This document shows, piece by piece, positions 1 through 52,568 of a stretch of 52,568 nucleotides of DNA (positions are counted from its first letter, which is position 1; each line of letters opens with the position of its first letter). The position numbers were made by a program, and so were the translations under genes. A model generated the notes under the pieces. That model ran no database searches and was not told where the DNA came from. It saw only the letters and a list, made by a program, of their open reading frames with translations. Source of the stretch: Longimicrobiales bacterium (lineage in GTDB: Bacteria; Gemmatimonadota; Gemmatimonadetes; Longimicrobiales; Gaopeijiaceae); assembly GCA_028823235.1 (NCBI GenBank), contig JAPKBW010000021.1, positions 1 to 52,568 on the forward strand. Direction: 5' to 3'.

Positions 1-462
1 ATCGAAACGCAGCTGCCCGGCGCCGGGCAGCTGTCTCTCTCGGTGATCGACTTTTCGGAAGTGATGCTCATCGACTTTTCCTGTGCGGACGAGGTCGTCG
101 CAAAATTGCTACAACAGTATCTCGCGGATGAACCGCCCGATGCGTTTTTCATTTTTCGTGGTGTTCATGAAGCTCAGTGGAATCAGATACTCACTGTCCT
201 CGACCGGCAGAGCTTGGCTGCGGTAGTGGAACGGGATGCGGGTGTGTTCGAACTCGTGGGAGTCAGCTCCGAGGATGAGGATCGCGTGTGGGGGCAACTC
301 GAAGAGCGTGGGGTCGTGGACACCGAAGAGATCGAGACGCTGTTCGGTGCGCATGCGGACCGTCAGGCCTTGTCGTCTTTGTTTTCTCGCGGTCTCGCAT
401 TCCGCAATCCGGGTTCGGGAAGCATCCATGCACTGAGCCGTCTCGTCCGGCATCTCCTCTAA
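1..462 (+). CDS. STAS-like regulatory protein (5'-truncated by window edge)
   Basis: The reading frame is open from base 1, so the true start lies outside the window; an internal GTG at 43 is probably not the start. The visible part begins with a beta-strand/helix pattern (VIDFSEVMLIDFSCADEVV) that resembles STAS or STAS-like DUF4325 domains, which usually bind partner proteins or sense small ligands. The C-terminal 60 residues (EDRVWGQLEERG to the end) have the spacing of a small winged-helix module. The stop is 15 bases before the next gene, which has an AGGAAGG ribosome-binding site, so the two are probably co-transcribed. The family call rests on pattern similarity only. A partner kinase or ATPase could lie upstream of the window. 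Confidence 0.55.
   Translation: METQLPGAGQLSLSVIDFSEVMLIDFSCADEVVAKLLQQYLADEPPDAFFIFRGVHEAQWNQILTVLDRQSLAAVVERDAGVFELVGVSSEDEDRVWGQLEERGVVDTEEIETLFGAHADRQALSSLFSRGLAFRNPGSGSIHALSRLVRHLL
10..33. repeat. Perfect 24-bp palindrome inside coding sequence
   Basis: The 12 bases from 10 to 21 are followed immediately by their exact reverse complement, centred on GGC/GCC. It lies inside the truncated STAS-like frame and encodes QLPGAGQL, a near-palindromic peptide. It could form a strong cruciform or mRNA hairpin, or it may simply reflect the codons chosen. Confidence 0.9.
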
Positions 463-477
463 GTAGGAAGGTTCCCA

Positions 478-1635
478 ATGGCAGCTTCGAGTGGAGACAA
501 AAAAGGAACGGCTACAGTAGGCATCCACGGTGTCGGGCACGCACGCACCCCAGGGACGCCAGTTGTCCCACCGATCGCGCAGAGCGCCACCTTCCATTGG
601 GCGACCCCTGACGACGGTGAACTCCTCTACAGCCGATATGGGAACAACCCGAATCAGCGCCAGGTGAGTGAGAAGATCGCGGCGATCGAGGGCACGGAAG
701 CTGCTATCGCTTTGGCAAGCGGTATGGGTGCCACGGCGATGACGATTTTGGCGCTGGTTGAATCGGGTGATCACATCGTGGCATCATCGAGGCTTTACGG
801 GGCCACTCAGGCGCTACTGATCGATGAACTGCCACGGCGAGGCATCGAGACCACGTTTGTGGATCCGGATGATGGCGACTGGATTGGCGCCATCAAGGAC
901 AACACTCGCATCATTTTCATCGAAATTCCGACAAACCCGACGCTGCGGATTCTCGACCCCCGCCCGATCGTCCACATTGCTCATGAACGCGGCCTCAAGG
1001 TCGTGTGCGATGCGACGTTCGCCTCGCCGGTGAACTTCCGGGCCGCGTCGATGGGTATCGATGCGGTGATTCAAAGCGCCACGAAGTATCTCGGGGGACA
1101 TTCCGACGTGATCGCGGGAGCGGTGTCAGGGTCGACTGAGCTCATTACAGAGGTCACTCGTATGTCCCGGCTCTATGGCCCCGCGCTCGATCCCCATCCG
1201 GCCTGGCTGCTCGACCGCGGCATCCGGACGCTCGATGTGCGCATGAAACAGCACAACCAGAACGCGCAGGTAATCGCTGAGTGGTTCGAGGGACGGGCGG
1301 ATGTTGCCCGGGTCGCCTATCCGGGGCTCGCTTCGCACCCGGATCATGGGCTGGCGCAGGACCTCATGAGCGGTTTCGGAGGCATGGTGAGCGTGGTGCT
1401 AGAGGGAGGGGGAGAGGCGGCTGATCGCTTCATGAGTCGACTTGAGTTGGCCATCGCCGCACCCAGTCTCGGCGGTGTCGAGACGCTCGTGTCACAGCCA
1501 CGCTGGACGTCGCACGGGGGGCTCAATGAGGCAGAGCGGGAGGCACAAGGCATTCCCGATGGATTCGTGCGCCTGAGCATCGGTATAGAAAACGCCGAGG
1601 ACCTGATCGCTGACTTCGACCAAGCCCTCGGCTGA
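478..1635 (+). CDS. Cys/Met metabolism PLP-dependent enzyme (cystathionine gamma-synthase/lyase or methionine gamma-lyase type)
   Basis: This 385-residue protein has full length for the gamma-family PLP enzymes of trans-sulfuration. Visible hallmarks are YSRYGNNPNQ near residues 52-61, the cofactor-contacting VCDATFASP segment, and the Schiff-base lysine K203 in SATKYLGGHSD. The C-terminal substrate domain ends in the expected VRLSIGIENAEDLIADF. The exact reaction (cystathionine synthesis, cystathionine cleavage or methionine breakdown) cannot be fixed from motifs. The window also encodes a second paralog at 16,656-17,825, so the two may split synthetic and degradative roles. ATG 478 is preceded by AGGAAGG, which supports this start and coupling to the upstream STAS-like gene. 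Confidence 0.88.
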   Translation: MAASSGDKKGTATVGIHGVGHARTPGTPVVPPIAQSATFHWATPDDGELLYSRYGNNPNQRQVSEKIAAIEGTEAAIALASGMGATAMTILALVESGDHIVASSRLYGATQALLIDELPRRGIETTFVDPDDGDWIGAIKDNTRIIFIEIPTNPTLRILDPRPIVHIAHERGLKVVCDATFASPVNFRAASMGIDAVIQSATKYLGGHSDVIAGAVSGSTELITEVTRMSRLYGPALDPHPAWLLDRGIRTLDVRMKQHNQNAQVIAEWFEGRADVARVAYPGLASHPDHGLAQDLMSGFGGMVSVVLEGGGEAADRFMSRLELAIAAPSLGGVETLVSQPRWTSHGGLNEAEREAQGIPDGFVRLSIGIENAEDLIADFDQALG

Positions 1636-1681
1636 CTCTCTGTCTCTGATCGGGCCCTGAGTCCCGGTTGCGAAAACTGTG

Positions 1682-3310
1682 CTACGCTTCATCCATGAAC
1701 GGATAGCTGTAGTCAGTCGGCGAGACGAAGGTCTCTTTGATCGATCGGGCGCTGACCCAGCGCAGCAGGTTGAACATTGAGCCCGCTTTGTCATTCGTGC
1801 CGGACGCCCGCGCGCCACCGAAAGGCTGCTGTCCGACGACGGCGCCGGTGGGTTTGTCGTTGATATAGAAGTTTCCGGCGGCCTGATCCAGCGCGTCTGT
1901 GGCATGGCGAATGACGCGTCGATCTCGCGCGAAGATGGCCCCCGTAAGAGCGTAGTCCGACGTCTCATCCACCAGCTTCAGCGTCTGTTCCCACTGGTCA
2001 TCGGGGTAGATGTAGAGTGTGATCACGGGCCCGAATACCTCGTCGCACATCGTCACGTAGTCGGGGTTCTTTGCGACGATGATCGTAGGACGCACGTACC
2101 AACCCTCAGAATCGTCACACTCTCCTCCGACGATGACTTCCGCATCGTCCGAAGCATGTGCCCCATTGATGTACATCTTGATCTTGTCGAACGACTTCTG
2201 GTCGATCACAGCGTTGACCAGATTCGAGAAATCACGGACATCACCCATCGTGAGCGCTGCAGTTTCCTCGATGAGTGGGCCCTTCAACTCGGCCCAAATG
2301 CTCTCCGGGATATAAGCCCGGGATGCCGCACTGCATTTCTGGCCCTGATACTCGAAGGCCCCACGGACGATGGCAGTCTTGATGGCCTTCCAGTCCGCCG
2401 ATGGATGGACGGCAATGAAATCTTTTCCGCCCGTTTCCCCGACGATCCGGGGATAACTCCGATAGGTATCCATGTTGTCGCCGATCGTTTTCCAGAAGCT
2501 CTTGAAGACGGCGGTCGAGCCGGTGAAGTGGATGCCGGCAAAGCTGGGAGACGACATGACCTCCTTGGTCACCTCCACAGGATCTCCCGGGACGAAATTG
2601 ATTACGCCCGGCGGGAGGCCTGCCTCATCGAACAGCTGCATCATGTAGTAGTTCGACAGCAGCGCAGTGAGTGACGGCTTCCAGACTGACGTGTTCCCCA
2701 TCATGGCCGGCGTGCCCGGGAGGTTGGCCCCGATGGCGGTGAAGTTGAATGGGCTCACCGCATAGATGAAGCCTTCAAGCGCACGGTACTCGGCGCGATT
2801 CCAGACGGTTGGATCCGAAAGAGGCTGTTTAGAATAGATTTCTTCTGCGAAGTCGGCCGCGAAGCGGAAGAAGTCGATCGTCTCGCATGCCGCGTCGATT
2901 TCGGCTTGATACGCATTCTTGCTCTGGCCGAGCATTGTCGCGGCGTTCACGCGGGCCCGGTACGGTCCCGCAATGAGGTCGGCCATTTTCAGGAAAACCG
3001 CCACGCGGTCGTCCCAGCGCATGGTGGACCACTCGCGGTGTGCTCCGTTCGCGGCGTCGATCGCCTGACGGACCTCGGCGGCCCCGGCCATGTGCGCTCG
3101 AGCAAGGATGTGTCCGTGCGAATGGGGCATCACGACGTCGATTGTGTTCCCGGTCCGGACCTCCTCACCGTTGATAATGAGCGGGATGTCCACCACCTGT
3201 GAAGCCTGGGCTTCCAGCTCAGCTTTGAGCTCTGCTCGCTCGGGCGTGCCCGGTGCATAGGAGAGGATGGGTTCGTTGATCGGCGTTGGTACAGCGGGAA
3301 TACCGTGCAT
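1682..3310 (-). CDS. pruA: L-glutamate gamma-semialdehyde dehydrogenase (1-pyrroline-5-carboxylate dehydrogenase)
   Basis: This aldehyde dehydrogenase oxidises glutamate gamma-semialdehyde to glutamate with NAD, the second step of proline catabolism. The N-terminus (INEPILSYAPGTPERAELKAEL) is the signature start of the eukaryotic/bacterial P5CDH subgroup rather than of generic ALDHs. The cofactor region GETGGKDFIAV and the catalytic cysteine at about residue 326 in GQKCSAASRAYIP are intact. About 542 residues match the single-domain form; no proline dehydrogenase domain is fused, and no putA/prodh lies nearby. I chose ATG 3310 because homology begins there; an in-frame upstream start at 3379 would add 23 unconserved residues. 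The gene is transcribed away from the Mrp gene and converges with the upstream PLP enzyme. Confidence 0.93.
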   Translation of the reverse strand: MHGIPAVPTPINEPILSYAPGTPERAELKAELEAQASQVVDIPLIINGEEVRTGNTIDVVMPHSHGHILARAHMAGAAEVRQAIDAANGAHREWSTMRWDDRVAVFLKMADLIAGPYRARVNAATMLGQSKNAYQAEIDAACETIDFFRFAADFAEEIYSKQPLSDPTVWNRAEYRALEGFIYAVSPFNFTAIGANLPGTPAMMGNTSVWKPSLTALLSNYYMMQLFDEAGLPPGVINFVPGDPVEVTKEVMSSPSFAGIHFTGSTAVFKSFWKTIGDNMDTYRSYPRIVGETGGKDFIAVHPSADWKAIKTAIVRGAFEYQGQKCSAASRAYIPESIWAELKGPLIEETAALTMGDVRDFSNLVNAVIDQKSFDKIKMYINGAHASDDAEVIVGGECDDSEGWYVRPTIIVAKNPDYVTMCDEVFGPVITLYIYPDDQWEQTLKLVDETSDYALTGAIFARDRRVIRHATDALDQAAGNFYINDKPTGAVVGQQPFGGARASGTNDKAGSMFNLLRWVSARSIKETFVSPTDYSYPFMDEA

Positions 3311-3504
3311 GTGAGATTGGGTGGTTTGGCGGGTGGTGGGGAACCGGCCTAGCGGGGCCACGAACTGATCAATGTCCACGGGTTGTCAAGTGAACGCAAC
3401 TCGTGCCGGCGCGCGTTGACTCCCCCGTCTTCGCTCAGATAACTTTTGCGCCCTTTGTGCAACTCCCTCGCGCCAGGTCGGCTGTCGGTCGCCGTGTATA
3501 TCGC

Positions 3505-4614
3505 ATGAATTCCGAAGAACTTCGCCGCTCCGTAATGGCCGCGTTGGCCCGTATCAAGCACTCCGATTCGGAGCATGATTTGATTGCCGGTGGCCGCGTC
3601 CAGAATCTCGAAGTTGGGGATGACGGACAGGCTCGCTTTCAGTTCATGCTGCGTCCGGAGGACCCGGGCGATCTCGTAAAAGAGGCTCGCTCGACGGTAG
3701 AGAGCCTTGAGGGTATCACGAGTGTCAAAATTAACGTTCAGCTTCCGCAGATGGCGGCAGGTGGAGAAGCTGGTGGGGGACCCCAGGGTGGCCTCAAGCC
3801 GGGCTCGGTGCCGGCGCCCACACCCGCCCCGGGGCTGCTCTCCCAGGTGGGGCACATTATCGCTGTGAGCTCCGGGAAGGGTGGGGTCGGTAAGTCGATG
3901 GTGGCGGCGAACCTCGCGGCAGGTTTCGCGAAGCGGGGTTACAAGGTTGGCCTCATCGATGCCGACATTTATGGACCCAACATTCCTCTGATGTTCGGCG
4001 TGAACAGTCGTCCGAACGTCACCGGCGAGAAGGGGAGCGAGATGATCGAGCCACTGGAGGCTCATGGAGTGAAGCTCATGAGCCTAGGATTCCTACTGGA
4101 GGAGGATCAACCCGCCATCATGCGTGGCCCTCTCATTTCGGGGATTCTCAAACAGTTCATTGAGCAAGTCGACTGGGGTGAGCTGGACATCATGGTCGTG
4201 GACATGCCGCCGGGGACCGGCGACGCGCAGCTTTCGCTCGTTCAGACGATCGATCTCGATGGCGCCGTCATGGTCACGACCCCTCAGCGGGTGGCGACCG
4301 GGGATGTGCGCCGGGGCATCAAGATGTTCGAGAGGGTGAACACTCGCATTCTCGGGATCGTGGAGAACATGAGCGGAATGACCTGTCCCAACTGCAACGA
4401 AATCGTAGACGTGTTCGGACGAGGTGGCGGTGAGGCCCTTGCTGAAGAGATGGCGCTCCCGTTCCTCGGACGTGTTCCACTCGACCCAGCCGTGGTCCAT
4501 GCGGGAGATGCGGGAGCACCAACAATCCTGTCTGCTCCGGACTCAGGTGCGGCAGGAGCTCTCGATGCGATCGTCGCTTCGCTCGACGGGACGCTGTCTG
4601 TGCTGGAGGGGTAG
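3505..4614 (+). CDS. apbC: Mrp/ApbC-family iron-sulfur cluster carrier ATPase
   Basis: This deviant-Walker P-loop ATPase transfers Fe-S clusters to apoproteins in the cytoplasm. The N-terminal 100 residues form a MIP18/DUF59 domain (ALARIKHSDSEHDLIAGGRV), followed by a Gly/Pro linker. The ATPase then shows the deviant Walker A SSGKGGVGKS, DADIYGPNIP, the switch VVDMPPGTGDAQLS, and the cluster-ligating CPNC pair near the C-terminus. The frame is open further upstream to 3403, but ATG 3505 (MNSEELRRSV) starts at the DUF59 domain and is preferred. A strong hairpin terminator follows. The gene is monocistronic and divergent from pruA. Confidence 0.93.
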   Translation: MNSEELRRSVMAALARIKHSDSEHDLIAGGRVQNLEVGDDGQARFQFMLRPEDPGDLVKEARSTVESLEGITSVKINVQLPQMAAGGEAGGGPQGGLKPGSVPAPTPAPGLLSQVGHIIAVSSGKGGVGKSMVAANLAAGFAKRGYKVGLIDADIYGPNIPLMFGVNSRPNVTGEKGSEMIEPLEAHGVKLMSLGFLLEEDQPAIMRGPLISGILKQFIEQVDWGELDIMVVDMPPGTGDAQLSLVQTIDLDGAVMVTTPQRVATGDVRRGIKMFERVNTRILGIVENMSGMTCPNCNEIVDVFGRGGGEALAEEMALPFLGRVPLDPAVVHAGDAGAPTILSAPDSGAAGALDAIVASLDGTLSVLEG

Positions 4615-4641
4615 GCGCGCCGGCTTCTCTGGGAAATACGA

Positions 4642-4675
4642 AACGGCCCGCTCGTCTTCATACGAGCGGGCCGTT
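4642..4675 (+). terminator. Strong stem-loop terminator between convergent genes
   Basis: A perfect 14-bp GC-rich stem (AACGGCCCGCTCGT at 4642-4655 pairs with 4662-4675) closes a 6-base loop and is followed by CTTGTGTT. It lies 28 bases after the Mrp gene stop and 25 bases beyond the end of the opposing small membrane protein gene, so it may serve both strands. The weak T-tract lowers certainty that it is fully Rho-independent. Confidence 0.75.
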
Positions 4676-4699
4676 CTTGTGTTCAGGTCAGGTGGTGTC

Positions 4700-4936
4700 T
4701 CAGCCGCCGTCCAGCCAGCGACGGTCGGCATCCGAGAGCGATCCCTTTCCCCGACTCTTCTCAAACGTCTTCACCACGACCCATCCGACGAGGAGGATGG
4801 GAGCGACCTTGAACAGCAGGAAGGTCGCGAGGCCGAGGGTGAGCGAGAACACGACTCCGATAACGCCGAGAACAACGCTCGCTAAGAGCAGCGTGACAAG
4901 TCCGACCGCGAAGAAAGTGAGTAGTGGTCGGATCAT
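4700..4936 (-). CDS. Small two-helix membrane protein of unknown function
   Basis: This 78-residue protein has two hydrophobic segments (about residues 4-32 and 34-56) and a basic tail ending in RKGS-type residues and LSDADRRWLDGG. I do not recognise a named family. It resembles the short integral membrane proteins that accompany Psp/LiaF-type envelope-stress modules, but this is inference from context. It starts 30 bases after the toastrack-like gene on the same strand and is probably the last gene of the sigma-factor operon that begins at 9392. Confidence 0.65.
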   Translation of the reverse strand: MIRPLLTFFAVGLVTLLLASVVLGVIGVVFSLTLGLATFLLFKVAPILLVGWVVVKTFEKSRGKGSLSDADRRWLDGG

Positions 4937-4966
4937 CAGTCAGTCCTTGTTTCGTTCAAGTCCACG

Positions 4967-5803
4967 TCAGCGAATCCACACCACCGCGACGCTGCCGAAT
5001 GCGATATGGAGCTCAACCTCGATACGGTAGTCGGCGTCATCGAAATCCGGAGATTCGTACACGTCGCCACGCTTGATGAGTCCCTCCGAGTCCAGTGCCG
5101 TGAGGAAGCTGTCTTTTTGAAGGCGAACCCCGAGGCCTTCCGGGACACGAAGCTCCATCGACCCGAGTCCCATTTTTACAGCGATCTGCGCGTCTCGCTG
5201 CCATCGCCCGTCAAAATCGAGAATGATCGAGCCGACACCTGCGCGCACTTCGATCTCTTCGGCGCGCAGGTTCGCCAGATTCCTGATCGTGAACTCGGCA
5301 GCACCGACTTCGAAGCTGGCTTTCTCCATCGGTACTGGATTCGGCTCACTGACGTTGATCAAGGACTCAGACGCACCTGTGCTCAACTCGAGGTCGGTCA
5401 GCGCGAGGCCACCGAGGTCGATGTCGGCCTGAACGGCTCCGAACTTCAGCTTGAGGTCCATGGGTACGCCACGGGCGAGCTCCAATTCGAGCGACCCGGA
5501 CTGCCGTCTACTGATGTTGATGTTCCGGCGAAGAGACTCCACTCCCAGGTGAAGTCGCTCCCCCGAGAAGTCTGCGATCGGTTCGAACTTGTCCTCGTCG
5601 TACTTGAGGTTCATCCGGTACAGGAGTCCGTCGTCGACGGATCGCATCGTGAACTCGCCCGCGCCGTAATCGACGAATACGCGCACTTCGCCGTTGTCCT
5701 CCAGCTGTCGAGACATCGCCACTGTCCGCCAGCTCTGTCCTTGAGCGGCGGCAGGAGCGATGACCGCAGCCGCCACGATGGCGGCCGTCATGGTCTTACG
5801 CAT
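4967..5803 (-). CDS. Secreted toastrack/DUF4097-like beta-structure protein
   Basis: A signal peptide (MRKTMTAAIVAAAVIAPAAAQGQ) precedes about 255 residues of repeating short beta-strands with acidic turns (LKLKFGAVQADIDLGGLALTDLELSTGAS). This pattern matches the toastrack/DUF2154 and DUF4097 adhesin-like folds found in envelope-stress operons. I chose ATG 5803, which overlaps the preceding stop by 8 bases. An alternative ATG at 5851 has a better AAGGAGG site ten bases upstream but would overlap the upstream gene by 56 bases. The protein probably acts in the periplasm alongside the neighbouring bactofilin-like membrane protein. Its molecular role is unknown. Confidence 0.7.
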   Translation of the reverse strand: MRKTMTAAIVAAAVIAPAAAQGQSWRTVAMSRQLEDNGEVRVFVDYGAGEFTMRSVDDGLLYRMNLKYDEDKFEPIADFSGERLHLGVESLRRNINISRRQSGSLELELARGVPMDLKLKFGAVQADIDLGGLALTDLELSTGASESLINVSEPNPVPMEKASFEVGAAEFTIRNLANLRAEEIEVRAGVGSIILDFDGRWQRDAQIAVKMGLGSMELRVPEGLGVRLQKDSFLTALDSEGLIKRGDVYESPDFDDADYRIEVELHIAFGSVAVVWIR

Positions 5804-7415
5804 CGTCCGAACCGTCTCCTGTTGTCGTTCCCGCATCCCCACCAAGGCCATCCTCGGCGTTCCTCCTTACCGCGTCTTCCCATGCCACCTCAGCGTCGTA
5901 GGTGCTGTAGTGCTCACGCCGGCGTCCGGCTCGGGTCAGGAGCACCGCACCGAATCCGATCTGTAGTGCGACGAATGTGACGACCCCGCCCGCAATGAAC
6001 AGCAGAGTGCTGAGCACGTTGAGGAACGGTGCGATCGACAGCACGTGTCCGGCAATGAACAGGCCGGAGAAAGCAAGTAGACCCCCTACAAGAGTGAGCA
6101 CCGGGTTCGACTTCCGAATCCACGCCGTCCACGGGAAGGAACTGTCTGCCATCCACTCGCCCGCATTTCTCGCGACCGCCACGTAGCCGAGCAGCGACGC
6201 TATGACCGTGGCCAGAGGGAAGAGTGGAAGCCAGGCGATTGCGACCGGGATTCCGATTATCGAAATCGCGAGTGCAACCGCGCCGAGCAGCCAGACCGGG
6301 ACCAGCAGGAAACTTCCCGCTACGCCGACCATTGCGGCTCGGCCCGGAGCCCGTCTCGCCGTCTCGGAAATCGCGTCCATATTCTCGCCGGCGAAGGCCA
6401 GGAAGCCTGCACCCAGCAGAGCAAGAATGAACACGCCGACGAGCTTCTCGAAGACTCCGCCTACTCCTCGAATGACGGGGCGAAGCGGTGACATGATCGA
6501 AAACCCATCGCCCTCGAATCGCGTGGCATTGCGAATCTCATTTCTGACGTCGCTGCGAATTTCAGCACGGATCTCGTCGTGGAGCTCTTGCCGCAACTCA
6601 CGCTCGAACTCCCGTTCATCCTCCAGCACATTTACGATGCCGCCCCGGATCTCTCCGGTGTTTCGGACAATCCTCGTGTCCGCGACTCGTGCTTCACCGC
6701 CGATTGAACCATCGCTGCGTACGTCGAGAGTCCCATTGACGATGACAGCATCACCTTCGATTTCGCCTTCGACACGGAGTGATCCGCCGATGACGACGAG
6801 TGTCCCTTCGACCATGGATCCGGATGGAATGACCACATCTTCGTCGATGTGAATCCGGAAATTCTCATCGAGTCCTTCGAGCGCTTTCACGAGCCCCCCG
6901 AGGTTCCCCACGGCGCTCACCAGAAGGCGTATGAGCGAGCCTTCCTCATTATTGATCGAGATCGATACGGAGGCGTCCCTTCTTTCAGCTTCGACGTCGA
7001 GATCTGCAAGCGCATTCTCAAGGGCGTCTTCGACCGCCTCAGCTGCATTCTCCAAGTCATGGTCGAGATCTGCCGGTGGAGCCCATCCATCGAGTATCCG
7101 GGCAAGCGCCCCGTTCTCGCGCGACATTGCGTCGCCCAGTAGTGCACGCCAGGCGGTGTCCAACTCATCTCCGTCTTCATACGAGCCGACAGGGTCCCCA
7201 TCTACTAGGATCGTTCCGCCGTCGAAGGCGATCTTCAGCATGCCGTCGTCTGCGAACTCAATCGCGAGTGTCGCACGCGACGAACTGGCCGAGACGCTCT
7301 TGGACACGATGGTCCTTAGCTGCCCTTCCACACCGAGGGGTAGTGTGAGGGCCGCGAGGACCAGGACCAGAAAGGCCCTATGAAGCAATTGAGACATGTA
7401 CATAACGACCCTCAT
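5796..7415 (-). CDS. Periplasmic bactofilin-like (polymer-forming) domain fused to a multi-pass membrane domain
   Basis: This 539-residue protein has a signal peptide (LHRAFLVLVLAALTLPLGVEGQ) and a variable acidic region rich in LENAAEAVEDALENALADL. Residues ~192-262 form a right-handed beta-solenoid-like stretch (VVIPSGSMVEGTLVVIGGSL) typical of polymer-forming or bactofilin repeats. A charged helix of alternating E/R (263-299) follows, then about five membrane segments between 325 and 495. The solenoid would sit outside the cytoplasmic membrane, whereas classical bactofilins are cytosolic. The start overlaps the anti-sigma gene by 38 bases; ATG 7403 with GAGGG five bases upstream is an alternative start. 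It is part of the sigma/anti-sigma operon and may be the effector or sensor in the envelope. Confidence 0.75.
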   Translation of the reverse strand: MRVVMYMSQLLHRAFLVLVLAALTLPLGVEGQLRTIVSKSVSASSSRATLAIEFADDGMLKIAFDGGTILVDGDPVGSYEDGDELDTAWRALLGDAMSRENGALARILDGWAPPADLDHDLENAAEAVEDALENALADLDVEAERRDASVSISINNEEGSLIRLLVSAVGNLGGLVKALEGLDENFRIHIDEDVVIPSGSMVEGTLVVIGGSLRVEGEIEGDAVIVNGTLDVRSDGSIGGEARVADTRIVRNTGEIRGGIVNVLEDEREFERELRQELHDEIRAEIRSDVRNEIRNATRFEGDGFSIMSPLRPVIRGVGGVFEKLVGVFILALLGAGFLAFAGENMDAISETARRAPGRAAMVGVAGSFLLVPVWLLGAVALAISIIGIPVAIAWLPLFPLATVIASLLGYVAVARNAGEWMADSSFPWTAWIRKSNPVLTLVGGLLAFSGLFIAGHVLSIAPFLNVLSTLLFIAGGVVTFVALQIGFGAVLLTRAGRRREHYSTYDAEVAWEDAVRRNAEDGLGGDAGTTTGDGSDDA

Positions 7416-8562
7416 TAGGCCGGTTCGCGAAGAGATTCTTATAAAGCACTCGTAGAGCGAGCGCTGAAATCATCGTGTACCCGAGCACGCCGCCAGCTAC
7501 GACAAGGGGTGAGGACGTGAGTGCTTCGAGCAGTGTCGCCTGGCCCGTCATGCCCCCGAACGCAGCGGATGCCACGTCGGTGATCTGCCACCAGACGAAG
7601 GACAACAGTGAATCGAAGGTCAGCGTCGGGTGCGAAAACGCCGCGTAAACAACGAGTCCGGTGATCGCTACTGGGGTCACCGCGACGCCGGTCAAGGCTG
7701 CGAGAGCCTGCCGGGCATCCGGGATCAGGCGGCGCAGTCTTGCAGCGTTACGCGAGCGGAACGGCACGGGGGCGGCAGCCTGCACCATCTGATGCATCCG
7801 GAAGCCGGTCATGACCTGGTCGGAGAACGTCGGTGTTGGAGTGAGTCGCTGAAGGGCCGTGAGCTCCCTGGCCACGGCTCGCCACGCCTGCACTTCGCTG
7901 GCGCAGGTAGCGCACCCGCCGAGATGAGTCTCGACTCGGGCAAAGGCTGCAGCAGGCAGACTGTCATCCACGTAGTCCTGCAACTCGCTGGCTATCACGT
8001 GCTCCTGGCTCGGCCCACTGGCCAGGACCGCAACTCGCCTACGGATCCGAGTCAGAAGTGCCACGTCGTCGCGTAGCTCAACGGCCGCCATGACCCGCTC
8101 GGCGAAGCCTTCTGCCGGGGTAAAGGAATCCAGCTGTTTCAGCGCACTGAACACCGAAATCCATGCGTCCGTTTCAGCGGTACACGGCGTGCAGTCCTGA
8201 AGGTGGCGCTCCAGCTTCTGGGCACGTCTCGCCGACAGCGTACCGTCCAGGAAATTCTGAAGAACTGCTTCCGACAGATGCTGCTCCGCACTGGGGGTCC
8301 CGACCGGCTCTCGCACTCGCGCGGCAAGCGGCATCGATTCGGGTAGCGACACTTGGGTCATGACGCGGTCCGAAAATCCTTCGATCGGACGGTGTGAAGA
8401 AATCTCACCGAGTTCCTCGAACAGAGCGCGCCACCCCTCCATCTCAGCCGAACAACGAGCACACGCCGCTAGATGCTTCTCGACACCGAAAGCGTCCCCT
8501 TCGGGGAGGTCTCCTTCGAGAAACGCTTGGAAGCGTTCTGCGCTCAAATGCTTGTTCGACAT
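7378..8562 (-). CDS. Anti-sigma factor with three tandem zinc-finger (ZAS/zf-HC2) modules and C-terminal membrane anchor
   Basis: Three homologous modules of ~65-70 residues follow one another. Each carries HxxxCxxC: H30/C34/C37 (EKHLAACARC), H120/C124/C127 (ERHLQDCTPC) and H213/C217/C220 (ETHLGGCATC). Each ends in a similar F-[SA]-[DE]-[RQ]-VM helix. A hydrophobic stretch at about 285-307 and another near 348-372 anchor the protein in the membrane. ZAS domains bind and inhibit ECF sigma factors, and the gene lies directly downstream of one. I used ATG 8562; a GTG at 8574 would add four residues. Most anti-sigma factors carry one such module, so three in a row is odd. The extra copies could bind other sigma factors or be degenerate duplicates, though their zinc ligands are intact. 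Confidence 0.85.
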   Translation of the reverse strand: MSNKHLSAERFQAFLEGDLPEGDAFGVEKHLAACARCSAEMEGWRALFEELGEISSHRPIEGFSDRVMTQVSLPESMPLAARVREPVGTPSAEQHLSEAVLQNFLDGTLSARRAQKLERHLQDCTPCTAETDAWISVFSALKQLDSFTPAEGFAERVMAAVELRDDVALLTRIRRRVAVLASGPSQEHVIASELQDYVDDSLPAAAFARVETHLGGCATCASEVQAWRAVARELTALQRLTPTPTFSDQVMTGFRMHQMVQAAAPVPFRSRNAARLRRLIPDARQALAALTGVAVTPVAITGLVVYAAFSHPTLTFDSLLSFVWWQITDVASAAFGGMTGQATLLEALTSSPLVVAGGVLGYTMISALALRVLYKNLFANRPNEGRYVHVSIAS

Positions 8563-8717
8563 GGCCTTACTCACCGTCCTAGGCCTGCTTCATTCACCCT
8601 GCTGCCACTCCGGGCCGGCGTTCTACCGAGTTTCAATAAAAAATGCTGTCGTGGAACCCTCGCCTCGACGGCTGTTTTACCTTGTACTTTATGGGTGATC
8701 GACATACTCGCCATCCG

Positions 8718-9392
8718 TCACGAGGAGAGGTGAGACAGGGATTTGCGGAGCTCGCCGCGGGCCCGGTGCAGATATGTCTTCACTGTGCCCAGGGGCAGGT
8801 CCATGATGTCTGCGATCTCGTCGTAGGCGTACCCTTCGATGTGTCGGAGAACGATCACCGTCCGGTATTCCTCCCGGAGGCCACCAATGGCCGTTTCGAT
8901 CTGACTTCCGAGTTCGCGATTCTCGACGTATTCCGCAGGACTCTCATCTCGAGATTCAATCACCACCTGACTTTGACTGATCTCTTCAGCAGTGCGGGCG
9001 TGAGGTGAACCGTCAATGGAGACGGTGTCGAGCTTCCTCTTCCTGAGATGATCGATGGTGTGGTTGTTCGCGATTTTCAAGATCCAGTTACTGAACTTGT
9101 AGCTGGTCTTATACGAACCGATCGCGTTGAAGCCACGAATGAAGGCCTCCTGCGCGAGATCTTCGGCCAGGGTCCGGTCACGTACCATGCGATAGATAAG
9201 TGAAAAAACCGGCCGCTCATAACGAATGAGCAGCTCACGGAAGGCGGGCTCATGCCCACGCGCAGCGTGCGTCGCGAGATCGCGATCGTCCAGCGACGCG
9301 TAGTCCAGAGGGGTCAGAGGTCCTTTATCCTGCCGCGAGTCGGTAAGCCACCGGACAGTGGCTCTAGGCAGGAAGGCGATATCGGTACTCAT
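8718..9392 (-). CDS. ECF-type RNA polymerase sigma factor (sigma-70 family, RpoE-like)
   Basis: This 224-residue protein has sigma region 2 (RELLIRYERPVFSLIYRMV to FSNWILKIANNHTIDHLRKR, about residues 50-120) and region 4 (LREEYRTVIVLRHIEGYAYD through LGTVKTYLHRARGEL, about 165-215). Regions 1 and 3 are absent, as expected for ECF sigmas. It directs RNA polymerase to a small regulon. The triple-zinc-finger anti-sigma gene follows on the same strand after a 155-base gap, so the pair is probably co-regulated. An inverted repeat just upstream of the start could be an operator. The gene is divergent from menG. Confidence 0.93.
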   Translation of the reverse strand: MSTDIAFLPRATVRWLTDSRQDKGPLTPLDYASLDDRDLATHAARGHEPAFRELLIRYERPVFSLIYRMVRDRTLAEDLAQEAFIRGFNAIGSYKTSYKFSNWILKIANNHTIDHLRKRKLDTVSIDGSPHARTAEEISQSQVVIESRDESPAEYVENRELGSQIETAIGGLREEYRTVIVLRHIEGYAYDEIADIMDLPLGTVKTYLHRARGELRKSLSHLSS

Positions 9393-9407
9393 GAGTCAGC
9401 CCTACGT

Positions 9408-9426
9408 AACCGATTCCCTATCGGTT
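9408..9426. promoter_or_regulatory. Inverted repeat in the divergent sigma-factor/menG promoter region
   Basis: AACCGAT and ATCGGTT are perfect 7-base arms separated by TCCCT, 15 bases upstream of the sigma-factor ATG on the minus strand. The spot and symmetry suit an operator or a 5' leader hairpin for the sigma operon. The rest of the 165-base divergent region shows no convincing -35/-10 pair. Confidence 0.35.
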
Positions 9427-9557
9427 TCGTCTGCAGGCCTTGCACCGACCTACACGTGCCGTTGAGCCCCTCGTTCGCTTCCCGTAGCTTTCACCTCCGT
9501 GCCTTTCGGGCACTGGTATCGGGCCTTTCAAAGCTATGCGGCCAAGTGATTTCTGTC

Positions 9558-10286
9558 ATGCAATCCCCATCTGACGCCGCGCCGAAGGCTGGTGCCGAGC
9601 GCGAAAAGCAGGTCCAGCAGATCTTCTCAGAGATCGCGCCCCGCTACGACCTACTGAACCACATTCTAAGCATGAACATCGATCGGACGTGGCGACGGCG
9701 CGCCGTCAATCTGCTCGAGTGGGAACGTGCCCTGGGCGGCACATTCCTCGATGCCTGCGCCGGCACGTTCGATTTGTCACTCGAGTTGGCAAACAGGAAA
9801 ACGTTTGAAGGGTGGGTGATTGCGTCGGATTTCGCGCACCCCATGCTGGTTCATGGGACTCCGAAAATCGCTACGTCGCCGATCGAGTCAGTGTGTGGAG
9901 ATTCACTGGAATTGCCCTTTGCCGACGACACATTCGACGGTGCCACGGTCGGCTTTGGCGTCCGAAATCTTGCTCGCCTTGGGGTAGGTCTCAGGGAGTT
10001 CCAGCGCGTCCTTAAGCCGGGCGCGCGGCTCGTCGTTCTCGAGTTCACCGTCCCGCCGAACCCGATCATGCGAGCGGGCTACCACTTCTATTTTCACAAT
10101 ATCCTTCCGGTGGTCGGACGCATCGTGTCAGGTCACCCCTGGGCGTACACGTATCTGCCTGAATCGGTAAAGGAGTTCCCTGGGCCGAAGGAACTTGGGG
10201 ATCTGTTCGAATCTGTCGGATTCAGTGATGTGGGATGGAAGCTTGTGTCCGGGGGGATCGCAGCGATCCACTGGGGTCGCGCCTAG
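9558..10286 (+). CDS. menG: Demethylmenaquinone / ubiquinone-type C-methyltransferase
   Basis: This 242-residue SAM-dependent methyltransferase belongs to the UbiE/MenG family, which makes the last C-methylation of menaquinone. The N-terminal signature AEREKQVQQIFSEIAPRYDL runs into LLNHILSMNIDRTWRRRAV. The SAM-binding loop reads LDACAGTFDLSLEL, so the usual CGTGD core is CAGTFD. The distal family motif RVLKPGARLVVLEF and the PESVKEFPG segment are present. The frame extends upstream to 9252, but ATG 9558 starts at the family N-terminus. It stands alone, divergent from the sigma-factor operon and convergent with the M16 pair. I call it MenG rather than UbiE because the context suggests a menaquinone user. 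Confidence 0.9.
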   Translation: MQSPSDAAPKAGAEREKQVQQIFSEIAPRYDLLNHILSMNIDRTWRRRAVNLLEWERALGGTFLDACAGTFDLSLELANRKTFEGWVIASDFAHPMLVHGTPKIATSPIESVCGDSLELPFADDTFDGATVGFGVRNLARLGVGLREFQRVLKPGARLVVLEFTVPPNPIMRAGYHFYFHNILPVVGRIVSGHPWAYTYLPESVKEFPGPKELGDLFESVGFSDVGWKLVSGGIAAIHWGRA

Positions 10287-10301
10287 GGACGTCTAGGCGG
10301 T

Positions 10302-11762
10302 CTATCGCACCTCGATTGTCGTTACAGGACCTCGCCCGTAGAGCGATTCGCCGATTCTCGACGGGTCTCCCACGATTAGAATCGTCATCTCCTCGGGATG
10401 CAGCTGGTCCGAGAAGACACGCTGAATACCGTAAGGTGTTACTCGCTGGACTCCTTCCCAGTACCGCACCAGCCAATCCTCTGGCAGGTCCTGGGCCAAG
10501 TAGTACATGGTCCGGGAAACGATCTGACTGGGGGAGTCGAAGTTGAAGACGAAGCCGTTCACGATCTGATCTACCGTCGCCCCGACCTCGTCCGTCGTCG
10601 GTGGCCCGTCACGCAGTCCGTGCATGGTTTTGAGGATCACGTCGATCGCAGCCATCGTGTTCTCCGGTCGCGTTCGGGTGGTCGCAGCGATGATGCCTTC
10701 GTGTTTCCTGGGCGTCGTCCAGAGCGAAGTCGCGGAGTACGCGAAGCCCTCTTCGGTACGCAGACGCCCGAGAATACGGCTGGAGAAACCTCCCCCCCCA
10801 AGGATCGAGTTCCCGATCATGGCGGCGTAGTACGTGTCGTCGTCCCCGAGCTGAACGGTTGTGGGGTGAGCCATCACGACCACGGACTGATCTAGGTCCT
10901 TCTCAACGAGGTACACGCCTGCCGTACGCCGAATGTTGGGTGTGGGCGCCTCCGGGAGGGCTTGAGCGCAGTCCGGAAGGCGAGAGACGACACTCTCGAG
11001 CAAGGGCTGGAGCACGGGCCAAGGAGCGTCGCCGGTGACCCCCAGGGTGAGATTGCCTCGGCAGAGAATCCGACGATGCAACTCGTTAAGTCGGTCCGTT
11101 TGTAGCCGGGCCGGATCCAAATCCGAGGGCTCCATCTCCCAACCCACCGGGTGGTCTCCATACAGGAGTCGGTTCATCTCTGAAAAGGCGAGACGACCCG
11201 GATCGTCGAGGCGGCGCAGGATGCTTTCAAGTTCCCTCGTTCGCCACGCTTCAACCTCGTTTCCGTCGAAGGCCGGCTCGGCAATCAGCTCTCCCCAGAG
11301 GTCGAGGGCCGTCGGAAGGTTTTCGGTCAACGCGTTAATTGAGGTGGTGACGCTACCGCCCGCGCTCCCGAATGACACATGGAAGGCGTGATACTCGATC
11401 GCCTCGTCGACCTCGAGCGCGCTTCTGGAGGTCGTTCCGCCGTAGCGGAGCAGGGCGGGCAATCCCATTGCCGCCGCGTAGGACTCTCTTCCAAATAGCC
11501 CGTATCCACCTCGGAAGTAGGCATGGACGGTAACCATGGGAAGCGTTGGGTCCTCGAGTGATATGACGGGGACGCCAAAGACCTCGTAGTGGTCCGTCTG
11601 CGGCTGTTCGAACTTGAGGGGCGGGTACACCAGCCGATCGATCGTCTGTCTACCGGTAGGCGGCTCCTGTTGAGCGAGCGCTGGCGAGGGGCTGGACAGG
11701 AGCGTTGCTATCCCTGTTGCCAGGGCAGTAGAAGCCAGTAGTACGTGTCTTCGAGCGCTCAT
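10302..11762 (-). CDS. M16-family peptidase homolog lacking the HXXEH site (probable non-catalytic partner)
   Basis: A signal peptide (MSARRHVLLASTALATGIATLL, cleavage near ALAQQ) is followed by two M16 half-domains. Where active M16 proteins carry HXXEH, this one reads LPALLRYGGTTSRSALEVDE, so the zinc ligands are gone. The C-terminal half keeps the M16 Arg/Tyr-type region (ILGGGGFSSRILGRLRTEEG). The start codon overlaps the stop of the catalytic M16 gene by four bases (ATGA), implying tight co-translation. Such active/inactive pairs form heterodimers in bacteria. The mature protein probably acts in the periplasm on peptides. Confidence 0.85.
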   Translation of the reverse strand: MSARRHVLLASTALATGIATLLSSPSPALAQQEPPTGRQTIDRLVYPPLKFEQPQTDHYEVFGVPVISLEDPTLPMVTVHAYFRGGYGLFGRESYAAAMGLPALLRYGGTTSRSALEVDEAIEYHAFHVSFGSAGGSVTTSINALTENLPTALDLWGELIAEPAFDGNEVEAWRTRELESILRRLDDPGRLAFSEMNRLLYGDHPVGWEMEPSDLDPARLQTDRLNELHRRILCRGNLTLGVTGDAPWPVLQPLLESVVSRLPDCAQALPEAPTPNIRRTAGVYLVEKDLDQSVVVMAHPTTVQLGDDDTYYAAMIGNSILGGGGFSSRILGRLRTEEGFAYSATSLWTTPRKHEGIIAATTRTRPENTMAAIDVILKTMHGLRDGPPTTDEVGATVDQIVNGFVFNFDSPSQIVSRTMYYLAQDLPEDWLVRYWEGVQRVTPYGIQRVFSDQLHPEEMTILIVGDPSRIGESLYGRGPVTTIEVR

Positions 11763-13312
11763 CGTGAGTCCCCATCACCAGATCGCGAGCGGACGAGCGT
11801 GGCTACCGTCCGGTTCCCTTCTGTCAGGTACGTAGCTGCGACTCTCTGCACGTCTTCCGCGGTTACGTCGCCGAAGGCTTCTGACCTCTGGAACGTGTCG
11901 CGCCAGTCTCCGAACAGTGACTCTGACTCGGCCAGCTGGAACGCCAGGCCCAGCTTTGACTGGACACGCCGCACCGCACCGGCCTCGACTTGATTTCGGA
12001 TCCGTTCGATCTGGGCCTGCCCGGGCCCGGACTCGATGAGTGCCGCAATCTCTTCGTAGATCACTGTCTCGATTTCGGAGGTCGATGCCGGGAAAATGGG
12101 GGTCACATCGATCTGAAAGAGCCCGGGGTAGAGATTGCCGGGTCCCGTCGAGCTGAACACCGCGGTGGCCGTCTTGTCTTCTGTCACGAGCCTGCGGTGC
12201 AGGCGAGTCGTTCGGCCACCTGTCAGAAGTGCTGCCAGCATTGCAAGCGCGGGGCCATCCGCGTGTCGCGCAGCCGGTATGTGCCAACCGATCCTAAGCA
12301 CGGGTTCTGCATCCCACGTTACGTCGACCCTGCGTTCTGTGTCCTGCTCAGGTTCGATTTCTGAAACTGCGGATGGTTGCTCTCCCGAGGGCAGGGGGCC
12401 GAAATATTCATGAGCCCATGCCTCGAGCTGGTCCGTGTCGAAATTGCCGACGACCGCGAGGACGGCATTACCGGGTCCATAGAAGCGCCTGTAGTACGAG
12501 GCTACGTCGGCTCGAGTGAGTCTCTGAAGGTCGACCATCGTGCCGACGACGGGTTGTCCGTAGGGGTGAATGCGGTAGGCAGTCCGCAAATGCGCTTCGT
12601 ACAGCGTCCCGCCCGGGCTCGTATCGACCCGCATGCGACGCTCTTCCATAACGACATCGCGCTCCGCGTAGAACTCGCGGAAGACTGGGTGGGCCATTCG
12701 GTCAGACTCGAGTGCGAAGAACAGCTCGATTCGATTTGAGGGGAGTTCAACGAAGTAGATTGTCGACTCGTTGGTTGTCATCGCGTTCAGCCCCTGAGCA
12801 CCGACCCGCGACAGGATACGGTCGTATTCATTGGGCTGAACGAACACTCGAGCTTCGTCCTCGAGTTCCGAGATACGGGTCCTCAGCTCAGAGGCGCGGG
12901 CTTCATCGCCCTCAGCGTCGGCACTGAGGAGTTCGGTATGGATCGCGTCCATCTGAGTGAACAATGCCCGCTCTGCCTCGACATCCGTCGTTCCGATCGA
13001 CTCCGTACCCTTGAAGAGCATGTGCTCAAGAAGATGCGCAATGCCGGTGGAGCCGGGGGACTCGTGTACGCCACCGATACCAAACTGCATGACGAAAGAT
13101 GTGGTCGGTGCTCCTGGGCGCGGCAGGAGCAGCACCCGCATACCGTTCTTGAGGGTTACCTCGCGCACTGGGAGATGCTCGCTCAGAGAAGTCGCACCTT
13201 CCGTCGTCTGCGCGATCAGTGGACCCGGGAGTGCCATCCCTATCGTGCACGATAGCAGAGCGCAGTGGAGCCTGAGTTTCTTCGCGTACGCGGTGGGGAT
13301 TGTGACCGACAC
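11759..13312 (-). CDS. M16-family zinc metallopeptidase, catalytic subunit, secreted
   Basis: This 517-residue protein has an N-terminal secretion signal (LRLHCALLSCTIGMALPGPLIAQ) and an intact inverted zinc motif HLLEH at residues 93-97 (GIAHLLEHMLFKGT). The distal glutamate region ERDVVMEERRMR is also present. Both halves of the insulinase/processing-peptidase clamp can be traced. A charged helical insert of ~45 residues after the motif (ERALFTQMDAIHTELLSADA and onward) may be coiled coil. GTG 13312 starts immediately after the mutM TGA, so the three genes mutM, this peptidase and its inactive partner form one unit. Confidence 0.88.
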   Translation of the reverse strand: MSVTIPTAYAKKLRLHCALLSCTIGMALPGPLIAQTTEGATSLSEHLPVREVTLKNGMRVLLLPRPGAPTTSFVMQFGIGGVHESPGSTGIAHLLEHMLFKGTESIGTTDVEAERALFTQMDAIHTELLSADAEGDEARASELRTRISELEDEARVFVQPNEYDRILSRVGAQGLNAMTTNESTIYFVELPSNRIELFFALESDRMAHPVFREFYAERDVVMEERRMRVDTSPGGTLYEAHLRTAYRIHPYGQPVVGTMVDLQRLTRADVASYYRRFYGPGNAVLAVVGNFDTDQLEAWAHEYFGPLPSGEQPSAVSEIEPEQDTERRVDVTWDAEPVLRIGWHIPAARHADGPALAMLAALLTGGRTTRLHRRLVTEDKTATAVFSSTGPGNLYPGLFQIDVTPIFPASTSEIETVIYEEIAALIESGPGQAQIERIRNQVEAGAVRRVQSKLGLAFQLAESESLFGDWRDTFQRSEAFGDVTAEDVQRVAATYLTEGNRTVATLVRSRSGDGDSR

Positions 13313-14146
13313 TCAATCCGAGCCTGGCTGACAGTCCGGACAAAAGAAGGCCGAGCGGTTGGAGAGGACTACTCGCTCGATCTCCGAGCCACAGCGAAGG
13401 CACGGCTCTCCGTTTCGACCATAGACGAACAGCTGGCGGGCGTATTCTCCCTTACCACCTTGGGCGTTGCGGTAGTCGCGAATGGTCGTGCCTCCTGCCT
13501 CGATGGCCTCGCTCAACACCGAACGCACGGACGCGTGCAGTGCGATGGCCTCGTCCTCGCCAATCCGGTTCGCTGGGCGGAGAGGGTGGATGCCGGATAG
13601 GAAGAGTGCTTCCGCGGCATAGATGTTCCCCACTCCGGCAATGCGCTTCTGATCCAGGAGCCAGGACCGGATTGGCGACCGGCTGGTGCCGAGGGCGTGA
13701 AGCAGGTCTTCTGCTCGGTACGATGGGTCCAAGGGTTCCGGTCCGAAACGAGCGGATCGCACAGCCCACTCAGTCGAATCCAGACACTCGACGGTCCCGA
13801 ACCGCCGCGTGTCGTCGAAGACGAGTACGCTCCCTGATGCGAAGCGAAAGCGAACCGCTGGGTGCCCGGGTCGGGAGGCTCCTCGAGGGGGGTGCTTGAA
13901 CGGAAGCATCCGTCCCGTCATCCCGAGATTGACCGCAATCGTCGCGCCGTCATCGAGCCGGAGCAGTACGTTCTTTGCCCGCCGCTCAACGGACGAGATC
14001 GTGCGCCCTCTCACCTTTGGAGCGAACCGTCTCTTGGACTCACGAAGTACGTCGGGCCGAAGCACCTCGACACGTACAATCTTCTCACCCACGACGGTGT
14101 CCCGTAGACCTCGGACGATTGTTTCGGCTTCTGGTAACTCCGGCAT
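13313..14146 (-). CDS. mutM: Formamidopyrimidine-DNA glycosylase
   Basis: This is the base-excision repair glycosylase/lyase that removes 8-oxoguanine and formamidopyrimidines. The N-terminus MPELPEAETIVRGL gives the catalytic Pro (after Met removal) and Glu. The lysine of RRAKNVLLRL and the helix-two-turn-helix LLDQKRIAGVGNIYAAEALF are present. The C-terminal zinc finger is CLRC followed by CPDC. At 277 residues it has normal length. It is 12 bases downstream of purD and directly abuts the M16 peptidase gene. The unpaired grouping with peptidases is positional rather than functional. Confidence 0.96.
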   Translation of the reverse strand: MPELPEAETIVRGLRDTVVGEKIVRVEVLRPDVLRESKRRFAPKVRGRTISSVERRAKNVLLRLDDGATIAVNLGMTGRMLPFKHPPRGASRPGHPAVRFRFASGSVLVFDDTRRFGTVECLDSTEWAVRSARFGPEPLDPSYRAEDLLHALGTSRSPIRSWLLDQKRIAGVGNIYAAEALFLSGIHPLRPANRIGEDEAIALHASVRSVLSEAIEAGGTTIRDYRNAQGGKGEYARQLFVYGRNGEPCLRCGSEIERVVLSNRSAFFCPDCQPGSD

Positions 14147-14158
14147 CGGACTGGTTGG

Positions 14159-15451
14159 TCAGGCCTGGTCGCCGAACTGAATGCGGTCCCGCTCGCGCCA
14201 GCCGATGTCTCGACGAAAGAACGCACCCTCGAATTTGATCTGGGCAGCGGCTTCACGGCTCTTTCTCGCGGCTTCCATGAAGGTGGGTGCAATCGCCGTG
14301 ACCGAGACGACTCTCCCGCCCGCGGTTACCGTTTCGCCGTCGACGGTGGCCGTTCCCGCATGGAAAACGATCATGTCGTCCCTGAACAGCCTTTCGGGGA
14401 TCGTCATCGATTTGCCCTTCTCGTAGGAGCCCGGGTACCCCCCCGAGGCGACGACTGTCGTTACCGCCGAGCCTTCGTGGCTGGTCACGCGGCGCCCGGC
14501 GATCGACCCACCCTGGGCGACCGTGACAAGTAGATCCAGCAAGGAAGATTCGAGGAGGGGAAGCACAACCTGGGCTTCAGGGTCCCCGAATCTGCAATTG
14601 AATTCGACGACCTTGAGGCCTTCCGCTGTCTTCATCAGGCCGGCGTAGAGGAAGCCCTGGAAGGGGCAGCCATCTTCAATCATTGCGGCCAGAGTCGGCG
14701 CAATGATCTCAGTCCGGGCTTCGTCGACGACCTCTGAGTCTGCGATGGAGACGGGTGCGTAGGCGCCCATTCCACCGGTGTTCGGGCCGCTGTCCCCTTC
14801 CCCGACTCGCTTGTGGTCTTGCGAAGGTTGGAGCAAGAGGAAATCCCGACCATCACACACGGCGAATATCGAGATCTCCTCACCATCCATGTACTCCTCG
14901 ATCACGATCTCACGGCCAGCCTCACCATAGGCGAGATCTCCGAGCATGGCGTCGATCGCTTCGACAGCCACCTCTACAGTCGTGCAGACGACGACACCTT
15001 TTCCTGCGGCGAGGCCTGAGGCTTTCACCACGATGGGTGCGCCCTGCTCGCGTACCCATTCGACCGCAGTTTCTCGGTTGGAGAAAGTCTTATGGGCCGC
15101 GGTTGGTACGTTGGCGTTCCGCATGAGGTCTTTCGAGTAGGACTTGCTCGACTCGATTCGTGCCGCGGCCTGGGTCGGACCGAAGACGGGCAGCCCCTTG
15201 GACTGGAATCGGTCGACGATGCCCGCGGCCAGGGGGCCTTCTGGACCCACGACCGTCAGGTCGATGCGGTGACTGGCTGCCCAGTCAACTAGGGCCTCCA
15301 CATCCGTCGGTGCGATTTCGACCGCTTCACACATCGGGGCCATGCCCGGTGTGGGACGGGTGGCGAAGAATTCTGCGTCCGGAGCGTCCCGGAGCAGCTT
15401 CCAGAGCAGGGCGTGTTCGCGCCCACCGTTTCCGACGATCAGGATGCGCAT
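14159..15451 (-). CDS. purD: Phosphoribosylamine-glycine ligase (GAR synthetase)
   Basis: This ATP-grasp enzyme performs the second step of de novo purine synthesis, joining phosphoribosylamine and glycine. The N-terminal domain starts MRILIVGNGGREHALLWKLL. The ATP-grasp body shows GPEGPLAAGIVDRF, APIVVKASGLAAGKGVVVC, HKRVGEGDSGPNTGGMGAYA and the metal-binding EFNCRFGDPEAQ. At 430 residues it is complete and single-function. It heads the purD-mutM-M16-M16 run. An M48-gene terminator sits just upstream, leaving under 30 bases for its own promoter, so some read-through is possible. Confidence 0.97.
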   Translation of the reverse strand: MRILIVGNGGREHALLWKLLRDAPDAEFFATRPTPGMAPMCEAVEIAPTDVEALVDWAASHRIDLTVVGPEGPLAAGIVDRFQSKGLPVFGPTQAAARIESSKSYSKDLMRNANVPTAAHKTFSNRETAVEWVREQGAPIVVKASGLAAGKGVVVCTTVEVAVEAIDAMLGDLAYGEAGREIVIEEYMDGEEISIFAVCDGRDFLLLQPSQDHKRVGEGDSGPNTGGMGAYAPVSIADSEVVDEARTEIIAPTLAAMIEDGCPFQGFLYAGLMKTAEGLKVVEFNCRFGDPEAQVVLPLLESSLLDLLVTVAQGGSIAGRRVTSHEGSAVTTVVASGGYPGSYEKGKSMTIPERLFRDDMIVFHAGTATVDGETVTAGGRVVSVTAIAPTFMEAARKSREAAAQIKFEGAFFRRDIGWRERDRIQFGDQA

Positions 15452-15477
15452 GCGCAGAGTCTATTGTGTCTGGGGCG

Positions 15478-15520
15478 AAAAAAAAGGGGTGACTGGGCCA
15501 CTGCCCGCCCGCCCCCTTTT
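15478..15520 (-). terminator. Rho-independent terminator of the M48 peptidase gene
   Basis: Read on the minus strand, AAAAGGGG pairs with CCCCTTTT around an inner GGGC/GCCC stem, and the right arm runs into eight T residues. It lies 16 bases after the M48 stop and before purD on the same strand. Confidence 0.75.
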
Positions 15521-15535
15521 GCGCGCCCCGAAGGG

Positions 15536-16561
15536 TCAGCGCTTGAAGCCGCCCAGGAAGTCTGATCCGGCCTGCTTCGCCGCGTCAGCCATCGAGTCGA
15601 GGAAGTCCTTCGCGCCCTCGGCATAGGCGGTAGCAGCGGCCTTCAGGTCTTCCTGGTATGCAGGATAGCGCTCCCCTCGACGAGCGTACTCGCCGCGAAC
15701 GATGCGATCGTAATCTCCGCTCTCGATCCAGTCGCGAAGCTCCGCGACGCGAAGCACGTGGAAGGGGTGAGTCCGACCCAGGAGATTGAGTACCTTGAAC
15801 ACCTGATCGGCGACGTCGCCCCCGGCCCGGTATTCTTCCGCCTGAATGATGAACTCCTGCAGGTTGGTCTCTTCCGTCGTCCCGCCGCCGGCCATCTTGA
15901 GCATCGCCCGCATGACCGCCTCGGGATCCTGAACACCCAGGAGGCCGGCACGGTCGCTCGACAGCTCGGACTTCCGTGACCACTCGAGGAGTCCCACCAG
16001 GACGGCGCGAGCCGCGAGCCCCACGATTGGGAAGCCCATGTTCGCCAGGTTGAGCAGAAGGACCGTCATCGTCTTGTAGAGCACGTGGTCGCTCACGATG
16101 TGACCGATTTCATGGGAGATCACATAGGCGAGCTCGTCGTCTTCCAGCAGTCTTACAGTGCCGGAGTTCAAGATGATGAACGGCTGATCCATGCCATACG
16201 CACCGGCGTTTACCAACGGCGTCTGCGACATGAAGAGCGGGTACTCTTCCGGCGCGTCGAGTGTCGTGAGGCACTCCTTGTAGATCGCGTACACTTTCGC
16301 GAACTGGTTCTCACTCACGCGGACTGCGTCAGCCTGGAACGCGAGACGAATCGGCTTCTCGCCGAAAAAGCCGAAGATCTTCTTGAGGATCTCATCGAAG
16401 ATCGGAATCTTGCGTAACGCCTGAAGTGCGGCTTTGTCTGCCGGGTGTTCCCAGGAGTGCGGAGCGATGTCAGTGAGGATGCGCTTCGAGCGAGTGCTCG
16501 CGCTGCTTCCGTCTTCCTCGGCGCCAGTTGGTTCTTCCGTGCGATCCGGCTCGTCCGCCAT
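15536..16561 (-). CDS. M48-family (HtpX-like) zinc metallopeptidase
   Basis: The catalytic motif HEIGH (H150, E151, H154 in SHEIGHIVSDH) is followed by a long hydrophobic stretch (about residues 160-194, TVLLLNLANMGFPIVGLAAR). The downstream SELSSDRAGLLG probably gives the third zinc ligand. The N-terminus has no signal peptide but an acidic, low-complexity ~30-residue lead (DRTEEPTGAEEDGS). M48 proteases clip misfolded membrane or periplasmic proteins. ATG 16561 has AGAGGG seven bases upstream and is preferred over a GTG at 16594. The C-terminus ends in a short Ala-rich helix (YAEGAKDFLDSMADAAKQAG). It is a single-gene unit with its own terminator. Confidence 0.87.
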   Translation of the reverse strand: MADEPDRTEEPTGAEEDGSSASTRSKRILTDIAPHSWEHPADKAALQALRKIPIFDEILKKIFGFFGEKPIRLAFQADAVRVSENQFAKVYAIYKECLTTLDAPEEYPLFMSQTPLVNAGAYGMDQPFIILNSGTVRLLEDDELAYVISHEIGHIVSDHVLYKTMTVLLLNLANMGFPIVGLAARAVLVGLLEWSRKSELSSDRAGLLGVQDPEAVMRAMLKMAGGGTTEETNLQEFIIQAEEYRAGGDVADQVFKVLNLLGRTHPFHVLRVAELRDWIESGDYDRIVRGEYARRGERYPAYQEDLKAAATAYAEGAKDFLDSMADAAKQAGSDFLGGFKR

Positions 16562-16655
16562 GTCCTGACCCTCTTTCGTTTGGTTGCCCTTCACGCAGTT
16601 GGTGAAGGGGTTCCTGACACTCCTGTGGCCTTACGGCTCGCCGTCGATCGTGGTT

Positions 16656-17825
16656 TCATCTTATGCTGAGCACTCGGTCGAGATCGGCGATGATGTCGTC
16701 GATGCCCTCGATGCCCACAGAGAACCGCACGAGCCCGGGCGTGATACCCATCGCGAGTCGACGATCCTCGGGAACCGAGCCATGGGTCATGAACGCGGGG
16801 ACGTTCACAAGAGACTCCACCCCTCCCAGACTCTCGGCAAGAGAGAAGATGCGCAGATTTTCCGTAAGTGCCTTCGTGCGTTCGAGCGTCCCGACATCGA
16901 CAGAGACCATGCCGGTGAAGCCCGACATCTGCCGTTTTGCGAGGTCATGCTGCTCGTGCGAAGCCAGGCCCGGATACATGACCCGATCCACCTTGGGATG
17001 ATCCTGGAGCCATTCGGCGACTGCCATGCCGTTCGCGTTGTGGCGCTCCATTCGCACGTGCATGGTCTTTATGCCCCGCAGCGTGAGCCAGCAGTCCATC
17101 GGGCCCGGCACTGCCCCGGATGATTTGCGAATGAAGAAGAGCTCTTCAGCGAGGGCCGTGTCCCGGACGGCGAGTAGTCCGCCAATGACGTCAGAGTGCC
17201 CATTCACGTACTTGGTCGACGAATGCATCGTGAAGTCGGCACCGAGCTCGAGCGGCCGCTGGTTGAACGGCGACGCGAAGGTGTTGTCGACCATGAGCAG
17301 GGCATCTGCACTGTGCGCCAGGTCGGCGATCGCCGCGATGTCGCAAAGCTTCATCATGGGGTTCGTCGGAGTCTCGACGTGGATCAGTCGAGTGTTCGGC
17401 TGCATCGCGGCCGCGACCGCGTCAGTGTCGCGGGCGTCGACGTAGGTAAATTCGATGCCGAAGCGACTCAGCACATGATCAAACATGCGCGCCGTGCCCC
17501 CGTAGGTGTTCTCCTCACTCACCACGTGGTCGCCCGTGGACAGTCGCTTCACGACTGCCTCGATGGCCGCGAGGCCTGAAGAAAACGCGATGCCGTGCGA
17601 ACCGCTTTCTAGCGCCGCGATGCTGGCTTCCAATGCCTCGCGGGTTGGATTCGCTGTCCTGCCGTAGTCGTATCGGCCCTCATTGGGCTCTCCGACCGCC
17701 CGCTGGACATATGTGGATGTCTGAAAGATCGGCGTCATGATGGCGCCGGTCACGGGCTCAGGCTCGACTCCTGCGTGGATCGCCTTCGTGCCGAAAGAGA
17801 GATCCTTCGCAGCCTCGTGGTCCAT
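16656..17825 (-). CDS. Trans-sulfuration PLP enzyme (cystathionine gamma-synthase/gamma-lyase type)
   Basis: This 389-residue gamma-family PLP enzyme shows TPIFQTSTYVQ, YDYGRTANPTREALE, the MVDNTFASPFNQRPLELGAD strand and K205 in SSTKYVNGHSD. The SLGGVESLVNVPAFMTH segment and C-terminal GLVRFSVGIEGIDDIIADL match cystathionine gamma-lyase/synthase enzymes well. It handles cysteine-homocysteine interconversion. The paralog at 478-1635 is more divergent. It is divergent from the phosphohexomutase gene across 240 bases that hold a palindrome but no clear riboswitch fold. Confidence 0.92.
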   Translation of the reverse strand: MDHEAAKDLSFGTKAIHAGVEPEPVTGAIMTPIFQTSTYVQRAVGEPNEGRYDYGRTANPTREALEASIAALESGSHGIAFSSGLAAIEAVVKRLSTGDHVVSEENTYGGTARMFDHVLSRFGIEFTYVDARDTDAVAAAMQPNTRLIHVETPTNPMMKLCDIAAIADLAHSADALLMVDNTFASPFNQRPLELGADFTMHSSTKYVNGHSDVIGGLLAVRDTALAEELFFIRKSSGAVPGPMDCWLTLRGIKTMHVRMERHNANGMAVAEWLQDHPKVDRVMYPGLASHEQHDLAKRQMSGFTGMVSVDVGTLERTKALTENLRIFSLAESLGGVESLVNVPAFMTHGSVPEDRRLAMGITPGLVRFSVGIEGIDDIIADLDRVLSIR

Positions 17826-17877
17826 ACTCGATCATCCTCTGATGCGGGGGAGCGCGCCAGAAGGGGCCGCGTGGCGT

Positions 17878-17892
17878 CACCTGGTCCAGGTG
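17878..17892. promoter_or_regulatory. 15-bp palindrome upstream of the trans-sulfuration gene
   Basis: CACCTGG-T-CCAGGTG is a perfect inverted repeat around a single base. It lies about 53 bases upstream of the PLP-enzyme start, in the 240-base divergent region shared with the phosphohexomutase gene. Its symmetry suits a dimeric repressor such as a sulfur or methionine regulator. I see no SAM-riboswitch core. Regulator and target are unknown. Confidence 0.35.
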
Positions 17893-18065
17893 GCAAGTAT
17901 TCAATCTAGAAGGGCTCGGCAGTTGCCCGCTACCGATCGTCGCGGATCTTTTCGTTGACTCGCGATACCCAACTGCGCCAGACTTCGTGAGGTGGGACCG
18001 ATCCACTGAAACGTCGCGGAATTCCTTAACGATCGAACCAATTCGGCCGAACGAAACGAGGACTT

Positions 18066-19451
18066 GTGCCACTTCATCTTCCCGAAGACCTCATGGTCAG
18101 TGTGTCCGGCGTCCGCGGACGTGTGGGCGAACCACTCACTCCTGAGCTCATAGCGGGCGTAGCCGCTGCCCTCGGTGTCCACCTCCGCGAGATAGAGAAT
18201 GGGCGGACGATGGTGCTTGGCCGTGACTCGCGAGTCTCCGGGCCGATGTTCTCACGTGCCGTGACTGCGGCCCTCCAATCCGTCGGTTGTAACGTGGTCG
18301 ACCTGGGTGTCGTCCCGACTCCGACGGTGCTCATGGCGGTTCGAGATTTGGGGGCAATCGGGGGAATCAGCGTTACCGCGAGTCACAATCCGGCCGAGTG
18401 GAATGCCCTGAAGCTGGTATCCAGTGAGGGGATCTTTCTGGACGCCGATCGGTCCATGCAGTTCCACACCTATCTGGCTGAGAAGGACCCTCCTCGTGCA
18501 GCCTGGGACGACCTCGGAGTTGTCACCCAAGATACAGAGGCTTGGTCCCGCCACTTCGCACGCATCCTCGAACTGCCTCAAATCGATGTGGAGCTGATTC
18601 GGGCCGCTCGTATCAAGGTGGCCGTCGACTGCGTCCATGGCGCAGGGGGACCGGTCATTACGGAGCTACTTGAGCATCTTGGGTGCGAGGTCGTCGGAAT
18701 CGGAATGGAGCCGGACGGATGGTTCCCGAGAGATCCGGAGCCCACTGCGGCTAACCTCGCAGACCTCGCGAACCTCGTGTCTGAGAGCGGTGCGGCGATC
18801 GGACTCGCGATTGATCCGGACGTGGACCGCCTCTCGTTGGTTGACGAACTCGGGCGACCCATGGGTGAAGACCTGACCCTCGCGCTTGCCGCTGCCGCTG
18901 TCCTGCGGCGCACTCCGGGGCCGGTGGTGACGAATCTCTCGACGAGTCGTGTCGTCGAGGACGTAGCGGAAGCATTCGGTGCTGTGTGTGTGAGGGCACC
19001 GGTCGGCGAGGTCAACGTGGCCCGTCGGATGCAGCGGGAGAACGCCGTGGTCGGTGGAGAAGGGAACGGTGGCGTGATTCTTCCCGCGCTCCACCATACG
19101 CGTGACGCTCCGCTCGCTTCGGCCCTGATTCTTCAGCACCTCGCTGAAGAATCAGTTACGCCTTCGGAGGCGGCGGCTCGGTGGCCCTCCTACGACATCG
19201 TGAAAGAAAAAGTCTCCTTCCCGAGGGAAGCGCTCACCGACGGTTACGCAGCCTTGGCCGCGGATCTCGGTGCGGAAGCACGTGACGATTCCGATGGGCT
19301 GCGGCTCGAATGGCCATCGAAGAAGGCATGGCTGCATGTGAGACCGTCAGGCACAGAACCAGTCGTGCGACTCATCGCGGAGGCTCCCGACGCGGTGTCC
19401 GCACAGAGACTTGTGGATCGCGCCGGGGATCTGCTTTCTGGGGTGGTGTAG
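18066..19451 (+). CDS. glmM: Alpha-D-phosphohexomutase, probable phosphoglucosamine mutase
   Basis: The four phosphohexomutase elements are present: the phosphoserine loop TASHNP with S106, the metal loop DPDVDR at 250-255, a sugar loop reading GEGNGGVIL, and the phosphate-binding RPSGTEPVVR near the C-terminus. Adjacency to glmS makes glucosamine-6-P to glucosamine-1-P the likely reaction. However, bacterial GlmM normally has GEQSGH in the sugar loop. GEGNGG is closer to archaeal-type mutases, so a phosphomannomutase/phosphoglucomutase role is possible. Its 461 residues are normal for the family. The start is TTG/GTG-like at 18066, chosen because homology begins at LMVSVSGVRGRVG. Confidence 0.85.
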   Translation: MPLHLPEDLMVSVSGVRGRVGEPLTPELIAGVAAALGVHLREIENGRTMVLGRDSRVSGPMFSRAVTAALQSVGCNVVDLGVVPTPTVLMAVRDLGAIGGISVTASHNPAEWNALKLVSSEGIFLDADRSMQFHTYLAEKDPPRAAWDDLGVVTQDTEAWSRHFARILELPQIDVELIRAARIKVAVDCVHGAGGPVITELLEHLGCEVVGIGMEPDGWFPRDPEPTAANLADLANLVSESGAAIGLAIDPDVDRLSLVDELGRPMGEDLTLALAAAAVLRRTPGPVVTNLSTSRVVEDVAEAFGAVCVRAPVGEVNVARRMQRENAVVGGEGNGGVILPALHHTRDAPLASALILQHLAEESVTPSEAAARWPSYDIVKEKVSFPREALTDGYAALAADLGAEARDDSDGLRLEWPSKKAWLHVRPSGTEPVVRLIAEAPDAVSAQRLVDRAGDLLSGVV

Positions 19452-19537
19452 GCGAACATCTGAGGTGACATCTAGTTGTTGTTTGGGATCGCCCGACTTT
19501 CGGGTGCCAACGGACTGAACCCGGAGGACATACACCG

Positions 19538-21373
19538 ATGTGCGGTATCGTCGGATACGTAGGACTGAGGGAAGCGACCCCCATATTGCTCGCCGGGCTA
19601 AAGCGCCTCGAATACCGCGGTTATGACTCGGCAGGAGTCGCGCTGCTGAGTGAGCAGGGTGTCGTCGCGACGAAGCGCTCCGGCAAGATCCGGGAACTCG
19701 AATCGGCGATCGGCGAGGATCCGTCCACAGCAACCTGTGGCATCGGGCATACTCGCTGGGCCACACACGGGGTGCCGAATCAGTTGAATGCTCACCCGCA
19801 CCTGTCAAATGCCGGGGATATCGCCCTCGTTCACAACGGCATCATCGAAAATGCCGATGTGCTCAGGAGCCAGCTCGTGTCGGAGGGATACGAGTTCAAC
19901 TCCGACACCGACACCGAAGTCGTCGTCCATCTGATCGACTCCCTGTGGAAGGATGGGGAGCCGATGGAGAATGCGGTCGCGGCCGCACTTCGGCGGGTCG
20001 TGGGCGCCTACGGTATCGCGGTGGTGTCTTCTCGGGACTCCGATAAGATCGTGGTGGCTCGACACGGCAGTCCACTCCTCATCGGAGTCGGCGAGTCGGG
20101 CGAAATGCTCGTCGGGTCCGATGCCGCAGCGGTGATCGAGCGGACGCGCGAAGTCGTCTACCTCGACGACGGGGACTACGCGGTCCTTACGCCGGACGGG
20201 TACCGGACCTTCCACGTGGAGGGGCACGAAGTCGAACGCGGCGTGCATCAGGTCACCTGGAATCTCGAGTCAATCGAGAAGGGTGCTTACGAGCACTTCA
20301 TGCTCAAGGAAATCTTCGAGCAGCCAAGCAGTATCGCCGACGTTATGAGAGGTCGCCTTCTCCCGGACGACGGTAACGCTCGACTTGGTGGAATTATTGA
20401 GCATCAGTTCGATCTCGGCCGAATTCAGCGCATCATCGTTACCGCGTGTGGAACAAGCTGGCATGCCGGCCTCGTCGGTGAGTACATGCTTGAGGAACTC
20501 GCCCAGATACCGGTCGCAGTCGAATACGCTTCTGAGTTCCGGTACAGGAATCCGGTACTCGAGGAGGGTACCCTGGCGCTCGCGATCAGCCAGTCAGGCG
20601 AGACTGCCGACACCCTGGCCGCGCTCAAGGAGGCAGCCCAGCGCGGACTCACGACGATGGGGGTGGTCAACACTGTCGGGTCGACGATCGCCCGCCAGAC
20701 CGACTTCGGCATGCATCTGCATGCTGGGCCGGAGATCGGAGTCGCCTCAACGAAAGCGTTCACGAGCCAGCTCGTCGCGCTCGCGCTCTTCACGCTCTTC
20801 ATGGGCCGTCGACGTGGGATGTCTGCCGCGCAGGGCATCGACATCGTTCAGCATCTCCAGGCGCTGCCTGGCCAAATCGAGGAAGTCCTGAAGCTCAATG
20901 ACGAAATCAAGGACCTCGCATCGAACTATGTGGAGGCTCAGAATTTCCTGTATCTGGGCCGCGGGTATCAGTTTCCGGTCGCTCTCGAGGGCGCATTGAA
21001 ACTGAAGGAAGTGAGTTACATCCACGCCGAGGGCTATCCGGCCGCGGAAATGAAGCACGGACCGATCGCATTGATCGACGACGACATGCCGGTCGTGGTC
21101 CTCGCTCCGCGGGATCCGATTTATTCCAAGGTCGTTTCCAACATCGAAGAGGTGAGAGCTCGAGCAGGTCGCATCATCGCAGTCGTCAGTGACGACGCCC
21201 CCGAGCTCCAGGGCAAGGTCGATCACATGATCAAGGTCCCTCACACCCTCCCGCACCTTCTTCCGGTTCTCACGACGATCCCACTTCAGCTGCTAGCTTA
21301 CCACGTGGCAGTGATGCGCGGTGCAGATGTCGATCAGCCGAGGAATCTGGCGAAGTCAGTGACGGTGGAGTAG
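19538..21373 (+). CDS. glmS: Glutamine-fructose-6-phosphate aminotransferase (isomerizing)
   Basis: This 611-residue enzyme makes glucosamine-6-phosphate from fructose-6-phosphate and glutamine, the entry step to cell-wall amino sugars. The class II glutaminase N-terminus MCGIVGYVG carries the nucleophile Cys2, with GHTRWATHG following. Two SIS domains bind the sugar phosphate (ACGTSWHAGLVGEYMLEELA; ISQSGETADTLAALKEAA; FLYLGRGYQFPVALEGALKL). The C-terminus is the invariant RNLAKSVTVE. The gene is 86 bases downstream of the mutase. The 3' end is where the AT-rich island starts and is partly copied at the island's far end. Because Tn7-type elements also target this gene end, the junction merits attention. 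Confidence 0.98.
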   Translation: MCGIVGYVGLREATPILLAGLKRLEYRGYDSAGVALLSEQGVVATKRSGKIRELESAIGEDPSTATCGIGHTRWATHGVPNQLNAHPHLSNAGDIALVHNGIIENADVLRSQLVSEGYEFNSDTDTEVVVHLIDSLWKDGEPMENAVAAALRRVVGAYGIAVVSSRDSDKIVVARHGSPLLIGVGESGEMLVGSDAAAVIERTREVVYLDDGDYAVLTPDGYRTFHVEGHEVERGVHQVTWNLESIEKGAYEHFMLKEIFEQPSSIADVMRGRLLPDDGNARLGGIIEHQFDLGRIQRIIVTACGTSWHAGLVGEYMLEELAQIPVAVEYASEFRYRNPVLEEGTLALAISQSGETADTLAALKEAAQRGLTTMGVVNTVGSTIARQTDFGMHLHAGPEIGVASTKAFTSQLVALALFTLFMGRRRGMSAAQGIDIVQHLQALPGQIEEVLKLNDEIKDLASNYVEAQNFLYLGRGYQFPVALEGALKLKEVSYIHAEGYPAAEMKHGPIALIDDDMPVVVLAPRDPIYSKVVSNIEEVRARAGRIIAVVSDDAPELQGKVDHMIKVPHTLPHLLPVLTTIPLQLLAYHVAVMRGADVDQPRNLAKSVTVE

Positions 21374-21382
21374 AACAAAACA
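21356..21382 (+). repeat. Direct repeat, proximal copy (glmS 3' end)
   Basis: These 27 bases cover the last codons of glmS (S-V-T-V-E-stop) and nine bases beyond. They match 21541-21567 at 23 of 27 positions by hand count, including an 18-base core with one mismatch. In codon alignment the distal copy reads S-V-N-V-E-L-N-K-T against S-V-T-V-E-stop-N-K-T. Confidence 0.7.
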
Positions 21383-21403
21383 GCGAATTTAAAGGAGATA
21401 ATT

Positions 21404-21522
21404 ATTGAAGGGTTAGCAGTAATAGGATTTGTTTTTGGTTTGGCAGCACTAAGCAAAGTTGTATTGCTTGAAAAACAGTTGAAAAAAAAGGAGTTCTAGA
21501 ACAGGACGATAAGAAAGAGTAA
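21404..21522 (+). pseudogene. Frame-broken small single-span membrane protein gene, low-GC origin
   Basis: AAAGGAG (21391-21397) is spaced six bases before ATT 21404. From there the frame reads I-E-G-L-A-V-I-G-F-V-F-G-L-A-A-L-S-K-V-V, then LLEKQLKKKEF and a TAG at 21497. It is a ~19-residue hydrophobic span with a basic tail. The run TTG-A8-G contains the classical slippery heptamer A AAA AAG in phase. A -1 shift there gives ...QLKKKGVLEQDDKKE and TAA at 21522, a more natural ending. No ATG, GTG or TTG start is available in this frame. It may be a decayed gene, a sequencing indel in a homopolymer, or a true frameshift gene. I know similar short membrane proteins but no named family. Confidence 0.55.
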
Positions 21523-21540
21523 TTCACTGTTCCAAAACAC

Positions 21541-21567
21541 TCAGTAAACGTGGAGTTGAACAAAACA
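21541..21567 (+). repeat. Direct repeat, distal copy of the glmS 3' end
   Basis: This is the partner of 21356-21382, offset by 185 bases and matching at 23 of 27 positions. The stop codon TAG of the proximal copy is TTG here. The two copies bracket most of the AT-rich island, as attachment-site duplicates would. Confidence 0.65.
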
Positions 21568-21611
21568 AGGAACCAGTGACTTAAAATGAATCAGACCGGA
21601 GACATTGAGCC

Positions 21612-22052
21612 GTGAAGGTCGTTCTGCAGCGAGTCACCCGCGCAGAGGTTCGCGTGGAGGGTGCCGTGGTAGGGTCAGCTGGGCGCGGTCATCTTCTTCT
21701 GGTGGGTTTCACGGAGGGAGACAGCGTCGAGGACGTTGCGTGGATGGCCGAAAAAGTCGTAGGCCTACGTGTTTTCCCAGATGACGAAGGGAAAATGAAC
21801 CGCTCGTTGGCCGATGTGAGCGGAGATCTGCTCGTGGTCAGCCAGTTCACGCTCTACGGAGACACGCGAAAGGGGAGGAGACCCAGTTTCGTCGACGCGG
21901 CACGCTCCGAGGTTGCGGTGCTGCTCTACGAAGCTTTCGTTTCAGGGCTCCGGGAGAGGGCGTGTGGTACCGTGGAGACCGGAAAATTCGGTGCTGATAT
22001 GGCGGTAGACCTGGTGAACGATGGGCCCGTCACGCTCATTTTGGAGCGGTAG
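21612..22052 (+). CDS. dtd: D-aminoacyl-tRNA deacylase
   Basis: This enzyme hydrolyses mischarged D-aminoacyl- and glycyl-tRNA(Ala), a chirality proofreading step. The 146-residue protein starts MKVVLQRVTRAEVRV. It carries the active-site SQFTLYGDTRKGRRPSF segment and the cross-dimer motif NDGPVTLILE, though the usual alanine of SQFTLxA is replaced. GTG 21612 has GGAG ten bases upstream. A nine-codon upstream ORF ends across this start (GTGA). It is the first gene after the AT-rich island and runs with maf and glpK. Confidence 0.93.
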   Translation: MKVVLQRVTRAEVRVEGAVVGSAGRGHLLLVGFTEGDSVEDVAWMAEKVVGLRVFPDDEGKMNRSLADVSGDLLVVSQFTLYGDTRKGRRPSFVDAARSEVAVLLYEAFVSGLRERACGTVETGKFGADMAVDLVNDGPVTLILER

Positions 22053-22068
22053 CTCTGTGGGATCGGTC

Positions 22069-22665
22069 ATGCGACTCGTTCTGGCTTCCCAGTCTCCGCG
22101 GCGAGCTGATGTGCTGCGCCAGCTGGGCCTTGACCCTGTGGTGCTCCCTGCCGATGTAGATGAAGCCCTTCGGGAGGGCGAGTCCGCCGAGGCGTACGTC
22201 GAGCGACTGGCCAAGGAGAAAGCTATGGCCATTGCGGCCACCGAGACCGACGCCTTGGTAGTCGGTGGCGATACGGTCGTGGTGAACGATGGTGAGATCC
22301 TGTCGAAACCGGATAGCGCTGAGGGTGCGGTCTCCATGCTGATGCAGCTTTCGGGCAGCGACCACGAGGTCCTGAGCGGCATTGCGCTCGCCGGTCCACG
22401 GGGCGTGGTCAGCACGGTGGCTCGAACGACCGTGCGGATGCGTCACTATGATGAGACAACGGTGAGGGCATACGTGGCTACAGGCGAGCCCTTCGATAAA
22501 GCCGGTGCCTACGGAATTCAAGGGCAGGGTGCGGCGTTGGTCGCATCGATCGGCGGCGACTACTATGCCGTGGTTGGTTTCCCCGTCGGAGCCTTCCTCG
22601 ACCTCTTGGTTCGCGGTGGCTGGAGATTCGGTTTCGACGGTGTGAAAGCGGCGGACAACGACTGA
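22069..22665 (+). CDS. maf: Maf-family nucleoside triphosphate pyrophosphatase (dTTP/UTP type)
   Basis: This 198-residue house-cleaning enzyme hydrolyses non-canonical or excess nucleoside triphosphates to monophosphates. The motifs are [15 protein letters not shown] at the N-terminus, [32 protein letters not shown] and [20 protein letters not shown]. The arginine and glutamine placement suits the YhdE-type dTTP/UTP group, though specificity is inferred. The frame is open upstream, but ATG 22069 begins exactly at the conserved [10 protein letters not shown]. It is 16 bases after dtd and 19 bases before glpK. Confidence 0.93.
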
Positions 22666-22684
22666 GTCTCCATCGCCGGATTTT

Positions 22685-24202
22685 ATGAGCACACCTGCAG
22701 TACTCGCGATCGATCAAGGCACCACGGGCACAACGTGCCTCGTAGTGGCTCAGGACGGTCGCATTCTTGGACGGGGATACTCGGAGTTCACCCAGCACTT
22801 TCCTCAGCTCGGATGGGTCGAGCACGATGCGCTCGAGATATGGGACGTGACGTGTCGGGTCGCGCGGGCCGCGCTCAACGACGCTACCGACGCCGCTGTG
22901 CAGTCGATCGGCATCACGAATCAGCGAGAGACGGTGGTACTGTGGGACCGCGAAACGCTTGAGCCGGTGCACCGGGCTATCGTCTGGCAGGATCGTCGCA
23001 CAACCGACCTGTGTCGGGTACTAAAGACAGAAGGACATGAGGCCGAGGTGCGCAGACGAACGGGATTGGTACTCGATCCCTACTTCTCCGGGACCAAGGT
23101 GGCGTGGCTTCTGGAGCGCGCCCCCGAGCTCCGTGCACGTGCAGAGGCAGGTGAACTTGCCATGGGCACGATCGACAGCTGGCTGATCGCACGTCTTACC
23201 TCAGGCGCGTCTCATGTCACCGACCCCACGAACGCGTCGCGGACGCTCCTCTTCGGGCTTCAAGAGGCCGCTTGGGATCCCTGGGCACTTGATCTCCTGG
23301 GTATCCCTGACGCGATCTTGCCGACGGTCGTACCGAGTGCAGGAGACTTCGGGATGGCGGATGTGAAGCATCTCGGCATTGAGGTTCCCATCGGGGGGGT
23401 CGCGGGCGATCAGCAGGCGGCGCTCTTCGGACAAGGGTGCTGGACATCCGGTATGGCGAAAAACACCTATGGAACCGGAGCTTTTCTTTTGCTCCACACA
23501 GGAGCTGAACCTGTGGCCTCGAGCCACGGCTTGCTCACCACGGTCGCGTGTGACCGGAAGGGAGGACTCGCCTACGCGCTCGAGGGATCGGTCTTTATCG
23601 CGGGTGCGGCTGTGCAGTGGCTCCGTGATGGGCTCGGGCTTCTCGAGAACGCCGCCGAGTCTGAACAAATGGCCCAGAGTCTCCCCGATACCGGTGGGGT
23701 GAGCTTTGTGCCGGCGTTCGTGGGGCTTGGCGCCCCGTATTGGGAGCCGGACGCACGGGGTGCGATGTTCGGACTGACTCGTGGAACGACTCGGGCGCAC
23801 CTCGTGAGAGCGGCCCTCGAGGCGATGGCTTTCGGTACAGCGGAGGTCCTGGAGGCGATGGAGGCCGACTCGGTTTCTGAGACCTCGGAATTACGCGTCG
23901 ACGGAGGGGCTGCTCACAACGACTGGCTCATGCAGTTCCAGTCAGATCTGCTGGGCGCGCCCGTGCGCCGCCCTGCGATGGTTGAGACTACTGCCCTCGG
24001 AGCCGCGGGATTGGCGGGACTTCAGGCCGGTGTGTGGGCGTCTGCCGAGGACTTTCGTGAGGCCCAGGGCGAGGGTACACGCTTCGAGCCCGCGATGGGT
24101 TCTAGCGATCGCATCGCCCGCATGTCCGAGTGGAGGCGAGCGGTACGTGCGACGATCGGGTGGGCGAACGATGCGTCAGACCCGGGAAAGTTTGGCGGGT
24201 AG
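22685..24202 (+). CDS. glpK: Glycerol kinase
   Basis: This FGGY-family kinase phosphorylates glycerol to glycerol-3-phosphate using ATP. Key features are [15 protein letters not shown] at the N-terminus, [16 protein letters not shown] with [40 protein letters not shown], and the ATP-binding [18 protein letters not shown]. At 505 residues it is full length. No facilitator (glpF), dehydrogenase (glpD) or regulator lies next to it. It is the last gene of the dtd-maf-glpK run and precedes the cytochrome c maturation locus by 78 bases. Confidence 0.96.
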
Positions 24203-24280
24203 GGGATTTACCGGACTGTTCGGCATTGTGGATATCCCACTAGATTCACCGAGCCTGAAATACCCTTCGGGGAGTATAAA

Positions 24281-24715
24281 ATGAAAAAGAATGGTCGATT
24301 CATGGTGGGCCTCGTCGGCGTCGCCGCGGTGGTCACCTACCTGATCTGGACTGGCGTCAGCGAAACGATGGTTTACTACCTGACCCCTATCGAATTGATG
24401 GAGCGCGTCGAAGCGGATCCGTCCTTCCACGACGTCGGCGTGAAGGTCGGAGGCATGGTCGTTCCGGGTAGCTACTCGCGAGTGAAAGGTGAACTCCTTC
24501 ATGTATTTACGGTACATGACCTCGTAGATGACGCGATCACATTTCGGGTCGAGTATCGAGACGCCCTTCCTGATACGTTCACAGACGAGATCGAAGTCGT
24601 GCTCGAGGGAAGACTCCGAGCCGATGGGGTGTTTGAGGCGACCACGCTCCTCACCAAGTGCGGTAGCCGTTATGAAGCTGCGCCCGAGGATCTCATGACC
24701 GAAGGCGTCTCCTAG
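24281..24715 (+). CDS. ccmE: CcmE haem chaperone, Cys-type (CXXXY) variant
   Basis: CcmE takes haem from CcmC/CcmD and passes it to CcmF for cytochrome c assembly on the outer face of the membrane. The 144-residue protein has one N-terminal membrane span (FMVGLVGVAAVVTYLIW) and an OB-fold beta-barrel (VKVGGMVVPGSYSRVKGELL). Where classical CcmE has HXXXY for covalent haem attachment, this one has C127-G-S-R-Y131 in LLTKCGSRYEA. This CXXXY form is the one described for archaea and some bacteria that lack CcmH. It opens the seven-gene ccm operon; ccmF follows after three bases. Confidence 0.9.
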   Translation: MKKNGRFMVGLVGVAAVVTYLIWTGVSETMVYYLTPIELMERVEADPSFHDVGVKVGGMVVPGSYSRVKGELLHVFTVHDLVDDAITFRVEYRDALPDTFTDEIEVVLEGRLRADGVFEATTLLTKCGSRYEAAPEDLMTEGVS

Positions 24716-24718
24716 CAG

Positions 24719-26794
24719 ATGACGATTCTCGGGGAGGTCGCTCTCTGGATGTCGCTCCCCGTTGCTGCGTGGGGCATGGTGCTCGGATACGCCGGCGGCC
24801 GGACCCAGCGGGGCGACCTCGTGCTCAGCGCAGAGCGGAGCATCTATGCGGTGTTCGGCCTGCTTACGCTTGCGTCAGCCGGGATCGTGGCGGCGTTTGT
24901 CGGCGATCGGTTCGAATATTGGTACGTGTCGAACTATTCCAACGCAGACCTCGAGATTTTCTACAAAATCACGGGTCTCTGGGCCGGACAGCGCGGGTCC
25001 CTGCTGTTCTGGGCGCTGATTCTCGGGTTCTTTTCGTGCATCGCGATGTACAGCAACAGGCGCAAGAATCGTGAGTTCATGCCTTATGTGGCTGGCGTAC
25101 TTCAGACGATCCTCCTGTTTTTCATTGTGGTGCTGCTGTTCGCGGAGGTGAATCCGTTTGAACGACTACAACTGAACGGCATCCCGTTCACCCCGGCGGA
25201 CGGGCAGGGGTTGAATCCTCAGCTCCAGAACTACTGGATGACGATTCATCCGCCCACGCTCTACCTGGGCTTCACTTCCTTCACGATCCCATTCGCATTT
25301 GCCGTCGCGTCGTTGCTCAACGGACGACTCGATGCACGCTGGATTCAGCTGACGCGCCGCTGGATTCTCACCAGTTGGCTATTTCTGTCCGTGGGAATCG
25401 TGTTCGGAATGCGCTGGGCGTACGAAGAGCTGGGGTGGGGTGGTTACTGGTTTTGGGATCCGGTCGAGAACGCCTCGCTTCTTCCATGGCTCACAGCTAC
25501 TGCGTTCCTGCATTCGGTTCAGATTCAAGAAAACCGAGGCATGTTGAAGGTCTGGAATATGTCACTGGTCCTGATGACGTTCCTGCTTACGATTTTTGCC
25601 ACGTTCCTGACAAGGTCCGGACTCATTGAGTCTGTGCATTCCTTCGCTCAGGAAATCAAGATCGCGTACATCTTCCTCGCGTTCATGAGTACTGTTCTGG
25701 TAGCGTGTATCGTGCTGATTCGGTACCGGCTCCCGCAACTGCGGTCCGAGAACCAGATCGAATCGTTTTTCTCACGTGAGTCAGCGTTTCTGTTCAACAA
25801 CCTCATGCTGCTCGGCGCCGCCTTCGCAGTGTTGTGGGGGACGATGTTCCCGCTCATCTCAGAGGGCTTCACGGGCCAGCAGATCAGTGTGGGCCCGCCG
25901 TTTTTTGAGAGAGTGAACTTCCCAATCGGTTTGATTCTGCTCGGGCTGGTCGGCGTAGGGCCGGTGATCGCCTGGCGCAGAGCGACCCGGAAGAATTTGC
26001 AAAAGAACTTCGCGACTCCCGTGGTCGTGGGGCTCGTGACGGGCGCGGCACTCTGGTTCTCGGGTGCCAGGCATGAGCTGGCCCTCGTTACCTGGAGCCT
26101 GTCGGCGTTCGTGCTGACGGTGATCTTCACCGAATTCTGGAAGGGCACGCGTGCCCGAGCCCGCATCGAAGGGGAGGGTTACGCCCTCGCGTTCTACCAT
26201 CTCATCAGCAAGAACCGTCGGCGCTGGGGCGGATATATCGTGCACGTCGGCTTCGTCAGCATGTGTGTGGCCTTCGCTGGGGCAGCTTACAACTCGGACG
26301 CGCGCTTCAATGTTCAGCCCGGAGATGTGGTCGAGGTAACCTCGCCGTTCGGACATTCATATCAACTGACGTATGAAGGGCTGTCCGTGTCGATTGGACG
26401 AGGTGAGCGCAACCTGCTCTGGCAGGCCATTGCGACCGTGTCTGTGTCTCAGGACGGGGTGCCGAAGGGAATTCTGATCCCGGAGAAGCGTCAGTATACC
26501 AACCGAAATACGCAGCCGATGACGGAGGTCGATATCCGCTCGACTCTCCGGGAGGACCTGTACCTGATCTTGTCGGCGACCAATGACATTCAGGGAGCGT
26601 TAGCGAATGACCCCGGGGCTCAGGGGATTGATCTCCAGGTGCTCATTAAGCCGCTCGTGAACTGGATCTGGATCGGTTGCATCCTGCTGGCGCTCGGCAC
26701 CGTGATCGCTTTGTGGCCGAGCGTTGATCTGCGCCGAACCGCCGAGGTGGCGACAGTCGAACCGGCCGAACCCGCGTTAGCGGGAGCCGACTGA
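24719..26794 (+). CDS. ccmF: Cytochrome c haem lyase subunit CcmF
   Basis: This 691-residue polytopic membrane protein belongs to the haem-handling family and attaches haem to apocytochrome c. The tryptophan-rich signature GWGGYWFWDPVENASLLPWL is present. Conserved periplasmic histidines probably include the MTIHPPTLYLGF region and the RRRWGGYIVHVGF segment near residues 500-510. About 13-15 membrane spans are visible by hydrophobicity, plus a soluble C-terminal periplasmic domain (PGDVVEVTSPFGHSYQLTYE). Length is at the upper end for the family. CcmF sits where CcmH is normally next to it, but no CcmH is seen. Confidence 0.96.
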   Translation: MTILGEVALWMSLPVAAWGMVLGYAGGRTQRGDLVLSAERSIYAVFGLLTLASAGIVAAFVGDRFEYWYVSNYSNADLEIFYKITGLWAGQRGSLLFWALILGFFSCIAMYSNRRKNREFMPYVAGVLQTILLFFIVVLLFAEVNPFERLQLNGIPFTPADGQGLNPQLQNYWMTIHPPTLYLGFTSFTIPFAFAVASLLNGRLDARWIQLTRRWILTSWLFLSVGIVFGMRWAYEELGWGGYWFWDPVENASLLPWLTATAFLHSVQIQENRGMLKVWNMSLVLMTFLLTIFATFLTRSGLIESVHSFAQEIKIAYIFLAFMSTVLVACIVLIRYRLPQLRSENQIESFFSRESAFLFNNLMLLGAAFAVLWGTMFPLISEGFTGQQISVGPPFFERVNFPIGLILLGLVGVGPVIAWRRATRKNLQKNFATPVVVGLVTGAALWFSGARHELALVTWSLSAFVLTVIFTEFWKGTRARARIEGEGYALAFYHLISKNRRRWGGYIVHVGFVSMCVAFAGAAYNSDARFNVQPGDVVEVTSPFGHSYQLTYEGLSVSIGRGERNLLWQAIATVSVSQDGVPKGILIPEKRQYTNRNTQPMTEVDIRSTLREDLYLILSATNDIQGALANDPGAQGIDLQVLIKPLVNWIWIGCILLALGTVIALWPSVDLRRTAEVATVEPAEPALAGAD

Positions 26795-26810
26795 CCGAGG
26801 AGACGAATTC

Positions 26811-27245
26811 ATGACGCTCTACCTCGGTGTGGCGCTGGTTACAGCGGCCGTCGTGCTCTTCTTGCTTCAGCCAGTCGTGAAAGGCCTCCATGCATCCCTA
26901 GACCGCGAGGACGACGAACTTACGGAGACCGAGGCCCGCAAACGCGTAGCGTTGCTGGCGCTGAGAGACGTCGAATACGATTTCCTTTCCGGGAAGTTGG
27001 ACCAGGAGGACTATCGTTCTCTGAAGGCTGATCTGACTGCCGAGGCCCTGGCCGCACTTGAGGCGGACGAGGCTTCTCGTACACGGGACCCCGCAGGGGA
27101 CGCGGATGTCGAGGCCGAGATCGCCGCGATCCGCCAAGGACTTCGAGCCGGGACGGCGTGTTCTTTCTGCTCGTACACCAACGTGGACGGTAGTCGGTTC
27201 TGTTCGGCATGCGGTCAGGCACTCGCGGAGACTGCACCTACATGA
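26811..27245 (+). CDS. CcmI-like membrane protein with C-terminal zinc ribbon
   Basis: The first span (LYLGVALVTAAVVLFLLQPVV) is followed by an acidic/helical stretch, LALRDVEYDFLSGKLDQEDY and RSLKADLTAEAL, typical of the N-terminal half of CcmI-type proteins. The last 35 residues form a zinc ribbon, CSFC...CSAC. In CcmI the C-terminal half binds apocytochrome; that half is missing here. The role is probably structural within the maturation complex, inferred from position between ccmF and ccmA. ATG 26811 has GAGGAG nine bases upstream. The end overlaps ccmA by four bases (ATGA). Confidence 0.78.
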   Translation: MTLYLGVALVTAAVVLFLLQPVVKGLHASLDREDDELTETEARKRVALLALRDVEYDFLSGKLDQEDYRSLKADLTAEALAALEADEASRTRDPAGDADVEAEIAAIRQGLRAGTACSFCSYTNVDGSRFCSACGQALAETAPT

Positions 27246-28009
27246 GCCCCTCGGCGCCCTACTCTCCGAGCGGTGTGGATACAGATGCCCCGACCGAGAG
27301 TCCCACCTTGGAAGCAATCGACCTCGTGAGAGAGTACGGGCCCGTGACCGCTGTCGATGGCGTAGACCTTTCCCTGGACACGGGTGAGTTTCTGACGATC
27401 TTCGGGCCCAACGGAGCAGGGAAGACGTCCCTACTCGGTATGCTCGCTGGAGCGACCCGCCCGACCAGAGGAGAGGTCAAGATCTCCGGTCTTCCGATTT
27501 CCCTTTCCGAGCACGATTGGCGCTCGAAGGTCGGGATCCTGTCTCACCGGGGATTCCTCTATGCGCGGCTAACGGCCGAAGAGAATCTACGGTTCTACGG
27601 GGAACTGTTTGGCCTGGATGACCTCTCCGATCGCATCGCTGAACACCTGGAGCGAGTGGGCCTTGCGGATCGAGCCCGATTCGAGGTGCGACAGCTGTCG
27701 CACGGAATGCGCCAGCGACTCTCCCTAGCCCGCGCCCTGCTTCACGACCCCGACGTCGTCTTTCTCGATGAGCCCTACACGGGGCTCGATCCATCCGCCG
27801 CAGGCCTACTGCGCGGAGTCCTGAACGAGTTGAAGGACGGGCGCCGCACTGTAGTCATGGTTACGCACAACCTCACCGAGGGTCTGCAGATGGCTACTCG
27901 GGTGGCCATCCAGGTGGGTGGGCGTTTCGTGTGGGAGCAAGATGCAAGTGACATCGACTTCGCCGGCTTCGAACGGCAGTACCATGCGGTGGTGGAGGCG
28001 CGTTCATGA
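27242..28009 (+). CDS. ccmA: Haem/cytochrome c maturation ABC transporter ATP-binding protein CcmA
   Basis: This cytoplasmic ATPase drives release of holo-CcmE from CcmC with CcmB. The Walker A GPNGAGKTS, Q-loop region ILSHRGFLYARLTAEENLRF, signature LSHGMRQRLSLARAL, Walker B VVFLDEPYTGLD and switch VTHN are all present. The 255-residue length suits the family. The first ~25 residues (Ser/Pro-rich) are a variable lead. The frame is open upstream to 27209, but ATG 27242 forms the ATGA overlap with the CcmI-like gene. The end overlaps ccmB by four bases. Confidence 0.94.
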   Translation: MSPSAPYSPSGVDTDAPTESPTLEAIDLVREYGPVTAVDGVDLSLDTGEFLTIFGPNGAGKTSLLGMLAGATRPTRGEVKISGLPISLSEHDWRSKVGILSHRGFLYARLTAEENLRFYGELFGLDDLSDRIAEHLERVGLADRARFEVRQLSHGMRQRLSLARALLHDPDVVFLDEPYTGLDPSAAGLLRGVLNELKDGRRTVVMVTHNLTEGLQMATRVAIQVGGRFVWEQDASDIDFAGFERQYHAVVEARS

Positions 28010-28686
28010 GCGCCTACTTCAGGCAGGTCTGCGCGATCGTGAAGAAGGATGTTCTTCTCGAGGTCCGCTCGCGAGATCGCATCACGGCGATGGGCGCGTT
28101 CGCCGTCCTGGCCGGAGTGCTCTTCAATTTCTCGATCGATACGACGACCACGCGCCCGCAGGACGTGGCGGCTGGCCTGATCTGGATGACACTGATCTTC
28201 GGAGGCCTGCTAGGCGTAGGCAGGACGTTTCACCTGGAAGCTCAGGATGGAGCGTTCCAGGGTGTCCTCACGTCTCCTGTGCCCAAGGATGCGATTTTCC
28301 TTGCCAAGGTGATCGCAAATTTCACGTTGCTCTACGCGGTGTCGCTGCTCGTTCTTGGTGTGTTTGCTCTGTTTTTCTCTCTGGACATCGGCCCGAACCT
28401 TCCTTGGATCATGGTGATCCTAGCTCTGGGTTCACTGGGCTTCGTGGCGCTCGCCACGTTGTTCGCGGCCGTTTCGACGGGAACGACGATGGGTGAGACT
28501 TTGTTGCCAGTGCTCGTTTTTCCGCTCCTCGTGCCCATGGTGGTGTTTGGCGTGGGCTCGACGGGGCGCCTCATGAATGGGCGTCCGTTCGACGAGGTCG
28601 AGGGGAATGTCAGAATGCTCGGAGCCTTCGCGTTTGCGGCTGTAGCCGCGGGGGCTGTGCTCTTCCGTTACGTCGTGGAGGATTGA
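28006..28686 (+). CDS. ccmB: Haem/cytochrome c maturation ABC transporter permease CcmB
   Basis: This 226-residue integral membrane protein has about six spans and the conserved N-terminal cytoplasmic segment FRQVCAIVKKDVLLEVRSRD. The family-typical EAQDGAFQGVLTSPVPKDAIF loop follows the second span. It pairs with CcmA in the CcmAB(C) complex that hydrolyses ATP to free haem-loaded CcmE. ATGA overlap with ccmA and immediate abutment to ccmC (stop then ATG) indicate co-translation. Confidence 0.93.
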   Translation: MSAYFRQVCAIVKKDVLLEVRSRDRITAMGAFAVLAGVLFNFSIDTTTTRPQDVAAGLIWMTLIFGGLLGVGRTFHLEAQDGAFQGVLTSPVPKDAIFLAKVIANFTLLYAVSLLVLGVFALFFSLDIGPNLPWIMVILALGSLGFVALATLFAAVSTGTTMGETLLPVLVFPLLVPMVVFGVGSTGRLMNGRPFDEVEGNVRMLGAFAFAAVAAGAVLFRYVVED

Positions 28687-29379
28687 ATGTCGACCGCAGG
28701 TGTTCGTAGGGGTGCAACCGGATTCACGTTGCTTGGTCTCGCCGGACTTATTGGTCTCTTCTGGATGTCCTTCTTCTGGGTTTCGACCGAGGTGAATCAG
28801 GGCATAGTACAACGTATCTTCTACGTGCACGTGCCAGCCGCGTGGACGTCGTTTCTCGCCATCGGTATCGCTGCGCTGTGCAGCGGGGTCTACCTCTGGT
28901 TGAGGGACGAGAAACTTGACCGTGCTGCGGTGTGCGCGGCTGAGGGCGGCCTGGTATTCGCCACGATCGTCCTGCTGACCGGGCCGCTCTGGGGCAAGAT
29001 CGCTTGGGGTACCTACTGGAACTGGGAGCCGCGCCTGACGCTGACTCTGCTTCTCTGGTTCGTCCTCGTTGGCTACTTCATGGTGCGAAACGCCACAGAA
29101 GACCCGGAAAAGGGGAAGCGATTCGCCGCGGTCGTCGCGATCGTCGGCGCGATCGACATTCCCTTCATTCATCTCAGCGTAATCTGGTTCCGCTCGCTGC
29201 ATCCGGAACCCGTCGTGGCGAAGCCAGACGGTCCGACACTTCCAGGTGACATGCTTGCGACACTCATGGTCGGTCTCGGAGTGTTCACACTGCTCTTCTT
29301 TGGTCTCTTCCTTTTTCGCTACGCGCTCGAGGGACTTCGTTCTGAAGCCGATCTTCGCGCTCGCCGCCCAACCTCTTGA
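28687..29379 (+). CDS. ccmC: Haem-handling protein CcmC
   Basis: CcmC presents haem to CcmE at the periplasmic surface. The 230-residue protein has six spans, an HVPAAWTSF first histidine loop, and the tryptophan-rich motif WGTYWNWEPRLTLTLLLW, in which the usual WD is WE. A second conserved histidine lies in IPFIHLSVIWFRSLHP. The WNWE variant is seen in this frame without any break. The protein is within the ccm operon, and its CcmD-like partner follows. Confidence 0.94.
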   Translation: MSTAGVRRGATGFTLLGLAGLIGLFWMSFFWVSTEVNQGIVQRIFYVHVPAAWTSFLAIGIAALCSGVYLWLRDEKLDRAAVCAAEGGLVFATIVLLTGPLWGKIAWGTYWNWEPRLTLTLLLWFVLVGYFMVRNATEDPEKGKRFAAVVAIVGAIDIPFIHLSVIWFRSLHPEPVVAKPDGPTLPGDMLATLMVGLGVFTLLFFGLFLFRYALEGLRSEADLRARRPTS

Positions 29380-29386
29380 ACCGCTC

Positions 29387-29620
29387 ATGACACCTTCCAT
29401 GATTCGCCGCGTCCTGTTTCTGGCAGCCGCGCTCGCCGCGGTGTGCTTCGTTGGTGCGGCAGATGTATCGGCGCTCCAGTCGCCCGCGCTCGGCCAGCAG
29501 AATCTTCGCCCCTATTGGCATGTCTTCGCGGCCTACGCAATCGTGATCATCGTCATTGGCGGATGGGTTGTTTCCATCGGTCGCCGTCTCCGCCAAGTCG
29601 AAGACCGGCTGGTCGATTGA
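29387..29620 (+). CDS. ccmD: CcmD-like small membrane protein (alternative CcmD family)
   Basis: The 77-residue protein has an N-terminal hydrophobic signal-like segment (IRRVLFLAAALAAVCFVGA) and a second span YWHVFAAYAIVIIVIGGWVV. A basic tail GRRLRQVEDRL follows. The F-A-A-Y pattern and the basic tail after the second span match CcmD-type proteins, which support the CcmC-CcmE complex. ATG 29387 was chosen because it starts eight bases after ccmC; the frame is open further upstream. The extra N-terminal segment is longer than in classical CcmD and suggests the alternative family. Confidence 0.78.
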   Translation: MTPSMIRRVLFLAAALAAVCFVGAADVSALQSPALGQQNLRPYWHVFAAYAIVIIVIGGWVVSIGRRLRQVEDRLVD

Positions 29621-29637
29621 CCTCAGCGCGCGCTGTG

Positions 29638-31065
29638 ATGCGGGCACTCATGTTACTGGTCGCAGTGTCTTTTCTTGGGCCTTCGCTACGTGCCCAGACT
29701 CCGACGATGCCGAGCACACTCCGGTATGGCTCGGGCCTTATGGATATTCCGGTATCCAGCGTCCTGCCTCACAGGCAGATCACGGGGACATTCTCCGGAT
29801 TCTTCTCGCAGATCGGCCAGCGGGTGGAGATCGATGAGACTGGTCAGCCGTCCGGGTACGGCCCGGGCCGTGATGATTTTTTCACCGACGGCTCATTCGC
29901 GATCGGTCTATACGACCTCGCGGAGGCTGGCATCACGATGCAGTCCCTGGCGGGTGCCGACGACGGAGGGAACGTCTGGGGACTCTTCGGCCGAGTCCGC
30001 CTCTGGGAGCCGGTCGATCAGGGGTTGGGATTCGCTGTGGGTGGACGGTACCTGACCAGTCCCACCTTCGGGGACGATGTGGTCTATGCGCCGGGCCGCC
30101 TTGGCTTTGCCGACGACCGGCTCCGCGAGGGCTACACTGGTGTGCGTGGAATACACTCGAATGTGTCGATGTATGCTGTGGCCACCGCCTATCTGCGCGG
30201 GTACGACGGGGGCGTTCTGCCCGAAAATGACATGACGTTCTCTGCCGGATATGGCGGCGGGATGTTCAGCGAGGGAGGGGAACTCGATTTCTACTCCGAC
30301 GGGCACGCCAACGGCTGGTTTTTCGGGACCGCCCTTCATGTTGGGATGGGGCAACGGTCTCAGTTGACGGTTATGGCCGAGCACAACGGCTTCGACATCA
30401 ATCTCGGCGCCCAATACGAGTGGGCTGGGGTGCGTGTCGGTGTCCAGTACCTTGCAGCGAATCACGAGTGGCCGACCGCGGGGCATGCCTCCGAGTACCA
30501 GAAGCCGAAATTCGGCATCCTTGCCTCTATCGCAATTTGTCCGAATGAACCTGGCCTGCGATGTCGCCCCCGGATGATGCAGCGGACGGAACCTGATACG
30601 ATCTTCATACCTCCGCCTCCGCCGGACACGGTCATCCTCCGAGTCGCGGATAGCAACGCTCCTGTATTGCAGGGAACACCAGCCGAGGTCTGTCTGGCAA
30701 CGGGGCAGAATATTGCGGTCGAAGTCACAGCAGCCGGGGACACGTTGCTGGGGGGAGCCAAGATCCCCATTCGTCAGCTACGACCGGCGCTCGTCTTTGC
30801 CGGCGCGTATGCGGGAAACGCATTTTGGTACCAGGACCGTGAGGTCATCATTTTCGAGGGCGGTGATTTTGGCCCGTCCGACGACACCTTCCCGATTGAC
30901 TGCAACCAGATTTTGCGTGTTGGGGTGTACCAGGGGGTCTCGGTGTTCGCGGTGATCAACTCCGCGCGCCCATTCAACGTCATCTTCATTCCAGTGCGAC
31001 CGGGGGTCTGGCATCGGTACGAGCGGGGGCTCAGGCTAGCGCCCCAGCCGTCAGATCTCGACTGA
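29638..31065 (+). CDS. Secreted outer-membrane beta-barrel protein (YjbH-like)
   Basis: A signal peptide (ALMLLVAVSFLGPSLRAQ) precedes a 475-residue protein with alternating polar/hydrophobic strands. Aromatic-rich turns (LRYGSGLMDIPVSSVLPHRQ at the N-terminus; GWFFGTALHVGMGQRSQLTV) recall YjbH/GfcD-like outer-membrane proteins. A proline-rich linker (FIPPPPPDTVILRVADSN) separates a C-terminal soluble domain of ~140 residues. The substrate is unknown. It begins 17 bases after the ccmD-like gene and may be co-transcribed, but a role in cytochrome maturation is not implied. The start could also be GTG 29635. Confidence 0.68.
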   Translation: MRALMLLVAVSFLGPSLRAQTPTMPSTLRYGSGLMDIPVSSVLPHRQITGTFSGFFSQIGQRVEIDETGQPSGYGPGRDDFFTDGSFAIGLYDLAEAGITMQSLAGADDGGNVWGLFGRVRLWEPVDQGLGFAVGGRYLTSPTFGDDVVYAPGRLGFADDRLREGYTGVRGIHSNVSMYAVATAYLRGYDGGVLPENDMTFSAGYGGGMFSEGGELDFYSDGHANGWFFGTALHVGMGQRSQLTVMAEHNGFDINLGAQYEWAGVRVGVQYLAANHEWPTAGHASEYQKPKFGILASIAICPNEPGLRCRPRMMQRTEPDTIFIPPPPPDTVILRVADSNAPVLQGTPAEVCLATGQNIAVEVTAAGDTLLGGAKIPIRQLRPALVFAGAYAGNAFWYQDREVIIFEGGDFGPSDDTFPIDCNQILRVGVYQGVSVFAVINSARPFNVIFIPVRPGVWHRYERGLRLAPQPSDLD

Positions 31066-31073
31066 GGAGCGAG

Positions 31074-31505
31074 CTAGCGGGCGACGCGCTGCTCGAGTAC
31101 TCGATTGCTTGCGTTTAGAACCGCTTTCACTGCCGCACTGGGCAGGTCGGTTTCCAGCTCACACGGTGCCGCACCCAGTAATTGATAGGTATCGACCCCT
31201 GCGCTCCCGTGGATCCGGGTCACCACGACCCATCCGTCGAAGGCCTTCACGGCCTTCACGCCAATCACTTCGAGCTCAATCTTCTGCGTGCGCTCGCCCT
31301 CCGTGCTGGCGAGCATCGCGATGAGCGCCGCTTCAGACGCGGCTTTGATAATGCTTTGCTGTGTCTCAAGGCACGAGACGGTCCGCTCGTACGATTCTCC
31401 TCTCCATTCGAGCCTAACTGAGACCCGTCCAGAACCGTCAGGCGTCGTCACATGTTCAAGGCCGTCAAACCGAAGGCGAGAGTGAGCTGATTTGATCGTT
31501 TCCAT
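31074..31505 (-). CDS. Conserved hypothetical protein
   Basis: I do not recognise a named family. The ~143-residue protein reads as an alpha/beta fold: RVSVRLEWRGESYERTVSCL, then a long helix QQSIIKAASEAALIAML. A repeat of this strand/helix order follows (KIELEVIGVKAVKAFDGWVV; PSAAVKAVLNASNRVLEQRV). The two halves resemble each other, which hints at an internal duplication. I chose ATG 31505 (METIKSAHSRLRF); the frame extends upstream to 31592. It lies downstream of the glycosyltransferase/DUF2064 gene on the same strand and is convergent with the barrel gene. Confidence 0.6.
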   Translation of the reverse strand: METIKSAHSRLRFDGLEHVTTPDGSGRVSVRLEWRGESYERTVSCLETQQSIIKAASEAALIAMLASTEGERTQKIELEVIGVKAVKAFDGWVVVTRIHGSAGVDTYQLLGAAPCELETDLPSAAVKAVLNASNRVLEQRVAR

Positions 31506-31615
31506 TCGTTCTGGTTGTGGGACTGCGGGGCGGGGAGGGGAGACAATCCCAACCTGCGTCGGGCGCGTGACTGCTCGCAAGTCACGGTGCAATGCGCCTG
31601 CCTCCGGCCGACGAA

Positions 31616-32926
31616 TCAGCGAGCCATCAGATCTTCAGGGACGTCGGCTAGCCGATCCACATCGGTCATCGGGTCGAGCAAGGAAACGGAGAGGCCTGCC
31701 CGGCCGGCCCGTTCCAGCGTAGAGTCGAGTACCTCGCGAGTGCTCCAGGGGATGTCCTCGAATAGCAGCGGGTGCTCATCGTCGAGCGCGACGAGGTAAT
31801 ACCCACCGTCGGTAGCCGGACCGAGGACCGCGTCAGCCCCTTCCAGCGCAGAGAAGGCCTTCAGGACCGTCGCGCGATCGAGATCGGGGATGTCGGTGCC
31901 GACGATGCACACGGAGTCTGCATCGACCAGACCTTCTCGGACTGCTTGTGCCATGCGGTCGCCCAGGTCTCCTGTGGATTGTGTTCTGAATTCGAGCCCT
32001 CGGGGATCGAGCCAGTTCTGTACCTCGCGCATCGATTCCTCGTCTGCAGAGGCTAAGTACACTATTAGGCGAAAGGGCCCGCCTCGGAGCGAATCCACGC
32101 TGTTGCGTCCCATCCTCCGATAGATCCTGACGGCTTCGTTGGACCCAACGTCCGCGGCGAGTCTCGTTTTCACGCGCCCTGGGAGCGGCGCCTTGGCGAA
32201 GACGATCACCGTGCGGTTTCCGCTACGCTGAGGGCGATACCAGCGGCTCAGCCAGCCAGGATCGACGCCGGCTCGGAACAAGGTCACGAGCAGGCTGTTT
32301 CGAGCGGCTGTCGCGAGGGGAAATCCCCTTGTATATCGACGGGCACTGGTGGTGATCACGGCCTCGAGCGGTATGCGCTGCGCTACGCGCTTCAGACGAT
32401 CGACAATGCCGACATCCTCCATGATCGGCCAGTCTGGGTACCCGCCTACCTCTTCGTACAGCTCACGCCGCAGCAAGAGCCCTTGATCTCCGTAGACCAG
32501 TCCGAAGAGTCGTTCGCGCCATCGCTGGCCAGCCTCGATCAGCCGATACACACCGCGGGACCCCGCTAGTGCGAACTGGAGATAGGCGAACGCGCCGGAG
32601 GGGCCATCCGATACGAAGCGAGCGATCTCAGCACACGCGTCTGCGTCGACTCGACTGTCGGCGTGCAGGAACAGGAACCAACTCCCCGACGTAGCGTCGG
32701 CCCCTGAGATCAGCTGAGACCCACGCCCCTGCCGGCACGAAATCGAGCGGGCACCCCACTGCTCGGCGATGGCAAGCGTGCCGTCTCTCGAACCTCCGTC
32801 CGCAAGGACCACCTCGATGCTGAGCATCTCGCCCAGGTCACGCAGGTCGCCGAGGAGTGCAGTCAGGCAACTCGCTTCGTTCAGCGTGGGTATCACCACG
32901 CTCAGTGTCGGCCGCTTGGTGTTCAA
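31616..32926 (-). CDS. Fused family-2 glycosyltransferase (TIGR04283-type) and DUF2064 nucleotidyl-type transferase (TIGR04282-type)
   Basis: Residues 1 to ~225 form a GT-A fold (LSVVIPTLNEASCLTALLGD; VLADGGSRDGTLAIAEQWGA; FLFLHADSRVDADA). The C-terminal half (~232-436) is a DUF2064 domain (TVIVFAKAPLPGRVKTRLAA; VCIVGTDIPDLD; GPATDGGYYLVAL). These two families are usually separate genes associated with radical-SAM or arsenosugar-type loci; here they form one polypeptide. Product and substrate are not known. The start overlaps the VTT-DUF547 gene by four bases, so it is the third gene of a minus-strand operon. Confidence 0.85.
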   Translation of the reverse strand: MNTKRPTLSVVIPTLNEASCLTALLGDLRDLGEMLSIEVVLADGGSRDGTLAIAEQWGARSISCRQGRGSQLISGADATSGSWFLFLHADSRVDADACAEIARFVSDGPSGAFAYLQFALAGSRGVYRLIEAGQRWRERLFGLVYGDQGLLLRRELYEEVGGYPDWPIMEDVGIVDRLKRVAQRIPLEAVITTSARRYTRGFPLATAARNSLLVTLFRAGVDPGWLSRWYRPQRSGNRTVIVFAKAPLPGRVKTRLAADVGSNEAVRIYRRMGRNSVDSLRGGPFRLIVYLASADEESMREVQNWLDPRGLEFRTQSTGDLGDRMAQAVREGLVDADSVCIVGTDIPDLDRATVLKAFSALEGADAVLGPATDGGYYLVALDDEHPLLFEDIPWSTREVLDSTLERAGRAGLSVSLLDPMTDVDRLADVPEDLMAR

Positions 32927-34407
32927 TTCCCCGTATCGTTCAGTGTCCAGTCGTACTCGAAGAATTCAATCTTGGTGTCCGGGTTACTGAGCAGTGCCGC
33001 AACGTCGGTCGAGGTGTACCGAGCGAAGAACTCGCGCAGCCCTTCCTCTCCTCCGAAGTCATCTCGAAACCAGTCGAGCACTTGGTTCAGGCGAATTGTA
33101 CTTCTCTCGACCGAAAAGTGAGCTGGTGTGTCGATAAGCCGCGCTACTGCGCGGTCGAGTTGGGCGTCGAGCGATTCGGCCTGGTAGGCTTCCGGCCAAA
33201 GCACAGGACAGCTTACAGCAGCACAGTTCACCGCAAAGTGAATCCGCGGGTCCCCCATGGGGCGTATGATTCCGTGTTCCATGTCATCTTGGGACCGATC
33301 GACGCCGGCGATTCGACAGTGAGCGGCACTGAATACATCCGGAATTTGCCACACCGAGTTCACCGGACGGCCCGCTACCGAGTTGCGAATACGCGACAGG
33401 AGCCGCCCGTCTTTGGCAATCGGGTAGTTGTCTGCGACCAGACTGAGCATGCACGCATTGTAGGCGTTGATCCAGAAGGCCAGCTGCTCCTCGCGGGATG
33501 CCGCCTCAATCGCCTCGGCCTCGACGTCCCCTAGCGAGCTCAGGTACTGCGCGAGATCGGCCCGCAGCGCCACCAGCTGCGCGTAGTCGACGGCCGGCTG
33601 TGACACGACCTCGGCGAGGATCTCGGAGAAGGGCTGGTGTGACGGAAGAGTCTGGGCTTCCGTATGGATCGGCCTCAGAAGCGCGAGGGTCGTCAGCCCC
33701 ACGACGGCTGCTGAAGCTCCTGGAACCTTCACGCCAAGTCGACGAGCGATTGCGGGGAGAAAACTGAGTAGAATCAACAGCGCGCCCGACAGGAGGACTC
33801 GGAGCAGCGCCTCACGAGATGCCTCGCGAGACCCGGCAAGCAGAGCATCGGCGAACATCGTATACACGATCGTACCCGGCAGAATTCCGATCGCGGTGGC
33901 GATCGCGTAGGTGCCCCAGGAGATGCTCGTTAGGCCCGAACCAAAGTTCAGCGCATTGAATGGGACCACCGGGATCAGTCGAAGCGAAAGGAGTCCCTGG
34001 AATCCGTGGCTTTCCGCTGCTCTGTCGAGGGCGTCGAGTCGACTCCCTCCGATATGTTTCACGCCGTCTCTCCCCAGCATCCGGGCGATGCCGAACGCTG
34101 CGTTCGCTCCGAGATTCGCACCGATCGTGGTGTAGAGCGAGCCCTGAACGACGCCGAACATGGCTCCCCCCGCCAGCGTGAGAATGGACCCCGGTATCGC
34201 AAACGCGGTCGCGAACGTATACGCCGCGATGTAGAACAAGGGCGCTGCCCGTGACGCACGGAGCCAGCTGATGGCGAGGTCGATACCGTCCCGGCTCAGG
34301 TAGGATCCCAGTGGGGTGAAGGCCACCAGGAGGCCGCCGCTCGCGATCACGCCCACGAGAGCGACGAGTCGCAGTAACGACCCTCTCGAACGGGTTACTT
34401 CAGCCAT
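32923..34407 (-). CDS. Fusion of TVP38/TMEM64 (VTT) membrane domain and DUF547
   Basis: The N-terminal ~245 residues are a VTT/SNARE-associated membrane domain (FAIPGSILTLAGGAMFGVVQ; LLSLRLIPVVPFNALNFGSG) with about six spans. The C-terminal ~230 residues are DUF547, recognised by NAYNACMLSLVADNYP and DPRIHFAVNCAAVSCPVLWP. DUF547 has a papain-like arrangement with a Cys in CAAVSCP, but activity is unproven. After the last span the soluble domain probably faces the periplasm. It is 13 bases overlapped with the upstream disulfide oxidoreductase gene; those two families are fused in some bacteria, supporting a shared redox or membrane role. Confidence 0.86.
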   Translation of the reverse strand: MAEVTRSRGSLLRLVALVGVIASGGLLVAFTPLGSYLSRDGIDLAISWLRASRAAPLFYIAAYTFATAFAIPGSILTLAGGAMFGVVQGSLYTTIGANLGANAAFGIARMLGRDGVKHIGGSRLDALDRAAESHGFQGLLSLRLIPVVPFNALNFGSGLTSISWGTYAIATAIGILPGTIVYTMFADALLAGSREASREALLRVLLSGALLILLSFLPAIARRLGVKVPGASAAVVGLTTLALLRPIHTEAQTLPSHQPFSEILAEVVSQPAVDYAQLVALRADLAQYLSSLGDVEAEAIEAASREEQLAFWINAYNACMLSLVADNYPIAKDGRLLSRIRNSVAGRPVNSVWQIPDVFSAAHCRIAGVDRSQDDMEHGIIRPMGDPRIHFAVNCAAVSCPVLWPEAYQAESLDAQLDRAVARLIDTPAHFSVERSTIRLNQVLDWFRDDFGGEEGLREFFARYTSTDVAALLSNPDTKIEFFEYDWTLNDTGN

Positions 34408-35807
34408 GAGATCACCTTGCGAAGAATGGTCCCGCTCATGCCTTCCAGGCGCGCACGCTGATACGCGTCCGAGGTCCGCTTCAGGACTTCTACCATCGTC
34501 GGGTAGGGGAAAATGGTCGTCGAGATATCCGACAGTTTCAGTCCGTTCTTTTTGGCCAACACCAGCGGCATCAACAAGTCTCCGGCATGTGATCCCATGA
34601 TCGTGGCCCCGAGGATGCGTCCCTTCCGGTCAGCCGAGATTTTCACGAAGCCGCGCGCAGTCCCGTCCACGATCGCCCGGTCCAGGTCGTCGAGGCCGTA
34701 CCTGTAGGTCGTCCCACCGATCTGTTCGGCTTCGGCTTGCAACAGGCCCACATGCGCGATCTCCGGGTCCGTGTAGGTGACCCACGGGACCGTCCCGTAA
34801 TCGACCTTCGTGGTGCCGGGTAGCAGCGAATTGCGGAGTACGGTTTTGGCCATGTATTCGGCGACGTGAGTGAACTGAAGTCCTCCTGTGACGTCGCCGG
34901 CAGCCCAGACCGTGCGACTGCTGGTGCGAAGCCCCCGGTCTACCACCACAGCTCCCCGCTCGGTGCGAACCCCCGCCTTCTCGAGGTCCAGTCCCTCCGT
35001 CGCGGGACGTCGTCCGGTCGCCACCAGTAGTTGGTCCGCCGAAATACGTTCCCCCGAAGCCGTGAGCAGCACCTTCTTCCCGTCTTCCACCGTGACTTGG
35101 GTCACTTTGGTGTTCAACCGGACGTCGATCCCCTCCGACCGCAGGATCGTCAGCAGGGCGTCCGCTACATCTCGGTCTTCCTTAGGAAGGATGCGATCGG
35201 CCATCTCTACGACGGTCACGGACGCACCGAGCCGGGAAAGCATCTGTGCCATCTCGAGCCCGATCGGACCCGCGCCGAGCACGGCGATCTGGTCGGGCAG
35301 CGAATCAATCTCGAAGAGCCGGTGATGGTCGAGGTATCCCGCTTCGGCCAGCCCGGGGATCGCGGGTGCTACCGGAATCGCTCCAGTCGCAATCACGAAG
35401 CGTTTGGAGCGCATCCGTCCTACGCCCTCGACGTCCACTTCGTGGGGCGAAAGGAACCGTGCCGCCCCGAAATGGACATCCACGCCCATCTCTCTGAAGC
35501 GCTCGGGATCGTCGTGGTGTTCGACGACTCCCCGCGCCGCCCGCATGCGCGCCATGACGTCGGCGAAGGCATGCTTCGGTGCGGCTGAGGTAAGACCAAG
35601 ATCGTCGGCATTGCGCATCGCGTGGGCAAGCCTGGAGGACGCGATGACTGCCTTGGAAGGAACACAGCCGGTCCACAGGCAGTCTCCGCCTAGCGCCGCC
35701 TTCTCGACCAGACCAGAACGCACACCGAGGTATGCACCCCCGGCGGCGGACACAAGGCCCGCGGTGCCTCCCCCAATGGCGATAAGGTCGTATTCCTGTG
35801 CCTTCAT
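34395..35807 (-). CDS. FAD-dependent pyridine nucleotide-disulfide oxidoreductase, mercuric reductase-like
   Basis: This 470-residue class I flavoprotein has the FAD loop IGGGTAGL, the redox pair C43/C48 in GGDCLWTGCVPSKA, the NAD(P) loop GAGPIGLEMAQMLS, ATGRRP and the second FAD contact AAGDVTGG. The C-terminus has FPYPTMVEVLK, so the His of the usual HPxPTxxE is Phe, as in MerA-like members; there is no C-terminal CC pair, so it is not a proven mercuric reductase. I chose ATG 35807 (MKAQEYDLIAIGGG). The gene leads the minus-strand operon with VTT-DUF547 and the GT/DUF2064 fusion and is divergent from recA. Its electron acceptor is unknown. Confidence 0.88.
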   Translation of the reverse strand: MKAQEYDLIAIGGGTAGLVSAAGGAYLGVRSGLVEKAALGGDCLWTGCVPSKAVIASSRLAHAMRNADDLGLTSAAPKHAFADVMARMRAARGVVEHHDDPERFREMGVDVHFGAARFLSPHEVDVEGVGRMRSKRFVIATGAIPVAPAIPGLAEAGYLDHHRLFEIDSLPDQIAVLGAGPIGLEMAQMLSRLGASVTVVEMADRILPKEDRDVADALLTILRSEGIDVRLNTKVTQVTVEDGKKVLLTASGERISADQLLVATGRRPATEGLDLEKAGVRTERGAVVVDRGLRTSSRTVWAAGDVTGGLQFTHVAEYMAKTVLRNSLLPGTTKVDYGTVPWVTYTDPEIAHVGLLQAEAEQIGGTTYRYGLDDLDRAIVDGTARGFVKISADRKGRILGATIMGSHAGDLLMPLVLAKKNGLKLSDISTTIFPYPTMVEVLKRTSDAYQRARLEGMSGTILRKVISWLK

Positions 35808-36120
35808 GAATGCGGTTTCCGGGTTTGGCCGTTGATCGTGGTTGGATTCGGGCGGTGCGTAGGATGTGCCGTCGCAATCGTCGCGTTCCGGGAGCCAATG
35901 CGCCAATCCACGGTCGTGTTCCGCGCACGGATCGGCGGTTCGGACGGGGCGGCCTGATCAATCGCCAAGGCTGTCCCTTTGAAGCATTCCGTCGTCCCGC
36001 GCCCCACAGTAGGTTCTGGGCGTTAAGGCGGGGTCCCGACGGACTTTCGCTTTCTCTTCGGGTTCTGTACTTTGCTCTCCAGATCCCGGAACTACCTAGT
36101 ATCAGGCGAACGGAGGCAAG
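35808..36120. other. 313-base divergent intergenic region between the oxidoreductase and recA
   Basis: No convincing gene is seen; a plus-strand open frame across it is arginine-rich and lacks coding character. A weak recA promoter can be drawn as TTGCTC (36072) and TAGTAT (36097-36102), spaced 19 bases. GGAGGCAAG precedes the recA ATG. I looked for a LexA-type operator (GAAC-N4-GTTC or CTG-N10-CAG) and found none. Confidence 0.5.
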
Positions 36121-37218
36121 ATGGCGACGGCGGAAATGGCTGGAAAGAAAGGCGAGGCCCAGAAGAAGAAGGCACTCGATACTGCGCTCACGCAGATTGA
36201 GCGTTCGTATGGCAAGGGCGCCATCATGCGGATGGGTGAGGATGGTGGTCCTCCGGCGATCGAAGCGATCCCTACAGGAGCGATCAATCTCGACGCCGCG
36301 ATCGGGATTGGTGGAATTCCGCGGGGTCGCATCAGCGAAATTTATGGCCCGGAGTCGTCAGGAAAGACGACGATATGCCTCCAGGTGATCGCCAACGCAC
36401 AGCGGTTGGGCGGAGTCGCTGCGTTCATCGATGCTGAGCACGCACTCGACATAGGGTACGCGCGGAAGCTCGGGGTCGACGTCGACAATCTGCTCGTCTC
36501 CCAGCCGGATACTGGTGAGCAGGCGCTTGAAATTGCCGAGGTCCTGATCCGGAGCAACGCGATCGATGTTGTCGTAATCGACTCCGTCGCTGCGCTGGTG
36601 CCCCGCGCCGAAATCGAAGGTGAAATGGGTGACAGCCATGTCGGGTTGCAGGCACGGCTGATGAGCCAGGCGCTCCGCAAACTGACAGGTGCCGTAAACC
36701 GGTCGAACACCTCGGTCATCTTCACGAATCAGATTCGTGAGAAGATCGGCGTAATGTTCGGAAGCCCTGAGACCACATCGGGCGGACGGGCCCTGAAGTT
36801 CTATGCCTCGGTGCGCCTCGACATCCGTCGTATCGGCGCCATCAAGGATGGCCAGGACATCACTGGAAACCGGACGCGCGTAAAGGTGGTGAAGAACAAA
36901 TGCGCACCACCGTTCAAGCAGGCTGAGTTCGACATTCAGTACAACGAAGGCGTGAGTCACGCCGCGCTGCTGGTGGATATCGGCGTCGAGCACGAAATCG
37001 TCGACAAGTCCGGTTCATGGTTCTCGTATGGAGATCTTCGGTTGGGACAGGGTAAGGAGAACTCGAAAGTCTTCCTGCTCGACAATCCGGATATTGCCAT
37101 GGAAATCGAGGTGCGTGTCCGTGAGGCGCTCGGATTGGGACCGTTGAAGGACGATCCCTCTGCCAATGATACGAAGGCGAGTGCAGATGGGGCTGCGGAG
37201 GTGTCCGCTACCGACTGA
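36121..37218 (+). CDS. recA: Recombinase RecA
   Basis: RecA forms filaments on single-stranded DNA and drives strand exchange and the SOS co-protease activity. The 365-residue protein carries the helix [20 protein letters not shown], Walker A GPESSGKT at 76-83, IDAEHALD, Walker B-region [20 protein letters not shown], and the DNA-binding loop [19 protein letters not shown]. It ends in an acidic/Ala-rich tail ([20 protein letters not shown]). GGAGG is eight bases before the ATG. recX does not follow. A terminator separates it from alaS. Confidence 0.99.
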
Positions 37219-37242
37219 GTTCGGATCCGTAAGAAGCCTCGG

Positions 37243-37273
37243 GGGCCCCGGACGACAGATTCGTCCGGGGCCC
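37243..37273 (+). terminator. Rho-independent terminator after recA
   Basis: A perfect 13-base stem (GGGCCCCGGACGA pairs with TCGTCCGGGGCCC) with a five-base loop is followed by TTACCTTT. It lies 24 bases after the recA stop. The following T-tract is interrupted. Confidence 0.78.
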
Positions 37274-37326
37274 TTACCTTTGGCGTCACCTCTACCTCCT
37301 GAGCGGCCTGAGCCGCTAATGATGCA

Positions 37327-39969
37327 ATGAAGACTGCCGACATTCGCAGCCGCTTTCTCGAATTCTTCAAGGAGCGCGGACATGAGGTGCATCCGAGCGC
37401 ATCCCTTGTCCCGAGCGATGACCCGACGTTGCTCTTCACGAATGCTGGGATGGTGCCCTTCAAACGGGTATTTCTCGGGCAGGAAGATCTGGGCTACAAG
37501 CGTGCGGCCTCATCCCAGCGCTGTGTTCGCGCCGGGGGGAAACACAACGACCTCGAGGAGGTCGGCATCACGACGAGGCACCACACCTTCTTCGAGATGC
37601 TCGGCAACTTTTCGTTCGGTGACTACTTCAAGACCGAAGCGATCAGGTTTGCGTTCGATCTTTTGACGAAGGAGTACGGCCTCGATCCAGAGCGTCTGTA
37701 CGCCACTGTTCATCACACCGATGACGAGGCGGCTCAGCTATGGGCCGAAGACATCGGACTACCTGCAGAGCGGATCTATCGGCTGGGAGATAAGGACAAT
37801 TTCTGGCAGATGGCCGATACCGGTCCATGCGGGCCCTGTTCAGAGCTGCACTACGACCTGCGCGAGAATCGCACGCCGGTGGCCAGCAGTGAGGAATTCG
37901 AGGAACTCAATGAGTCAGGCCAGATCGTAGAGCTTTGGAACCTGGTATTCATGCAGTTCGACCGAGACCCCGACGGGACGCTGCACCCGCTTCCGGCTCC
38001 TTGTGTCGACACCGGACTTGGGCTCGAGCGGGTGGCTGCTGTGCTGCAAGGAGTGGATTCCAACTACCACACCGATCTCTTCGAGTCGATTCTCGAGCGG
38101 GTCGCGGAGTTGGTTGGCCGCCCTTACGATCGTGCCGCCGAAGAGGGGGTCAGCTATCGGGTGCTCGCTGATCACGCGAGGGCCGTGGCGTTTCTCCTTT
38201 CGGACGGGGTATACCCGGCGAATGACGGTCGCGGTTATGTCCTCCGCAGAATTCTTCGCAGAGGTGTGCGACACGCCTGGCTGCTGGGACGCAGGGAGCC
38301 GACGTTGGTGGGCGTGGTCGGAGCCGTAATCGACACGATGCGCTCGGCCTACCCGGAACTCGAAGAGCGTCGGGAGCACATCGAAAGTGCCACCCGAGCC
38401 GAAGAGGAGCGTTTCCTTTTGACGATCGAGGGCGGCATGCAGCGGTTTTCGGAACTCGCGTCAGGTGACGGAGGGGAGATCCCAGGGGAAGAAGCCTTCA
38501 AGCTCTATGATACCTTCGGCTTCCCGCTGGACCTCACGCAGCTCATCGCGGAGGAGAAGGGATACTCGGTCGACGTACTTGCTTTCGAAACCGCACTTGA
38601 GGCGCAGCGGGCCCGGTCACGAGCCGATCGCGCCGCCGGGAGTGTCGGCGGTGTGGTAGAGGACAACGGTGAAGGGTGGACGACGCTCGGGAACGGCGAA
38701 CAAGCGTTCGTCGGATATGAGTCACTCTCCGTGGAAACGACGGCCCTTCGCTACAAGGATACGGCCGCTGGTCTGGGCCTTTTGCTTGCTGAGAACCCGT
38801 TCTACGTGGAGAGCGGCGGACAGGTTTCTGATGGTGGCACTGTCCAGGGGCAGGGCTGGTCCATGGAAGTGGAACGGCTCGCAAAGGTACTGGGCGGCAC
38901 TGCTGTCTTCGGCAGGGTCAAGGGCTCCTTCCCTGGTGAGGCTCGCACACTGACGGTCCGCGCTGAGGTGCCGCGCGGCTTACGCAACGACACGGTTCGC
39001 AACCACACTGCGACTCACCTGCTGCACGCGGCGCTCCGCTCGGTCCTCGGCGACCACGTCGCTCAGAAAGGATCGCTCGTTGCTCCGGACCGACTTCGCT
39101 TTGATTTCGCCCACAACGCTCCGATGACCGATGAGGAGCGAGGCAAGGTTGAGTCGATCATAAATGACGAAATCTGGGCCAATCATCCCGTCCAAATTGC
39201 GACCCGATCATATGACGAGGCAGTCGCGGCAGGAGCGATGGCCCTTTTCGGTGAGAAGTACTCTGATGTGGTGCGCGTGGTGAATGTCCCGGGGGTGAGC
39301 ATGGAACTCTGCGGCGGAGTGCATGTCCGGAGTACGGGTGACATCGGCCTCTTCCGCATCGCGGGTGAGTCCGGGGTGGCCGCTGGAGTGCGCCGGATCG
39401 AAGCCCTGACGGGTCGGGGCGCTCATGGATACTTCGCCGAACAGGACCGGACGCTTCGCGAGGCCGCAGTCGCGTTGAAGACGCAGCCCGACAGCCTCGT
39501 TAGACGGGGGGAGGAATTGCTCGCAGAGAAGGCCGAACTGGAATCGCTCCTGGACGAACTGAGACAGGGCGGTAATGGAGGAGAGTCCGTCATTCTCGAG
39601 GAAACAGTTGCGATCGACGGTGGTGGCTCGAGCTCCTATCGCGGAGTCCGATTGCGCGCTCGCGATATCGACGACGCGAGGAAGTGGGGCGACGCGTTCC
39701 TGGCGGCAGGCGAAAGTGGTGTGGCTGTGCTGGCAGCGGAGTTGCCGGGGGACAAGAAGGCTTTGTTCGCCTTCGTAACCGACGATATGATCTCTCGTGG
39801 GGTTAGTGCTGACGCAGTTGTGAGGGAGGTTGCGGCGCTCGTGGGTGGTCGGGGAGGAGGTCGACCGCACATGGCTCAGGCGGGTGTGGAAGATCCTGCC
39901 CGCTTGGACGAAGCTCTGAATGCGGGTGCCGTCGCGGTGCGCACGCTACTGGGCGGCGAGAGCGCGTAG
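37327..39969 (+). CDS. alaS: Alanyl-tRNA synthetase
   Basis: This 880-residue enzyme charges tRNA(Ala). The class II core starts RSRFLEFFKERGHEVHPSAS with the LVPSDDPTLLFTNAGMVPFK motif 1 region, HHTFFEMLGNFSFGDYF and GLGLERVA. The editing domain zinc ligands are in HTATHLLHAALRSVLGDHV and MELCGGVHV. The C-Ala domain closes with GRGGGRPHMAQAG. It is full length. The next gene starts with GTG one base after the alaS stop, so they are likely co-expressed. Confidence 0.99.
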   Translation: MKTADIRSRFLEFFKERGHEVHPSASLVPSDDPTLLFTNAGMVPFKRVFLGQEDLGYKRAASSQRCVRAGGKHNDLEEVGITTRHHTFFEMLGNFSFGDYFKTEAIRFAFDLLTKEYGLDPERLYATVHHTDDEAAQLWAEDIGLPAERIYRLGDKDNFWQMADTGPCGPCSELHYDLRENRTPVASSEEFEELNESGQIVELWNLVFMQFDRDPDGTLHPLPAPCVDTGLGLERVAAVLQGVDSNYHTDLFESILERVAELVGRPYDRAAEEGVSYRVLADHARAVAFLLSDGVYPANDGRGYVLRRILRRGVRHAWLLGRREPTLVGVVGAVIDTMRSAYPELEERREHIESATRAEEERFLLTIEGGMQRFSELASGDGGEIPGEEAFKLYDTFGFPLDLTQLIAEEKGYSVDVLAFETALEAQRARSRADRAAGSVGGVVEDNGEGWTTLGNGEQAFVGYESLSVETTALRYKDTAAGLGLLLAENPFYVESGGQVSDGGTVQGQGWSMEVERLAKVLGGTAVFGRVKGSFPGEARTLTVRAEVPRGLRNDTVRNHTATHLLHAALRSVLGDHVAQKGSLVAPDRLRFDFAHNAPMTDEERGKVESIINDEIWANHPVQIATRSYDEAVAAGAMALFGEKYSDVVRVVNVPGVSMELCGGVHVRSTGDIGLFRIAGESGVAAGVRRIEALTGRGAHGYFAEQDRTLREAAVALKTQPDSLVRRGEELLAEKAELESLLDELRQGGNGGESVILEETVAIDGGGSSSYRGVRLRARDIDDARKWGDAFLAAGESGVAVLAAELPGDKKALFAFVTDDMISRGVSADAVVREVAALVGGRGGGRPHMAQAGVEDPARLDEALNAGAVAVRTLLGGESA

Positions 39970-39970
39970 C

Positions 39971-40306
39971 GTGATCGATTCCGCCTGGTTCGAAGCGCGC
40001 CGACCGCGCCCGCCCGCTGGCCTGAGCCAGGCGATGGCGCAGGCAGTTGGTGCTGCGCGGACCGAACAAAGTGAGGGTGGCCCGAGTGGAACGGATTCCA
40101 TCCGTCTCAGCAATGAGTGTGCGCTGGGGCCAGCCGCCGGTGACCTTCTCAAGGCAGCGGGAGCAGCGCTAGGGCCAGACCGGAATAGTGCATTCTCCCT
40201 CCTCGCGGCGGATGGCCTTCTGACGTATGCGTGTGAAGTTGCGCTTGATTCCGGCGACCCGGTGATGGCCATGCGAAGGCTTCTCGCAGACGTGTCCTCG
40301 TCATGA
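39971..40306 (+). CDS. Small conserved hypothetical protein between alaS and gmhA
   Basis: This 111-residue protein is not one I recognise. It is Ala/Gly-rich, with a C-terminal helix pair (AFSLLAADGLLTYACEVALD; PVMAMRRLLADVSSS) that could be a small helical domain. No signal, span or metal motif is seen. GTG 39971 begins one base after the alaS stop. The stop overlaps the next ATG by four bases, so it is coupled both ways. Amino-acid use is like that of the neighbours, so it is probably a genuine gene. Confidence 0.6.
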   Translation: MIDSAWFEARRPRPPAGLSQAMAQAVGAARTEQSEGGPSGTDSIRLSNECALGPAAGDLLKAAGAALGPDRNSAFSLLAADGLLTYACEVALDSGDPVMAMRRLLADVSSS

Positions 40307-40479
40307 TTATCCATGATGCGAACTCGCTCGTGGATATCCACAGCCATCTGGTGCCGGTTGTCGATGACGGTGCGAAGCACCTTCCCGTATCCGATCTGCC
40401 GCAATCTCCTCATATCATAGATCCGATTCGGGGCATGATTCGCAGGCGCGATATCCGACCTGCACGGCAGAGCCGATGA
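40303..40479 (+). pseudogene. Remnant of a PHP-family (CpsB/YwqE-like) phosphatase
   Basis: ATG 40303 opens a 58-codon frame reading LVDIHSHLVPVVDDGAKHLP. That is the metal-binding HxH start of PHP-type tyrosine phosphatases, which normally runs ~240 residues. After ~25 residues the family match stops, and the rest (IIDPIRGMIRRRDIRPARQS) is unrelated or is an internal-deletion join. Both ends show ATGA-type overlaps with neighbours (40303-40306 and 40476-40479). Most likely a full phosphatase gene lost its body but kept its coupling. A retained small metal-binding peptide is less likely. Confidence 0.6.
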
Positions 40480-41051
40480 GTGCGCGGGAAGCGGTGGCTC
40501 CGCATCTGGCAGAGCCCCACGCTGTGACCGCCGCGGTCATCGAATCAATGCCTGAAGCGATCGATCAGCTAGCCGACAGGATCTCCGCGACAGTTGATTC
40601 CGGAGGTACGCTTTTTTTCTGCGGGAATGGCGACTCAGCAGCGGATGCGCAGCACCTCGCCGCCGAGTACGTCGTACGCTTCACGAGCGACCGCCGGCCC
40701 ATCGCTGCGCTGGCCCTCACGACGGACCAGTCCGTCCTGACCGCGTCCGGTAACGACTTCGGATTCACGTCGGCCTTCGAACGGCAGGTTCACACTCTTG
40801 GCCGGAAGGGAGATCTCTTGGTCATGCACTCCACGAGCGGAGACTCGGAGAACCTTCTGCGGGCCGCGTCAGCTACGCGCGAGATCGGTGTGGAAACCGC
40901 AGCGTTGCTTGCTCGAGATGGGAGAAGGCTGCTGGGTGTCGTGGATTTCGCACTCGTCGTCCCCACCGAGTCCACCGCACGAGCTCAGGAGATGCACCTT
41001 TTGATCGGGCACATCGTCTGTGACATCGTGGAAGAAGCTCTCTCCGGATGA
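40476..41051 (+). CDS. gmhA: Sedoheptulose 7-phosphate isomerase-like SIS protein
   Basis: This 191-residue SIS-domain protein resembles GmhA, which starts ADP-heptose synthesis for LPS, or the initiation regulator DiaA. The phosphate loop reads CGNGDSAADAQH (residues 49-60), where family members have CGNGGSAADAQH, so D53 replaces Gly. The second loop is STSGDSENLL, where STSGNSxN is usual. The C-terminal helix AQEMHLLIGHIVCDIVE has the Glu/His pair expected for GmhA catalysis. The start overlaps the PHP remnant by four bases and its end overlaps cca. No other heptose gene is in the window. Confidence 0.84.
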   Translation: MSAREAVAPHLAEPHAVTAAVIESMPEAIDQLADRISATVDSGGTLFFCGNGDSAADAQHLAAEYVVRFTSDRRPIAALALTTDQSVLTASGNDFGFTSAFERQVHTLGRKGDLLVMHSTSGDSENLLRAASATREIGVETAALLARDGRRLLGVVDFALVVPTESTARAQEMHLLIGHIVCDIVEEALSG

Positions 41052-42349
41052 ATGGGCTGAGACTGGCTCCACCTCAGGCAGTCGTGTGGATTACGCAGAC
41101 ACTTGAGGATTCCCAATTCGAGACATGGGCTGTTGGCGGTGCGGTGCGGGACGCTCTGATCGGCCGAGCATCGGGAGATTGGGATATCACGACCCAGGCG
41201 ACACCCTCGGAGGTTCGCAGGCTTTTCCGTCGGACCGTGCCGATCGGCATCGAGCACGGCACGATCGGAGTTATCGCGCGCGATGGTGTGATGTACGAAG
41301 TGACGACGTTTCGGAGAGACGTTGAAACGGACGGTCGACATGCTGTCGTGGCCTTTGCCGATACCCTCGACGAGGATCTCGGGAGGCGGGACTTCACCAT
41401 CAACGCCATCGCGTGGCACCCCCTGACCGACGCCTTCGCTGATCCGTTCGACGGTGCGAGCGACCTGGAGCAAGGAACCGTGCGGACCGTAGGAAGTCCG
41501 AATGAGCGCTTCCGAGAGGACTACCTGAGAATTCTTCGCGGATTCCGTTTTGCCGGGCGTTTCGACTTCGACATCCACGAGGATACCTGGTCCGCGTCGT
41601 GCGATCTGGTGCCGCAGCTCACGTCACTGTCGCCCGAACGGATCCGCGAAGAGTTGCTCAAGATTCTGGCCACGCACTCGCACCCTAGCCGAACACTCGA
41701 ATTGTATCGCGCCTCGGGTGCGGTCGGTGTGCTGTTCCCTGAACTCGAGCGCCTCTCGGTCCCGGAACCGAAGTCCGCGCCAGGGGAAACCTCGGTCGAG
41801 TGGAAGGGTGCACTCGCCACGATAGACGTGCTCCCCGTGGGCCGGCCTCATCTTCGCCTTGCCGGGTTGCTTCGGGGGCTGTCGCCCGATGAAAGCGCCG
41901 CGATCCTAGTTCGGTTGAAGCTCTCGAACATCGTAACCGATGCAGTCGCTCGGCTGGCTGCCGCTTCGCCACTCCCGGGGGCCGATGAGACGGACGCCGA
42001 TGTGCGGCGTTGGTTAAGCCGCCTTGGCGCTGACCGCATGACTCTCGTAGCGAGGCTCGATCTCGCCGAGGCACGCACACACTCAGGAGCGGAACCCCGG
42101 CCGGCCGCCATCGTGGAGCGCTGGCAGAGGGCTCGGGCCATCCTTCGGAGCACGCCCCCGCTCACGGTAGGGGCCCTGAAGATCGATGGTAGAGGACTTA
42201 GGGCGATGGGGTTGAAGCCAGGGCCTATCTTCGGTGAGATCCTCGACCAGCTGCTGGAGGAGGTGTTGGAGGAACCAGTGCTGAATGAACGGACGGCTCT
42301 CGAACGCCGGGTGGCTGAGATCAGCGCACAGCGGAGGTCTGATGGCTGA
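41048..42349 (+). CDS. cca: CCA-adding tRNA nucleotidyltransferase
   Basis: This class II nucleotidyltransferase adds CCA to tRNA 3' ends. The 433-residue protein has GGAVRD at residues 30-35, the metal pair DWD at 44-46, RRDFTINAIAWHP and the flexible region RILRGFRFAGRFDFDIHEDT. The C-terminal body domain is less conserved. The one tRNA gene in this window lacks an encoded CCA, consistent with a need for the enzyme. It overlaps gmhA by four bases and rarA by eight. Confidence 0.96.
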   Translation: MNGLRLAPPQAVVWITQTLEDSQFETWAVGGAVRDALIGRASGDWDITTQATPSEVRRLFRRTVPIGIEHGTIGVIARDGVMYEVTTFRRDVETDGRHAVVAFADTLDEDLGRRDFTINAIAWHPLTDAFADPFDGASDLEQGTVRTVGSPNERFREDYLRILRGFRFAGRFDFDIHEDTWSASCDLVPQLTSLSPERIREELLKILATHSHPSRTLELYRASGAVGVLFPELERLSVPEPKSAPGETSVEWKGALATIDVLPVGRPHLRLAGLLRGLSPDESAAILVRLKLSNIVTDAVARLAAASPLPGADETDADVRRWLSRLGADRMTLVARLDLAEARTHSGAEPRPAAIVERWQRARAILRSTPPLTVGALKIDGRGLRAMGLKPGPIFGEILDQLLEEVLEEPVLNERTALERRVAEISAQRRSDG

Positions 42350-43745
42350 TCTCGATCTCTTTGCGGGAGACGGGCCGTCCAGTTCAGGCGCCGGCAGCGA
42401 AACCCATGGGTCGGCGGATATGTCAATCGACAGGTCGGCTCCTCTCGCGGCCCGAATGCGACCTCGGACGCTCGATGAGTTCCGTGGCCAGGATCACCTT
42501 CTTGGGTCGGGGCGAGCCGTCCGAGCGATGCTCGCCTCCGGACATGTAAGCAGCATGATTCTCTGGGGACCGCCGGGTAGCGGAAAGACGACACTCGCCC
42601 GGCTCGTCGCGGCGGAATCCGGGGTCATGTTCGTGCCGTTCAGCGCGGTCACTGAAGGTGTGGCTCGAGTTCGCGAGATCATTGGCGAGGCAGGGCAGCG
42701 CCTGAAGGCCACGGGCCGACGGACGATACTCTTCTGCGACGAGATTCATCGTTTCAACAAGGCGCAACAAGACGCATTTCTACCCCATGTCGAGGCCGGG
42801 ACGATCATTCTGGTCGGGGCTACCACCGAGAATCCCTCGTTCGAGATCGTTCGCCCGCTGCTTTCTCGTGCTCCGGTATACCTGTTGGAGGCCCTTCAAC
42901 CCGACGAACTCGAATCGATTCTCCGGGATGCGCTCTCGGCTGAGCATGGTCTGGCCGACTTGGGCGTCGAAGCGTCTGATGAAGCCCTTCGCTTTATTGC
43001 CGAGGCCGCGGACGGAGACGCCCGGCGCGCCCTCGGAGTGCTGGAGGCCGCGGCCCAACTCGCAGGTGCTGGCGGTGACCTTGGAGTCGAAGCGGCTCGT
43101 GAGGCCCTGCAGCACCGCTTCGCGACGTACGACAAGAGCGGGGAAGAGCACTACAACCTCATCTCAGCCCTTCATAAGTCGATTCGGGGCAGCGACCCGG
43201 ATGCGGCGCTGTACTGGCTCGCCCGGATGATCGATGGGGGAGAGGACCCGCTGTACATCGCTCGCAGGCTTGTCCGGATGGCGGTTGAAGATATCGGCCT
43301 GGCCGATCCGGCGGCACTCACGAACGCCATTGTGGCACGGGAGGCGTACCAGTTTCTCGGATCACCGGAGGGTGAACTCGCGATTGCCCAGGCCGCGTTG
43401 TATCTCGCCACGGCACCGAAGTCGAACCGGGCCTATGCGGCGTGGAAAAGCGCGAAGAGAAGGGCTCGCGAGACTCCATCGGCCCCCGTCCCGTTCCACA
43501 TTCGAAATGCTCCGACGGGCCTCATGAAGGACCTTGGGTACGGGAAGGGCTATCAGTACGATCCGGAGTCTGAGGACGGAATTTCCGACCAGACCTACCT
43601 GCCGGAAACGCTTTCTGGGGAGCGGTATTACGAACCGGGACGCTTCGGCTTCGAGAAGACCATCCGAGAGCGTCTCAAGTGGTGGGGAGAACGGCGCGGA
43701 AGTCTCGAGATTCCGGGTGATCAGAAAGGCTCAGAGGAAGCGTGA
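42342..43745 (+). CDS. rarA: Replication-associated recombination protein A (RarA/MgsA AAA+ ATPase)
   Basis: RarA is a clamp-loader-like AAA+ ATPase acting at stalled forks. Walker A GPPGSGKT is at residues 76-83, Walker B is [10 protein letters not shown] at about 131-140, and sensor 1 lies in [15 protein letters not shown]. The MgsA C-terminal domain shows [20 protein letters not shown] and [20 protein letters not shown]. The end has [14 protein letters not shown]-type GKGY. ATG 42342 has GGAGG seven bases upstream. A ~35-residue Ser/Gly-rich lead precedes the core. Confidence 0.96.
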
Positions 43746-43831
43746 TCGCCCCTATGGACCGATGGCTTCCTTGGGTATCGTTCAGGGGTACTCCTCTCGG
43801 GAATCGGTCCTGCCTGGACCGGAGGTGAACG

Positions 43832-45133
43832 ATCCCGACGCAACTCATCGATCTTCAGACTCCTGTTGACCGGGTCGTCCTCGTCGGCGCCCCTTCACGG
43901 ACGCTGTCCCGCGATCTTGCCGATGAACATCTGCTCGAACTGGGCCGCCTCACGGACACAGCCGGTGGCGAGGTTGTTGGCGAACTCACGCAGCGCGTGC
44001 ATTCGCCGCACGCGCGTTTCTATCTAGGGGAAGGGAAGGCGAAGGAACTCAAGGCGCTTGTTGAGGAAGCCGAGGCTGACCTGGTCGTCTTCGACGAGGA
44101 GCTGAGTCCTGCCCAAGGAAAGAATCTGGAGCAGCTGATCGACGTCAGGGTGATGGATCGCTCTGAGCTGATCCTCGACATCTTTGGGACCCGTGCAAGA
44201 TCTCGAGAGGCTCGCATGCAGGTCGAGCTCGCCCAGCTTCAGTACTTACTTCCTCGTCTTAGTCGGATGTGGAAGCACCTGTCTCGGATTCGAGGCGGAA
44301 TCGGTCTCCGCGGGCCCGGTGAGACGCAGCTGGAAACCGACCGTCGGTTAATTGGGACCCGAATCGGCGAACTCCGTCGTAAGCTGAAGGCTGTAGCCAA
44401 GGCACGGGCTGTTCAGCGACAGGGACGGGAAGGCTCGTTCAGAGTTTCGCTCGTCGGGTACACAAACGCTGGGAAGTCTTCGCTGCTGCGGGCGCTGTCT
44501 GGGTCGGATATTTTCGTAGAGGATCGGCTGTTCGCGACCCTCGATTCGGCCACGCGCAGTGTCTCTCTCGGGTCGGGCCTTGAGGCACTGATCACCGACA
44601 CAGTCGGCTTCATCCGGAAGCTTCCCCACCACCTGGTTGCCTCATTTCGCTCGACCCTGGAGGAGGCTCAAGAAGCGGACGTGCTACTCCACGTCATCGA
44701 TGCCTCACACTCCGACTGGGAAGAACAGCGCGCGGTTGTGCTTGAGGTTCTCCATGACCTTGACCTCGACAAGCGTGAGAAGATCCTCGTGTTCAACAAG
44801 GTGGACCGGATCACGCATCAGGAGGAAGATGCCTTGAGCGTCCGTATTCGCTCCCTTGATCCGACGCCGGCCGTTTTCGTCTCGGCACACGATCCAGACA
44901 CGCTCGAGGCGCTCTGCGAAACACTTCGCGCCCGGGTTCGGGGGCGCATGGCGAGTGTCATCGTGACAATTCCTGTGTCCGATGGAGAGACGATCGCGAC
45001 CGTCTACCGAGAGGGCGAGGTTCGGCACCGAACGGACGAGGGGATGGAGGTTTTGTTGACTGCAAGGGTTCCGAAGAGACTCGTCGGAAGGCTGAGCGGC
45101 CGCAGCGGTATCGTTGTGGAGGAGGTGACATGA
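43832..45133 (+). CDS. hflX: GTPase HflX (start codon unresolved)
   Basis: This ribosome-associated GTPase splits stalled ribosomes. The N-terminal nucleotide-binding region (VDRVVLVGAPSRTL; LGRLTDTAGGEVVGEL) runs into YLGEGKAKELKALVEEAEAD. The linker RIRGGIGLRGPGETQLETDR precedes the GTPase G1 GYTNAGKS (about 209-216), DTVGFIRKLPHHL and NKVD. The conserved N-terminal ~55 residues have no ATG, GTG or TTG in frame. The only canonical start is GTG 43997, inside the domain. GGAGGTGA (43821-43828) is six bases before ATC 43832, listed here as the most likely beginning. Alternatively GTG 43825 joins after a one-base indel near 43842. The end overlaps the next gene by four bases. Confidence 0.85.
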   Translation: MPTQLIDLQTPVDRVVLVGAPSRTLSRDLADEHLLELGRLTDTAGGEVVGELTQRVHSPHARFYLGEGKAKELKALVEEAEADLVVFDEELSPAQGKNLEQLIDVRVMDRSELILDIFGTRARSREARMQVELAQLQYLLPRLSRMWKHLSRIRGGIGLRGPGETQLETDRRLIGTRIGELRRKLKAVAKARAVQRQGREGSFRVSLVGYTNAGKSSLLRALSGSDIFVEDRLFATLDSATRSVSLGSGLEALITDTVGFIRKLPHHLVASFRSTLEEAQEADVLLHVIDASHSDWEEQRAVVLEVLHDLDLDKREKILVFNKVDRITHQEEDALSVRIRSLDPTPAVFVSAHDPDTLEALCETLRARVRGRMASVIVTIPVSDGETIATVYREGEVRHRTDEGMEVLLTARVPKRLVGRLSGRSGIVVEEVT

Positions 45134-46032
45134 GTCTCCGCTCGGTGACCATCGTGGGGCCGGGACGCATGGGCCTCACGCTTGGCATGGCCCTCGCCCA
45201 ATCTCGCGAAGTGCGCAGTCTGACCGTCTTTGGGCGCCATCCGGAGCCGCCCGCCCACCCGCTGTTCGTGAAGGACATGGCGCGGTACGTCTTCGGAGTC
45301 GAGCCACTCGAACGGGATTCCACGGTCGTGTTGCTCGCCGTGCCTGATGCACACGTTCCGGAGGCTGCTCACGCACTGGCGGCACAGGGCCCGGCCCCAG
45401 AAGGCTGTTCGAGTTTTCACCTTTCGGGGGCGCTCCCGACGGACGTCCTGGAGCCCCTCTACCATCAGGGATACGGGATTGGGTCATTCCACCCTCTGGT
45501 CGCGGTATCCCACCCGATGACGGGGGCCGATCACATCCCCGGATCCTACGTGGCAGTCACTGGTGCTCCTGAGACCGTCCGCACGGCGCGCCTAGTTGCA
45601 GACGCCATCGGCATGTCGATGTTCGCGGTCCCGGCCTCGCGCCGAGCGCTCTATCACGCTGCCGTCGTGATGGCGAGTAGTTATCTGATTCCAATGCTCG
45701 GACTCTCGGCCCGACTGATGGAGCGAGCGGGGATCGACCCGGATGATGCGACGACAGCGCTCATCCCGCTTGTACGCAGCACCCTAGCGAGCGTTGAGGA
45801 ACACGGGTTTCCGGACTCGTTGCGGGGGCCGATCGCGAGAGGGGACCTCGAGACCACTGCGCTGCATCTGCGCGCGCTCGACGCTGGGGACCAACACTTA
45901 TATGCGCTCGTCGGATCCGAAGTGTTGCGAATCGGAGCCGATGGGCTGGATCCTCGGATCGTCGAGGAGATGAAAGAAATGTTCGACCGGTATGTCGGAC
46001 TCGAGACCACACGTATCGGGACAGGGGAGTGA
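45130..46032 (+). CDS. Rossmann-fold protein with DUF2520 domain
   Basis: The N-terminal half is an NAD(P)-binding fold ([20 protein letters not shown]). The C-terminal half is DUF2520, with [41 protein letters not shown] and [20 protein letters not shown]. Family members resemble 6-phosphogluconate or pantoate dehydrogenases, but the substrate is unknown. The 300 residues fit. It overlaps hflX and abuts pdxJ. Confidence 0.85.
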
Positions 46033-46033
46033 T

Positions 46034-46762
46034 ATGCGGCTCTACGTGAACATTGATCATGTCGCCACGGTGCGGCAGGCTCGGATGACTGATGAGCCCG
46101 ATCCGGTGCGGGCGGCAGTACTGGCCGAACTGGGGGGCGCGGACGGGATTACCGTCCACCTCAGGGAGGACCGCCGGCATATCCAGGACCGTGATGTTCG
46201 TGTCCTCATGGAGACCGCCAGAACGGCAGTCAATCTCGAGCTAGCGGCGAGCTCGGAAATCTTGGCGCTCGCTTGTGAGTGGCGCCCGATGCAGGCCACG
46301 CTCGTCCCCGAAAAGCGTCAGGAAGTGACGACAGAAGGAGGCCTTGCCCTTTCCCACGACGCGCAACGAAGCACGACGGGAGAGGCGCTGAGGCAACTGT
46401 CCGACGCCGGCGTCCGAACATCACTGTTCATTGATCCGGAGGAGGCCGCCATTCAGGTCTCTGTCGATCTCGGAGCTGATGCGATCGAGCTGCACACCGG
46501 GGAGTACGCGAACGCCAGCGGCGAGGAACGAGTGTGTCAGCTGCGGCGCCTGGAGCATGCGGCCGAGTGCGCGCGGGCTGCGGGCTTGGGAGTGCACGCT
46601 GGTCACGGCCTGACCTACGAGAACGTCGCCCCGGTTGCCGCAATTTCGGCGCTGGAAGAACTCAACATCGGACATAGCGTCGTGTCTCGAGCGGTCTTTA
46701 CCGGAATGGAGGCGGCAGTGCGTGACATGGCCGCGATCCTGACGCGGGCACGCGTGGAATGA
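46034..46762 (+). CDS. pdxJ: Pyridoxine 5'-phosphate synthase
   Basis: PdxJ condenses 1-deoxyxylulose-5-phosphate and 3-amino-2-oxopropyl phosphate to make pyridoxine phosphate. The 242-residue TIM barrel starts [20 protein letters not shown]. It shows [51 protein letters not shown] and [13 protein letters not shown] 46034 was chosen because the family begins there. PLP-dependent enzymes elsewhere in the window would use its product. pdxJ overlaps the next gene by four bases. Confidence 0.97.
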
Positions 46763-47832
46763 AGACGTGGGCCAAGGCCATCATCGGGATCACGGTCACC
46801 GTTTTTGCGCTCTGTTGGGTCCTGCGGGACGTGGACTTCACTGAGGTCCTTTCGCAGATCGCACAGGGCAATTTTCTGTTGCTCGCGGCATCCGTATTCG
46901 TGGCGACCTTTGGCTTCTTTATTCGTGCCCTTCGCTGGAAGGTCCTGCTCACTCCGATAAAAGCCGATACCCGACTCCGTTCACGGTTTGCAGGGGTCTC
47001 GATCGGTTTCATGGCGAACAACCTCCTTCCGGGACGTGCTGGGGAGCTGGCTCGCCCGCTGGCATTTAGCAAAATGGAACCCGTCAGCGTGACGGCAGCC
47101 TTCGGTTCGCTCGTCGTAGAGCGCTTCATGGACGGCGTCGTGTTGCTTCTGTTTCTGGTTATCCCGCTCCTGTTGCCGAGCTTCCCTGCGACCGATGCTC
47201 TCACCACGGGCTACGGCCTGTCTCTGTTCAATTTCGCGATTGCGCTTGTACTCGGCGTGCTCGCGGTGCTCGTGATCATGGCTGCGTTACCGAAGGTATT
47301 CATGCGGATCGCGGAGGCGGTGACGTCATTCGTCCCGCAGCCCACTGCCGGGAAGATCACGTCGTGGCTTCGTGGTCTACTGGAGTCGATCACGATCATG
47401 CGCGAGCCCAAGCTGCTCATCGCGGGCTTCGCGTGGTCGCTGTTCTTCTGGACGTGGCACGGTCTGTCCTTCTGGCTCGGCATGCTCGCTTTCGGAATCG
47501 ATACCGGCTGGGTTTCAGCGATCTTTACTGAGGCGGTGGTCGGATTTGCGGTGGCTTTGCCGGCGGCACCCGGTTTCTTCGGCACCTTCCATGCTGGCGT
47601 GAGCTTTGCGCTAACGACTGTTTACGGGGTGCCGGACCCGCAGGCTCTGGCTTTCGCGTTTGCGTATCACTTCGGCGGCTGGATTCCCATCACTGCCATC
47701 GGTTTGTGGTACACCTGGAAACTTGGCTTGTCACTGGGCGAGGTCGGTGGAGGTGGCGGCACCGAGGACGGTGTCAGCCCTCAGGGTGACGCTGCTCAGC
47801 CGTCCGTTGGTGTAGAAGAACACACACGCTGA
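46759..47832 (+). CDS. Lysylphosphatidylglycerol synthase TM-region/UPF0104-type membrane protein
   Basis: This 357-residue polytopic protein has about eight spans and the family hallmarks [54 protein letters not shown] and [19 protein letters not shown]. Such proteins are the flippase-like halves of MprF, here without a synthase domain. The transported lipid is unknown. A Gly-rich soluble tail ([18 protein letters not shown]) ends the protein. ATGA overlap with pdxJ and a TGATG overlap with ispE place it in the run. Confidence 0.87.
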
Positions 47833-48719
47833 TGACCGCGCGGCGCTCTGCGAGCACGCTTGCTCCCGCGAAGATCAACCTCTTTCTGCGCGTCTTGCAC
47901 CGGAGACCGGACGGGTATCGGGAGCTTGAGACGTTGTTCCAGGCAGTGTCTCTCTACGATCGGGTACGGGTGCACCTTGAGCCCGCGGGTACTTCTTCCA
48001 TCCGCCTCGAGGTTGTCGGCGCCGATCTTGGGCCGAACCGTGACAATCTGGCCTGGCGCGCTGCCCAGTCGTTTCTCTCCAGCTTCGCGATGTCCGCCCG
48101 AGTCGAGATCGAACTCGAGAAGCATATTCCTGCCGGTGCTGGACTGGGAGGGGGCTCATCCGACGCTGCCGCCGTCCTGAGGTGCATGGCTGCGCTCACC
48201 GGGGTTTCCGACGACAACGCACTTCACCGTGTGGGGACTCGCCTCGGTTCGGATGTCCCGTTCTTCTTGGGAGCGCCTCTGGCAATCGGTCGGGGGAGGG
48301 GGGAGGAGTTGACTGAAGTGAGTGCGCTCCCGCGGAGACCAGTGGTACTGGCGCTGCCACCCGTGCATCAGCCCACGGTGGAGGCCTTCAGAATGCTCCC
48401 TGAAGAAGACGTCCACGGAGGCACCCGCGTCGTGCCCCTCCGCGAGGACCTCAACTGGGATCAGGTCGACGAGTGGTCCGAGAACGACTTCGAGGCCGCG
48501 GTGGTCGATCTTCACACTGAGGTCCAAGACTCGCTCGACGCCCTCGTTGACGCCGGCGCGGACGTGGCTGGCTTGTCGGGCAGCGGAAGTGCCTGCTTCG
48601 GTTGTTTCGATTCGGATGAGGTCGCGTCCGCGGTCGCAACGACTCTTTCTGCACGTCTCGGGTGGCGGTTCGTCGCTGTCTCGACAGAGTCTTCGCTCCC
48701 GACGATCACGGAGAGCTGA
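47832..48719 (+). CDS. ispE: 4-diphosphocytidyl-2-C-methyl-D-erythritol kinase
   Basis: This GHMP kinase performs the fourth step of the MEP isoprenoid pathway, whose products feed menaquinone and undecaprenyl phosphate. Its N-terminal signature is APAKINLFLRVLHRRPDGYR. The ATP loop is PAGAGLGGGSSDAAAVL, with DVPFFLGAPLAIGRGRGEEL and the C-terminal AGLSGSGSACFGCF. The 295-residue length fits. Its ATG overlaps the upstream stop by one base, and it is followed 45 bases later by tRNA-Gln. Confidence 0.96.
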   Translation: MTARRSASTLAPAKINLFLRVLHRRPDGYRELETLFQAVSLYDRVRVHLEPAGTSSIRLEVVGADLGPNRDNLAWRAAQSFLSSFAMSARVEIELEKHIPAGAGLGGGSSDAAAVLRCMAALTGVSDDNALHRVGTRLGSDVPFFLGAPLAIGRGRGEELTEVSALPRRPVVLALPPVHQPTVEAFRMLPEEDVHGGTRVVPLREDLNWDQVDEWSENDFEAAVVDLHTEVQDSLDALVDAGADVAGLSGSGSACFGCFDSDEVASAVATTLSARLGWRFVAVSTESSLPTITES

Positions 48720-48764
48720 CAGGGGGTTGAACCGCCGACCCTCTCTCCGGTAACATTCCGGCAC

Positions 48765-48835
48765 TGGCCCGTCGTCCAATGGCAGGACACCGCTCTTTGG
48801 CAGCGGTAATGATGGTTCGAATCCATCCGGGCCAA
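48765..48835 (+). tRNA. tRNA-Gln (anticodon TTG)
   Basis: Acceptor arms TGGCCCG (48765-48771) and CGGGCCA (48828-48834) pair fully. The D-arm, an anticodon stem CCGCT/AGCGG around CTTTGGC, and a T-arm GGTTCGAATCC are all present. The anticodon is TTG at 48797-48799. The base after the acceptor stem is A, then TTT, so the 3' CCA is not encoded. It decodes CAA and, with wobble, CAG. Confidence 0.95.
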
Positions 48836-48883
48836 TTTCGAGCGCCGTGCCACACGCGATGTGGTGTGGATAGCTTAAAGGAA

Positions 48884-49172
48884 GTGACAAGGCTCAGGTT
48901 CAGGGCAGAAACGCTTCGGCTTGAGGTCTCTGTCGTCCGGACGGACCGGGGGATGCTCAGTCCTGTCGAGAGCTTTCTCGGGCTGAGTACGCCTCCACCG
49001 CCGCTGACCCTGTTCGTGGGAGGAAGCAGCGCCTGATGGACTAGGTCACGCCTTCCACTGCCCCGATCTCGACCTCCCGCCGCTGAAGGATGGGCGATAT
49101 AAGATCCGGCTCGTATTGCGAACCGCAGATCTCTCCGATGCGGTCTCCTCCCTCGATTTCGAAGTCAAGCGG
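48884..49172 (+). pseudogene. Decayed coding fragment between tRNA-Gln and prs
   Basis: Two reading frames continue each other across ~289 bases. Frame A runs from GTG 48884 for 50 codons (TRLRFRAETLRLEVSVVRTD) to a TGA at 49036. Frame B begins in another phase near 49008 and reads FHCPDLDLPPLKDGRYKIRL, then VLRTADLSDAVSSLDFEVKR at ~49172. It has no start, and its open frame runs on without a stop into prs. The second part looks like a small beta-sandwich ending as in GWxTD-type or Ig-like proteins. This resembles a truncated, frameshifted gene. The remaining ~90 bases before prs show no feature. Confidence 0.35.
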
Positions 49173-49261
49173 AATCCGTTGACCGTCTTGAGGGTCCTCT
49201 CTAGCTTTTTGTGCTGTCTCGTCGCGCGCCACTGGCACTTCCCACCCCACCCCCCATCGGA

Positions 49262-50227
49262 ATGGACGACACTTACAGACGGGGTCCGCTACTTCTGCTG
49301 GCCGGCCGAGCAAATCGTCCACTCGCCGCCGAAATCGGGGAGATCATCGGGGAGTCACCAGACGCCGCGACGATCAAGCAGTTCGCGGATGGCGAGATCT
49401 TCGCTCGGATCGATCGAAATGCGAGAGGACGGGACGTCTACATCGTGCAGACGACGAGCGCACCCGCCGACAACATCATGGAGCTTCTGCTTCTGATGGA
49501 TGCGGCACGCAGGGCATCCGCTGCACGCGTGACGGCGGTCATCCCCTATTTCGGGTACGGACGTCAGGATCGTAAAGATCAACCCCGTGTCGCGATCGGT
49601 GCAAAGCTTGTCGCCAACCTCATCGTCGCGGCTGGTGCTGACCGAGTCATCTCGATCGACTTCCATCAGCATCAGATCCAGGGTTTCTTCGACATCCCTG
49701 TCGATCATCTGTACGCTGCGCCCGTCATCACCCGCTACTTCCGGAATCTTGGGCTCGAAAATCTCGTGGTGGTCGCGCCAGATGTGGGCTCCGCGAAGAT
49801 GGCGAGGGGTTACGGCAAGCGACTGGGAGCGAGCTTCGCGATCATCGACAAGCGACGCACTGAGGCGAATACGTCGGAAGTGTTGAATGTCGTCGGTGAC
49901 GTGGAAGGCCGGAATTGCCTCCTCGTTGACGACATGGTCGATACGGCGGGGACGCTGGCCAACGCGGTGGTGGCATTGAAGGAGCGCGGCGCGAAGACGG
50001 TGTATGCTGCCGCGACACACGCAGTGTTCTCAGAGCCCGCTGTGGAGCGCCTGAGTGCATCTCCACTCGAGGAGATGGTGGTTACGAACACGATTGCGAT
50101 CCCGAAAGAGAAGCAGTTCAGCAACCTTAGGATCCTGTCTGTAGCGGATTTATTGGCGAAAGCAATCGATCACGTGCATTCGAACGAGTCCGTGAGTGAG
50201 CTCTTTGAGATGCTGCCGGATGACTGA
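49262..50227 (+). CDS. prs: Ribose-phosphate pyrophosphokinase
   Basis: PRPP synthetase makes phosphoribosyl pyrophosphate for purine, pyrimidine and NAD synthesis, including the purD pathway in this window. The 321-residue protein shows LLLLAGRANRPLAAEIGEII, RNARGRDVYIVQTTSAPADN, IPYFGYGRQDRK, IDFHQHQIQGFFDIPVDHLY and the PRPP loop LLVDDMVDTAGTLANAV. The frame is open upstream, but ATG 49262 begins at the family N-terminus. It has no strong SD visible; the ~50-base spacer to rplY holds a 7-base direct repeat CCCTGGG. Confidence 0.96.
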   Translation: MDDTYRRGPLLLLAGRANRPLAAEIGEIIGESPDAATIKQFADGEIFARIDRNARGRDVYIVQTTSAPADNIMELLLLMDAARRASAARVTAVIPYFGYGRQDRKDQPRVAIGAKLVANLIVAAGADRVISIDFHQHQIQGFFDIPVDHLYAAPVITRYFRNLGLENLVVVAPDVGSAKMARGYGKRLGASFAIIDKRRTEANTSEVLNVVGDVEGRNCLLVDDMVDTAGTLANAVVALKERGAKTVYAAATHAVFSEPAVERLSASPLEEMVVTNTIAIPKEKQFSNLRILSVADLLAKAIDHVHSNESVSELFEMLPDD

Positions 50228-50278
50228 GGGAAAGGGCCCTGGGAGACCCTGGGGGCCGACTAATCAGAGGAACATATT

Positions 50279-50926
50279 ATGGCGAACGAAGCGACACTGA
50301 AGGCTGAAGCTAGAGTCGGTACCGGCAAGGGCGTTGCGCGGAAGCTCCGTGCGATCGGAAAACTTCCTGCCGTCGTGTACGGCGGTGACACCGCCGTACT
50401 CCACCTCTCTCTCGACACCCACGACGCAGAGCTCCTGTTTCACCGGATCTCCGTGGACAACACGATTATCGACATCGAAGTCGATAGCGAGAAGGAGCCG
50501 ATTCCCACACTGGTGCGAGACATTCAGACGCATCCCTGGAAGGCATCTCTCCTTCATGTCGACTTCCTGCGCATTCAAAAGGGTGTCGCGATCGAAGTGG
50601 ACATCCCGCTTTACTTGATCGGGATCCCGACAGGCGTCTCCGTTGAGGGCGGCGTCATTGAGCAGATCGTGCACGATCTGTCTGTTCGCTGCATCCCGTC
50701 GAAGATCCCTGAGTCCATCGAGGTGGACGTCTCGGAACTGGCGCTCGGCGGCGTTATGCACGTTTCGGATCTGACCCTCGGTGAGGGCGTCGAGGCGATG
50801 ATGGCACCGGGACAGACGATCTGTATGGTCTCGCAGCCCAGAGCTGAGGTAGTGAAGGAGACTACCGAGGACGAAGAGGGTGTCGTGGTCGAAGAAAGTG
50901 TTGAGGGTGGTGACGACGCGTCCTGA
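50279..50926 (+). CDS. rplY: 50S ribosomal protein L25, long Ctc form
   Basis: This 215-residue protein binds 5S rRNA. The L25 domain starts LKAEARVGTGKGVARKLRAI, and the C-terminal CTC/TL5 domain follows (FLRIQKGVAIEVDIPLYLIG). An acidic tail ends VVVEESVEGGDDAS. GAGGAAC precedes ATG 50279. It lies between prs and pth, an order common in many bacteria, consistent with a housekeeping operon. Confidence 0.95.
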   Translation: MANEATLKAEARVGTGKGVARKLRAIGKLPAVVYGGDTAVLHLSLDTHDAELLFHRISVDNTIIDIEVDSEKEPIPTLVRDIQTHPWKASLLHVDFLRIQKGVAIEVDIPLYLIGIPTGVSVEGGVIEQIVHDLSVRCIPSKIPESIEVDVSELALGGVMHVSDLTLGEGVEAMMAPGQTICMVSQPRAEVVKETTEDEEGVVVEESVEGGDDAS

Positions 50927-50950
50927 TTCGCTAGCTGATCAGGCTGTCGA

Positions 50951-51514
50951 GTGAAGGTTGTACTCGGGCTCGGGAACCCCGGGCCCGACTACGACTCCAC
51001 TCGACACAACGTGGGCTGGTGGGTCGTGGATCGGTTGGCGTATGACTGGGATTTTGGGCCCTTCCAGAGGAGTGGAAAAGCCCACATAAGTGAAGGAGTC
51101 GTGGAAGGGTGCGAGGTTCGGCTCATGAAGCCTACGACGTACATGAACAGAAGTGGCCTCGCGGTGCGGTCGCTACGTGAACTCGACGGGTTCGATCCAG
51201 CGGAGGACCTCCTCCTTGTCGTCGATGACGCCGCGCTCGACGTGGGTCGCGTCCGCTTTCGACCTGAGGGCGGGGCGGGGGGACACAACGGATTGAAGTC
51301 GGTCTCGGGCGCGCTGCAGTCGAACGGTTATGCGCGACTCCGAGTCGGGGTCGGGAAGAAGCCGGACGGCGAAGACCTCGCCGAATGGGTTCTCGGACCG
51401 ATGCCGAAAGAGGAGGAGGATACTGTAGTGGGATTACTCCCGGAGCTGACTGAGGCCGTCGAGGCCTGGGTCGCTGAGGGAGTCGAGGCGGTGATGAACC
51501 GCTTCAATCGATAA
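50951..51514 (+). CDS. pth: Peptidyl-tRNA hydrolase
   Basis: Pth releases peptides from peptidyl-tRNA dropped by stalled ribosomes. The 187-residue protein has VVLGLGNPGPDYDSTRHNVG with the catalytic His, LMKPTTYMNRSGLAVRSL, VVDDAALDVG and GGAGGHNGLKSVSGALQS. GTG 50951 is the family start. It follows rplY by 24 bases and precedes the pyrophosphatase by 45. With hflX, this window carries two ribosome-rescue factors. Confidence 0.96.
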   Translation: MKVVLGLGNPGPDYDSTRHNVGWWVVDRLAYDWDFGPFQRSGKAHISEGVVEGCEVRLMKPTTYMNRSGLAVRSLRELDGFDPAEDLLLVVDDAALDVGRVRFRPEGGAGGHNGLKSVSGALQSNGYARLRVGVGKKPDGEDLAEWVLGPMPKEEEDTVVGLLPELTEAVEAWVAEGVEAVMNRFNR

Positions 51515-51559
51515 GACGAACACACTCAGCGCACGACGAACCAGAGGAAAGACAATTCG

Positions 51560-52568
51560 ATGAATTTCGTCGACCTAACCGAATACGCCTGGATGCTCGC
51601 CCTTTTGGGACTCGCCATTTCTGGCGCGATCTATGGCTATGTGAAGAAGCAGGATCCCGGTAACGAGATGATGGTGGATCTCGGTGAGCAGATTCATGAT
51701 GGCGCGATGGCGTTTCTACGTCGCGAATACACCGTCCTCGCGGCATTCGTGGTGGTGGTCGCGGGCCTACTCGCCTATGCCATCGCTTTGACTTCGGCTG
51801 CCGCGTATCTCTTTGGCGCCCTGAGCTCTGTCGCTGCAGGCTTCGCGGGTATGAAGGCTGCCACGAGAGCGAATACACGGACGTCTGCGGCTGCGAATGA
51901 CCACGGCCAGGGCAAGGCACTGCGTGTCGCGTTCTTTGGTGGAGCCGTGATGGGTCTCGCAGTAGCCGCCCTCGGCATGCTGGGGCTCGGCGTTCTTTAC
52001 TATATATACGGCGCGCCCGCGAGCAGTGGAGATGAATTCGAGCTCTACGCCCAGATCGTTTCGGGCTTCGCGATGGGCGCCAGCTCGATCGCGTTGTTCG
52101 CTCGCGTCGGTGGGGGGATTTTCACGAAGGCCGCTGACGTCGGTGCTGACCTCGTAGGAAAGCTCGAAGCGGGAATTCCGGAGGATGACCCTCGGAACCC
52201 GGCCACGATCGCCGACAACGTCGGGGACAATGTCGGTGACGTCGCCGGCATGGGCGCGGACATTTTCGAGTCATACGTTGGCTCGATGGTCGCGACCATC
52301 GCGATTGGAGCTTCTATCCCGGCATTGGCGGGGAGTCGTTCGGCAGCGATCGCCCTCCCGCTCATGACCGCGATGGTCGGCCTTGTTGCGTCGCTCATCG
52401 GCATCGCGGCGATGAAGGTTCTGGAAAAACGCCATCCGGCGCATGCGCTCCATGGCACCACGTGGATTGCCGGCGCACTGTTCCTCGGAATGATGTGGTT
52501 TGTCGTCCAGAGCATGGGCATCACGTTCGCCGGTGAGAACTTTCCGGCTCATGGCCCCTGGATCGCGA
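51560..52568 (+). CDS. hppA: Membrane-bound proton/sodium-translocating pyrophosphatase (3'-truncated by window edge)
   Basis: This integral membrane protein hydrolyses pyrophosphate and pumps H+ or Na+. The visible ~336 residues have the N-terminal span LALLGLAISGAIYGYV, EQIHDGAMAFLRREY, and the substrate-binding segment VGGGIFTKAADVGADLVGKL. It is followed by DDPRNPATIADNVGDNVGD and ADIFESYVGSM. The frame runs to the window edge; the C-terminal half, including the residue that separates K+-dependent from K+-independent types, is not seen. ATG 51560 has AGGAAAG upstream. The gene could use the pyrophosphate made by biosynthetic reactions such as those of tRNA charging and PRPP use. Confidence 0.95.
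   Translation, partial: MNFVDLTEYAWMLALLGLAISGAIYGYVKKQDPGNEMMVDLGEQIHDGAMAFLRREYTVLAAFVVVVAGLLAYAIALTSAAAYLFGALSSVAAGFAGMKAATRANTRTSAAANDHGQGKALRVAFFGGAVMGLAVAALGMLGLGVLYYIYGAPASSGDEFELYAQIVSGFAMGASSIALFARVGGGIFTKAADVGADLVGKLEAGIPEDDPRNPATIADNVGDNVGDVAGMGADIFESYVGSMVATIAIGASIPALAGSRSAAIALPLMTAMVGLVASLIGIAAMKVLEKRHPAHALHGTTWIAGALFLGMMWFVVQSMGITFAGENFPAHGPWIA

Follow-up and report, generated by a model that had tools for sequence, protein, structure and literature searches.

Few non-canonical start codons of bacteria have been characterised, according to the available sections of PMC5472188. In that text, infC, the gene for IF3, starts with ATT in E. coli and with ATC in Streptomyces and autoregulates, and the GTC start of the Streptomyces sigR gene is repressed by IF3. 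In poor medium, S. aureus reporters that start with AUU or AUA reach about 10% of the level seen with AUG, according to the accessible part of PMC13009471; the genes cvfC1 (AUU) and ccpN (AUA) combine such a start with an extended Shine-Dalgarno sequence, lowered output and conservation. An AUU start is also given for E. coli pcnB and, as a prediction only and in two species, for lepA, which likewise encodes a ribosome GTPase (PMC1780047, accessible part). HflX splits stalled 70S ribosomes, and IF3 prevents the free 30S subunits from rejoining the 50S subunits (PMC9067457, accessible part).

Here we analysed the hflX gene in a 52,568-nucleotide stretch of DNA from a Longimicrobiales bacterium of the phylum Gemmatimonadota (the window). 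This gene resembles infC in having an AUH start (AUC, AUU or AUA) with a Shine-Dalgarno sequence and a product that acts on ribosomal subunits, and infC shows such a start in the same genomes; in contrast to infC, hflX does not encode IF3, so that control would act on the product of another gene, and a response of hflX to IF3 is a prediction. With sigR it shares a non-NUG start outside infC and the misannotation reported for sigR in available Streptomyces genomes, but the sigR codon is GTC rather than AUH and was demonstrated experimentally (PMC5472188, available sections). The genes pcnB, lepA, cvfC1 and ccpN share the AUH start but are other genes than hflX. The domain content and family score are those of the HflX family (TIGR03156), whereas hflX of E. 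coli K-12 starts with TTG (L345:1173-1175), a weak canonical codon, and ATG, GTG or TTG was present near the start in 56 of the 60 listed named loci that are not assigned to Gemmatimonadota. The kind of start is known already from infC, pcnB, sigR and ccpN, while hflX as the gene and the breadth across a class appear to be new; our literature search, whose coverage left out most subscription papers, found no description of a non-AUG hflX start.

The hflX frame of the window opens almost certainly with ATC

Read from ATC, hflX occupies 43832..45133 of the forward strand (433 codons plus stop). It follows a rarA/mgsA-like ORF (42285-43745, with a Pfam MgsA_C match) after a gap of 86 nt and is followed by a DUF2520 gene, whose ATG at 45130 overlaps the hflX stop TGA (45131-45133), and by pdxJ. 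The first-pass annotation had placed the HflX N-terminus at about 43832, six bases after a strong Shine-Dalgarno sequence, with no canonical codon in frame before GTG 43997 and with a GTG at 43825 that is out of phase. Indeed, the first ATG, GTG or TTG in frame is the GTG at 43997..43999 (codon 56). The Shine-Dalgarno octamer GGAGGTGA (43821..43828) lies 3 nt before the ATC at 43832..43834, and the six bases hold when counted from its GGAGG core. The out-of-frame GTG (43825..43827) is found 7 nt upstream of the ATC. Since a TGA (43826..43828), two codons before the ATC and inside the octamer, is in the same frame, no in-frame start of hflX exists farther upstream; between this TGA and the ATC there is a single codon, ACG 43829. 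Nearby upstream in-frame stops also occur in several other genomes.

The protein read from the ATC scored 444.5 bits with TIGR03156 (cut-off 216.75) and thus passed the full HflX model. Its N-terminal, middle and GTPase domains (PF13167 GTP-bdg_N, PF16360 GTP-bdg_M and PF01926 MMR_HSR1) were over their cut-offs, and the C-terminal domain PF19275 gave 19.7 bits at a cut-off of 26.4. The model NF008280, which we take to be the Proteobacteria-type HflX model, gave 340.3, under its cut-off of 441. Judged by these matches, the protein is a standard HflX of the ribosome-splitting GTPase family. The N-terminus predicted in the first-pass annotation proved to be real: purifying selection acts on codons 2-54 as it does on the remaining gene (pN/pS pooled over 11 same-genus comparisons, 0.21 for these codons versus 0.22 for the rest).

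When both strands of the window were scanned for a Shine-Dalgarno sequence and an ATH codon (ATC, ATT or ATA) at the head of a long frame in which no NTG codon (ATG, GTG or TTG) comes early, hflX and two minus-strand frames (36243 and 30651) were returned, the latter two overlapping other long ORFs. A 16S rRNA gene, sought in the assembly of the window genome as a source for the anti-Shine-Dalgarno sequence, was not found.

Start codons of hflX in Gemmatimonadota

We read hflX starts in 179 different Gemmatimonadota genomes, 173 of the window's class and six of another class. The first set of relatives comprised 98 genomes, each with some hflX match; its genomes with weak matches (G004, G009, G015, G043 and G093, probably other GTPases) or partial ones (G051, G065 and G092) were left unread, and starts were taken from its 30 best loci and from 60 others. 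The second set comprised 130 genomes drawn evenly from the phylum, 115 of them with a match at 1e-40, and the partial matches in G092 and G137 were left out. Ten genomes sampled twice were counted once.

The start position was defined as columns -14 to -10, counted in codons from the conserved core of the first strand. There, 141 of the 173 class genomes had only ATH, 22 only NTG, two had both and eight neither; the ATH state is therefore not obligatory in the class. All six genomes of the other class had NTG. The numbers with ATH, NTG, both and neither were 61, 4, 2 and 2 in group f1, 8, 2, 0 and 2 in f2, 17, 1, 0 and 2 in f3, 8, 1, 0 and 0 in f4, 0, 1, 0 and 0 in f5, 22, 2, 0 and 1 in f6, and 25, 11, 0 and 1 in f7. 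The main column, -12, contained ATH in 93, NTG in 13 and other codons in 73 of the 179 genomes, many of these last starting a codon or two away. At the codon matching 43832, the 30 best loci (that of the window plus 29 from its genus or family) had ATC, ATT or ATA in 29 cases and ATG, GTG or TTG in none; the sole exception, L020, has CGC. Where the HflX N-terminus is shifted, the ATH shifts along with its Shine-Dalgarno sequence (L056, L059 and L049), and some genomes with neither codon have ATA with its own Shine-Dalgarno sequence a few codons later (L056 and L059) or ATG at -8 (L050 and L053). At the very position where G032 has ATT, its congener G190 has ATG.

A Shine-Dalgarno-like match with suitable spacing preceded the ATH in 110 of the 141 genomes, versus 10 of 141 for a control codon ten codons downstream. 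By the same rule none was found before the ATH in the other 31, most frequently in group f7 (13 of 25). The codon chosen by Shine-Dalgarno strength alone in L001-L090 was often a neighbour of the ATH or lay elsewhere, and therefore we relied on the position-based count and on the Shine-Dalgarno check with the control codon; the best ATH or NTG codon with a Shine-Dalgarno sequence in these 90 loci was ATH in 66 and NTG in 5, with none in 19. A stricter count, requiring that no NTG be present in up to 25 codons before the core, left 80 of the 179 genomes, 77 with ATH and three with neither. This count is lower because internal Leu, Val and Met codons just before the core, as well as chance upstream NTG codons, count against ATH.

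The start codons were ATC in 78, ATT in 47 and ATA in 16 of the 141 genomes, versus 351, 53 and 16 of the 420 internal Ile codons of the same genes, so that ATT and ATA are over-used at the start (chi-square p = 6e-11, not corrected for relatedness). On a FastTree tree built from up to about 100 residues, we counted at least 30 changes among ATT, ATC and ATA at the start, four ATG/ATH changes (ATG being the start in six genomes), and, inside the class, at least 15 switches between ATH and NTG, versus 19-22 in 50 label shuffles; tree errors can inflate these counts, which leave out the six outgroup-class genomes and the ten with both codons or neither.

The 80 named loci listed included 20 assigned to Gemmatimonadota, of which 14 had ATH only, four NTG and two both. 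The other 60 are titled Bacteroidetes, Chlorobi, Planctomycetota, Ignavibacteria and the like, or in a few cases only 'bacterium'; 37 of them had NTG, 19 both, one ATH only and three neither. Note that the 20 and 60 loci were separated by record title (L163 by sequence) and that the codon range was wider than in the count of 179 genomes. L163, titled Gammaproteobacteria bacterium RHO2_bin_50, resembles G023 and G163, two genomes of the window's family, in its hflX start and N-terminus and is probably a mislabelled bin.

Three explanations had been offered for the missing canonical start: a non-AUG start, a one-base indel or a shortened protein. The first is strongly supported by the relatives through the 141 class genomes with ATH and no NTG, whereas the other two did not hold (see below). 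On this comparative evidence, the non-AUG start of hflX is real and is kept in most of the examined genomes of the window's class, and ATC 43832 is nearly certainly the start codon in the window. As judged from the aligned sequences, hflX shows what marks an infC-type start: no NTG at the real N-terminus and an AUH at Shine-Dalgarno distance, conserved with avoidance of AUG. Gene callers limited to ATG, GTG and TTG cut such genes short, which implies that hflX N-termini called in this way are often wrong in this class.

At 1e-40, no hflX match was obtained in 15 of the 130 phylum genomes, all of them at least 91% complete (G093, G128, G132, G134, G146, G149, G157, G161, G169, G170, G171, G180, G186, G188 and G196); hflX may therefore have been lost repeatedly. 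In G036 and G177 of genus g24 (L242 and L243), one TAG lies inside the hflX match, which may overrun the true stop.

Start codons of infC and of control genes

The infC gene of the window genome reads TAG-CGA-AAA-ATC after GGAGG. In 30 infC loci, ATH only was found near the start in 28 and both ATH and NTG in two, and in 19 of the 30 a stretch of up to 25 upstream codons was entirely free of NTG. Twenty further genomes gave ATH only in 18, NTG in one (G091) and neither in one (G093). For control genes the picture was canonical: all 30 pdxJ loci started canonically, and, in a loose test, NTG was present within 12 codons in all 29 loci examined for rplT, which adjoins infC (one locus skipped), and in all 19 examined for the DUF2520 gene (11 loci had no match).

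All nine genomes compared whose hflX is not ATH only (G026, G045, G060, G061, G066, G072, G077, G082 and G095) keep ATH in infC, and G091 shows the reverse, with ATH in hflX and NTG in infC. Therefore, the link between the two genes is not strict.

Several Gemmatimonadota genomes contain a second, divergent IF3 gene. In each of the six second IF3 genes L339-L344 (G005, G017, G052, G021, G030 and G033), the start region contains ATH but lacks NTG.

Possible control of hflX by IF3

The precedents of infC, sigR and the S. aureus genes, together with the roles of HflX and IF3, lead us to infer that IF3 represses hflX and that this hold is relaxed once IF3 runs short relative to 30S subunits. We consider it somewhat probable that HflX synthesis begins at a deliberately weak AUC codon under IF3 discrimination, which would keep HflX low and tied to IF3. 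The strong Shine-Dalgarno sequence would place AUC 43832 for initiation, and initiator fMet-tRNA would read it with a mismatch at the third base. IF3, which rejects initiation complexes on AUU, AUC and AUA, would hold hflX translation low; if free IF3 became scarce relative to 30S subunits, hflX translation would rise. Since infC starts in a like manner in these genomes, HflX, which splits stalled 70S ribosomes, and IF3, which keeps 30S subunits free and checks starts, would come under a common control at the level of translation. That a start of an IF3-sensitive kind is retained in hflX, alongside infC, through most of a class suggests that start-codon identity links ribosome rescue with initiation-factor supply, and a clear and cheap prediction follows, namely a comparison of AUC and AUG reporters with IF3 varied.

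A different reading of the same start deserves serious weight, although we give it the smaller part of our confidence: the AUH codon may be a static brake that sets a constant low HflX level and does not respond dynamically to the abundance of IF3. The ATH counts and codon changes agree with this as they do with control by IF3, and weak starts can simply lower yield, as the accessible parts of the cited papers indicate for E. coli pcnB (cited in PMC1780047) and for the S. aureus starts at about one-tenth of AUG (PMC13009471). In addition, GTG and TTG account for 16 of the 22 NTG cases of hflX in the class, and E. coli hflX itself uses TTG. However, GTG, TTG or a weak Shine-Dalgarno sequence could suffice for a brake, yet AU[not G] is kept together with a Shine-Dalgarno sequence in 110 of 141 genomes. 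The sequence data fit a static low-expression role equally well, and sequence alone cannot separate it from control by IF3.

Going further along the lines of IF3 control, hflX and infC might form a small, old regulon of the window's class that IF3 reads by start-codon identity, with feedback on the balance of free subunits; we put this forward tentatively, as a proposal about as likely to fail as to hold and leaning slightly towards the former. If true, IF3 activity would set the supply of both factors without a repressor or an RNA switch. The changes between ATH and NTG (at least 15), the infC of G091 and the 15 genomes without an hflX match were counted against a strict need for ATH.

Other start sites, sequencing error and a shortened protein

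We regard a start at the second of the conserved Ile codons (codon 6, ATC 43847), or else at ACG 43829, as very unlikely. Column -7, to which codon 6 corresponds, is ATH in 133 of 179 genomes, and five of the six genomes of the outgroup class have an ATG just before it, at -8, but the codon is 21 nt away from the core of the Shine-Dalgarno sequence, and the preceding peptide IPTQL is invariant in seven aligned family members; the ACG is replaced by AGG or CGG in the same-genus loci compared, except in L017-type outgroups.

An error of sequencing or assembly, either a base lost near 43825-43832 or an ATG misread as ATC, would be conceivable in a draft genome of 90 contigs, but it is already refuted by the relatives and its probability is close to nil. 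The ATH state is common to 141 of the 173 class genomes, and the same arrangement recurs in genomes of other species, among them single-contig assemblies (G017, G037 and G052). A GTG at the offset of 43825, which the proposed one-base indel would restore as the start, is confined to 4 of the 30 same-genus or same-family loci, one of these being that of the window.

Just as negligible is a shortened HflX starting at GTG 43997, which an ORF list restricted to ATG, GTG and TTG yields as the first canonical in-frame codon: the relatives, whose comparison had been suggested, have GTG at this position in 3 of the 30 same-genus or same-family loci, the TIGR03156 match of the short form begins at model position 43 instead of 2 with a loss of about 41 positions, alignments with the solved HflX chains 8vkw, 8vio, 8kab and 8a57 begin between query residues 9 and 15, and the codons upstream are under the purifying selection described above.

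The hflX leader

In the window, the RNA structure of the hflX leader was nothing unusual (z 0.13), and a comparison with Rfam gave no match; leader RNA structure or a known RNA family was therefore rejected as a control of hflX. A scan of the leader for the sigma-70 consensus found no promoter. About 50 bases before the ATC, the motif CT-n4-TAT-n2-TTC (43770-43783) is invariant in the five members of the genus whose leaders were aligned and could hold the -10 element of an hflX promoter. The -10-like TATCGT (43776..43781, forward strand) is only a tentative candidate because of the result of the consensus scan; its TAT and the TTC two bases on are the invariant parts.
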